Source: a bacterium BMS3Abin14
GTDB lineage: Bacteria; BMS3Abin14
Direction: 5' to 3'
Length of the DNA stretch: 35,410 nt
Assembly: GCA_002897695.1 (NCBI GenBank)
Contig: BDTG01000046.1
Location: forward strand, 1-35,410
In this document: in pieces, positions 1 through 35,410 of the stretch
How the letters are laid out: each line of letters opens with the position of its first letter
Position numbering within the stretch: position 1 is the stretch's first letter
Position numbers and translations under genes: made by a program
The notes under the pieces: model-generated
The model's database searches: none
What the model saw: the letters and a program-made list of their open reading frames with translations, nothing else
What the model was told of the DNA's origin: nothing

Positions 1-223
1 CTTGTTTTTCTGTCCGTCATATCCCTTCGTCTCCACCCCTATGAATGGCCACTTTTTAAAGCAACCATTTTATCGAGCAACATCTGCTCAAATGAAAAAT
101 ATTTCCGCAACCGCATTATCCCGGCGACTGTGCAAAAGTGCTCTGACACCGGGGAGCTTTCCAGTGGCCCTTGAACAGATCGTCTATCGCCTTCTGCTCA
201 AAGATGCCGGTATTTTCAAATTA

Positions 224-619
224 TCACTCACCGGACTTAGAGGCCTCCTCGTGCCATTGAGCTACGGTGAATTTCCTGAGTTTTTCATGGTACTGCATAT
301 CGAGTTCAACACCATCAGTGGAATTATGCACGGCATCGAACATATGTTGGGAGAGTACCCACCCGACCGCATGGATCGTTTCGTGACGGGACAGGCCATC
401 AGTCATCAGGCGCCGGAACGTCTCGGCAACAGGGATCTCGTCGTCCATAGCCACCTGGGTTTCCACCACCGCGTGGAAATGGCCGTGCAGGAGAACGTTC
501 GACAGGTCCGTCTCGTTGGCCTCGCGGTAATCCAACACCGCATCCGCCCGCTCGGATTCTTCGGCCTCAAGCCACAGCTTCGGCTCAGGTTCGACCTCAG
601 GATCGTAATCGCTGATCAT
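224..619 (-). CDS. DUF1841-like small protein
   Basis: This 131-residue protein has no known function. An acidic N-terminus (PEVEPEPKLW) is followed by a helical part with HGHFHAVVETQ near residues 45-55, a spaced pair of His residues in RHETIHAVGW near 78-87, and a Tyr/His-rich tail. The pattern of LHxxLHxxxxxQ, then a 20-residue gap, then HExxHxxxxxL resembles the proteobacterial DUF1841 family, which is also about 140 residues long; I infer the assignment from that pattern only. A ribosome binding site (AAAGGGGAG) lies six bases before the ATG. It is followed in the same direction from upstream by the DUF6155-like gene 35 bases away, so the two are probably co-transcribed. Confidence 0.6.
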   Translation of the reverse strand: MISDYDPEVEPEPKLWLEAEESERADAVLDYREANETDLSNVLLHGHFHAVVETQVAMDDEIPVAETFRRLMTDGLSRHETIHAVGWVLSQHMFDAVHNSTDGVELDMQYHEKLRKFTVAQWHEEASKSGE

Positions 620-654
620 TTCAACTCCCCTTTGTCATTGGAGGTAACGGGTTA

Positions 655-1218
655 TCACTCTTCGTAATAACCATACTCCGACATTAAGTCGCCCATGTCA
701 TCGTTGACACCGTAGCCATAGTCGCGGCTCTCGAGAAAAACTTGCTCCAAGCGTTCAATGAAAGATGTCTGCAATTCTGTATTAACGTTGGTTGTAGCTT
801 TCAATGCCCTCTCGAACATGAGAACCAGCGCATCGTAATACCCCTCGTCATCCATGCCGCAGAAATTCAGCAACGAGACGCACTCCTCGCAGTAGAAAAC
901 GGTAAGTTCAGCCAGTCCTTCCGGTCTGCCAATCGCTTTTTTGTAGTCCGAGATGGCTTTTTTAGCCCTGGCGATGGAGATATCCTGGCCTCTGATTACA
1001 TCGGGACAGACCCACCGCGAGATCGTGGCCTTGTAGGGGCTCAATACATCGTCACCCAGGCTGAAACGCGCATGAAGGAAATTCTGGTTATCCTTATTGG
1101 CGGCGTAAAGGTCCTGGATCAGCTCCAACAAGCCGGCCCGATCAAGTCCGGCCAGACCTCGTTTGAGATCGGTCCATGTCGGTTTGTTTTTGGGCTTTTT
1201 GGGTACGATTTTCATCAT
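655..1218 (-). CDS. DUF6155-like protein
   Basis: A protein of 187 residues starting with MMKIVPKKPKN. The N-terminal LKRGLAGLDRAGLLELIQDLYAANKDN stretch is an amphipathic helix pair typical of DUF6155 proteins, and the middle part carries ARAKKAISDYKKAIG, a TPR-like helix. Two cysteines fall in VFYCEECVSLL. No catalytic signature is visible and the function is unknown. The frame is also open from an ATG seven codons earlier (1239); I prefer the MMK start because the only purine-rich stretch, GGGAGG, lies between the two, though its 13-base spacing is long. It probably forms a transcription unit with the downstream DUF1841-like gene. The family call is from memory of its helical pattern. Confidence 0.6.
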   Translation of the reverse strand: MMKIVPKKPKNKPTWTDLKRGLAGLDRAGLLELIQDLYAANKDNQNFLHARFSLGDDVLSPYKATISRWVCPDVIRGQDISIARAKKAISDYKKAIGRPEGLAELTVFYCEECVSLLNFCGMDDEGYYDALVLMFERALKATTNVNTELQTSFIERLEQVFLESRDYGYGVNDDMGDLMSEYGYYEE

Positions 1219-1288
1219 ATTAGTGCCTGTGCCTCCCATTAAAAGGCGCCCGTCAACAGCCCCATCGCATCCGGTTTTTCTTGAAAAT

Positions 1289-1603
1289 TCATGCCGCGCT
1301 TAGCGGATTGATTCGATCGATCTCACTCCTGATCGCCTGCGCCGCTTCCCAAAGATCTACTGAGCGCTGCGCGTTCAACCAGAACTCCGCTGTATTGCCG
1401 AACAGGCGTGAGAGTCGCAGGGCCATCTCCGGGCTCACCGCACGCCGTTCGCGCAGCAGCTCGTTCACGGTCTGCCGGGACACGCCTATGGCTTTGGCGA
1501 AGACCGAAACAGTCAATCCGTAATCCGACAGAAAATCCTCTCTCAGCATCGCCCCGGGATGGGTCGGGCGAATTTTCCTCTTCCCTCTGTTAAGAATGCT
1601 CAT
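1289..1603 (-). CDS. higA: HigA-family antitoxin (orphan)
   Basis: A 104-residue XRE-type helix-turn-helix protein of the HigA family. Diagnostic parts are PTHPGAMLREDFL near residues 13-25, the recognition helix region VSRQTVNELLRERRAVSPEMALRLS at 42-66, and FGNTAEFWLNAQ at 69-80. HigA normally binds the RelE-like RNase HigB and represses the higBA promoter. GAGGTG sits eight bases before the ATG. The usual order is higB then higA, and directly upstream there is indeed the last 27 or so codons of a HigB, but the rest of the toxin is missing. The antitoxin itself looks intact, so it survives as an orphan regulator. Confidence 0.9.
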   Translation of the reverse strand: MSILNRGKRKIRPTHPGAMLREDFLSDYGLTVSVFAKAIGVSRQTVNELLRERRAVSPEMALRLSRLFGNTAEFWLNAQRSVDLWEAAQAIRSEIDRINPLSAA

Positions 1604-1617
1604 GAAACACCTCGCAT

Positions 1618-1700
1618 CTAATGATAATCCGTCAATTCCACATTGAACGCGTCACCATCTTCAAATCGAAAACCTGAGAATGTGCCTGTCCACCATCCTG
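1618..1700 (-). pseudogene. higB: HigB toxin C-terminal remnant
   Basis: The minus strand encodes FRFEDGDAFNVELTDYH followed by TAG, which matches the conserved C-terminus of HigB/RelE-like toxins (FRWxDGDAxDVxxxDYH). Fifteen bases separate its stop from the HigA start, the usual arrangement. Upstream of this tail the frame runs into low-complexity repeat DNA rather than the toxin body, and no HigB N-terminus is visible in any frame. I read it as a toxin truncated by loss or replacement of its 5-prime two thirds. Confidence 0.75.
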
Positions 1701-1701
1701 T

Positions 1702-1850
1702 CAGCCATAGCCCCCTGTCAGCCGAAGCTCCTGGCGGCCGAAGCCTTGGCGAAGGATGATGGCGACGGCTGAAGCTCGTGGAGCGCCGGCAGAAGCAGGA
1801 CCCATGCAAAGCTGCAGGTCGCCGCGGTGAAGCTCGACGGCGGCGGAAGG
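1702..1850. repeat. GAAGCTC-type imperfect repeats
   Basis: About 150 bases carry three imperfect units with the core GAAGCTC (near 1723, 1770 and 1829) separated by GC-rich arms such as CTGGCGG and GACGGCGGCGG, plus a related GCCGAAGCCTTGGCGAAGG unit. It separates the HigB tail from the PIN toxin gene. Similar GAAGC/GGCGAAGG debris is common between genes in many bacteria. It is not a coding region in any frame I can support. Confidence 0.5.
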
Positions 1851-1852
1851 AA

Positions 1853-2258
1853 CTATTTCAGATACTTCTTGATAAAGTCTGAGGGGGAAACGATTTTCAG
1901 GCTCTTGAAATCATCGACGGCCAGCAAGTGTCTGTCACCGCTGATGAGGAACTCGGCCTTTGATTCCATGCCACAGGCGATAAACTTGTCGTCATCTGGG
2001 TCGGCGCTGACCTGTTTATCCAGGGGGGGGAACTGCAATTATTTCGGTTCCTGTGAGAAGAAGTCCGATAACAGGTTCTGCTTCAATGGGGGGGTATCGT
2101 TTTTCCAGGCGATGCAGGACATCAATATACTCTTCAACTATCGCTGAGGATAAAGTAATCTGAATTTTACCATCACGCCAGGCTCTGAGAATTTTTCCTG
2201 GAACACCACCAAAAAACACGGCTGAGATGAAAACGTTTGTGTCCAGGACAACTTTCAT
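1853..2258 (-). pseudogene. PIN-domain toxin split by +1 in a C8 tract
   Basis: Two overlapping frames together make a normal PIN-family toxin (COG1569 type, about 135 residues). The 5-prime part begins MKVVLDTNVFISA with the first metal-binding Asp and stops after VPPPG; the 3-prime part carries DPDDDKFIACG and LISGDRHLL, the remaining acidic sites, and ends with SPSDFIKKYLK. The break lies exactly at a run of eight C on the coding strand (G at 2023-2030). Seven C would join the frames as VPPLDKQV. PIN toxins are Mg-dependent RNases held by a co-encoded antitoxin. The start codon overlaps the stop of the AbrB antitoxin gene by four bases. Either phase variation, a fixed mutation or a sequencing error explains the break. 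Confidence 0.85.
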
Positions 2259-2518
2259 CCAGACTTCCTGGTCTGGTCGATCATCTCCTTAACATCTGCA
2301 CGGGTAAGTCCGGCTTTTTTGGCCTGGCGTCTTGCTTTCGAAATGACATTGTCGAACGCATCCATGGATGGCGGTGTGATTGTTTTCAGGATAACAACGT
2401 CACCCTCCGCGACCACCACGAACTGAGTCCCGGTTTCAAGATTGAGGGACTTTCGGATGGACTCGGGTATAACAACCTGCCCTTTAGAGGACATCTTTGT
2501 CGTCGCAACTGGTTTCAT
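2255..2518 (-). CDS. AbrB/MazE-type antitoxin
   Basis: An 87-residue SpoVT/AbrB swapped-hairpin DNA-binding protein: TTKMSSKGQVVIPESIRKSL at residues 5-24 is the classic motif, followed by the beta strands TQFVVVAEGDVVILKTI. The C-terminal helix (ARRQAKKAGLTRADVKEMIDQTRK) would clamp the toxin. It is translationally coupled to the PIN gene downstream (ATGA overlap). GAGGAGG precedes the ATG by five bases. The protein probably represses its own operon by binding the palindrome at 2531-2552. The reading frame is intact although the toxin partner is broken. Confidence 0.92.
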   Translation of the reverse strand: MKPVATTKMSSKGQVVIPESIRKSLNLETGTQFVVVAEGDVVILKTITPPSMDAFDNVISKARRQAKKAGLTRADVKEMIDQTRKSG

Positions 2519-2530
2519 GGCGCCTCCTCA

Positions 2531-2552
2531 TTATTCTTACTGGTAAGAATAA
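2531..2552 (-). promoter_or_regulatory. Palindromic operator of the AbrB/PIN operon
   Basis: Arms TTATTCTTAC and GTAAGAATAA are a perfect 10-base inverted repeat around a 2-base centre, ending just upstream of the antitoxin ribosome binding site (start codon at 2518). Toxin-antitoxin operons are usually repressed by the antitoxin at such sites. The assignment to this antitoxin is inference from position and symmetry. Confidence 0.75.
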
Positions 2553-2559
2553 CATGGTT

Positions 2560-2901
2560 TGTCCTTCGTCTCAACTCTTTTACCTCGCAATGACAGCAAA
2601 ATAATAAAGGTACGCATTAACCGGTTGAACCACCTTTGTTGGGTTCCCTCTGCGTAACCCTCTTTTAAAACCCTGCCTGTCCTGAGCAAGCCACGGGTCC
2701 TGAGCCAGGTCGAAGGACGCAGCGCGTCGAAAGGGCGGAACGGTCCGTGAGCGACCGACTCTGCGGTCCTCTGCGTTAAGGCTCTTGATCTTCGGGATTG
2801 CCGCGGTCTGTCACCCCCACCTCGGTCCTCCCCCTTCAAGGGGGAGGAAGAATATGGAATAAGACTGTTCGATGCCCTACTCCCCCCGGTCCCCGATACC
2901 G
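2560..2901. repeat. Non-coding repeat-rich spacer
   Basis: No supported gene. The spacer holds fragments of interspersed sequence (TCTGCGTAACCC at the left and CTCTGCGTTAAGG at the right, CTCGCAATGACAG near 2585) and a perfect inverted repeat of 11 bases, arms TCCTCCCCCTT and AAGGGGGAGGA at 2826-2848 around one base. Open frames crossing it in both directions are compositionally unlike real genes. Confidence 0.6.
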
Positions 2902-3948
2902 TTACTGCAGGGAATACCACGTCCCCTTGCCGGCGCCGTGCTGCGCCAGGCGGCCCTGCTTCACCAGGCGGCGCAGATGCACCTTGAGGGTGTTGCGGTT
3001 CGCCCCGGTCAGGGTGACGGCCTCGGCCATCGTCAGCCTCCCCCGCTCCTTCACCACCTGAAGGATCTCCGAGGACAGGGCCGGAACCCTGTACAGCTCC
3101 TTTTCGCGATCAAGCTTCCTCGCCAGGTTATCCTTTTGCGCCTTGAGTGCCTTTAAGAAGAAAAGGGTCCAGTGGTTCAGGTTCTCGTCCCTTGTCCTGA
3201 TCCCCGCTTGGGAGGACCTGAGTGCCTGGTAATACCCATCCTTGTTCTCCTCCACCATGCGCTCAAGAGAACTATAGGGAACATATCCATACCCGTTATG
3301 GAGCAGCATGAGTGTGGTCAGAATACGGGACAGGCGCCCGTTGCCGTCCTGGAATGGGTGGATAGCCAGGAAGTGGATCACGCCGGCGGCGATGACGAGC
3401 AGGGGATGAAGATCATCCCGGTCAAAAGCGTCGTTTACGCTTTTAGTCAATCGGGTCATCAATCCGGGAGTGGCGAACGGCGAGGCGGTTTCAAACACGA
3501 TCCCCAGGCTTTTCCCTTCGCTGTCGAAGGCTTCTACATGATTTGGATTTTTCTTGTACTCACCCCGGTGCGGCGCATCCCGGACGCTGTGGCGAAGCAG
3601 GATTCCGTGGAGCTGCTTGAGGTGGTTCTCGTCCAGCGGAATATGCTCCCAGGACTCGAATACCGTGTTCATTGCCTCGGCGTACCCGGCCACCTCCTCT
3701 TCGTCCCTGGACCTGAAGGAGGTGGTGTCCAGACCTCTCAGGAGAGCTTCGACCTGCCCATCCGTGAGCCTGGCTCCCTCGATACGGGTGGATGAACCGA
3801 TGGACTCGATGGAGGAAACCCGGCGCAGCCTGGCCATGGCGTCGGGCGGCAGGTGATCGAGCGTGGTCCACCGCCCCTTAAACTCGTCGATCTCGGCGAT
3901 GAGCTTGAGAACCTCCGGGGTTATGGTGAAAACGCGGGCATGGATCAT
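2902..3948 (-). CDS. Fic family protein with N-terminal inhibitory motif
   Basis: A 348-residue Fic protein. The catalytic motif HPFQDGNGRLSR lies at residues 197-208 with the invariant His 197, so it should transfer AMP (or another nucleotide monophosphate) from ATP to a protein hydroxyl. The flap region is near FDSEGKSLG. An (S/T)xxxE(G/N) inhibitory helix, STRIEG at 53-58, lies N-terminal to the domain, which places it in the class with intramolecular autoinhibition. The C-terminal 90 residues end in a winged helix (TMAEAVTLTGANRNTLKVHLRRLVKQGRL) that may bind DNA, as in many prokaryotic Fic proteins. GGAG precedes the ATG by eight bases. It stands alone; the target is unknown. Confidence 0.93.
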   Translation of the reverse strand: MIHARVFTITPEVLKLIAEIDEFKGRWTTLDHLPPDAMARLRRVSSIESIGSSTRIEGARLTDGQVEALLRGLDTTSFRSRDEEEVAGYAEAMNTVFESWEHIPLDENHLKQLHGILLRHSVRDAPHRGEYKKNPNHVEAFDSEGKSLGIVFETASPFATPGLMTRLTKSVNDAFDRDDLHPLLVIAAGVIHFLAIHPFQDGNGRLSRILTTLMLLHNGYGYVPYSSLERMVEENKDGYYQALRSSQAGIRTRDENLNHWTLFFLKALKAQKDNLARKLDREKELYRVPALSSEILQVVKERGRLTMAEAVTLTGANRNTLKVHLRRLVKQGRLAQHGAGKGTWYSLQ

Positions 3949-3969
3949 ATCAGTATCTCCTTACCCACA

Positions 3970-3997
3970 ACGATACCCATAATTACCCGTATGTCAA
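3970..3997 (-). promoter_or_regulatory. Promoter of the fic gene
   Basis: On the minus strand a perfect -35 TTGACA is followed after 16 bases by TATCGT, about 22 bases before the fic start codon. The -35 match is exact and the -10 is weaker. Confidence 0.55.
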
Positions 3998-4039
3998 GAA
4001 CAATGGCAACCATGCGGAGGAAGAAGACCTCGCTCCATT

Positions 4040-4429
4040 TTACTGCGGCGGCAAACGGGTTGCCGTATTCAAACCGGGCCTGCTGCCTTCCAGGTCCATT
4101 TTCTTTCCAATCCTGTAGGCGTCTACTATCCCATAAATCCAGAAGATAACTATAAAAGATAACCCGAGATTGTATACGAGGTTGGCGGAGGTGGAAGATA
4201 CCTGGGCGGCTGCGTCTGTAACTGTTTTTGTATTGATTACGCCCCCCGCCAGATCAATTTTTTCGAGAATGGCAAGTATCTGCCGGACCGCTGTAACCAC
4301 GATTACAATCAGGCCGGCGAATACCGTAAGCATCAAAACAATGCCGCGTTTATACTGTCTAAAGACAACCTGACCAAAGCCCGGGAATACCACACCGGAC
4401 AACAGCGCCCCTTTTAATGATTTTTTCAT
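4040..4429 (-). CDS. Small DUF5683/TM2-like membrane protein
   Basis: A 129-residue hydrophobic protein. After a Lys-rich start (MKKSLKGALL) comes a short hydrophobic segment with FPGFGQVVFRQYKRGI at residues 15-30, then a strong membrane helix (VLMLTVFAGLIVIVVTAV), a soluble loop of about 40 residues and a second helix (LGLSFIVIFWIYGIVDAYRIGKK). The PGxGQ, YKRG and DAYRIG motifs recur in small families of TM2/DUF5683 type whose roles are unknown. AGGAG precedes the ATG. It is not obviously in an operon with fic, since about 90 bases separate them. Confidence 0.7.
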   Translation of the reverse strand: MKKSLKGALLSGVVFPGFGQVVFRQYKRGIVLMLTVFAGLIVIVVTAVRQILAILEKIDLAGGVINTKTVTDAAAQVSSTSANLVYNLGLSFIVIFWIYGIVDAYRIGKKMDLEGSRPGLNTATRLPPQ

Positions 4430-5118
4430 AATGCTCCTCTTATCCTTTCAGGCAGCCTTTTACAGGATTCCCTTGTCCCCCTCGTTCTCAATATTCCTGC
4501 AGATGATCACATAAGGTCTGAAATCTGGGAATCCGGGGGACGGTTTCATGAATCGCTTCAGGCATATCATAAGTAAAAGCCTGTCAATGGGCAAGAGATC
4601 CTGGTGAAAAATGGATTACAGCTTCCCATGAGCCCGAGGCGGCCCTTCGCCACAAAGCATATTGTTTCACCACCCGTTTGTCACGCTTTAGCGTGACTCG
4701 CTGGAGGCACGGAGTTCCCGTTGGACGTTGGACCCGCTTTATCTACCGATGCGGGTATAAAGGACGGGTTTCGGGTTAAACGCGAAGCGAAGCTGGTTCA
4801 CGGCGAAGCCGAGCGCTCAAACCCGGAAGCCGTCGCTAAGTGCTTAGGTAAGAACAGGACCTAGTTCCTGGTGCCTGGTGCCTAGGGAAATCAGTGCTTA
4901 GTGCCTGGTGCCTTGGAAAGTAAACTACCAGGAACTAGGGCTAGGAACTAGGAACTGGGTCCTAGGACCACCCTGCGCATAAACTGCGCGCAGGGGTGCC
5001 GATTACATTCCACGGTGCGCAAATTGTAACCTGCAGGATAAATACGAATATCTACCCATGACCCATGAAAGCATGAATTTGCATTATATTACAATGACAT
5101 ACGATGGTGGAAAAGAAG
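4430..5118. repeat. 690-base non-coding region with nested inverted repeats
   Basis: No gene is supported. It contains GTCACGCT/AGCGTGAC around TT (4680-4697), an ACCCGC/GCGGGT pair near 4733-4755, a cluster of CCTGGTGCC and CTAGTTCC units (4860-4915) whose first 13 bases at 4860-4872 are exactly complementary to 4927-4939, further GGAACTAG units to 4957, and a hairpin at 4969-4998 (CACCCTGCGC with GCGCAGGGGTG, one bulge). GTTGGACGTTGGAC-like units recur at 4728 and near 9018. The last 80 bases are AT-richer and lead into the sigma-54 promoter; ATTGTAA (5023) and TTACAAT (5089) form a spaced inverted pair there. Confidence 0.7.
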
Positions 5119-5135
5119 TTGGCACGGGGGTTGCT
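5119..5135 (+). promoter_or_regulatory. Sigma-54 (RpoN) promoter, exact consensus
   Basis: The sequence TTGGCACG, four bases, then TTGCT matches the published -24/-12 consensus YTGGCACGRNNNTTGCW at every fixed position, with GG and GC twelve bases apart. Transcription should start near 5145. No coding gene lies downstream on the plus strand; the next gene is convergent. Activation would need a bacterial enhancer-binding protein; the AT-rich 100 bases upstream could hold its sites. Confidence 0.8.
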
Positions 5136-5144
5136 ATAACCGAG

Positions 5145-5232
5145 GGTGAAGGCTCCTTTCTCACCCCGGTTGCACGGCAGCGGCAAACCCTTTCTCCCCT
5201 CCTTTAACCCTGCCGAGCGACCGGGTTTTTTT
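5145..5232 (+). ncRNA. Candidate sigma-54-dependent small RNA
   Basis: Transcription from the exact sigma-54 promoter would run about 85 bases to a T7 run. The RNA can fold GGGTGA (5144-5149) with TCACCC (5161-5166), leaving a loop containing CTCCTTT, and CGGCAG (5175-5180) with CTGCCG (5210-5215) around a pyrimidine-rich loop. That loop carries CCTCCTTT at 5198-5205, exactly complementary to a full Shine-Dalgarno sequence such as the AAAGGAGG in front of glucokinase here. No start codon with a plausible frame is present before the terminator. The function is inferred: an antisense regulator comparable in logic to sigma-54-driven small RNAs such as Qrr. It ends ten bases before the stop codon of the convergent glycosyltransferase gene. 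Confidence 0.55.
5206..5232 (+). terminator. Rho-independent terminator of the small RNA
   Basis: AACCC at 5206-5210 pairs with GGGTT at 5223-5227 around a 12-base loop and is followed by a run of T reaching 5232. The stem is short, so efficiency may be moderate; it competes with the CGGCAG/CTGCCG hairpin for its left arm. Confidence 0.5.
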
Positions 5233-5241
5233 GCGCCCGGG

Positions 5242-6567
5242 TCACCCGATCAAACGACGGTACGTCCTCGCGAGCCGTTCGGGCCCCACCCCGAGGACAT
5301 AGAGCCAGGTGACAAGCTGATTGACGATGGTCACCCGGAAAACACCTTTCTTCCTCCACTTCCTGGCGGAGGTCACGGCGGTCTCATCGAGAAGGACCAC
5401 CCGGCCCTGACCGCGAAGGTGCCGCATGAGCTGGTAGTCCTCCATGATGGGCTGATCCGGGAAACCTCCGGCCAGCCGGAAGGCGGGCGCCCTGACGAAG
5501 ATCGCCTGATCCCCGAAGACGATCCCCAGACGTGAGCGCCGATTGGCAAGCCGCTCGACGATGCCCATGGCAGCGGACCGGTAATCCACCGCGAAACGGA
5601 AAGCCCCCGCGACCACGTCCTCCCTGATCATGGCTCTTCCGATGGCCGTCTCGAACCCGTCCGGCAGGGACGTATCGGCGTGGAGAAACAGGAGGATGTC
5701 CCCGTGGGCAACCTCCGCCCCGCGGTTCATCTGGGCAGCCCGGCCAGGTTGGGAATCGACGACATGGATCTTATGTGCCAGGCAGGCCTCCAGGGTCCCG
5801 TCGGTGCTTCCGCCATCGGAAACGATCACCTCGACCCCGGGAACCGATTCCAGCCTTTCAAGCAGGGAATCGATCCACTCCTTTTCATTGAAGGTGGGGA
5901 TGACGATGGAAATGGTAAGCTTCCGGTGCGCCTTCGGCGCCGCGGCGGCGGCCTTCTCCCAGTGGACAAGGTCCTCCGGCCCGTCAACATCGTCGAGGTC
6001 ATCCAGCAGCCCAAGGTCGAGACCTGTTTCCGCCACAGCATTGATCGTTTCGGACAGAACGTTCCCGGTGCCCCACGGGATGTCCCTGAAAACTGCGTTG
6101 AAAAGGCCCTCCGGAGCTCCCGACCGGATGCCGATGAGGTAGTAGCCCCCATCGGTGGACGGCCCCAGGACGATGGGGTTGTCCTCCAGAAGGACCAGGG
6201 CCTCATCCACGTGGCCCCGGCCAAGCTCCGGGCAGTCCGTGCCGATAATAACGACCTTCCGGTACCCGCTCCCGAACGACTCCCTGAATGCCCGCTCCAT
6301 CCTTGATCCCAGGTCGCCGTCTCCCTGAGGCACATAGTCCACTTCATCCCCCAGCCAGTTCTTCACGGCTGCCGGGTCCCCATCCGTGAAGCGGACCTGC
6401 ATCTCCACAGTGCCGGCCCCATGGAGCTGAACTGCGGCCAGCGTGTGTTCGGTCATATCCCGGGAAAGATCGGCCGCACCCTGCTCACCGAGGACGGGGA
6501 TCAACCGGGTCTTTGCTTTTCCCGGGACTGGATATCGGGTAAAAAGGATCAGGAGGGAGGAGGGCAT
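5242..6567 (-). CDS. Fused TIGR04282-TIGR04283 glycosyltransferase
   Basis: A 441-residue two-domain protein. Residues 1 to about 200 match the DUF2064/TIGR04282 family (LLILFTRYPVPGKAKTRLIP at the N-terminus, VVIIGTDCPEL and GPSTDGGYYLIGI in the middle), a nucleotidyl/glycosyltransferase-like fold. After an Ala-rich linker (KAAAAAPKAHRK), residues 214-441 are a GT-A family 2 glycosyltransferase of TIGR04283 type (ISIVIPTFNEKEWIDSLL, VSDGGSTDGT, GRAAQMNRGAE, FLHADTSLP, GDQAIFVRA). Both families are named for arsenosugar biosynthesis gene clusters and usually are separate adjacent genes; here they are one chain. It is the last gene of the arsS operon, 17 bases after the flavoprotein gene and without a clear ribosome binding site, so coupling is likely. 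Confidence 0.9.
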   Translation of the reverse strand: MPSSLLILFTRYPVPGKAKTRLIPVLGEQGAADLSRDMTEHTLAAVQLHGAGTVEMQVRFTDGDPAAVKNWLGDEVDYVPQGDGDLGSRMERAFRESFGSGYRKVVIIGTDCPELGRGHVDEALVLLEDNPIVLGPSTDGGYYLIGIRSGAPEGLFNAVFRDIPWGTGNVLSETINAVAETGLDLGLLDDLDDVDGPEDLVHWEKAAAAAPKAHRKLTISIVIPTFNEKEWIDSLLERLESVPGVEVIVSDGGSTDGTLEACLAHKIHVVDSQPGRAAQMNRGAEVAHGDILLFLHADTSLPDGFETAIGRAMIREDVVAGAFRFAVDYRSAAMGIVERLANRRSRLGIVFGDQAIFVRAPAFRLAGGFPDQPIMEDYQLMRHLRGQGRVVLLDETAVTSARKWRKKGVFRVTIVNQLVTWLYVLGVGPERLARTYRRLIG

Positions 6568-6584
6568 GGCATCAGAAACCAGGG

Positions 6585-8132
6585 CTATCGCCGCTGAAAG
6601 CGGAGGAGCCGGTCGAATATCCCCTTCACCGCCGGGGTGAGGCGGGTACGGTTGTAGGCGTCAGCCGCCCTCCGGATGGCTTCGGCCTGGGTGGGATAGG
6701 GGTGGATGACACTCGAAAGGGAACCTAATCCCATCTTGGCCTGCATGGCCACACTGATCTCACTTATCATTTCCCCCGCGTGACGGGCGACGATAGTAGC
6801 TCCCAGGATGGTGTCGGTCCCCTTTTTCACATGTACCCGGACCATCCCATCCTCCTCCCCGTCGGCCAAAGCTCTGTCCACATCGCCCATGGGAACGGTG
6901 TAGGTCTGGACCGGGATCCCTCTGGCTTCAGCGTCCTTATCGTACATCCCCACGTGGGCAATCTCCGGATCGGTGAAGGTGCACCATGGGATGGTGAGAA
7001 CGCCGGCTTTCTTGCGGCCCCAGAAAAGGGCGTTCTGAATGACGATCCTGGCTGAGGCGTCTGCAGTGTGGGTAAACTTGTACGCAAGACAGATATCGCC
7101 GGCGGCAAAGATTTTGGGATTTGTCGTACGCAGGCGATCGTCCACATGGACCCCTTTGCGAGCGTCGTACCCGACCCCAACCGATTCGAGATTAAGCCCA
7201 TCAACGTTGGGCACTCTGCCCACTCCCACCAGTATCTCGTCCACCTCGATGCGCCTGGCCTCATCGCCGCACGACAGGGAAAGGACCTTTCCACCCGGGC
7301 CGGTCTCCACTTTTTTCAAGCTGCACGAAAGGACCAGTTCGATGCCGTCCGTCGCGAAAGCCCTCTCCACGATATTGGCGGCATCCCTGTCCTCGCGGGG
7401 AAGGATCTGCGGCCCCATTTCGAGGACGTACACCTCGGAGCCAAGGCGTCGGAAGGTCTGGGCCAGTTCGCACCCCAGAGGCCCGGCGCCGATGACCGCC
7501 AATCTGGCGGGGCGCTCGGTCAGCGAAAAAACCGTCTCGTTGGTGAGAAATCCGGCCTTCTTGAGCCCTTCTATGGGCGGTTCGAAGGCCCTCGCCCCGG
7601 TGGCGATGACTGCCTTGCGGTATCTCAGCTTCAGCTCCTCGACCTCAACAATGCCGGGCCCGGCGAAACGGCCGTCCCCGACAAAGACGTCCACGCCCAA
7701 CTCGTCCCTGTATCTCGCGGCGGAATCGTTGGCGCTGATCCTCGCGCGCAGCCTCCGCATCCTCTCCATTACAGCCGGAAAATCCACCTCCGAACCATCG
7801 GGCACGATGACCCCAAAATCCCGGGCATCCCGTACGTCCGCAAACGCCCTCGATGATCGAATCAGGCACTTGGAGGGGACACATCCAACGTTCAGGCAGT
7901 CGCCGCCCATCAGATGCCTCTCCACCAGGGCGACTTTAGCCCCAAGGCCGGCTGCTCCTGCTGCTGTTACAAGACCCGCCGTTCCCGCGCCGATTACGAC
8001 CAGGTTGTACATGGGCGCCGGCGCTGGATTATTCCAATCCGGGGGATGGACATTGGAAACCAGGGACCGGTTGTACTCGTCCATAGGATTGATCTCAACG
8101 GGCTGAATATCAACTTCGTTCGTCATCGCCAT
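6585..8132 (-). CDS. Mercuric-reductase-like flavoprotein of the arsS operon
   Basis: A 515-residue pyridine nucleotide-disulfide oxidoreductase. A 40-residue extension precedes the FAD-binding GAGTAG at 48-53; the redox pair is Cys79/Cys84 in GGDCLNVGCVPSK. The NAD(P) motif GAGPLGCE lies in the middle, a second FAD contact in IFAAGDICLAYKFTH, and the C-terminal interface carries HPYPTQAEA with the acid-base His. No N-terminal HMA domain and no C-terminal vicinal Cys pair of true MerA is present, so mercury reduction is doubtful. The start at 8132 is preceded by GGAGGAGG; a longer frame would start at 8165. It overlaps the TVP38 gene by 23 bases, and such pairs are common (sometimes fused) in other bacteria. 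Confidence 0.92.
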   Translation of the reverse strand: MAMTNEVDIQPVEINPMDEYNRSLVSNVHPPDWNNPAPAPMYNLVVIGAGTAGLVTAAGAAGLGAKVALVERHLMGGDCLNVGCVPSKCLIRSSRAFADVRDARDFGVIVPDGSEVDFPAVMERMRRLRARISANDSAARYRDELGVDVFVGDGRFAGPGIVEVEELKLRYRKAVIATGARAFEPPIEGLKKAGFLTNETVFSLTERPARLAVIGAGPLGCELAQTFRRLGSEVYVLEMGPQILPREDRDAANIVERAFATDGIELVLSCSLKKVETGPGGKVLSLSCGDEARRIEVDEILVGVGRVPNVDGLNLESVGVGYDARKGVHVDDRLRTTNPKIFAAGDICLAYKFTHTADASARIVIQNALFWGRKKAGVLTIPWCTFTDPEIAHVGMYDKDAEARGIPVQTYTVPMGDVDRALADGEEDGMVRVHVKKGTDTILGATIVARHAGEMISEISVAMQAKMGLGSLSSVIHPYPTQAEAIRRAADAYNRTRLTPAVKGIFDRLLRFQRR

Positions 8133-8844
8133 TGCCCTCCTCCGGCACGGTTTTCTCGGCTTCATTCTCCCTCAGCCTCTTTCTGGCCTGTCGGGCGAGA
8201 ACGGTGATAATACCAAGAATAATGGCCACAACGACGATCAGGACCCAGGGAACGCGCCCTTCCGCAATGGCCTCAAAAAGGGCGGCCGATCCCACGACGT
8301 AGAGGATCGTGCCCGGGAGCATGCAGAGACCCGACCACATGACGTAGGTGCGGAAAGGAACCTTCGTCAGTCCAAAACCGTAGTTGAGCAGGTTGAACGG
8401 GAAGATCGGCACCAGCCTGGTGATAGCGACGATAATATCGCCGTGCTTCTCCGTGAGATTATCGAGTTTCTGGAACTTCTCACTTTTTGAAAGCCACCCG
8501 GCGATGGCCTCCCGGGCGAAGTACCTGGAGACCAGGAAGGCCAGGCTCGCCCCCACTGTGGCGGCAATAATTACGACGATTACTCCAATCCACGGGCCGA
8601 AGAGAACGGCGGCGACTATGGAAAGGGCCGACCCGGGAAGTGCGGCCACAGTTGCGGCCGCATAGATCGCCATGAAAACGATGGGGCCCAGGATGCCAAG
8701 GGAGTGTATCCAGCTCCGAAGGGCGATGAGCTTGTCGCCCACATGGAACACCGACGAGAGAACGACTATGGCAACGATGATGCCCAGGAGCAAAGCGGGT
8801 TTCCAGAGACCCGACCTTTTTTTGGGGATCTCATCCTGAGTCAT
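8110..8844 (-). CDS. TVP38/TMEM64 family membrane protein
   Basis: A 244-residue integral membrane protein of the DedA/VTT superfamily (SNARE-associated Golgi protein domain). A first helix (ALLLGIIVAIVVLSSVF) is followed by GILGPIVFMAIYAAATVAALPGSALSIVAAVLFG, the re-entrant half with the conserved proline, then SLAFLVSRYFARE and the second re-entrant part RLVPIFPFNLLNYGFGLTKVPF, and a last helix (VPWVLIVVVAIILGIITVL). Homologues move or flip lipids, or accompany redox enzymes; the substrate here is unknown. GGAGG lies five bases before the ATG. Its end overlaps the flavoprotein gene, which suggests the two products act together at the membrane. Confidence 0.92.
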   Translation of the reverse strand: MTQDEIPKKRSGLWKPALLLGIIVAIVVLSSVFHVGDKLIALRSWIHSLGILGPIVFMAIYAAATVAALPGSALSIVAAVLFGPWIGVIVVIIAATVGASLAFLVSRYFAREAIAGWLSKSEKFQKLDNLTEKHGDIIVAITRLVPIFPFNLLNYGFGLTKVPFRTYVMWSGLCMLPGTILYVVGSAALFEAIAEGRVPWVLIVVVAIILGIITVLARQARKRLRENEAEKTVPEEGNGDDERS

Positions 8845-8941
8845 ACGGGCCTCCGGAATTCAGTTCCAAGTTCCAGGCCTGCCGCGGCGTAGTCCGCAGG
8901 ACGAAGACAGGTTTCAGGTTCCACGTAACTTCGATACCAAA

Positions 8942-8968
8942 CAACATCGGTCTCTGACACCGATGTTG
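8942..8968. repeat. Perfect 10-base hairpin between arsS and tvp38
   Basis: CAACATCGGT and ACCGATGTTG flank a 7-base loop. It sits in the 164-base spacer inside the operon and could act as a partial terminator or mRNA processing stop that separates arsS from the genes after it; there is no T run in the direction of transcription. Next to it is a GGGATTGCTTCGC...CTCGCAATG unit (8970-9005), related to one near 13342. Confidence 0.6.
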
Positions 8969-9008
8969 ACGGGATTGCTTCGCATGGGACTCTGCTCGCA
9001 ATGCCATA

Positions 9009-10007
9009 TTATCCTCTGGACGCTGGACGTTGGACACGGGAGCTGGTTCCCGGTTCCGTCAGTGCGCCCCCGCAGGATGACCCGCTGCCTGCGGTGCATC
9101 CGTAGCAGTGGACCCCCGTAACGATCCTCCTTCCGGCAACTGCGGGGAGGTCAAACCTGTCTATGTGGTCCGGCGCCCCGTGGTTCATGGAGTACCCGAG
9201 GGCGAGGTTGAAATCACAATCGTAAAGGGAACCGTCCCAACAGACGCTGATCTGGTAACGGCACATCAGGCCGTCCAGCGTCCCGGGGTTAAAGGACCTC
9301 CGTAGAAGCTCCAGATATTCCTCGTCCTTCCTGTTGGTTTTCAGATTCCCCAGAAAACGGCCGATGGGCATGTTTGCAATGGTCAGAAGGCGGCTGAACC
9401 GGACGCCGAATTTTTCGCCCAACTCCCTGCGGTAGCCCTTTTCCAGGGAAGCCTGATCGCCCGGGAGGTAAGCGCCGCCTGGATTGTATACCAGGTTCAG
9501 CTGAGCATCGGGGTTAACACCGTAGCCTATGGAATTGAGCATCCCGATGGCTTTGAGGCTTTTTCCGTATACCCCCGGGCCGCGTTGGGCGCAGACATTT
9601 TCCTCGAGGTAACACGGCATGGACGCGACCAGCTGGACATCCATCTCCCTGAATGCCTCGGCAAGCCCTTCCAGACCAGGCTCTAAAAACGCAGTCAGGT
9701 TGGTCCGGACCTGCACCCTGTGTCCCCCGTCCCTCAGGGCGGAGATAAAGCGTCTGATATGGGGATTAAGTTCCGGCGCCCCCCCGGTAATATCCATAAG
9801 CCGGGGCTTTGCCTGTCCAGCCACGCCTAAAACCCTTTCCATAACCGGCCAATCCATAACCTCGGTACGCTGAGGCGAACATTCCAGATGACAGTGGGCA
9901 CACGACTGGTTGCACATCAGGCCGACATTGACCTGAACAACATCTATCCCCGTGGCGACAAGCCCCTGCGGCTGCTCTTCGGACGCCCGCAGTTCAAACT
10001 CATTCAT
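9009..10007 (-). CDS. arsS: ArsS-type radical SAM protein
   Basis: A 332-residue radical SAM enzyme of the ArsS/TIGR04167 family. The 4Fe-4S motif is CNQSCAHC (CxxxCxxC) near residues 35-42, followed by the SAM-binding MDITGGAPELNPH. The C-terminal DUF3641 part has the Cys-rich HCYGCTAGSGSSCGG, where many homologues carry selenocysteine; here all are cysteines. ArsS takes dimethylarsinate and SAM towards 5-deoxyadenosyl dimethylarsine oxide, the arsenosugar precursor. The start at 10007 has GGAGGG seven bases upstream; the frame is open further upstream but passes through the promoter. The last 15 or so residues after GGAL look like read-through into repeat DNA. No arsM methyltransferase is in the window. 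It heads a four-gene operon. Confidence 0.92.
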   Translation of the reverse strand: MNEFELRASEEQPQGLVATGIDVVQVNVGLMCNQSCAHCHLECSPQRTEVMDWPVMERVLGVAGQAKPRLMDITGGAPELNPHIRRFISALRDGGHRVQVRTNLTAFLEPGLEGLAEAFREMDVQLVASMPCYLEENVCAQRGPGVYGKSLKAIGMLNSIGYGVNPDAQLNLVYNPGGAYLPGDQASLEKGYRRELGEKFGVRFSRLLTIANMPIGRFLGNLKTNRKDEEYLELLRRSFNPGTLDGLMCRYQISVCWDGSLYDCDFNLALGYSMNHGAPDHIDRFDLPAVAGRRIVTGVHCYGCTAGSGSSCGGALTEPGTSSRVQRPASRG

Positions 10008-10131
10008 TACACACCCTCCGTTATAAAGATCATCGCAACAATGAGCCCCGGGGTGGTTAAACTCCAACTTCCTGAAAGCTAACTCACCGCAGACCAGCGC
10101 ATTCCGGATATTAACATTCCGATTGTCCATT

Positions 10132-10159
10132 AGTATAACAATTCTATAACTTTTCCCAA
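10132..10159 (-). promoter_or_regulatory. Promoter of the arsS operon
   Basis: On the minus strand TTGGGA and TATACT are separated by 16 bases, giving a start near 10125 and a leader of about 120 bases before arsS. Confidence 0.55.
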
Positions 10160-10223
10160 CCCGGCTCCTATTCAACCACTCGGGTGTTATAGTGTCCACA
10201 TGGCGGGGGGGATGCTGAGCTGA

Positions 10224-10235
10224 CATCCCGGGATG
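10224..10235. promoter_or_regulatory. 12-base palindrome in the pgi leader
   Basis: CATCCCGGGATG is a perfect palindrome, flanked at two bases distance by GCT on the left and directly by AGC on the right. It lies about 60 bases before pgi and may be an operator. No regulator can be named. Confidence 0.35.
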
Positions 10236-10297
10236 AGCAAGACCGTGTGAAGGTATTGTGAGATAATGCTATTACAGATGCAGAAATGGAGGTCCCC

Positions 10298-11998
10298 ATG
10301 AATACCATTCAAAAGGCCATGAAGCTGGGACGCTACACCGACGCTGTGGACAGGACGCTGGAAAAGTTGAAGGATGACCGGATATCCGCGAGGATCTGGA
10401 ACCATGACCATACGGTCTGGAAGCCAGCGCCTTCCGAAATCGCGAACAGGCTCGGCTGGCTCGCCTGCCCGAAAAACATGATGGGGGCGATTCCCCGGAT
10501 CGAACAGCTTGTCGAGCAGGTGTTGAGCGCAGGTTACACCCATGCCCTTCTTTTGGGGATGGGCGGTTCCAGCCTGGCCCCTTTCGTTTTCAGACGGATT
10601 TTCGGTGTGACCGCCGGCCATCTCGACCTGTCGGTATTGGACAGCACCGATCCTTCCGCCGTCCTGGATCAGGCCAGTCGCCTGGACCCCTTAAAAACCC
10701 TCTTTATCGTATCCACCAAATCCGGATCCACCGCGGAGACCCTTTCCTTCTTCAGGTACTTTTTCAACCTGACCGCCGGGGTGGCGGGCCCGGGCGCAGG
10801 GGAGCACTTCATCGCCATCACCGATCCGGGAAGCGCCCTGGAAAGGCTGGCCCAAGAGCACGATTTTCGTCACACTTTCTTAAACGATCCGGATATCGGC
10901 GGAAGATACTCGGCACTTTCCCACTTCGGGCTGGTCCCGGCCGTCCTCATCGGCATGGACGTTCACGCTCTCCTCAATCAGGCATCAAGGGCCGCCAGGG
11001 ACTATGTATCCTCCGACAGCCCCGTTGCCGGGGACAACACCGGAGACCGCCTGGGCGGGGCCTTGGGCCGCCTTGCCCTGGCGGGGGTCGATAAGTGCAC
11101 CATTGTGGCGTCCCCGGCGATCGCATCCTTCGGGGTATGGCTGGAACAGCTTCTGGCTGAGAGTACGGGCAAGGAGGGCAAGGGTATTCTTCCTGTGGAA
11201 GGCGAGAGCATGGGCGATGTGGATACCTATGGGGATGACCGACTTTTCGTCTACCTGAGACTTGACGGCGACGACACCCATGACGCGGCCATGGACGGGG
11301 TGTCCGGTGCAGGACATCCGGTGATTCGCATCAACCTCAAGGATCTGTATGACCTGGGCGGGGAGTTCTTCCATTGGGAGATGGCCACCGCCGTGGCCGG
11401 GCACGTCATGGGGATCAATCCGTTCGATCAGCCCAATGTCGAGTCCGCCAAGATACAGGCACGGGGAATGATCGAAGAGTTCAAAAGGGAGGGGAAACTT
11501 CCGGAACTCACGCCCACACTGGAGGAAAACGGTATTGCGGTCTATGCCGGCCGAAAGTGGACCACCTTGTCCGAGGCGATCAATGGATTTCTGGCCCTGG
11601 CACAGCCCGGCGACTATGCGGCCATCCAGGCGTACATTGCACCCACAGAGGAGTTTGCCGCACTCCTGAATGAATTTCGCATCACGATCCGTGACCGGCA
11701 CAAGATCGCCACCACCGTCGGGTTCGGTCCCCGGTTTCTGCATTCAACCGGCCAACTGCACAAGGGGGACGGGGGCAACGGCCTGTTCATCCAGATAACA
11801 TCCAGGGATGCTGTGGATGTCCCCATCCCCGATGTGACGGGATCGGATGCATCAACCGTGTCCTTCGGTGTACTGAAAGCCGCCCAGGCCCTGGGTGACC
11901 GCCGGGCGCTGCTGGACGCCGGCCGAAGGGTCATCAGGTTTCATCTATCGGACGATTTGGCCGACGGGGTCCAGACCCTGGCCCGAAACATCAGTTGA
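10298..11998 (+). CDS. pgi: Glucose-6-phosphate isomerase (Tal-Pgi type)
   Basis: A 566-residue cytosolic enzyme interconverting glucose 6-phosphate and fructose 6-phosphate. GMGGSSLAP at residues 87-95 is the first SIS-domain phosphate loop; VSTKSGSTAETLSFF is the serine-rich sugar phosphate site, FLNDPDIGGRYSALSHFG the conserved block with the PGI signature, and GINPFDQPNVESAK the second signature. The length and the sequence with an N-terminal lead (YTDAVDRTLEKLKDDRISARIW) match the isomerase half of bifunctional transaldolase/glucose-6-phosphate isomerases; here it stands without a transaldolase domain. GGAGG lies five bases before the chosen ATG; an ATG four codons earlier lacks a site. 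With glk and fbp nearby it covers the hexose phosphate node. Confidence 0.93.
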   Translation: MNTIQKAMKLGRYTDAVDRTLEKLKDDRISARIWNHDHTVWKPAPSEIANRLGWLACPKNMMGAIPRIEQLVEQVLSAGYTHALLLGMGGSSLAPFVFRRIFGVTAGHLDLSVLDSTDPSAVLDQASRLDPLKTLFIVSTKSGSTAETLSFFRYFFNLTAGVAGPGAGEHFIAITDPGSALERLAQEHDFRHTFLNDPDIGGRYSALSHFGLVPAVLIGMDVHALLNQASRAARDYVSSDSPVAGDNTGDRLGGALGRLALAGVDKCTIVASPAIASFGVWLEQLLAESTGKEGKGILPVEGESMGDVDTYGDDRLFVYLRLDGDDTHDAAMDGVSGAGHPVIRINLKDLYDLGGEFFHWEMATAVAGHVMGINPFDQPNVESAKIQARGMIEEFKREGKLPELTPTLEENGIAVYAGRKWTTLSEAINGFLALAQPGDYAAIQAYIAPTEEFAALLNEFRITIRDRHKIATTVGFGPRFLHSTGQLHKGDGGNGLFIQITSRDAVDVPIPDVTGSDASTVSFGVLKAAQALGDRRALLDAGRRVIRFHLSDDLADGVQTLARNIS

Positions 11999-12007
11999 GA
12001 TATGATA

Positions 12008-12034
12008 GCAAAAAGTCCATTCGTGACTTTTTGC
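12008..12034. repeat. AAAAGTCCAT-family hairpin, copy 1
   Basis: GCAAAAAGTC and GACTTTTTGC form a perfect 10-base stem around CATTCGT, ten bases after the pgi stop. It may serve as a bidirectional terminator-like hairpin. The same core recurs at 17490, 17589, 22584 and 27806. Confidence 0.7.
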
Positions 12035-12068
12035 GGAATCATCATCAATTGAAAGGACCAGGTGAGCA

Positions 12069-12538
12069 ATGAGTCTTGAATACTGGTACATGTTCCCCGT
12101 CTCAATCCTGATAGCCACCACGGCCATGGCCTCGGGCGTCGGGGGAGCAACATTTTTCTCCCCCATCTTCATCCTCGCCCTTCGGCTCCCCCCGGAGGTG
12201 GCCATCGGCATAGCACTGATAACCGAGGTCTTCGGGTTCGCCAGCGGCGTGTTCGCCTACGCAAAGAAGAGACTCATCGACTATCGGCTGGGAAGGGCTC
12301 TTCGTGGGGATGATATCCACCGGCCTCCGGGAGCTACCTGGTCCAGTTCTTCAACATGGGCCATGATACATTGGCCACCGTGCTTGACATGGTGATCTTC
12401 ACTGTCCCCGGCGTGATAATCGGGGGACAGCTGGGTTCCATGGCGGCCGATAAACTTCCCCAGAAGACCATGGAGAGAACCCTGGGAGTCCTTTTCATCC
12501 TGGTGGCGGCCGTCACCTTGGGGGAGGTGTTGTTTTAA
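12069..12538 (+). pseudogene. TauE/SafE-family permease pseudogene
   Basis: Pieces of a sulfite exporter TauE/SafE protein lie in three frames. The N-terminal 77 residues (MFPVSILIATTAMASGVGGATFFSPIF, then PPEVAIGIALITEVFGFASG) are intact to RLGRA near 12297; immediately after, in a second frame, comes LFVGMISTGL, the block that in intact homologues begins the second half; near 12330 a second shift leads to SYLVQFFNMGHDTLATVLDM and the C-terminus ending VAAVTLGEVLF. About 100 residues between the halves are missing. Intact family members are near 300 residues with eight membrane helices. A pgi-tauE order suggests former co-transcription. Confidence 0.85.
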
Positions 12539-12562
12539 GAGGGCGCATCCTTTCTGATGGAC

Positions 12563-12919
12563 CTATGGCGAATCTATCAGGCTTCCTTCTTTCATGGCCA
12601 AGGCGATTTCATGTTCTATTTTTTCCCGTAACCGGTCATCCTGCTTGTCGTCTCGCTGCAGGTCAAACAGGCGGAGGAGCAGATCGGATACCGGCGATTG
12701 AATGACCCAGAGATGTGCTTCCATCAGTTCCCGCATCTCGCCTGGATTGGCAAGCATGAGGTAGTCATTGGAGGCAAGCCGGGTTTTATGTTCGCAGATG
12801 CGGTCTGAAATCCCTTCCGGACAGTTGCAGCGGATGGTCAGCTTGCCGTCCTCCCGGGTGAAAACGACCTCGAATGGTTCCTCGGCGTCGCTTTGGGCAA
12901 AAAGGGTGATCCGGGCCAT
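12563..12919 (-). CDS. Small protein with SWIM-like CxC..CxH motif
   Basis: A 118-residue protein. Residues 1-45 look like a short beta domain closing with IRCNCPEGISDRICEHK, a CxC-x8-CxH arrangement as in SWIM-type zinc fingers, which bind nucleic acid or protein. The rest is helical and charged (LLLRLFDLQRDDKQDDRLREKIEHEIALAMK). Function unknown. GGAAGG lies upstream of the ATG. It follows the 85-residue gene by 49 bases on the same strand and the two are probably co-transcribed. Its 3-prime end faces the TauE pseudogene. Confidence 0.7.
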   Translation of the reverse strand: MARITLFAQSDAEEPFEVVFTREDGKLTIRCNCPEGISDRICEHKTRLASNDYLMLANPGEMRELMEAHLWVIQSPVSDLLLRLFDLQRDDKQDDRLREKIEHEIALAMKEGSLIDSP

Positions 12920-12968
12920 CCTTATACCTTCCTTTCCTACGACCGGCAGCCTCAGGCCGCCCTTAAGT

Positions 12969-13226
12969 TCAGTCCTTTTTAAACCTTGAATTTACCCCAT
13001 CTATACGTTCGTAGATCCTGTGGAGGACGGTTACGACCTCCATGAAATCCTCTCCCTTGACGGGGCAGGGGAACATGGTCTCCACCCTGGTGACCACCTC
13101 GTCCGTCTCCTTGTCCGGCGTCAGGTAAGCCATTATAGGTTTGCGGATAAATTCCAGGTCATATTCATGGGATCCGGAACACACCGGGCATTTTTTTACT
13201 TTCAAACAGCCGTCATCAAAGCTCAT
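12969..13226 (-). CDS. Small Cys-containing hypothetical protein
   Basis: An 85-residue protein of unknown function. CPVCSGSHEYDLEF near residues 13-26 is a zinc-knuckle-like pair followed by FPCPVKGEDF near 51-60, a third cysteine that could complete a metal site together with a His. The tail is helical (FMEVVTVLHRIYERIDGV). AAGGAG lies six bases before the ATG. It is the first gene of a two-gene unit with the SWIM-like protein. Confidence 0.65.
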   Translation of the reverse strand: MSFDDGCLKVKKCPVCSGSHEYDLEFIRKPIMAYLTPDKETDEVVTRVETMFPCPVKGEDFMEVVTVLHRIYERIDGVNSRFKKD

Positions 13227-13560
13227 TTTTTCTCCTTGTTAACAAAATTACCTCAGAATTATTTTCCATGTTTCAGGAGCTGCCGCGTTATCATCGCGAA
13301 CAATTTCCAACGCATAGCGATCCCGCCATTATTTACGAGATTGCCGCGCTCCTTTCAGTCGCTCGCAATGACTGTGCTTAGCTCTCCGCGTCTCCGTAGC
13401 CGCTTTTTTCCATTGGACATTGCTCCAAGGCATGCCGAAGGGATTATATGGAAAAACCCGAACAAATCAAGGAGAAGAAACGAGGCACCTGCCTCTGATG
13501 CCTTTTTTCCCGCATGAACCCGTGATATTCTGGTGAAAATGACGGGATATCGATACACAA
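13227..13560. repeat. Non-coding spacer with GATTGC/GCAATG repeat
   Basis: No gene is supported between the 85-residue gene and glk. A unit GAGATTGCCGCGCTCC...GTCGCTCGCAATGAC at about 13340-13374 has ATTGC and GCAAT as outer arms and resembles the unit at 8970-9005 and the fragment at 2585. The remainder shows no motif beyond the glk ribosome binding site at its end. Confidence 0.5.
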
Positions 13561-13575
13561 TGAAAGGAGGTGCCC

Positions 13576-14574
13576 ATGCTCCTTGCCGGCGATATAGGCG
13601 GCACGAAAACTGTGCTGGCTGTATTCTCCCCGGAAACGGGACCCAGGGAACCGCTGTTTGAGGCCGTTTACCGAAGCGCGGATTATGTCGGGCTGGAAAC
13701 GATAGCAGCCGACTTCCTTGAAAAATCCGGTTTCTCAGTCAACCGTGCCAGTTTCGGCGTTGCAGGTCCGGTGCTCAGGGGGAAGGCATCTATAACGAAT
13801 TTGCACTGGAACCTGGACGAGGATTACCTGAGCAGGCGGCTTCGTATTCCGGAGGTACATCTCATCAACGACCTGGAAGCCGTGGCCCACGCCCTCCCCC
13901 ATGTGGTGCCGTCGGACCTGCACGCGCTTAACATCGGCAGGCCCGCGCCCCGCAGCACCATGGCAATCATCGCTCCGGGCACCGGCATGGGCGAGGCCTT
14001 CCTGGCCTGGGACGGCGCACATTACAGGGTCTGCCCTTCCGAAGGGGGGCACAGCGACTTCGCCCCCGGCACACCTCTCGAAGGCGAGCTGCTGAAACAC
14101 CTGCAGGGAAAAATGGATCATGTAAGCCTCGAAATGGTCTGCTCGGGAAAGGGTATCCCTCACATTTACGGATTCCTGAGGGACACCGGGTTCGGTGAAG
14201 AGCCCGCATGGCTGTCGGATAAAATTCAGGCGGCGGAGGACCCGACTCCGGTCATTATGAAAACGGCTCTCGATGACCCCGCAATCAGTCCGATGTGCGC
14301 GAAAACCGTGGAGATGTTCGTTTCCATCCTCGGGTCCGCGGCAGGGAACCTCGCCCTTACGGTCATGTCCACAAGAGGTGTGTTTATCGGTGGCGGAATA
14401 CCTCCCCGTATCATCCCGGCGCTTGACAACGGCCGTTTCATGAAATCGTTTTCCCGGAAAGGCCGAATGGCGGCCTTTCTGAAAAAGGTCCCGGTTCATA
14501 TTATCCTTAACCCCAGACTCCCCCTGATCGGGGCGGCCTGCCTCGGCGTGGGGGGAAACCGGGAAAGCTCCTAA
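13576..14574 (+). CDS. glk: Glucokinase
   Basis: A 332-residue ROK-distinct glucokinase (Glk family, PF02685) that phosphorylates glucose with ATP. GDIGGTKT at residues 5-12 is the phosphate-1 loop; FGVAGPVLRGKASITNLHW and INDLEAVAHALP carry the glucose-binding Asn and catalytic Asp; IAPGTGMGEAFL is the phosphate-2 loop; CPSEGGHSDFAP is the Glk-type sugar-binding block and GGGIPPRIIP lies in the adenosine region. The ribosome binding site AAAGGAGG is ideal, five bases before the ATG; a GTG two codons earlier overlaps it and is unlikely. It is followed by the flavoprotein gene after 34 bases. The Shine-Dalgarno is perfectly complementary to a loop of the small RNA candidate at 5198-5205. Confidence 0.95.
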   Translation: MLLAGDIGGTKTVLAVFSPETGPREPLFEAVYRSADYVGLETIAADFLEKSGFSVNRASFGVAGPVLRGKASITNLHWNLDEDYLSRRLRIPEVHLINDLEAVAHALPHVVPSDLHALNIGRPAPRSTMAIIAPGTGMGEAFLAWDGAHYRVCPSEGGHSDFAPGTPLEGELLKHLQGKMDHVSLEMVCSGKGIPHIYGFLRDTGFGEEPAWLSDKIQAAEDPTPVIMKTALDDPAISPMCAKTVEMFVSILGSAAGNLALTVMSTRGVFIGGGIPPRIIPALDNGRFMKSFSRKGRMAAFLKKVPVHIILNPRLPLIGAACLGVGGNRESS

Positions 14575-14608
14575 AATAAACCGCCTGATGAAAAACAGGA
14601 GAATGAAC

Positions 14609-15994
14609 ATGGAACATTATGACGCGATAATTATCGGAAGCGGCCAGTCGGGCAACCCCCTGGCCGTAAAGCTGGCAGTCTCTGGATGGAATGTCGCCCT
14701 GGTGGAGAAGGAACACATCGGAGGTTCGTGTGTAAACGTGGGATGCTCACCGACCAAGACCATGGTTGCCAGTGCCAGGGCCGCCTATGTGGCGGGCAGG
14801 GCCGCCGACTACGGGGTCAGCATCGACGGCAGCGTCGGGATGGATATGAGACGGGTCCGCGAGAGAAAACGGGCCATCGTTGATAGCTTCAGCGGCGGGG
14901 ACCAGGCCAAACTGGAACGGAAGGGCGTCCGGATAATATGGGGAGAAGCCGGTTTCACTGGGCCCAGGGAGATCGAGGTGGCCTTAAACGACGGCGGGAC
15001 GGAACGGATCTCCGGGGACAAGATCTTCATAGACACGGGCACACGGCCGGCCATTCCCGAGATCGATGGTCTGGACAGGTGCGCTATTCATGACAACGCG
15101 ACCATCATGGAACTTTCATCCGTCCCGGAACATTTACTGGTCATCGGTGGTGGGTACATAGGGGTCGAGTTTGCCGGGATGTTCAGGAGGTTCGGGGCAA
15201 AGGTCACCATCGTCCACAACTGCGAATACCTTCTGTGCCGGGAGGACCAGGACGTTGGGGAGGCCATACAGGATATTTTTCGCGAGGACGGCATAGAGAT
15301 CATGCTGAATGCCAGGACCTCCTCAGCCACGCAGGATGCCGACGGCACGGTTCACCTCGCGGTCACGACTCCCGACGGTGAGAAAACCATAACGGGCTCG
15401 CACCTGCTCATTTCCGCCGGACGCATCCCCAACACCGACATGCTCAACCTCGAAACCGCTGGATTGAAGGTCGATGACAGGGGCTTTATACCGACGAACG
15501 ACCGCCTGGAGACCGCGGTTCCCGGGATTTACGCCATGGGGGACGTAAAGGGAGGCCCCGCCTTTACCCACATCTCCTACGACGACTACAGGGTTATCCG
15601 GGACAACCTGTTCGGCGGCGGCGGGGCGTCCATAACCGACCGCATGGTACCCTACGTGGTATTCATGGATCCGCAGTTGGGCAGGATAGGGCTGTCGGAA
15701 GTTGCAGCCGCAGAGGCAGGCGTGGAGTTCAACGTGGTGAAGATGCCCATGGCCTATGTGGCACGGGCAATCGAAATGGACGAAACGAGGGGCTTCATGA
15801 AGGCTCTGGTTGATCCAGACTCCGGCAAGATCCTCGGGTTTTCCTGTCTGGGAATGGAGGGAGGAGAGCTGATGGCCGTGGTCCAGGTGGCCATGATGGG
15901 CGGCTTGACATACAGGGATCTGAGAGAGGGGATCTTCGCCCATCCCACCCTCGCCGAATCACTTAACAACCTCTTTTCCCTCGTGGACCAATGA
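14609..15994 (+). CDS. Mercuric-reductase-like flavoprotein
   Basis: A 461-residue class I pyridine nucleotide-disulfide oxidoreductase. The FAD loop is GSGQSG at 10-15; redox cysteines are Cys41 and Cys46 in GGSCVNVGCSPTK, with Pro-Thr in place of the usual Pro-Ser; the NAD(P) loop is VIGGGYIGVEFAG; the second FAD site is IYAMGDVKGGPAFTH; the C-terminal interface ends with FAHPTLAESLNNLF carrying the acid-base His. No HMA domain or MerA C-terminal Cys pair is present, so the substrate is unknown; many such proteins are annotated mercuric reductase without evidence. AGGAG lies seven bases before this ATG; other starts six and eight codons around it are possible. It is only about 40 percent alike in feel to the paralogue at 6585-8132, without the long N-terminal lead. 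Confidence 0.9.
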   Translation: MEHYDAIIIGSGQSGNPLAVKLAVSGWNVALVEKEHIGGSCVNVGCSPTKTMVASARAAYVAGRAADYGVSIDGSVGMDMRRVRERKRAIVDSFSGGDQAKLERKGVRIIWGEAGFTGPREIEVALNDGGTERISGDKIFIDTGTRPAIPEIDGLDRCAIHDNATIMELSSVPEHLLVIGGGYIGVEFAGMFRRFGAKVTIVHNCEYLLCREDQDVGEAIQDIFREDGIEIMLNARTSSATQDADGTVHLAVTTPDGEKTITGSHLLISAGRIPNTDMLNLETAGLKVDDRGFIPTNDRLETAVPGIYAMGDVKGGPAFTHISYDDYRVIRDNLFGGGGASITDRMVPYVVFMDPQLGRIGLSEVAAAEAGVEFNVVKMPMAYVARAIEMDETRGFMKALVDPDSGKILGFSCLGMEGGELMAVVQVAMMGGLTYRDLREGIFAHPTLAESLNNLFSLVDQ

Positions 15995-16051
15995 GACCCA
16001 TCGCAATGAGTACCTGTTTTACGACTGGGATCTGAACCGCCGGGGGACGAA

Positions 16052-16864
16052 TTATCGCTCCGTTGCCCCCTCGCCCTGAAGCGCCCTTTCGCCCCGGAAT
16101 CTGGAAATATCGGCATCTCCGGGAAACATCCGTTCTCCTTTCGACAGAACCTTTTCCGCCTCATCCAGACGGTTCTGCCGATCCAGCACCCGGGCAAGAA
16201 GAACTGACGTCTTCCCCCCGATTGGATCGGCGGGATACTCCACAAGCAGCCTCCTCAGGAGGACCTCCGCCCCGGACAGGTCGCCGGCCTTAAAGGCGGA
16301 CTCCGCGCGGGCATAAAGCGCGGACGCCGGAATCCCTGAGGCCGCCCTCGCCTTCCTGTACGATTCTCCGGCTATTTCACCGCCTACAGTCATTTTCGAA
16401 GGGATGGCCGCCGGAGCCTCGTTCCTGTCCATGCCGGATTTCATTTCCACTTTATCCTGTTGAACGGATAAAATCGCCGGTGCGGGGCCGGCTTTTCGGG
16501 TCTTTTCAAAGACCATGTCCGACCCGGGTGGAAGCTTCACCCGATTACCGAGGTAAAGACCCAGGGCGACCACGAAGACCAAAGCAATCGAAACAGCCGG
16601 GACAAACCGTAGAAATACCGGACGGGCCGGGACCTGGACCGACTCCTTCCTCACTGAAACCATGACCCGGCCGGTAAAGGAATCCCAGTACTCCTGTCCC
16701 GGGCCGGGCATATCCACGGCGCTGTCAGCACGAACAAGGTCCGCCAGCATTCCCGAACAGCCGGGACATGCGTTCAGGTGTTCTTCAACCCTGCCGCGTT
16801 CAGACTGCGGGAGCTCCCCGTCGTGGTAGGCCATAAGCTTTCTCCTGACACTGCCGCATCTCAT
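16052..16864 (-). CDS. Membrane anti-sigma factor with zinc finger and TPR-like tail
   Basis: A 270-residue single-pass membrane protein. The N-terminal zf-HC2 domain has His29, Cys33 and Cys36 in EEHLNACPGC, which binds the partner sigma factor. A membrane helix lies at about residues 84-106 (FLRFVPAVSIALVFVVALGLYLG). The outer part is a 70-residue linker and a C-terminal TPR-like region (SALYARAESAFKAGDLSGAEVLLRRLLVEYPAD, then GGKTSVLLARVLDRQNRLDEAEKVL). Its start overlaps the sigma gene stop by four bases, the typical coupled arrangement. The helical repeats outside the membrane may sense an envelope protein; the divergent VWA protein is the natural candidate. Confidence 0.88.
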   Translation of the reverse strand: MRCGSVRRKLMAYHDGELPQSERGRVEEHLNACPGCSGMLADLVRADSAVDMPGPGQEYWDSFTGRVMVSVRKESVQVPARPVFLRFVPAVSIALVFVVALGLYLGNRVKLPPGSDMVFEKTRKAGPAPAILSVQQDKVEMKSGMDRNEAPAAIPSKMTVGGEIAGESYRKARAASGIPASALYARAESAFKAGDLSGAEVLLRRLLVEYPADPIGGKTSVLLARVLDRQNRLDEAEKVLSKGERMFPGDADISRFRGERALQGEGATER

Positions 16865-17436
16865 GTCCCTTCACCTCCCTCAGGCCGGCCCTCTGCCGCC
16901 TGGAGACTACCGAGGACCTTTTCCCTGGCCCTGGACAGCCTCGACATGACTGTTCCTATCCTGACCCCCGTGACCCTGGCGATATCCCTATACGACATGC
17001 CCTCCGCCGCCCTCAGGTGCAGGGTTGTACGAAGCTCGGACGACAGATTCTTCAGGGCCGTCTCAATTCCGCGTCTTGATTCCCGGCCCTCCATCGCCGC
17101 CTCCGGATTTGGGGAAGGGTCCGGATGTTGGGGCGCTTCGCCCGTGGAAAACCTGCGTGCCCTGCCGGCGGCTGCCCGGAGAACGTTGAGGCTTGTGTTG
17201 TGAGCGATCTTCCTGAGCCATGGTCTGAAGGGCCTGGATGCATCGTAAGAGCCCAGTGAGCGGTAAGCACGGATGAAGGTCTCCTGGGCCGCGTCGTCAG
17301 CGTCAGCGTGGCTGCCGGTGACAGCCCTCGCCATCCGGTAGACCGCCGCTCGATGCCGGTTGACCAGTTCCTCGAACGCATCGAGGTCGCCCTCTGCCGC
17401 CAACTCCGCAAGGGCTTCGTCCCTGACTTCCCGCAA
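16861..17436 (-). CDS. ECF RNA polymerase sigma factor
   Basis: A 191-residue sigma-70 family factor with only regions 2 and 4. Region 2 spans AFEELVNRHRAAVYRMARAVTGSHADADDAAQETFIRAYRSLGSYD with the core-binding DADDAAQETFIRAYR; region 4 spans LRTTLHLRAAEGMSYRDIARVTGVRIGTVMSRLSRAREKVLG with the helix-turn-helix. The start is a TTG, chosen because GGGAGG lies six bases upstream and the family N-terminus begins here. The stop overlaps the anti-sigma start. The operon probably activates itself and perhaps the divergent VWA gene, but I did not find a convincing matching promoter pair in the spacer. Confidence 0.92.
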   Translation of the reverse strand: MREVRDEALAELAAEGDLDAFEELVNRHRAAVYRMARAVTGSHADADDAAQETFIRAYRSLGSYDASRPFRPWLRKIAHNTSLNVLRAAAGRARRFSTGEAPQHPDPSPNPEAAMEGRESRRGIETALKNLSSELRTTLHLRAAEGMSYRDIARVTGVRIGTVMSRLSRAREKVLGSLQAAEGRPEGGEGT

Positions 17437-17486
17437 GCCGATCCTCCCTTCACCTTTTTATACCACATCGGGCCCTGTCTTAAAGG

Positions 17487-17735
17487 GTCGTAAAAAGTCC
17501 ATTCGCGGCTTTTTACTCAACGGAAAGCGAAAAGTGTCATTTTCACTTTCCTCTCAAATCTTCGATTTGGGCGCCCTCCCCGGGCGCATTGATGGACTTT
17601 TACAAAGTCCATCAATAGTTTATTCCCCCCGGGAATAAACGGGTACCTGGCCGGGTATAGGGGGTAAAGGGGCTGAAGCCTCCCTTCATTACCCTGAAAC
17701 ACAACAGACAACCACTGCCGCATTGATCGGCAGGG
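17487..17735. repeat. Spacer packed with consecutive inverted repeats
   Basis: The 320-base divergent spacer between the sigma factor and the VWA gene is a chain of hairpins: GTAAAAAGTC/GGCTTTTTAC (17490-17516), AAAGTG/CACTTT near 17530-17548, AAATC/GATTT near 17557, GCGCCC/GGGCGC near 17571-17587, TTGATGGACTTT/AAAGTCCATCAA (17589-17615, perfect 12-base stem), GTTTATTCCC/GGGAATAAAC near 17619-17640, GGGTAA/TTACCC near 17661-17695, and CTGCCG/CGGCAG near 17715-17733. No gene is supported. The first and fifth belong to the AAAAGTCCAT repeat family. Sigma and VWA promoters must lie among them. Confidence 0.75.
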
Positions 17736-17755
17736 GCACGAAAAGGAGAAATAAA

Positions 17756-19126
17756 ATGGAAGCGAAAATCAAAGGACACAGGTTGTTTTTCGTTCTCTGG
17801 GGCCTGGTGGCTGCCGGAGCCATGGTCTTTCATCTGTTCTCGGCTATCCCGGCCGCAGGTTCGGCCATCGGACTGGAGGTAAAACCCGAGAACCGCACAA
17901 TCCTGGTCCCGGGTAACGGATTGGGAAACATCCTCATCCGCATAACCGCTCCGGATGACCTTCGAAACCCCGACAGGCCCCTCCTGAACCTGACGCTGGT
18001 TCTCGACAAGAGCGGTTCCATGGGGGACCAGGGAAAGATCCGGTTCGCCAGGCTGGCGGCACATCAGCTTATCGATCGCCTTGGACCATCGGACATCCTG
18101 TCCATAGTCACATACGATGACCACGTAAGAATCGTGTCACCTTCAGGGAAAGTCAGGAATCGCGCCCGCCTGCACCGGATCATAGACTCCATATACCCCG
18201 GCGGCAGGACGTACCTGTCCGGAGGCCTGGAGAAGGGGTTTGCGCAAGCAAAAAGGGGCCGCAGGAAAGGCTACGTCAGCCGTATCCTTCTCCTTTCCGA
18301 CGGGCTGGCCAATGTAGGGAACGTGAACAGGGACCTCCTGAGGATAAGGGCCGGCAGCATATCGGAATCGGGTGTGGGTGTCTCCACCTTCGGCGTGGGA
18401 TACGACTTCGATGAGGATCTCCTGGCCTCCCTGGCCACAGGCGGGGGTGGTTCATACTATTACATCGCCGATCCCAGGGACATCGCTGCCGCCCTTTCCA
18501 GGGAATTCCAGATGGCTTCGGCCACGGTCGCTACGGACGTTCAGATAGTCATCCGCCTGCTGGACGGCTGCCGGTTTGACTCCGCCATCGGTCACGAGTG
18601 GAAAAGGAATGGTGACTCGGTGATCATCCGGTTGGGTGATCTGTCCGCCGGTGAAAAGAGAAGCCTCATGGCCAGGGTCAACGTTCCGGGGAGCGAACTC
18701 GGGGAGCAGAGGGTAGCCGACGTGTCGTTGCAATACCGTGACCCTGTGTCTGGACGGATGACCAGGTACGGTCCTCATCGGGTTTCCCTCAAGCTTGTGC
18801 AGGATCCCATGGTCTATAGAAAAAATTTCGACGATAAGGTCCGGGAGGAGGGCGCTGTCCTCCAGTCCAACGCCAGGATGAAGGACGCCGCCGCCAGGGT
18901 GGATCAAGGCGACCGGAAAGGCGCAATCGTCATACTCAAGGAAGCCGCCAAAGCTCTCATGAGCATGCCTGCAACGGAAGCCACCAGAAAGGAGCTCGAA
19001 AAGAACGAATCCTACCAAGACCAGGTCGGGGGAATGGACTCCATGGATGCCGATGAGGTCAAGCAGATGCAAAAGGGCGTGAAATACCGCGCATACCGGG
19101 AGTTGAACGGCCGGGAGTTGAACTGA
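17756..19126 (+). CDS. Secreted or membrane-anchored VWA-domain protein
   Basis: A 456-residue protein. An N-terminal signal (Lys-rich, then LFFVLWGLVAAGAMVFHLFSAIPAAGSA) exports it, perhaps with the helix retained. The von Willebrand A domain covers about residues 80-250; the metal site is complete with DKSGSM, the Thr in GGRTYLSGG and the Asp in LLLSDGLAN. A beta-rich domain follows (ATDVQIVIRLLDGCRF), then a charged helical tail (KDAAARVDQGDRKGAIVILKEAAKALM) like those of YfbK/TerY-related VWA proteins. It ends with ELNGRELN, from a 15-base tandem duplication at 19096-19125. AAGGAG lies seven bases before the ATG. It is divergent from the ECF sigma/anti-sigma pair and may be the regulated or sensed envelope component. 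Confidence 0.88.
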   Translation: MEAKIKGHRLFFVLWGLVAAGAMVFHLFSAIPAAGSAIGLEVKPENRTILVPGNGLGNILIRITAPDDLRNPDRPLLNLTLVLDKSGSMGDQGKIRFARLAAHQLIDRLGPSDILSIVTYDDHVRIVSPSGKVRNRARLHRIIDSIYPGGRTYLSGGLEKGFAQAKRGRRKGYVSRILLLSDGLANVGNVNRDLLRIRAGSISESGVGVSTFGVGYDFDEDLLASLATGGGGSYYYIADPRDIAAALSREFQMASATVATDVQIVIRLLDGCRFDSAIGHEWKRNGDSVIIRLGDLSAGEKRSLMARVNVPGSELGEQRVADVSLQYRDPVSGRMTRYGPHRVSLKLVQDPMVYRKNFDDKVREEGAVLQSNARMKDAAARVDQGDRKGAIVILKEAAKALMSMPATEATRKELEKNESYQDQVGGMDSMDADEVKQMQKGVKYRAYRELNGRELN

Positions 19127-19157
19127 AAGTAGAATAGAAAATCAGAACCCCTTTGAC

Positions 19158-19191
19158 GCCAGACACCGCGAGCGTGCCCACGGTGTCTGGC
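19158..19191 (+). terminator. Terminator-like hairpin after the VWA gene
   Basis: GCCAGACACCG and CGGTGTCTGGC make a perfect 11-base stem around a 12-base loop, followed by TGATTTACT. The T run is poor, but its strength and position 30 bases after the stop support transcript end formation. Confidence 0.6.
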
Positions 19192-19249
19192 TGATTTACT
19201 TGACAATCCTGCCTTTTCATGCGAGTCACACAACATGGGACAAAGGTTG

Positions 19250-19333
19250 TCCTGCGTTAGGGGTGCTCGGGTTTCCGGGCTGAGAACAGACCCTTACGAA
19301 CCTGATCCGGATAATGCCGGCGAAGGGAAACGG
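19250..19333 (+). promoter_or_regulatory. TPP riboswitch (THI element)
   Basis: The conserved core is plain: GGGGTGCTCGG, then GCTGAGA, ACCCTTACGAACCTGAT, then GGATAATGCCGGCGAAGGGA. CGTT near 19254 and AACG near 19328 close the P1 helix. It binds thiamine pyrophosphate and shuts off the thiGHSE operon. A TTGACA at 19200-19205 is a possible -35 for the transcript, without a good -10. Confidence 0.95.
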
Positions 19334-19367
19334 GATCAGATACACCGGATCAAAGGTGATTTATTTG

Positions 19368-19398
19368 GCCGCTTCCCGCCGGGGAAGGGGCTTTTTTT
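19368..19398 (+). terminator. Riboswitch expression-platform terminator
   Basis: GCC-G-CTTCCC pairs with GGGAAG-G-GGC around GCCG and is followed by seven T, two bases before the thiG start codon. The 3-prime arm GGGAAGGGG is also the only Shine-Dalgarno-like sequence for thiG, so the same stem could block both elongation and initiation. Confidence 0.85.
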
Positions 19399-19400
19399 AT

Positions 19401-20171
19401 ATGGACGGACCGCTTGTAATTGGAGATCACACATTTTCCTCCCGCCTGCTGGTGGGAACGGGCAAGTTCTCCTCTCCCGAGGCGATGAGGGACGCTCTGG
19501 ATGCATCGGAAACCGAGATGGTGACCGTAGCCCTCAGACGGGTGGACCTGGCAAATCCCGAGGATAGCATTCTCTCTTTCGTGGATCGGGATCGCTATGT
19601 CCTGCTCCCCAACACCTCGGGGGCGCGGGATGCCGATGAAGCGGTGCGTCTCGCCCGCCTGGCCAGGGCCGCCGGCTGCGGCCCCTACGTCAAGCTGGAG
19701 GTCACACCGGATCCCAATTATCTCCTTCCCGATCCGGTTGAAACCCTCAAAGCCGCAGAGGTCCTGGTAAGGGAAGGGTTCGTGGTCCTTCCGTACATCC
19801 CGGCCGACCCGATACTGGCCAAGCACCTCGAGGAAGCTGGAACTGCCACCGTGATGCCGCTGGGTTCGCCCATCGGGTCCAACCGTGGATTGAGGACCAG
19901 GGATGCCATTGAGATCATCATCGAGATGGTCAACATCCCGGTGGTAGTCGATGCCGGTCTGGGTGCCCCATCCCACGCCGCCGAGGCGATGGAGTTGGGC
20001 GCCGATGCGGTTCTTGTCAACACGGCCATCGCTGTGGCGGGAGATCCCGCCATCATGGCCCGTGCATTCAAAAAGGGTGTTGAGGCGGGAAGAGAGGCTT
20101 ATCTCGCCGGGATGGGCTGTCCAGGTAAAAAAGCGGTGCCCTCCAGCCCTTTAACCGGCTTCCTGAGGTAG
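19401..20171 (+). CDS. thiG: Thiazole synthase ThiG
   Basis: A 256-residue TIM-barrel enzyme that joins 1-deoxy-D-xylulose 5-phosphate, dehydroglycine and the sulfur of ThiS thiocarboxylate into the thiamine thiazole. [19 protein letters not shown] opens the protein, the Schiff-base lysine is Lys98 in [10 protein letters not shown], and [28 protein letters not shown] forms the phosphate-binding end of the barrel. An earlier in-frame ATG at 19314 lies inside the riboswitch and is rejected. The operon continues with thiH three bases after the stop. Confidence 0.96.
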
Positions 20172-20174
20172 AAC

Positions 20175-21287
20175 ATGACATTTTTCGACGAGATGCAGCT
20201 GCACCCGTGGGACCAGGTCGAGAAGGATCTAATGCATCGCACCACAGTGGACGTGGAACGTGCGCTTTCCTCGGACCGGTATGGTCTGAACGATATGATC
20301 AGCCTTCTGTCACCCGCCGCCGATCCCATGATCGAGGAGATCGCCCGGCAGGCGCAGGCCCTCACCAGACAACGATTCGGCAGAACCATGGGGCTTTTCG
20401 CCCCTTTATACCTGTCCAGCAGCTGCACCAACTCCTGCGTTTACTGCAGCTTCAACACGGCCAACCCGATCCGGCGAGTTACTCTCAGCTCCAATCAGGC
20501 AAGATCCGAAGGCGTCTATCTGCACGACCAGGGATTCCGGCACATCCTGCTTGTCTCCGGGGAGGACCGCAAAGCGGCCGGACCCGATTATCTGGTTGAG
20601 GTGGTAAGGCAGCTCAGACCATTGTTCGATTCCATCTCCATTGAAGTCTACCCTATGGAAACGACCGAATACAGGAAACTTGCCGAAAACGGTGTGGATG
20701 GACTGGCCGTCTACCAGGAGACCTACAACACCGTACGTTATGGCAAGGTACACCGGGCCGGCCGAAAGAGGGACTTCCGCTGGAGGCTGGAAACACCGGA
20801 AAGGGGCGGCGAGGCGGGCTTTAGACGCATCGGGCTCGGCGCTCTGCTGGGTTTGAGCGATTGGAGGATCGAGGCCGTATTTCTCGCTCTCCATGCCCGA
20901 TACCTGATGCGCAGGCATTGGAAATCACAGTTGACCATCTCTTTCCCCAGGCTCCGGCCGGCAGTTGGAAGCTATTGTCCACCCTGTCCGGTGACGGATC
21001 GGGACTTTGTCCATATGCTGACCGCGTTTCGCCTCTTCCTTCCTGACGGGGGGCTCGTGCTTTCCACCCGCGAGTCACCCCTTCTGAGGGATCACCTGAT
21101 ATCCCTCGGGGTCACCTCCATGAGCGCCGGGTCCTGTACCGAGCCTGGAGGATACACACAGCACGACGGATCTGAAGGGCAGTTTCAGATATCGGACCAC
21201 CGGAGCCCTGTTGAGATCGCCGAGGTCATACGAAGGCATGGTTATGATCCCATCTGGAAGGACTGGGACGCCGAGTTCGTACGTTAA
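20175..21287 (+). CDS. thiH: 2-iminoacetate synthase ThiH
   Basis: A 370-residue radical SAM enzyme that cleaves tyrosine to dehydroglycine (2-iminoacetate) and p-cresol for ThiG. The cluster motif is CTNSCVYC with Cys84, Cys88 and Cys91; the C-terminal part has VGSYCPPCPVTDRDFVHMLTAFRLFLPDGGLVLSTRES and SAGSCTEPGGYTQ, typical of ThiH. This makes the pathway the anaerobic tyrosine-dependent version, not ThiO. It begins three bases after thiG, so translation is coupled. Confidence 0.95.
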   Translation: MTFFDEMQLHPWDQVEKDLMHRTTVDVERALSSDRYGLNDMISLLSPAADPMIEEIARQAQALTRQRFGRTMGLFAPLYLSSSCTNSCVYCSFNTANPIRRVTLSSNQARSEGVYLHDQGFRHILLVSGEDRKAAGPDYLVEVVRQLRPLFDSISIEVYPMETTEYRKLAENGVDGLAVYQETYNTVRYGKVHRAGRKRDFRWRLETPERGGEAGFRRIGLGALLGLSDWRIEAVFLALHARYLMRRHWKSQLTISFPRLRPAVGSYCPPCPVTDRDFVHMLTAFRLFLPDGGLVLSTRESPLLRDHLISLGVTSMSAGSCTEPGGYTQHDGSEGQFQISDHRSPVEIAEVIRRHGYDPIWKDWDAEFVR

Positions 21288-21355
21288 TATGTGATGGACG
21301 TTTTGCGATGGTATCAAATGAATGCCCGCAAAAGGAGTTCGTAAGGAGAATGACA

Positions 21356-21556
21356 ATGGAGATAGATGTAAATGGTGAGAGACAAACCATGGTGTATCCG
21401 CTGACGGTGGCAGAACTCCTCTGTGAACTTGCCATCGATCCGAAGACTGTGATCGTGGAACGAAACATGAAAATATTGAAACGGGAGGATCACGGGGCTC
21501 AATCTCTTGCAGAGGGTGATGTCCTGGAGATCATTCAGATGGTGTCCGGTGGCTAG
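21356..21556 (+). CDS. thiS: Sulfur carrier protein ThiS
   Basis: A 66-residue ubiquitin-like protein ending in the required Gly-Gly (IIQMVSGG), where the C-terminus is adenylated and made into a thiocarboxylate that donates sulfur to the thiazole. VAELLCELAIDPKTVIVERN and GDVLEIIQ match the family fold. Three in-frame starts exist; the ATG at 21356 is chosen because AAGGAG lies seven bases before it. No thiF adenylyltransferase is in the window, so activation must come from elsewhere. Confidence 0.94.
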   Translation: MEIDVNGERQTMVYPLTVAELLCELAIDPKTVIVERNMKILKREDHGAQSLAEGDVLEIIQMVSGG

Positions 21557-22211
21557 CGCACGGAGGAGGAAAAGGATTGAGGATTTCCGGGGCATTGATA
21601 TCTATCCGGTGACCTGCGAAAATCTGTCGTCGGGAAGATCCAACATGGAGGTCCTCGACGGGCTGATCAGGGGCGGGGCCCGCATCGTGCAATTGAGAGA
21701 CAAGGATGCCTCAAAAGGTGATCTTTACCAGGTGGCCATGCGCTTCCGTGAAATAACCTCGAAAGCCGGTATCCTGCTGATCATCAACGACCACGTCGAC
21801 ATTGCCCTTGCAGTGGACGCGGACGGCGTTCACCTGGGCCAGGACGATCTGCCGGTGGAAGCGGCACGCCGTATAGGTCCTGACCTTCTCGTGGGAATAT
21901 CAACGCACACACTGGGCGAGGCCTTGGCTGCGCAGTCCAGTGGGGCGGACTACATCAACATCGGTCCCATATTTTACACCGGCACAAAGGGAGGGATCAG
22001 CGATTTCCTGGGACCGGAAGCCATAACCGCAATAGGCAGCGGTCTTGAGATCCCGTTCACCGTCATGGGGGGCATCAAACAAACAAACATTCACGAGGTG
22101 CTCGCACGGGGAGCGAGGCGAATCGCGGTTGTCACTGCTCTGACGCAGGCCACGGACATCGCCGCGGCTGTACGGGCCATGAGGGGCGCCATTTCGAACT
22201 GGAATGGATAG
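21549..22211 (+). CDS. thiE: Thiamine phosphate synthase ThiE
   Basis: A TIM-barrel enzyme joining hydroxymethylpyrimidine diphosphate and thiazole phosphate to thiamine phosphate. RIVQLRDKDA, LIINDHVDIALAVDADGVHLGQDDLP, VGISTHTLGEA, DYINIGPIFYTGTK and VMGGIKQTN are all family blocks with diphosphate and magnesium contacts. The coordinates use the GTG at 21549, overlapping the thiS stop, as the conventional start. The real start is probably an ATT at 21576: GGAGGAGG (21562-21569) precedes it by six bases, and family proteins begin exactly at this level (FRGIDIYPVT). The Arg-rich stretch before it would then be untranslated. The enzyme is complete with either start. Confidence 0.93.
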   Translation: MASARRRKRIEDFRGIDIYPVTCENLSSGRSNMEVLDGLIRGGARIVQLRDKDASKGDLYQVAMRFREITSKAGILLIINDHVDIALAVDADGVHLGQDDLPVEAARRIGPDLLVGISTHTLGEALAAQSSGADYINIGPIFYTGTKGGISDFLGPEAITAIGSGLEIPFTVMGGIKQTNIHEVLARGARRIAVVTALTQATDIAAAVRAMRGAISNWNG

Positions 22212-22283
22212 TGACGCAGATCCACAAATTCGGGAAGCATGAAAACCTGCTCTGACCCCGGATCACCCATCATGCTCTCCCAC

Positions 22284-22313
22284 ACTGAAAGTCAAGGCGC
22301 CTGACTTTTCAGT
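22284..22313. terminator. Bidirectional terminator-like hairpin
   Basis: ACTGAAAGTCA pairs with TGACTTTTCAGT (one bulged T) around AGGCGCC. It lies between the convergent thiE and the small membrane protein gene and includes the stop codon of the latter. T-rich stretches flank it weakly. Confidence 0.5.
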
Positions 22314-22537
22314 TTAAACATCTCCAGTAACCCTTTCAGTATCAGGAGTGCCCATGGAGCGCCGTGTATTATGAAATCGAACCAGTCAAGGGGCCGAACC
22401 AGCTTTCCCCTGACCAGCATCTTAAGCTTCTCCCAGATATGGGGGGGAGCGAAAGGCGCCAGACCCAGCGTCAGGCACACAACAATCAGGATCGTCCAGT
22501 CCAGTTTCGCAAGCCATTGAGTAAATGCATGGAACAT
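22292..22537 (-). CDS. Small membrane protein
   Basis: An 81-residue protein with two hydrophobic helices: KLDWTILIVVCLTLGLAPF near residues 11-29 and DFIIHGAPWALLILKGLLEMF near 53-73, with a basic link (EKLKMLVRGKLVRPLDW). Small proteins with the PFxPPHxxEKLxML and RPLDWFDxxxHGxPW pattern occur in many deltaproteobacteria, sometimes labelled RND transporter without evidence. Function unknown. TGGAGG lies seven bases before the ATG. It stands alone, converging on thiE. Confidence 0.75.
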   Translation of the reverse strand: MFHAFTQWLAKLDWTILIVVCLTLGLAPFAPPHIWEKLKMLVRGKLVRPLDWFDFIIHGAPWALLILKGLLEMFKLKSQAP

Positions 22538-22583
22538 GAAAAAACCTCCATTTGAAAAAATTCGGGGAATCAACCTCCTGTCT

Positions 22584-22600
22584 GATGGACTTTTTTCGAG
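22584..22600. repeat. AAAAGTCCAT-family repeat, partial copy
   Basis: GATGGACTTTTTTCGAG is the reverse complement of CTCGAAAAAAGTCCATC and matches CTCGAAAAAAGTCCACC at 27809. It lies upstream of the small membrane protein gene without its second arm. Confidence 0.55.
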
Positions 22601-22684
22601 GCTATCGAATTCTTTTACCTTCACCAATTTAAAGGGTCAATCGAAGAATTGTGCTAAACTCTTTTTTTAGGGAGGACATTTTGT

Positions 22685-23836
22685 ATGCCGGGACACCTTG
22701 TACTTGTGGGTGGCGGTCATGCCCACCTCACGACCCTGTCTAACATCAGAAAGTTTATCGCTCGCGGGCACCGGGTGACCGTCATAGGTCCGTCACCTTA
22801 CCATTACTACTCCGGCATGGCTCCAGGAATGATTTCCGGCCTGTACCGACCCCAGGAGATCCGCTTCAACATCCGGAAGATGGTGGAAGACCGGGGAGGC
22901 GAATTTGTCCTTGACCGGGCCACGGGAATCCAGGCTCGATCCCGGGAGGTGCTTTTAAAATCGGGGAGCAGGATCTCTTATGACATCGTCTCTTTCAACA
23001 TCGGCAGCCGTGTACCGCGGGAAAGCATCGCGGCTGACAACGGCACGGTAATTACCGCCAAACCCATCGAGAATCTGGTGAGAGGCAGAATGGCGGTCCT
23101 GGATTCCATTAAAGGCGTCTCCCCTCATAATCCAGCCAGACTTGTTGTCGTAGGGGGAGGTCCCGCGGGGGTGGAGATCTCCGCGGCCCTCTGGAAGCTT
23201 GCCGCGGACGCCGGCGGCAAGACCAGGGTCATCCTCATCGCAGGTGGCAGCCTTTTGCGAAATTTCCCCCGCAAGATGCACGAACTGGCCCTGAACTCTC
23301 TCAAAAACAGAGGGATAAAGGTAATTGAGGGCCCCCGTGTGCAATCGACGGAAGGGGGGGTGGTTTCCCTGTCGGACGGAACAGCTTTAGAGGCCGACCA
23401 TATCTTCCTCGCCGTCGGGGTCAGAGCCACAGAGATCTTCATGAACACCTTCGTTCCAACCGATGAAGACGGCGGACTCCTTGTCAACCCTTACCTGCAA
23501 AGCATTGAATTTCCGGAGATCTTCGGCGCCGGGGACTGTATCACTTTTCTGGGAAAGGATCTGGCAAAGGTGGGAGTCTATGCTGTCCGCCAGAACCCGG
23601 TCCTATACCACAATCTTCTTGCGGGGCTTGAAAGGACTTCTCTGCGACAGTTCAAACCCGGCAACCCTGATTTCCTCGTTCTGCTTAACATGGGAGATGG
23701 TACCGGCATTTTCAGACGGGGAGAGTGGGTCTGGCAGGGACGGGCAGCGTTCCGGCTCAAGGACTTTATCGACAGGCGTTTCATGAAAAAGTTTCAACTG
23801 TCAGGAGAACCGAATGAACCCATGGGAAAAGTGTAA
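22685..23836 (+). CDS. NDH-2/SelD-associated type FAD oxidoreductase
   Basis: A 383-residue FAD-dependent pyridine nucleotide oxidoreductase of the COG1252 type. GGGHAH at 9-14 is the FAD loop with a His where most relatives have Ala, as in flavoproteins fused to or found beside selenide water dikinase; SPYHYYSGMAPGMISGLY follows as in that group. The NAD loop is VVVGGGPAGVEISAAL and the second FAD contact is EIFGAGDCITFLG. It lacks the redox disulfide. No clear C-terminal membrane anchor is present beyond a basic helix (FRLKDFIDRRFMKKF). GGAGG lies eight bases before the ATG. The end overlaps the ferritin-like gene by 23 bases, so the two are made together. Confidence 0.88.
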   Translation: MPGHLVLVGGGHAHLTTLSNIRKFIARGHRVTVIGPSPYHYYSGMAPGMISGLYRPQEIRFNIRKMVEDRGGEFVLDRATGIQARSREVLLKSGSRISYDIVSFNIGSRVPRESIAADNGTVITAKPIENLVRGRMAVLDSIKGVSPHNPARLVVVGGGPAGVEISAALWKLAADAGGKTRVILIAGGSLLRNFPRKMHELALNSLKNRGIKVIEGPRVQSTEGGVVSLSDGTALEADHIFLAVGVRATEIFMNTFVPTDEDGGLLVNPYLQSIEFPEIFGAGDCITFLGKDLAKVGVYAVRQNPVLYHNLLAGLERTSLRQFKPGNPDFLVLLNMGDGTGIFRRGEWVWQGRAAFRLKDFIDRRFMKKFQLSGEPNEPMGKV

Positions 23837-24371
23837 TGAAGTCAGGAGAGGGGAAAACGGATGGGAGGGGCAGACAGCAGACGGTCCACCCATCGCCGGC
23901 ATTACCTGTTTTGACGAGACCCGGGCCCCTGAGGAATGCGCAGCCCTGGCATGGCATCTGGAGGAAAACACACGACTCCTTTATCTGGCAATGGCAGGCA
24001 TCCCATCCGAACCTGAGGATGGGGCCATTTTCCTCGAGCTGGCCGCAGACGAGGAGCATCACAGGGAATTCCTTGCTGAAGTATACCGGAGATATTCCCA
24101 TAGCTCCTCGTCAATCCCCGCATTTCCCGGGCAAGGCAGAAGCCTTGAAGGCGGGATGGATCTTGAGGAGGCCCTTCAATGGATCGGCAAAAAGCAGGTT
24201 GCCGACATCCTGGAGTTGGCGCTGTCCATTGAGGCCAATGCCTACGACCGCTATCTGAAGATGCTCAGAAAAGTGAAGGACGAATCATCCCGGGCGATTT
24301 TCCGCCTTATCGCCGGGGAAGAAAGATCTCACCTGAAACGCCTTACGTCACTCCTGGACAAAAAACTCTAA
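23814..24371 (+). CDS. Ferritin-like (rubrerythrin-type) protein
   Basis: A 185-residue four-helix protein. Helix one is ECAALAWHLEENTRLLYLAMA, helix two FLELAADEEHHREFLAEVY with ExxH, helix three DILELALSIEANAYDRYLKML and helix four IFRLIAGEERSHLKRLTSLL with a second ExxH, which gives the di-iron set of the rubrerythrin group. It lacks the rubredoxin CxxC domain and the N-terminal rhodanese domain that such proteins often carry. A peroxide-reducing role fed by the overlapping flavoprotein is inferred. AGGAG lies six bases before the ATG. Its end overlaps the convergent fbp gene by 24 bases. Confidence 0.87.
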   Translation: MNPWEKCNEVRRGENGWEGQTADGPPIAGITCFDETRAPEECAALAWHLEENTRLLYLAMAGIPSEPEDGAIFLELAADEEHHREFLAEVYRRYSHSSSSIPAFPGQGRSLEGGMDLEEALQWIGKKQVADILELALSIEANAYDRYLKMLRKVKDESSRAIFRLIAGEERSHLKRLTSLLDKKL

Positions 24372-25394
24372 TCTCCCATCGTACTTTGCGATGAACCTCT
24401 CCAGATCCCTGATATTTTCCACGGACCCCGCGTAGAAGGGGGTCCTCTGGTGCAGTCCGGTAGGCAGCACATCCAGCACCGGTCCCGTGCCGGTGCTGGC
24501 CGCCCCGCCGGCATGCTCCACTAAAAACGCCATGGGAGCACACTCATAAAGGATGCGGAGCTTGCCGTTGGGCTTCTTCGGGTCCTTGGTGTCGGCCGGA
24601 TACATGAAGCTGCCACCCTTTATGAGGGTTCTGTGCATGTCCGCCACCATGGACCCGATGTATCTGGCGCTGTGTGGACGCCCGGTGGCCCTGTCCTTTT
24701 CCTTGATGTGACCGATGTATTGCCTTACCCCCTCGGACCAGTAGGGGGAATTCCCCTCATTGATGGAGTAGATATCCCCCTTTTCGGGAATCCTGATAAA
24801 CGGGTGGGACTCCAGGAACTCCCCGACAGACGGATCCAGGGTGAACCCGTGCACACCATTTCCGGTGCTGATTACCAGTATGGTGCTGCTGCCATAAACA
24901 ATGTAACCGGCGGCCACAAGTTTCCTCCCAACCTGAAGAAGGTCTGCCACAACCCCCTTGTCGCCACCGCTCACCTTTCTATGTATGGCAAAAATAGTGC
25001 CGATATTGACGTTGACGTCGATATTGGAAGATCCATCCAGCGGATCGAATGCGATGGAGTATTGCCCGGAGTTATAACCGTCCGGGATGAGAATGGCATT
25101 GGTTTCCTCCTCCGTCGCCATAATGCAGAAATGACCCGACTTACCCAGAATATTGACGAACACGGAGTTGGCAAAATCGTCGAGCTTTTGAACCTCCTCG
25201 CCCTGCACGTTCTTCTCCCCGGTCAGGCCGAGAATCTCCACTAACCCCGCCTTGTTGACCTCTCTGGAAACAATCTTGGCGGCAAAGGCAACCTGGTTGA
25301 GGATCCCGGTCAACTCCCCGGTAGCCTGGGGATACTCCTTCTGTTTCTCAGCGATGTGCCTGGTCAGATTAACACCGATCATGCTGTCGGACAT
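24348..25394 (-). CDS. fbp: Class I fructose-1,6-bisphosphatase
   Basis: A 348-residue Mg-dependent phosphatase that makes fructose 6-phosphate from fructose 1,6-bisphosphate in gluconeogenesis. The metal site is complete: ATEEETNAI near residue 92 and FDPLDGSSNIDVNVNIGTIF near 115-134. GRPHSARYIGSMVADMHRTLIKGG, YPADTKDPKKPNGKLRILYECAPMAFLVEHAGG and the C-terminal RTPFYAGSVENIRDLERF are the substrate and metal blocks of class I. AGGAGGGG lies upstream of the ATG. It is monocistronic and divergent from the large gene at 25684 across a 290-base spacer. Confidence 0.96.
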   Translation of the reverse strand: MSDSMIGVNLTRHIAEKQKEYPQATGELTGILNQVAFAAKIVSREVNKAGLVEILGLTGEKNVQGEEVQKLDDFANSVFVNILGKSGHFCIMATEEETNAILIPDGYNSGQYSIAFDPLDGSSNIDVNVNIGTIFAIHRKVSGGDKGVVADLLQVGRKLVAAGYIVYGSSTILVISTGNGVHGFTLDPSVGEFLESHPFIRIPEKGDIYSINEGNSPYWSEGVRQYIGHIKEKDRATGRPHSARYIGSMVADMHRTLIKGGSFMYPADTKDPKKPNGKLRILYECAPMAFLVEHAGGAASTGTGPVLDVLPTGLHQRTPFYAGSVENIRDLERFIAKYDGRLEFFVQE

Positions 25395-25530
25395 GTTTAC
25401 CCCTCCTGTGTAAAATCTCCCCGTAGGTAACGCTCTTCGTGACAGATGAAATGCCTGTGCATGAAACGGTGAAAATTATAGCAGAAACACAGGGCAATAA
25501 AAAAGGGGCATAAAACCCCATAATTTTCCT

Positions 25531-25581
25531 TTGCAAATGGCTCTCGCATTCCTATAATATCGCCCACTGTAGTATCGCCCA
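25531..25581 (+). promoter_or_regulatory. Promoter with two direct repeats
   Basis: TTGCAA at 25531 and TATAAT at 25553 are 16 bases apart and point at the gene starting at 25684. TATCGCCCA occurs twice, at 25558-25566 and 25573-25581, with a 15-base period; the first overlaps the -10 and start point, the second lies in the first transcribed bases. Repeats placed like this suit a repressor. The rest of the spacer to fbp shows nothing further. Confidence 0.6.
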
Positions 25582-25683
25582 TTTGATGCCGCCTCGGGAA
25601 CCTGCTTCAGACACTCCCCCGCTGGATGGCTGAACCGACCGTTGGCCTTTCGGGCTCGGTCACAAAATCAAAAAGACGGGAAT

Positions 25684-27513
25684 ATGAACAAAATACATCA
25701 CCCATCGTCAAACAGCGCACATACCTTTTTCATACCGGTTATGGGTACTGGCTTCACGATCGACTCACCCCTCATGATCGCCAGGTACGGCATCTCTTCG
25801 ACAATTTCCCTCGTTGACGACACATTCATCGAACAGATGCGCCGGTTTCATTGCGAGCAGGTGGGGGAACCTTACAAGGAAATCTCCAGGGACCAGGACG
25901 ACCACCGGGCCAGGAGAATCACCGCCTACCTTAACCTCATCGACAGGCTTGTTGAAAAAGGGACCGACGAACTGAGGGCCTCCACCTTCGAGCCAGGTAG
26001 CGAGATAACCCGATATTTTGAGCTTCTTCCGGACTGTCCCCTGAAATCATCCTACGTTCAGATGCTCGGGACCAGCGATCCCGGCGAGATGGCACACAAG
26101 CAGGAGGCCCTGCGCCGTCAGGTTTTACCCGGAAGCATAGATGTCAATATAATGACCAAGCTTGACCGGAATTATTTTAAAAATGGGCAGGCGCTTCCCC
26201 GGGAATTTTCCGACGCGCTGGCCGCTCTTCGTGGCTACGCCAACAGCACCCTAAGTTCCTCTGTTGTCTTTTCCGCGGGTTTAAATCCCCATCTTTACAG
26301 CTACGCCGCCGACTTCAAGGATTTTATGCCTGATGAAGCAGGATCCCTGAAAAAACAGATTGTTCTCAAAGTGAGTGATTACCGTTCAGCCGTGGTCCAG
26401 GGCAAGTTCCTTGCTAAGCGGGGCCTTTGGGTTTCAGAATACCGCATCGAATCCGGCCTTAACTGCGGAGGACACGCTTTCCCGTCCAAGGGAAACCTCA
26501 TGGGGCCGATTCTCGAGGAGTTCAAACAGAAAAATGAGGAACTGATCGGCCAGACCCACAAGCTCTATTCCACAGCCCTCTCATTACGCGGATTATCCCC
26601 CACTCCCGACCCCCACGAGGTACGCTTCAGGGTATCGGGTGGCATCGGCACCGCCGAGGAGCACGCGTTTTTACTGAACTTCTACGGGATAAGCAAGGTT
26701 GGGTGGGGCACCCCATTCCTCCTGGTCCCCGAGGTGACCAATGTTGACGATGAGCATATCGAAAAACTCATCAACGCCACCGACGACGATGTCTGCCTGA
26801 GTGCATCTTCGCCGCTGAATGTGCCATTCTGGAACCTCATGACCTCCGCCAGCGAGGAAGCACGCCGGAAACGAATATCCGAAGGGCGGCCGGGCAGCCC
26901 TTGCCCCAAGGGCCATGCAAAAATCTTCAACACTGAATTTACGCCACGTCCTGACTGCATTGCTTCCAGAAGCTACATCAGCAAAAAACTGCCCCATATG
27001 GGAGAAGAGGGGCTTACGGAAGAACAGTTCAAATGGATTAAAGAGAACGTTCTGAACAAGTCGTGCATCTGTCACGACCTCTCCGGAGGCGCCACGGTTA
27101 AAACCGGCATCGATCCCGAGGCAACACCCTCCATTTGCTGCGGGCCGGCCATCGTAAATTTTTCGAAGATCGCGACACTGGAGGAGATGGCGGGACACAT
27201 CTACGGACGGCTTTCCCTGCTGACCAGTGCGGACCGGCCTCACATGTTCATCCGGGAATTGTCCCTTAACCTGGATTACCTTAGGGGCGAGATGGAGAAG
27301 TTTTCCCTGGGCGTCATGAACACAGCTCCAAAGTACTTCCGTGAATTCAAGGATAACCTTGCCGCAGGCATCGAGTACTACGGAAAACTTGCGGAACAGT
27401 TCGTGGAGGGGAAACGTACGCATTTTCTCGATGACCTCACAAAACAGAAGGAAGTCCTGGAAAAGATGATCGCGGGAATGGCCCGGGAACCGGGCCTCAA
27501 TGCGGTCGGCTAG
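25684..27513 (+). CDS. Unrecognised 609-residue protein, FMN TIM-barrel-like
   Basis: I do not recognise the exact family. The start (FFIPVMGTGFTIDSPLMIARYGISSTISLVDD at residues 15-46) reads like the first strand and cofactor loop of 2-nitropropane dioxygenase or PfaD-type flavoenzymes. In the middle are SGLNCGGHAFPSKGNLMGPILEEF and VRFRVSGGIGTAEEHAFLLNFYGISKVGWGTPFLLVPEV, the latter like the phosphate-binding GGIGT and GTxFLxxPE strands of that superfamily. Later cysteines (CPKGHAKIF, PRPDC, KSCICHDL, SICCGPA) could bind metal or a cluster. The C-terminal 120 residues are helical. The Shine-Dalgarno GACGGGA is weak. It ends in CTAG, shared with the convergent DUF2007 gene. Function not assigned. 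Confidence 0.8.
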   Translation: MNKIHHPSSNSAHTFFIPVMGTGFTIDSPLMIARYGISSTISLVDDTFIEQMRRFHCEQVGEPYKEISRDQDDHRARRITAYLNLIDRLVEKGTDELRASTFEPGSEITRYFELLPDCPLKSSYVQMLGTSDPGEMAHKQEALRRQVLPGSIDVNIMTKLDRNYFKNGQALPREFSDALAALRGYANSTLSSSVVFSAGLNPHLYSYAADFKDFMPDEAGSLKKQIVLKVSDYRSAVVQGKFLAKRGLWVSEYRIESGLNCGGHAFPSKGNLMGPILEEFKQKNEELIGQTHKLYSTALSLRGLSPTPDPHEVRFRVSGGIGTAEEHAFLLNFYGISKVGWGTPFLLVPEVTNVDDEHIEKLINATDDDVCLSASSPLNVPFWNLMTSASEEARRKRISEGRPGSPCPKGHAKIFNTEFTPRPDCIASRSYISKKLPHMGEEGLTEEQFKWIKENVLNKSCICHDLSGGATVKTGIDPEATPSICCGPAIVNFSKIATLEEMAGHIYGRLSLLTSADRPHMFIRELSLNLDYLRGEMEKFSLGVMNTAPKYFREFKDNLAAGIEYYGKLAEQFVEGKRTHFLDDLTKQKEVLEKMIAGMAREPGLNAVG

Positions 27514-27716
27514 CGCCCCAGAGCCACCAGCGCCTTTTCCACATCCTCCTCCCTGACCTGGAGTTCCACCTCTCCCAGCAGGCCGGGATACAGTGCGTTT
27601 GCAAAAAGGTTCCGGATAAAACCTTCGATTCCCTCCGATTCCAGGAGGGATTTTTCAATTTCGGCATCCATGATCGTACCGTGGGTCGATATTGTTACGA
27701 GCTTTTCATCCATCAT
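27510..27716 (-). CDS. DUF2007-like small protein
   Basis: A 68-residue protein with the ferredoxin-like pattern of the DUF2007 putative signal-transducing family: LVTISTHGTIMDAEIEKSLLESEGIEGFIRN at the start and VELQVREEDVEKALVALG at the end, as in beta-alpha-beta-beta-alpha folds. Function unknown; homologues resemble stand-alone regulatory domains. Two tandem ATG codons begin it; GAGGGGG lies about ten bases upstream. The stop shares CTAG with the convergent large gene, so the two transcripts overlap at their ends. Confidence 0.8.
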   Translation of the reverse strand: MMDEKLVTISTHGTIMDAEIEKSLLESEGIEGFIRNLFANALYPGLLGEVELQVREEDVEKALVALGR

Positions 27717-27805
27717 TCACCAAAACCCCCTCTGGACCTTGCTGCCGAAAATCATCATAATGAGTTATCCAGTCTGCAATCCAGTTTACCATTTTTAACC
27801 CCGGC

Positions 27806-27825
27806 GGACTCGAAAAAAGTCCACC
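27806..27825. repeat. AAAAGTCCAT-family repeat, partial copy
   Basis: GGACT and AGTCC flank CGAAAAA, and the left side reads CTCGAAAAAAGTCCACC, close to the reverse complement of the copy at 22584. It directly precedes the FHA remnant. Confidence 0.5.
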
Positions 27826-27846
27826 ATTGAGGTCGAGGTGCCATGA

Positions 27847-28101
27847 GGAAGGCAGGGGTCGGGTCCGGAGACCCGGTGGCCCTTTTTCGTCGAGGATAAA
27901 AAGAGTACCAACGGCATCTTTGTAAACGGGAGCGCCATTAACTGGAAGTGTGGGTTAAAGGACAACGACGAGATCACAATCGGAAAACACACACTGCTCT
28001 TCCAGGAGGACGCCTCCGATCATCCGGATGGAAAACCGAAGGACATTGCCCACTTTGAAGGGACGATTGTCGTGAATCCGGATAAGGCGAAGAGATCCTG
28101 A
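27847..28101 (+). pseudogene. FHA-domain C-terminal remnant
   Basis: From about 27883 the plus strand encodes FFVEDKKSTNGIFVNGSAI, then LKDNDEITIGKHTLLF and about 35 more residues to a TGA. STNGIFVNG and LxDxDEIxIG are the phosphopeptide-contact and fold motifs of forkhead-associated domains, but the N-terminal half with GRxxxNDI and SRRHA is absent, and the open frame from 27847 has no start codon. It is too short for the six-frame cut-off of a complete gene and appears truncated at a repeat. It is not obviously part of any neighbour. Confidence 0.75.
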
Positions 28102-28122
28102 TCGCAGGTAAATTTCTCTTTC

Positions 28123-28299
28123 TCAGGCTTCGGGGACGTCTTCCGGCGCATCCTCGGTGGGCTGTTCTTGAACTTCTTCCTGATTTTCTTCGGATTTTGC
28201 GTTTTTTCTGTCCAGCTTTTTCTGTCTTTTTTCCTCTTTCTTCTTCTTCTTGGCTATCTCTTTCTGTCGTTTCTCAAACCCATAGTTATTTCGCGCCAT
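28123..28299 (-). CDS. Lys-rich 58-residue protein
   Basis: A small, highly charged protein: MARNNYGFEKRQKEIAKKKKKEEKRQKKLDRK, then an acidic Glu/Gln/Pro tail (EENQEEVQEQPTEDAPEDVPEA). The N-terminal basic block could bind nucleic acid. Small proteins beginning MARNxYxFEKRQKExAKKKKKEEKR are widespread in deltaproteobacteria without known function. GGATGGAAGA precedes the ATG. A longer frame reading back through the lexA promoter to 28563 is rejected. It is divergent from lexA and may share its operator. Confidence 0.75.
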   Translation of the reverse strand: MARNNYGFEKRQKEIAKKKKKEEKRQKKLDRKNAKSEENQEEVQEQPTEDAPEDVPEA

Positions 28300-28361
28300 T
28301 CTTCCATCCTTTGCGGGGGTGTCTGTATAGTTAAGCAAGAAGCGATGTGTGCAGGATACCA

Positions 28362-28418
28362 GTAAGTTATCCTGTTGACCAGAATATTTCCGTAGGCCTT
28401 GACTTGCGCATAACTTAC
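28362..28418. promoter_or_regulatory. Inverted repeat in the lexA promoter region
   Basis: GTAAGTTAT (28362-28370) and ATAACTTAC (28410-28418) form a perfect 9-base inverted pair. The second arm lies between the -35 and -10 of lexA; the first is also part of AGGATA-N9-TATCCT (28353-28373). Either could be LexA sites; LexA boxes vary greatly between deltaproteobacterial groups, so this is a candidate only. Confidence 0.4.
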
Positions 28419-28427
28419 GCTTATACT
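28399..28427 (+). promoter_or_regulatory. lexA promoter
   Basis: TTGACT, a 17-base spacer and TATACT match the sigma-70 consensus closely. The start would be near 28434, giving a leader of about 75 bases before the lexA GTG. Confidence 0.75.
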
Positions 28428-28507
28428 TGAATTTCGGGATTGGCAAATCCGGATTGTCGCAAAGATGCGTGCCTAACAGCGTGAGACAAAAATACGGAGG
28501 TACCGAC

Positions 28508-29110
28508 GTGAGCCCATTGACCCCCAAACAGAAGCTGATTCTGGATTTCATCCGCTCCCACATCAGGGATAAAGGCTACGCCCCTTCACAGAGGGAAATT
28601 GCCGAGACGTTCGGGTTCCGGTCCCTGGGGACCGTCCAGAACTATCTGGTGCGCCTGGAAAGGGAGGGGTTTCTTACCCGGGAATGGAACGCCCGGAGGG
28701 GCCTGAGGGTCTCCGGAACGGTGGCACGGGGATATGAGCTTCCTCTGGCCGGGACTGTGGCAGCGGGGAAACCCATCGAGGCGATCGAGACATCGGACAC
28801 CATCGAGGTGCCCAGTTCCATGGCCGGGACCGGAGAGAACTTCGTTCTCCGCGTCAAGGGTAGCTCCATGATCGAGGACGGCATCCTGGACGGGGATTTC
28901 GTTATCGTAAGAAAGCAGAGAACCGCCGACAACGGCCAGACAGTGGTGGCACTCATGGAAGGCGAGGCCACCGTCAAGCGCTTTTTCAGCAACGCGGATA
29001 CAATCGAGCTGCGTCCCGCCAATACAGGGATGGAGCCCATTGTGGTCGGGAAAAACGAGGACCTTCAAATAGAAGGGGTTGTGATCGGGGTTATCCGGCA
29101 TTGCGGGTGA
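28508..29110 (+). CDS. lexA: LexA repressor
   Basis: A 200-residue SOS repressor. The N-terminal winged helix (TPKQKLILDFIRSHIRDKGYAPSQREIAETFGFRSLGTVQNYLVRLEREGFL) binds operators. The self-cleavage site is Ala86-Gly87 in AGTVAAGKP; the catalytic dyad is Ser120 (KGSSMIEDG) and Lys157 (ATVKRF). RecA filaments would trigger cleavage. The GTG start has GGAGGT seven bases upstream; upstream codons in the frame are leader. Everything needed for function is present, in contrast to the two broken genes that follow after 18 bases and were surely its targets. Confidence 0.96.
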   Translation: MSPLTPKQKLILDFIRSHIRDKGYAPSQREIAETFGFRSLGTVQNYLVRLEREGFLTREWNARRGLRVSGTVARGYELPLAGTVAAGKPIEAIETSDTIEVPSSMAGTGENFVLRVKGSSMIEDGILDGDFVIVRKQRTADNGQTVVALMEGEATVKRFFSNADTIELRPANTGMEPIVVGKNEDLQIEGVVIGVIRHCG

Positions 29111-29128
29111 TACAGGTTCACACTCCCC

Positions 29129-29995
29129 ATGACCCGCGATATCCTGCACATTAACATCCCCCACTTTCCCATCGCACTGGCAAGGGTAGTTGATCCCTCG
29201 CTTTACGAACGGCCGGTGGCGGTGGTTCCGCGTCATTCTGATCGGGCCATCATTCAGTGCGCATCCCCTGAGGCTGTCGCTGAAAGGGTGTCCGAGGGAA
29301 TGCCGGCAACAAGCTTGTCTCCCGGATCGCCTCAGCCTGCCTGAGAAGCCACGGCGTCTGCGACATCATGCGAGGCAGCGACGGCATTTTCCTCGCCCCT
29401 TTCAGTATGTCTGTTCTTCCCGGGGTGGGCAGAACACGCGCGGGCCTTCTGCTCACAGATCTGAACCTGACCCGAGTCGGTGAGATCGCCGCCACCCAGA
29501 CCCACCATCTGGCGCTGATCTTCGGTCCTTTTGCGCATCTACTTCACCAGCGATCACTCGGCATCGATCCATCTCCCGTTCTCCTTCCGAATCGGATTCA
29601 GGAAATAACGGAGGAATCATTCATGACTGTGGAGAACAATTGCGACTTCGTCCTGAGGTCGGAGCTGTGCCGGCTGGTGGAGGGGTGCGGAATACGTATC
29701 CGGCGCATGGGCAGGACAGCGGGCGAACTCACCTTGACCATATATTACACGGATGGGGTAACCGCAAAACGTGCTTCACCCCTGCCCTTACGGACATGGA
29801 TATCCTTCTGTTTGCCGCTGCAGAGGAACTCTTTGAAAGAACGTGCCGAAGACGTGTTCGTGTCAAGGGGATGCGCCTCGTTCTGGGGCGGATCACCGAC
29901 ACCGACCGACAGCTCAGGCTGTTTCCCGCCAGGGGGGCCTGGGAAAAGACGCAAAAAATCACCGCGTTGCAGGGCGCCCTCGACCAGGTGAGGGA
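29129..29995 (+). pseudogene. imuB: imuB (Y-family polymerase-like) pseudogene
   Basis: Three frames carry consecutive parts of an ImuB/DinP-like protein. Part one (29129 to about 29303) has ILHINIPHFPIALARVVDPSLYERPVAVVP and ends at EGMPA. Part two (about 29305-29785) resumes with NKLVSRIAS, FLAPFSMSVLPGVGRTRAG and the little-finger region; around 110 residues of the palm between the two are missing. Part three (from about 29787) holds TDMDILLFAAAEELFER and RQLRLFPARGAWEKTQKITALQGALDQVREA, after a simple frame shift. Intact ImuB proteins are near 450-500 residues and link the beta clamp and DnaE2. The end runs without a stop into DnaE2 sequence. Confidence 0.85.
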
Positions 29996-31536
29996 AGCCG
30001 GAATACAACCGATCATCGGCGCGGAGGCTGATGCCGGCGGTTACAGAGCGGTCATCCTGGCCCGCAACACCGATGGATATTCCAACCTGTGCCGCCTTCT
30101 CTCCGACCTGCACTGCAAGAAAGGCTTTCACCTGCCCGGCGCCCTGGAAAACTATCGTGAGGGGCTCATCGTAATTAGTGATGATAGCAAATTGATATCA
30201 TATCTGCGTAAGTACTCCTCCGGGAACCTCTTTGTGGAGATGTCCCCCGGGCACCTGATGCGCAGGGCACTGGCGCTCGCCGGGAGGTTCAGGCTCCCCC
30301 CCGTCGCCACATCAAGGGCCGTCCTGTTAAACGAGAGCGACCATGAAATTCACAGGGTTCTCAGGGCCATCGCCCTTAATAAGAAGCTGTCCCGCCTGTC
30401 CGCGGATGACCAGGCCAGTGAGATGGATGTCCTTCTGTCGCCGGACCGCATCGCCGATCTCTACCCTCACTGCCCCGAGGCGCTGGAAAACGCTGCCGCC
30501 ATCGCCCAGGAATGCGTTGCAGACTGGGATTTTCAGGGCACGATCTTTCCGCCCTTCAGGGACATGGACAGGGACGAGGCTATCTGCGAGCTCGAAAAAC
30601 GCACGCGGCAGGGGGCTCTTCGGCGTTATGGAACAATTTCGGACAACATCGAAAGGCGATTAAAAAAGGAACTTTCCCTCATACGGGACAAGGGCTTCGC
30701 GCACTACTTTCTCGTCGTGGAGGAGCTTGTGGACCCAGAGCCGCCATGCGCGAACTGGCAAAAGTATACGGTATCCCCGCGCATGAGATAAGGGACTTCA
30801 CCGGGGAAGCCCTCGACAGGAACTGGGAGAAGATCCTCCAATCCATCCATCTCCTTGAAGGACGGATGAGACACCTTTCACTGCACTGCGGCGGTCTGGT
30901 GATCGTGCCCGACGAGATACGTAAATACGTCCCGGTCGAGATATCCGCCAAGGGCCTGCAGGTGATCCAATGGGAAAAGGATACCTGTCCGAGGCCCGCC
31001 GAATGGGGCTTAGAGTCCTGCCGCCTGATATCAATGCCAGTGGTTACCACTATACGGGCATGGATAGGGTCATCCGGGCGGGGCTGATGCAGATACAGGG
31101 ACTCTCTGGAGAGGGGTTGGATTCCCTGCTGGATGAGAGGGAAAAGCATGGCCCCTTCATCCGATTCGGCGAATTTATGGCGCGGGCTCCGCTGGACCTC
31201 CACCGTGACGCCATGCGAGGAATCAGGGCAGTTCCGGCCAGGAAAATGAAAGGGTGGGCAGGCAGGCACATCACCATGGTCGGCTGGTGGGTAACGGGAA
31301 AGCCGGTCCGGACGAAGAACGGAAGACCCATGGAATTCGCCACTTTCGAGGACACTACGGACATCTTCGACGCGACCTTTTTCCCCGGTGCCTACGCACG
31401 ATTTCACAAGAAACTCGCCCAACAGCGCCCCTACATCCTCAAGGGCAGGGTGGAGGTGGAATACGGCGTCGCCACCCTCAATGTCGGGTGGGTCGGCTTT
31501 CTGGACGATGCCCGGACCGGAGAAGAGCTAACTTGA
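29996..31536 (+). pseudogene. dnaE2: dnaE2 (error-prone Pol III alpha) pseudogene
   Basis: Segments of DnaE2 follow in order but in three frames. Segment A (to about 30725) begins inside the PHP domain at GIQPIIGAEADAGGYRAVILARN and goes to FAHYFLVVEE. Segment B (about 30745-30985) carries AAMRELAKVYGIPAHEI, RHLSLHCGGLVIVPDEI and LQVIQWEKD. Segment C (about 30975-31536) begins GYLSEARRMGLRVLPPDINASG and ends with the OB-fold (ITMVGWWVTGK...ATFEDTTDIFDATFFP). Missing are the PHP N-terminus with HSHxS, about 90 residues between A and B, and most of the palm between B and C. Intact DnaE2 is about 1000-1050 residues, so half is gone and no polymerase activity can remain. Confidence 0.88.
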
Positions 31537-31563
31537 TCATGCCATCGGTGTGGCTGTGATAAA

Positions 31564-32811
31564 TTATCTTTTGAACCGGGGAAGCGTTGCGAGGACCAGC
31601 AGCGCCGCGGTGGCGAGGCCGGCGCCGATGAGAAAGGCAGTTCGGGGGCCAAGTGCGGCCCAGAGGACCCCGAAGACGAGGCTTGCGGGAAGGGCGGCCA
31701 GACCGACAGAAGCATGGTAAAGGCCGTAGGCCCTGCCGCGGCTCGTGGAAGGGACGAAATCCGAGATAAGAGCGCGTTCGGCCCCTTCGGTGAGACCGTA
31801 ATAGAGACCGTATAGGATGAACAGCGCCCATACAACCTCCAGCTTTCCGGCCCACGGCATGGCAAGATACACGATGATGTAGACAATCCACCCGGAGGTG
31901 ATGGCCGGGCGCCTTCCCATCCGGTCGGAAAGCCTCCCCCCCGGCAGGCTGAAAACGGTCTTGGAGATGTGCAGGGTCACCCACAGGGCGATGACATACC
32001 CCACTCCAAGCCCGAATTTTTCCTTCGCATAGAGCACCAGAAAGAGGTCGGAACTGTTGCCCAACGCAAACAGGGTAACGGCCGCAAGGAAAAGGTAGAA
32101 CCCGGAGGAAAGGGACAAGCGGGAACGTCCGGAAATTCCCACTGACTCCACGTGATCCTCAGGAACACCGGGGCTTTCCGGCTCCCTGACGCCCTTCCAG
32201 AGGACCGCCACTCCCCCCAGCGCCGGCAGGATAGCGAGGGCAAAGAGCCACCGCAGGGCATTCATCTCCTCTGCTCCGGGCGCCCCGCTGCCGCGTGTCC
32301 AAAGCAGAGCATTACCCAAAACGGCATAAAGGAAGGCGGCGGCGATAAGGGGGCCCGACACCGCTCCGGCGTGGTCCATCATCCGGTGGAAACTGAAGGC
32401 GGTCCCACGGTTCCCCTCATCGGCCGATTCGCTGATCAGGGCATCCCTTGGGGAAGTTCGGATGCCCTTGCCCACACGGTCAATAAGGCGGAAGACGATC
32501 ACATGCCATCCGGCGCCGGCGATGGCCATAAGCGGCCTCGTGATGGAGGATATCCCGTATCCCGCCACCGCAAGCGGCTTCCTGAGCCCGAGGTGGTCGC
32601 TTAACCTTCCGGAGTAGAGCTTCAAAATGCTGGAGACACTGTCGGCCAGGCCGTCCATGAGCCCGATGTAAACGGCGGCCATGGATACGGGCACCAGCCC
32701 CGTGAAGAAAATGGGGAGAAGAGGATAGATCATCTCGCTGGACATGTCGTTCAAAAAGCTGACGACCCCCAGCCAGAAAATATTCCCGCGTATAGCGCCC
32801 CAAAAGCCCAT
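31564..32811 (-). CDS. MFS transporter
   Basis: A 415-residue major facilitator with about twelve helices. The loop 2-3 signature is GRLSDHLGLRKPLAV, and its counterpart in the second half is GGRLSDRMGRRPAI. NDMSSEMIYPLLPIFF in helix one, DRVGKGIRTSPRDALI in loop 4-5, and GLTEGAERALISDFVP recur in a subfamily seen widely in bacteria with metal or drug resistance annotations but unknown substrates. A GTG three codons earlier (32820) is a possible start. It follows the EmrB gene by 17 bases and so belongs to its operon. It converges on the dnaE2 remnant. Confidence 0.88.
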   Translation of the reverse strand: MGFWGAIRGNIFWLGVVSFLNDMSSEMIYPLLPIFFTGLVPVSMAAVYIGLMDGLADSVSSILKLYSGRLSDHLGLRKPLAVAGYGISSITRPLMAIAGAGWHVIVFRLIDRVGKGIRTSPRDALISESADEGNRGTAFSFHRMMDHAGAVSGPLIAAAFLYAVLGNALLWTRGSGAPGAEEMNALRWLFALAILPALGGVAVLWKGVREPESPGVPEDHVESVGISGRSRLSLSSGFYLFLAAVTLFALGNSSDLFLVLYAKEKFGLGVGYVIALWVTLHISKTVFSLPGGRLSDRMGRRPAITSGWIVYIIVYLAMPWAGKLEVVWALFILYGLYYGLTEGAERALISDFVPSTSRGRAYGLYHASVGLAALPASLVFGVLWAALGPRTAFLIGAGLATAALLVLATLPRFKR

Positions 32812-32828
32812 GACCTTCACCCTACCCT

Positions 32829-34361
32829 CTACCCTCTCCCGGCATCCCCCGGGGGGGGTTTTATCAGAAGGACGAGCACCAATGATGAGAGGAGCATCAT
32901 GGCCGTGAGGAAGAACGCGTCGTTAAAACCCAGCATTCGGGCCTGGAAGACCAGTTGCCGGTAGATCCCGGCGTCGGGGGGGAGGGAATGTACACCCTTC
33001 CAGGACAGTACGGCGGCCGCCTTCGCCTTGGCCATGGCGTAGGATGGGTCAAGGGCGGAGAGGTGATCCACAAGCCGGGACTGGTGAAACTGCCCTCTTC
33101 TTGCCGCCATGGTTCCCGCAAACGCAATGCCCACACTGCCCCCCAGGTTGCGCAGCATGTTGTACATGGATGTAGCCTCCCCCATATTTTCTTTGGGGAT
33201 GGGCGACAGGGTCAGGATTGTGAGAGGAATAAAGATCAAGGGCATTCCTATCCCCAGACTCACCCGCGGCCATACGAAGCTCCAGAAATCTGTGCTCAGG
33301 TTAAATAACGACATGGCATACGTCGTACCGGCACAGATCAGAATCCCCGCCGTCAACACTTTTTTCGGGTTTACCCTGGTGACCAGCATCCCCGCGATGG
33401 GCATTACCAGAATGGCGGCAAACCCGCCGGGACCCAGGACCAGCCCGGCCTGCAGCGATGTATATCCCATGAGAGTCTGAAGGAAAATGGGAAGGAGTAT
33501 GAGGCTGGCGAAGAGATTGAACATGACGAAGAACATGACCACGCTGCCGCTGGCAAAGCTCCTGTTCTTAAAAAGCCGGAGGTTGATAATCGGTTCGTCG
33601 GTGAACATCTCGTTCAAAACCAGGAAGATCAGGCACACAGCCGAGATGGCGGCGATCCATGAAACATAAGGAGAGTCGAACCAGTCTTTCCGCTGTCCGG
33701 TGTCCAGGACGTACTGCAGGGCGCCCAATCCCACCGCCAGAAAGAAAAAGCCCATGAAGTCGATCTTCATTTTACGCCGCTTCATATAGGGCGGATCGTG
33801 GATGAAAAGGACGCTCAACAGGATTGCGAGCAGACCGATGGGTATGTTGATAAAGAAAATCCAACGCCAGGAAAAATTGTATGTAATGTATCCGCCCAGA
33901 AGCGGCCCGACAATGGGCCCTACCAGTACCCCCATCCCGAACAATGCCATGGCCATCCCGTGCTCTTTCTTTGGAAATGCTTCCAGGAGGATAGCCTGGC
34001 TCACGGGAACGAGACCGCCGCCCCCAAACCCCTGCAAAACCCGAAATGCAATGAGGCTCTGCAAACTCCAGGCAGCCCCGCACATTAAAGAGCTGGTGGT
34101 AAACAGGAGGATGGACCCGATCTGGAATCTTTTCCTCCCGAACAGCCTGCTCAGCCACCCGGACATGGGGATGACGATGGCGTTGGAGACGAGGTAGGCG
34201 CTGATAGCCCAGGTGGCCTCATCGATGCCCGCCGACAGTGCTCCGCGGATATGATCCAGGGACACGTTGACGATGGACGTGTCGATTATCTCGATGACCG
34301 TCGGCAACATTACCACAATGGCTATCAGCCACTTGTTGGTCTGGCGGGATTGATCAGTCAT
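32829..34361 (-). CDS. emrB: DHA2-family (EmrB/QacA) drug exporter
   Basis: A 510-residue 14-helix drug:proton antiporter. Helix one carries PTVIEIIDTSIVNVSLDHI (the DHA2 motif D1), SGWLSRLFGRKRFQ is motif A, FRVLQGFGGGGLVPVSQAILLEAFP is motif B and the G-rich LFGMGVLVGPIVGPLLGGYI is motif C of antiporters. It works with the adaptor encoded 28 bases upstream and normally with a TolC-type outer membrane channel, which is not in the window. The start codon has no strong Shine-Dalgarno, so coupling to the adaptor gene is likely. Confidence 0.93.
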   Translation of the reverse strand: MTDQSRQTNKWLIAIVVMLPTVIEIIDTSIVNVSLDHIRGALSAGIDEATWAISAYLVSNAIVIPMSGWLSRLFGRKRFQIGSILLFTTSSLMCGAAWSLQSLIAFRVLQGFGGGGLVPVSQAILLEAFPKKEHGMAMALFGMGVLVGPIVGPLLGGYITYNFSWRWIFFINIPIGLLAILLSVLFIHDPPYMKRRKMKIDFMGFFFLAVGLGALQYVLDTGQRKDWFDSPYVSWIAAISAVCLIFLVLNEMFTDEPIINLRLFKNRSFASGSVVMFFVMFNLFASLILLPIFLQTLMGYTSLQAGLVLGPGGFAAILVMPIAGMLVTRVNPKKVLTAGILICAGTTYAMSLFNLSTDFWSFVWPRVSLGIGMPLIFIPLTILTLSPIPKENMGEATSMYNMLRNLGGSVGIAFAGTMAARRGQFHQSRLVDHLSALDPSYAMAKAKAAAVLSWKGVHSLPPDAGIYRQLVFQARMLGFNDAFFLTAMMLLSSLVLVLLIKPPPGDAGRG

Positions 34362-34388
34362 GCGGTTTAGTCACTTTTTTGCTCGGGC

Positions 34389-35410
34389 TCATTCGCTGGT
34401 CAGGATGGTCGGCACTACGGACATACCCACCCTCAGATATGGGATCACCTCCCGGATATTGTCAAAAACCATCTTCACCGGGATCCGCTGGACAACCTTT
34501 ACGTAGTTGCCGCTGGCGTTTTCAGGGGGGAAGAGTGAAAATGCCGCCCCGGTTCCTACCATGATGCTGTCCACGCGGCCGTCAAACCTTTTTTCGGGAT
34601 ATGCATCGAGCCTGAACCTCACCCTTTGCCCCGGCTTGATCAGGTGAAGCTGGGTTTCCTTGTAATTCGCGACGATGTACGCCTCTTTGAGTGAAACCAC
34701 TGCCAGAAGCGGCTGCCCGGCCTGTACCTGATTCCCAACCTCCACGGATTTTTTCGTAACGAAACCGTCTACCGGGGAAGTGATCTTCGTGTAGGAGAGG
34801 TTGAGCCTGGCAAGCTCCACTTGCGCCTCTCTTCTCTGTATCTGGCCTTTCTGACCCTTGATCGACTGACGAACCCGTACACGCACGGCTTCCTCAGCGT
34901 TCAGTGCGGCTTTGGCCTGGAGGACAGTGCTGGCATGTGCCCGCAATGCGGCCGCTGCCCCTTCTTTTTGTTTTTTGGCCGCCTGAAGGGCCGCGGCTGC
35001 CGCCTCGAACCCGGTCCTGGCCCGATCATAGCGGTCCCTGGGTATGACACCCTCGGCGAGGAGCCTCTGCGCCCTGGCAAGGTCAATGTCAGCCATGTCT
35101 TTGACCGCCTGTTTGGCGCGGATTTCGGCATACCGGACCGCTACGACGGCCTTGAGCTCATCCCCAGCTATGATCGTTCTTTTCAATGATGCCCTGGCCG
35201 ACAAGACCCGCTTATCCTGTGCATGCACCTGCGCCCTGAGCTCCGCCGGCTTCTCTTTTTCCGACTGAAGGCCTCCCCGGGCTTCGGCCAGCCTTTGTAC
35301 GTAAACATCGTCATCGAGGTCAACCAGCTCTTCCCCCGCCCGGACGCGCTGGTTGTTGGTCACACGGACCATGCTCACCGTTCCCGGCACACGGGACGCT
35401 ACCAGGTGGA
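34389..35410 (-). CDS. emrA: HlyD/EmrA membrane fusion protein, 5-prime partial
   Basis: The C-terminal 340 or so residues of a periplasmic adaptor. The lipoyl half begins at the window edge (ASRVPGTVSMVRVTNNQRVRAGEELVDLDD), followed by a long Ala/Arg/Glu coiled coil (about residues 40-200, for example KQKEGAAAALRAHASTVLQAKAAL), the second lipoyl half with TKITSPVDGFVTKKSVEVGNQVQAGQPLLAVV, and the beta-barrel (VANYKETQLHLIKPGQRVRFRLDAYPEKRFDGRVDSI). The frame is still open at 35410, so the signal anchor and start lie outside. Immediately followed by emrB. Confidence 0.92.
   Translation of the reverse strand, partial: HLVASRVPGTVSMVRVTNNQRVRAGEELVDLDDDVYVQRLAEARGGLQSEKEKPAELRAQVHAQDKRVLSARASLKRTIIAGDELKAVVAVRYAEIRAKQAVKDMADIDLARAQRLLAEGVIPRDRYDRARTGFEAAAAALQAAKKQKEGAAAALRAHASTVLQAKAALNAEEAVRVRVRQSIKGQKGQIQRREAQVELARLNLSYTKITSPVDGFVTKKSVEVGNQVQAGQPLLAVVSLKEAYIVANYKETQLHLIKPGQRVRFRLDAYPEKRFDGRVDSIMVGTGAAFSLFPPENASGNYVKVVQRIPVKMVFDNIREVIPYLRVGMSVVPTILTSE

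Follow-up and report, generated by a model that had tools for sequence, protein, structure and literature searches.

A conserved candidate small RNA gene with a sigma-54 promoter and paired putative activator sites in an uncultured phylum-level lineage

We analysed a stretch of 35,410 nucleotides from a bacterium BMS3Abin14 (contig BDTG01000046.1, forward strand), called the window here, in which the sigma-54 promoter sequence TTGGCACG-GGGG-TTGCT at positions 5119-5135 precedes a short terminated region predicted to encode a small RNA (sRNA). The features of this locus, with their conservation among the eight copies described below, are as follows.

4974..4990, no strand assigned: activator site A, TGCGCATAAACTGCGCG, to which a sigma-54 enhancer-binding protein probably binds; a 17-bp palindrome in all eight copies
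5016..5032, no strand assigned: activator site B, TGCGCAAATTGTAACCT, second site of the pair, with one half weak
5119..5135, + strand: sigma-54 promoter, -24 TTGGCAC and -12 TTGCT; TTGGCAY and TTGC invariant in all eight copies
5146..5233, + strand: predicted small RNA gene, predicted +1 near 5146 and final T at 5232; 111 bits with covariance model R1, the window copy being one of the eight from which R1 was built
5148..5163, + strand: invariant 16-nt 5' segment GAAGGCTCCTTTCTCA, with a small hairpin at 5148-5160 and the first anti-Shine-Dalgarno (anti-SD) sequence CTCCTTTCT; identical in all eight copies
5165..5183, + strand: 5' arm of the long terminator hairpin; same hairpin predicted in all eight copies
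5184..5207, + strand: pyrimidine-rich loop CAAACCCTTTCTCCCCTCCTTTAA (24 nt) with the second anti-SD sequence CCTCCTTT at 5198-5205; near-invariant up to CCTCC
5208..5225, + strand: 3' arm of the same hairpin, again predicted in all eight copies
5226..5232, + strand: T7 run of the intrinsic terminator, read from the sequence

On the opposite strand, positions 5242-6567 hold a fused TIGR04282-TIGR04283 gene (DUF2064 plus glycosyltransferase 2), annotated as of the arsenosugar biosynthesis type. A first-pass annotation, made from the letters of the window, had described a terminator ending 10 bases before the stop codon of this convergent gene; the hairpin and the T7 run hold, and the spacing between the run and the stop at 5242 was counted as 9 bases. 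Repeats of the CTAGGAACTAGG / GTGCCTGGTGCC type were seen by eye at 4860-4975, directly upstream of the activator sites. Elsewhere in the window, 2902-3948 (-) encodes a protein of the Fic/DOC family whose C-terminus gives a weak winged-helix match, and 19249-19345 (+) is a TPP riboswitch (66.6 bits), followed near 19401 by the start of a ThiG-like protein (by eye), which is ordinary thiamine control.

The promoter is the single exact occurrence of TGGCACGNNNNTTGCW in the window, and its -24 and -12 elements are kept in every copy, with bases of the spacer between them varying. Allowing up to two mismatches, TGGCACGNNNNTTGCW was not enriched in the window (2 found against 4.58 expected), so that the weight of the match lies in its exactness and not in the loose motif. 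Across the organism's own genome the pattern TGGCAYN5TTGCW occurs 15 times, against 6 for its reversed control, and this excess, together with eight copies in seven of the 12 genomes of the lineage, bears out the claim that the promoter is more than a chance match. The machinery to read it is encoded: rpoN was found in all 12 genomes of the phylum-level lineage, the own genome included, and the own genome gave 20 activator-domain matches, 2 of them weak.

Sigma-54 promoters start transcription 12 bases past the C in the -12 element, which would place +1 near 5146 and give an RNA of 87-88 nt. In the alignment of the eight copies, strong conservation begins 1-2 bases after this predicted start, and the bases between the -12 element and the start are variable. 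The long hairpin is predicted in all eight copies, with a loop of 22-24 nt that is unchanged up to CCTCC except in G001, where one A is missing. The run of T after CCTCC is 1-3 long, so that the full CCTCCTTT (CCUCCUUU in the RNA) is found in three of the eight copies, including that of the window, and CCUCC in all of them; the anti-SD sequence that the annotation had noticed in the loop is confirmed. Beyond the hairpin, TTT or longer follows within 2 bases in every copy (in G005 only TTT, then AAA). The annotation had also described two hairpins with pyrimidine loops, and two are predicted in all copies, the first being the small form GAAGG-CUC-CUUUC at 5148-5160, which covers part of one anti-SD segment. 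Its sequence never varies and therefore gives no covariation evidence either way. Some copies lack a larger GGGTGA/TCACCC hairpin, which would have to include +1 or bases ahead of it.

For the long hairpin, 99.2% of the cells in the eight-copy alignment are paired (99.4% for the whole predicted fold), and two-sided changes occur in 2 of its 15 pairs. The covariation score of 0.155 compares with at most 0.036 in slid versions and with a mean of 0.102 in shuffles, of which 1 in 500 reached as high; the number of pairs with two-sided changes was not above the shuffles (2 vs 1.7; 343/500). Of 200 shuffles of 5143-5232, 199 fold less well than the real sequence (z -2.70). When the fold is extended by 18 bases to 5250, z is -2.22, 8 of 200 shuffles are as good, and the 5' part pairs with the downstream bases instead. 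The loop is kept better than parts of its own stem, which suggests a partner in trans. Conservation of promoter, hairpins and loop in relatives was the check that the annotation had proposed for a small RNA gene with a sigma-54 promoter, and its survival in all eight copies supports that assignment.

Searched with R1, the covariance model made from the eight copies, the 12 genomes of the phylum-level lineage, which are also those covered by the order search, gave eight copies in 7 genomes. A 201-base query run by BLAST on 61 genomes gave eight strong matches (E <=2e-21) in 7 genomes, which form one family; the remainder were short weak matches, the best at E 0.003, bringing the tally to 40 of 61 genomes at E <=1. 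Over 386 genomes and with stricter filters, the R1 matches at E <=0.001 were confined to these 7, and a promoter-plus-seed pattern over the 12 genomes recovered the same eight copies, with none in the reversed control. Two pattern hits in unrelated genomes (L036 near 3367 and L048 near 4435) are attributed to chance and have no relation to the RNA; they are alike and look by eye like homologous coding sequence. A scan for the promoter plus CTCCTTTCTC in 84,980 species, one genome each, from which entries for the own genome and its close relatives may be missing, gave 21 stretches, 3 of them family members (CP070719, CP070682 and CP070698, apparently the genomes G002, G003 and G009), and the remaining 18 scored at most 14.2 bits with R1. 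Rfam 15 has no match at the place of the RNA at gathering score, and a lax search of 5000-5300 gave two weak matches (18.2 and 14.8 bits) far under their gathering scores. The RNA was not found in 5 of the 12 genomes (G006, G007, G008, G010 and G011). The aminotransferase gene that neighbours other copies was likewise not found in G006, G007 and G008 (E cut-off 1e-20), and in G010 and G011 a contig edge cuts this gene on the RNA's side, so that absence there says nothing. On this sequence evidence, the RNA gene is a genuine, new and lineage-specific sRNA family of a known general kind, so far seen in one uncultured phylum-level lineage only.

The copies occupy two kinds of place. Six lie at what we call the ancestral locus, one each in G002, G003, G004, G005 and G009, and the sixth being a second copy in the own genome (contig C45:74809-74896, L021 3310-3397, - strand) with its own promoter and activator sites. 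There they sit upstream of a gene for a secreted outer-membrane-protein-like (OMP-like) product (Pfam weak or none), with aminotransferase and serA genes next, where the fetched stretch shows them. The window copy and that of G001 share another locus, adjoining the glycosyltransferase gene, and the distribution of the copies suggests that this is the derived place.

Upstream of all eight copies lies a pair of predicted sites of the form TGCGCA-N5-TGCGCA, 17 bp each, with matrix consensus TGCGCAAAATTTGCGCA. Scored with a matrix from which the four sites of the own genome were omitted, site A of the window reaches 21.2, the best in 835 kb of that genome; the matrix does include G001, which is of the same genus and carries its copy at the same locus as the window. 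With both sites scoring at least 9 and their starts 28-60 bp apart, a pair occurs in these 835 kb only at the two sRNA copies. A site-like match at 28405 of the window, before a lexA-like gene (by eye), was taken as chance because it stands alone. The distance from A to B is 42 bp in the window and G001 copies and 40 bp in the others; measured from TGGCA, the sites stand at -146/-104 in the former two and at -134/-94, within one base, in the six ancestral-locus copies. Information per column is 1.02 and 0.82 bits in the two sites, compared with 0.25 between them and 0.36 after them. The consensus for integration host factor (IHF) is WATCARNNNNTTR, and an IHF-like site lies at exactly -30 from TGGCA in six of the eight copies (4 perfect, 2 with one mismatch), and is missing at -30 from the copies of the window and G001. 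Among AT-rich control stretches of equal length, a perfect match at any position was found in 75 of 5000 and one with at most one mismatch in 789 of 5000. Together, the predicted sites and the IHF-like element resemble the usual layout of an activator-dependent sigma-54 promoter.

In the phylum, a TGCGCA half-site standing 55-85 bp ahead of a sigma-54 promoter was met 4 times, against 0 in the control, and all four carry the second half at the right spacing (scores 14.2-16.6); in 800 kb of the own genome, only 1 of 242 half-sites scores at least 14 and, by its score, this is the second sRNA copy. The hit in G004 lies at ccmE-ccmF (Pfam), that in G002 at a gene cluster whose ccmF lies roughly 0.3 kb farther on (Pfam), that in G007 at a thioredoxin-like TlpA-type gene followed by a TPR gene (by eye), and that in G003 adjoins plsY and a RicT-like gene (by eye), with no clear function assigned. 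We also searched the 260 bp upstream of each of the 15 TGGCAYN5TTGCW promoters of the own genome. Here ccmE-ccmF (contig C19, L150; promoter 26384-26399) has a weak site of 10.6 at -89; among the promoters other than those of the sRNA copies the best sites are 11.4 at -260 (L148) and this 10.6, the rest scoring at most 5.3. A site of at least 10.6 at -160 to -60 was met at 34 of 20,000 random positions. Thus, ccm-type genes with sigma-54 promoters and sites of this type are found in four genomes, by eye in G007 and with a weak site in the own genome. The occurrence of the same site type at ccm genes suggests that the RNA shares its activator with them, and its recurrence at cytochrome c maturation genes fits a respiratory or redox signal better than nitrogen. 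Nitrogen control, which the first-pass annotation had offered, is unsupported: no nitrogen gene was recognised at any of the 15 promoters of the own genome or at the four phylum hits, gene identities being partly by eye.

The PrsR/PEP-CTERM system was considered as the source of the activator and rejected, the sigma-54 promoter of a PEP-CTERM-like protein (by eye; L146) being without these sites; the part of PMC9850573 available to us gives no site sequence for that system. Separately, a sigma-54 promoter without TGCGCA sites stands before a type IV pilin-like gene (by eye) on contig C33 near 60950 (L153).

Both conserved C/U-rich segments of the RNA contain an anti-SD sequence, CTCCTTTCT near the 5' end and the CCUCC-bearing loop. 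Strong SDs are in use in this organism: among 733 sampled genes, 344 have a 5-mer of AAAGGAGG ahead of the start, against 48 with one in a stretch further upstream, the 344 being inflated because starts were picked with a preference for SDs. No Hfq (PF17209) was detected in the 12 phylum genomes, of which 7 reach 90% completeness or more; the same profile did match E. coli and B. subtilis and, in all, 5 of the 14 genomes used as controls. Target prediction against SD regions, which the annotation had proposed, was run in the own genome and brought no target above the controls: for the loop against the 733 sampled genes the best energy was -26.9 kcal/mol and the tenth -24.1, compared with a mean best of -27.6 and a mean tenth of -23.0 for 20 shuffled loops. 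Duplex energies of the loop at the starts of the OMP-like genes beside the RNA range from -11.8 to -23.5, against a sampled-gene mean of -13.0 (sd 4.6), the stretches scored differing between the two. Sites with at most 3 mismatches to the two segments number 30 and 25, against 26 and 20 for the reversed controls. These counts are close to the controls and we therefore claim no target; contexts were viewed for 49 of the 55 listed sites, the others being four sRNA-copy places and two activator genes (L096, L110). By the anatomy of the RNA, SD blocking is nonetheless the likeliest mechanism.

Considering these findings, the interpretation that we favour, and hold to be probable, is that of a sigma-54-dependent, trans-acting sRNA under a dedicated activator, which would block SDs without Hfq and act as the repressive branch of a redox or respiratory response. 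A dedicated enhancer-binding protein would bind the two TGCGCA-N5-TGCGCA sites about 75-150 bp upstream of the -24 element and activate the sigma-54 polymerase, with the IHF-like site lying in between at the ancestral locus. The RNA would start near 5146 and end at its own terminator, and its 5' CTCCTTTCT and C/U-rich loop would pair with the ribosome-binding sites of target mRNAs and so block their translation without Hfq. The assignment to such a response is proposed because the same site type precedes cytochrome c maturation genes. What can be read from sequence is the conservation, the architecture of promoter and sites, the predicted fold, the lack of a detectable Hfq and the sites shared with ccm genes; we infer transcription, the binding of activator and IHF, pairing at SDs and the direction of the effect. 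A more specific version, in which one activator turns on heme-cytochrome assembly and the RNA, with its two ribosome-like anti-SD segments, shuts off competing envelope or metabolic mRNAs, is put forth as a tentative possibility.

Two other explanations assign the C/U-rich segments a different partner. The RNA could be a sigma-54-driven decoy or sponge, after the model of the CrcZ-type RNAs, whose loop would bind a protein or another RNA and not SDs. An invariance of the loop well beyond the anti-SD core, the failure of any target to stand out in prediction and the presence of CCUUUCUC and CUCCUUU in both segments (by eye) are what such a molecule might display, but both segments carry anti-SD sequences in an organism that uses strong SDs, the A-rich or GGA-type repeats of CrcZ/CsrB RNAs are missing (by eye), and Hfq, the partner of CrcZ, was not found in any of the 12 genomes, so that we consider a decoy rather unlikely. 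It can also be envisioned that the RNA mimics the tail of 16S rRNA and sequesters SDs broadly, as a global brake on strong-SD mRNAs. The usual 16S 3' end is CACCUCCUUUCU, and CUCCUUUCU and CCUCCUUUAA resemble it, the tail compared not being the host's own; matching SDs precede many sampled genes (starts picked with SD preference), and no specific target emerges. Against this, the invariance past the anti-SD core points to specific partners and a global effect would presumably need very high levels of the RNA, which makes this explanation unlikely.

As a cis element, that is, only a terminator or leader of the neighbouring gene, the region would suit its position beside the convergent gene in the window and the T run after its hairpin; yet the 5' segment lies 222-818 bases from the next gene start in the six ancestral-locus copies, the neighbours differ between the two loci, the next gene at the ancestral locus has its own TTGACA/TAGTTT-like promoter (by eye), and a pure terminator would not keep the loop and the sigma-54 promoter, and we regard this as very improbable. 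The statement of the first-pass annotation that nothing codes downstream has to be amended in that a GTG frame from 5146 is open to 5535 in the window, which would allow a small protein. Among the eight copies, however, start codons differ or are missing and one-base indels shift the frame, so that coding is very unlikely; moreover, no room is left for a ribosome-binding site after the predicted +1, and a small protein has hardly any probability left. Equally far-fetched is a feedback on activators, with the 5' segment acting as antisense to the part of sigma-54 activator genes that encodes GAFTGA: GAAGGCTCCTTTCTCA is the complement of T-GAG-AAA-GGA-GCC-TTC, able to code EKGAF, and a 19-base hit in another genome (L009) falls within such a gene (by eye). 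This was rejected, as in 17 activator genes of the own genome just 10-14 of the 16 positions agree with the complement, and two of the 30 sites with at most 3 mismatches are the sRNA copies themselves, leaving the count near the 26 of the reversed control.

Sigma-54-driven sRNAs are known from a few cultured groups (Pxr, CJnc230, Qrr and CrcZ). The present family, conserved and carrying the full set of promoter elements, extends the kind to an uncultured lineage without detected Hfq. Like Pxr, it could serve to study the way sRNAs of this type locate and retain their targets in the absence of Hfq, and the sites shared with cytochrome c maturation genes yield a prediction on signal and function that can be tested. 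The general features of a sigma-54-dependent sRNA are present: the promoter before a short terminated gene and the paired predicted sites in all eight copies, and rpoN in all 12 genomes. The Qrr sRNAs of Vibrio have a sigma-54 promoter, upstream sites for an enhancer-binding protein, multiple copies and pairing at SDs; they are Hfq-dependent, form four stem-loops and act in the LuxO quorum circuit. The sigma-54 promoter, the predicted activator sites and the multiple copies recur here, SD pairing being established for Qrr and only proposed for this RNA. The Qrr-like logic of the first-pass annotation thus survives in outline, by the promoter, and not in its Hfq or its four stem-loops: no Rfam match was obtained, two hairpins are predicted, and the failure to find Hfq in any of the 12 genomes indicates that the RNA is not of the Qrr type.

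Parallels for the anti-SD logic can be found in other hosts. The csRNAs of the CiaRH regulon of Streptococcus are described, in the part of PMC3091779 available to us, as small and intergenic, with their own promoter and terminator, an anti-SD sequence, in many cases two stem-loops, and hosts without Hfq. An anti-SD sequence in an unpaired region is common to both, here a predicted 24-nt loop with CCUCCUUU in the window copy; the csRNAs differ in having CiaR-activated promoters in place of a sigma-54 promoter, and in the pneumococcal ones the anti-SD lies between stem-loops instead of in a large terminator loop. From the corresponding portion of PMC11187230, CJnc230 (FlmE) of Campylobacter jejuni is an RpoN-dependent RNA of about 98 nt with two stem-loops and a CCUU anti-SD that represses translation at ribosome-binding sites, and thus shares the anti-SD logic and the two stem-loops, which are predicted in our case. 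Pxr of the myxobacteria, as far as the excerpts of PMC5684412 and PMC5568312 describe it, is an intergenic RNA of 108 nt with stem-loops, a predicted sigma-54 promoter and an upstream enhancer-binding region, has several paralogs in Cystobacter, and belongs to a group in which no Hfq homologs were detected. Its gene is placed between the sigma-54 response regulator gene nla19 and an NADH dehydrogenase gene, and three stem-loops are predicted in most alleles and two in two Cystobacter paralogs, the sequence of SL1 and SL2 being conserved (PMC5568312, in part). What Pxr binds had been described as unknown before a study of 2025 proposed pxrA as a likely target (PMC11928866, in part). So far as these sources go, Pxr differs in adjoining nla19/pxrR and in controlling development, compared with the two predicted hairpins and the sites shared with ccm genes in the present family; the neighbourhood of Pxr was not found at these copies, which have OMP-like, aminotransferase, serA or glycosyltransferase neighbours. 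Compared by description and not by sequence, Pxr is the nearest precedent, sharing a predicted sigma-54 promoter, an enhancer region, a host without detected Hfq and more than one copy.

What the first reader, a model, noticed from the sequence alone, without database searches (positions are those of the whole stretch)
29129..31536. Mutasome genes imuB and dnaE2 decayed behind an intact lexA
The lexA-imuB-dnaE2 order is that of the known SOS mutagenesis cassette. LexA keeps its promoter, cleavage site and catalytic dyad, but imuB has lost most of its palm and has a frame shift, and dnaE2 has lost its N-terminus, a 90-residue block and most of its palm, with the parts in three frames. The loss suggests selection against, or no need for, damage-induced mutagenesis, while LexA still controls other genes.
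Basis: partly seen in the sequence, partly recalled or inferred. Interest (0 to 1): 0.7.

Follow-up and report, generated by a model that had tools for sequence, protein, structure and literature searches.

The report
Recently broken SOS mutasome, orphaned LexA
This uncultured bacterium has recently lost, through several large deletions, its only DNA-damage-induced error-prone copying machinery (ImuB and DnaE2) while keeping the repressor LexA that used to control it; its sister species has lost the same genes too, apparently on its own.

Summary
Window 28508-29110 is an intact LexA behind an intact promoter; the 2.4 kb after it is the wreck of imuB and dnaE2. Against intact cassettes in four related genera, five large deletions, one 23-residue deletion and a frameshift remove about a quarter of ImuB and half of DnaE2, including its catalytic motifs; survivors lie in three frames. 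The genome (2.28 Mb, rated 100% complete) holds no other dnaE2 or imuB, only DnaE1 and one DinB. The remnants show no nonsense codon in about 798 codons, so decay is recent compared with the split from the one held sister species. That species has deleted nearly everything, so two separate losses are likely.

The claim that LexA 'still controls other genes' is not supported. A conserved direct repeat (ACTTACG-N4-ACTTACG) in the lexA promoter, the presumed operator, marks essentially only this lexA in family genomes and is absent at recA. The only other exact core copy in this genome lies in a phage-like element. The relatives' second LexA (lexA-dinB) is missing from this genus. LexA is best read as a cassette-specific repressor orphaned by loss of its cassette. 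Why the cassette was lost cannot be told from sequence.

The parts
28399..28427 (+). lexA promoter TTGACT-17-TATACT
   Evidence: conserved block in G002, G006, G007, G008, G011
28402..28419 (+). presumed LexA operator, direct repeat ACTTGCG-CATA-ACTTACG
   Evidence: function inferred from conservation
28508..29110 (+). lexA, intact, 200 aa, GTG start
29129..29305 (+). imuB remnant, residues 1-59
   Evidence: G002, 73% identity; PF00817 partial hit
29284..29787 (+). imuB remnant, residues about 138-301, frame 3
   Evidence: 57% identity
29781..29978 (+). imuB remnant, residues about 307-374, frame 2, fused in frame to the dnaE2 piece
29979..30743 (+). dnaE2 remnant, residues 51-305 (rest of PHP domain and start of the polymerase domain)
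   Evidence: 60% identity to G011
30737..30982 (+). dnaE2 remnant, residues 387-491 lacking 23 internal residues, frame 1
30982..31197 (+). dnaE2 remnant, residues 746-817, frame 3
31168..31536 (+). dnaE2 remnant, residues 893 to the end (OB-fold region), frame 3, with the stop codon

Best explanation
This is a dead lexA-imuB-dnaE2 cassette of the ImuA-less kind. In the ancestor, RecA-stimulated self-cleavage of LexA would have derepressed its promoter and switched on a catalytically inactive Y-family protein (ImuB) with the error-prone polymerase DnaE2 (inferred from known cassettes). In this lineage several deletions and a frameshift recently removed the polymerase active site and broke the frames, so no working ImuB or DnaE2 can be made (shown). 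LexA is intact and probably still represses its own promoter (inferred), but no other cellular gene with the conserved operator is visible (shown at the sensitivity used). The sister species lost the same genes by its own deletions (inferred from age and relics). The most likely cause is relaxed selection on induced mutagenesis followed by deletional decay (inferred).
For: Intact lexA-imuB-dnaE2 in four related genera. Deletions mapped that remove PDIDIDF (residue 348) and KIDILG (residue 500). No other dnaE2 or imuB in the genome. Sister species G001: lexA 87% identical, then only short ImuB and DnaE2 relics, then the same convergent MFS gene. No nonsense codon in about 798, against 14 expected if neutral since the split from G001 (median dS 0.57, about 0.285 per branch). 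Operator candidate restricted to lexA and one phage-like site. Most other genes on the contig are full length against G001.
Against: No reads are available, so an assembly error at this locus is not formally excluded. Several large deletions with one small frameshift and no nonsense codon is an unusual mix. The operator is inferred from conservation only; LexA could bind a divergent site. Only two genomes of the genus are held.
Confidence: 0.85

Rival explanations
1. Assembly artefact: the real locus is intact and the metagenome assembler dropped or mis-joined pieces.
For: The genome is a 49-contig assembly with no reads to check. No nonsense codon and several clean internal deletions would fit dropped pieces.
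Against: At least five separate junctions within 2.4 kb would be needed, while 69 of 75 and 72 of 76 matched ORFs on the contig are full length against G001. No intact copy lies elsewhere in the genome. The sister species shows real loss at the same place.
Confidence: 0.08
2. The loss was a single old event in the genus ancestor, and the two species only differ in how much debris is left.
For: Both species of the genus lack a working cassette.
Against: Zero nonsense codons in the remnant against about 14 expected by simulation; amino-acid divergence of the remnant from G011 is only slightly above that between intact relatives (61.5% against 65.6% and 60.4% identity).
Confidence: 0.1
3. LexA is kept because it still governs a cellular SOS regulon through sites unlike the lexA promoter repeat.
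For: lexA is intact and constrained between the two species (dN/dS 0.165, contig median 0.14). It is the only LexA in the genus.
Against: No site at recA or at the fetched dinB locus. The repeat marks essentially lexA alone in each relative. Most of the constraint on this branch may predate the recent loss.
Confidence: 0.3
4. A remnant frame, such as the fused ImuB-DnaE2 frame at 29640-30791, still makes a useful non-catalytic protein.
For: Open frames of 188 to 383 codons survive without stops.
Against: The frames cut across domains, active-site parts are gone, three of the five large deletions change the frame, and recency of decay explains the lack of stops.
Confidence: 0.03

Closest known systems
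lexA-imuA-imuB-dnaE2 (imuABC) mutagenesis cassette, reviewed in PMC3901139
   Same: LexA-led operon with an inactive Y-family protein (ImuB) and DnaE2, in conserved order in the family's intact copies
   Different: No imuA between lexA and imuB; in this genome imuB and dnaE2 are broken
ImuA-less LexA/PolY/DnaE2 variants, e.g. Deinococcus lexA-imuY-imuB-C-dnaE2 (PMC6511836, PMC8072749)
   Same: lexA with an inactive Y-family protein and DnaE2 but no imuA in the operon; Deinococcus species also differ in having or lacking SOS mutagenesis
   Different: No separate imuB-C gene was seen in the family's operons; here the broken intermediate stage is caught

Membership tests
LexA-regulated ImuB-DnaE2 mutagenesis cassette (ancestral state) | lexA, imuB and dnaE2 adjacent and in one direction | tested here: met
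   Intact in G002, G007, G008, G011, and in G004 up to its contig end; remnants in the same order here
LexA-regulated ImuB-DnaE2 mutagenesis cassette (ancestral state) | ImuB lacks the Y-family catalytic residues | tested here: met
   DinB HVDMD and SIDEAFLD become e.g. HLNIP and SPGRLYLD in the family's ImuB
LexA-regulated ImuB-DnaE2 mutagenesis cassette (ancestral state) | LexA operator in the cassette promoter | tested here: inconclusive
   A conserved direct repeat lies inside the promoter spacer in five relatives, one mismatch here; binding not tested
LexA-regulated ImuB-DnaE2 mutagenesis cassette (ancestral state) | imuA in the cassette (classical form) | tested here: not met
   No imuA between lexA and imuB in the family's intact loci; imuA elsewhere not searched; ImuA-less variants are known (PMC6511836)
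Functional mutasome in this genome | Intact DnaE2 polymerase active site | tested here: not met
   Residues 306-386 and 492-745 deleted, with both catalytic motifs
Functional LexA repressor | DNA-binding domain, Ala-Gly site, Ser/Lys dyad | tested here: met
Functional LexA repressor | RecA-dependent self-cleavage and operator binding | not testable with these tools
   Needs biochemistry

The most novel reading that the evidence does not exclude
A cassette-specific LexA that lost its cassette now serves its own promoter and a resident phage-like element carrying the same operator, so the host's last LexA is kept, or exploited, as that element's damage-sensing switch.
Probability: 0.07. Interest if true: 0.6.

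Novelty: new member of a known kind. Interest (0 to 1): 0.36.

Why it matters
It catches loss of damage-induced mutagenesis in mid-course: intact in sister genera, freshly broken here, almost wholly deleted in the next species. It is a natural case of an SOS repressor outliving its regulon, shows that a lexA gene alone does not imply an SOS mutagenesis response, and offers a lineage-specific direct-repeat operator candidate for this group of LexA proteins.

Tried and rejected
A search for a second dnaE2, imuB or other Y-family polymerase in the genome found only DnaE1 (C43) and one DinB (C5). A search for a second LexA in the genus found none. recA upstream regions and the dinB locus gave no operator. 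Strong relaxation of lexA was rejected because its dN/dS is ordinary. Old decay shared with the sister species was rejected because the remnants hold no nonsense codon. Microhomology at deletion junctions was looked at only for the first imuB junction, where GCCGG occurs at both ends in G011 and only partly in G002; relatives are too diverged for a firm claim. The paper on dispersal of the cassette (PMC1326238) is not held. Two early calls failed on a wrong lexA frame.

Full report
WHAT IS THERE. The window is contig C46:1-35410 of a 2.28 Mb, 49-contig genome rated 100% complete. LexA at 28508-29110 is intact by profile (TIGR00498, 6.8e-61) and by residues (Ala-Gly cleavage site, Ser120, Lys157). 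A near-consensus promoter TTGACT-17-TATACT lies at 28399-28427. Downstream, 29129-31536 holds pieces that match ImuB and then DnaE2 in order but in three frames.

INTACT RELATIVES. Of 12 genomes in the same family (window genome included), G002 (one contig), G007, G008 and G011, from four other genera, carry full-length lexA, imuB (396-422 aa) and dnaE2 (1008-1017 aa) in a row. G004 has the same order up to its contig end, G006 has lexA-imuB up to its contig end, and G009 has imuB-dnaE2 on a short contig. The ImuB proteins lack the Y-family catalytic residues that DinB keeps, so they are ImuB-like, and no imuA lies in the operon. The closest named records are metagenome-assembled genomes labelled Proteobacteria, Pelobacter or Desulfuromonadales.

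THE DAMAGE. Mapping intact proteins to the remnant gives these gaps: ImuB about 60-137; the imuB/dnaE2 junction with DnaE2 1-50; DnaE2 306-386; a 23-residue piece; 492-745; and 818-892; plus one frameshift near 29780. In G011 numbering the motifs PDIDIDF (348) and KIDILG (500) fall inside deleted blocks. That these hold the three catalytic aspartates is from established knowledge of the DnaE family. No polymerase activity is possible.

NO BACK-UP COPY. The genome's only other C-family polymerase is DnaE1 (1160-aa frame, C43) and its only other Y-family gene is a DinB (C5).

AGE AND INDEPENDENCE. The only other held genome of the genus, G001, has LexA 87% identical. Behind it are only a trace resembling the ImuB C-terminus (ALDRVREKCG) and 54 bp of the dnaE2 3' end (81% identical), then the same convergent MFS transporter gene. 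Both species therefore descend from a carrier. Median dS between them on the contig is 0.57, so about 0.285 per branch. A simulation of neutral change at that level gives about 14 nonsense codons in the remnant; none is seen, and a neutral time above roughly 0.045 is unlikely. The cassette thus died late on this branch, well after the split, and G001's loss is most simply a separate event. This inference assumes equal branch rates and no selection on the fragments.

LEXA AND ITS TARGETS. The promoter block TTGACTTACGCAWAACTTACGC is identical upstream of lexA in five genomes from four other genera, and has one change here. It contains ACTTACG-N4-ACTTACG, a direct repeat of period 11, which I take as the LexA operator (inferred). 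Genome-wide, the 16-base core TTACGCAWAACTTACG occurs without mismatch once in each of those relatives, at lexA. In this genome it occurs at lexA (one mismatch) and exactly at C16:32623. With the looser half-site pattern and one mismatch allowed, the only further site in the family is one in G006. C16:32623 lies in a phage-like element with a capsid-like gene and a Nu1-like small terminase gene (these gene names come from reading the sequences, not from a profile search). recA upstream regions in 11 genomes and the dinB locus of this genome have no match. G001 has no site; its lexA upstream region contains several hundred different bases, and a recognition-helix residue conserved in the six other aligned LexAs (N in TVQNYL) is S. 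Relatives also carry a second LexA, next to dinB in several and near an smc-like gene; the genus lacks it. So the remark that LexA still controls other genes has no positive support, although a divergent site cannot be excluded. LexA's dN/dS of 0.165 is ordinary, but on this branch most of that constraint may predate the recent loss.

ARTEFACT? Without reads an assembly fault cannot be excluded. Against it, 69 of 75 and 72 of 76 matched ORFs on the contig are full length between the two species, and the sister species shows loss of the same genes.

KNOWN CONTEXT. ImuA-less cassettes with an inactive Y-family protein and DnaE2 are described (PMC6511836), and Deinococcus species differ in having or lacking such a cassette (PMC8072749). 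The locus is therefore a known kind of system caught in a transitional state.

Noticed in passing
G000:C16:32621-32638 (locus L136 3622-3639): Second copy of the presumed LexA operator core (exact 16-mer) in a phage-like element at a contig end, between a small ORF and a capsid-like gene; chance expectation about 0.002 for the genome.
   Followed up: partly
L008 4304-4870 (sister genome G001): About 450 extra bases with internal repeats (GCGCCCACTGAAGGGCGC... twice) sit upstream of lexA, and the conserved promoter/operator is missing.
   Followed up: partly
L165, L166, L167 (G011, G007, G002): A second LexA (about 40% identical) next to dinB and near an smc-like gene in relatives, absent from the window's genus.
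   Followed up: partly
G001 C33:77886-80966 against G000 C46:73699-75402: A 1026-aa frame in the sister species matches only over its first 557 residues here; possibly another shortened gene.
   Followed up: no
L033 3755-3945 and 5120-5200, L034 4215-4365: Low-complexity repeats of the form AATCCAAAATCC or TGGAATATGAAAT lie between lexA, imuB and dnaE2 in relatives; they might promote rearrangement of the cassette.
   Followed up: no
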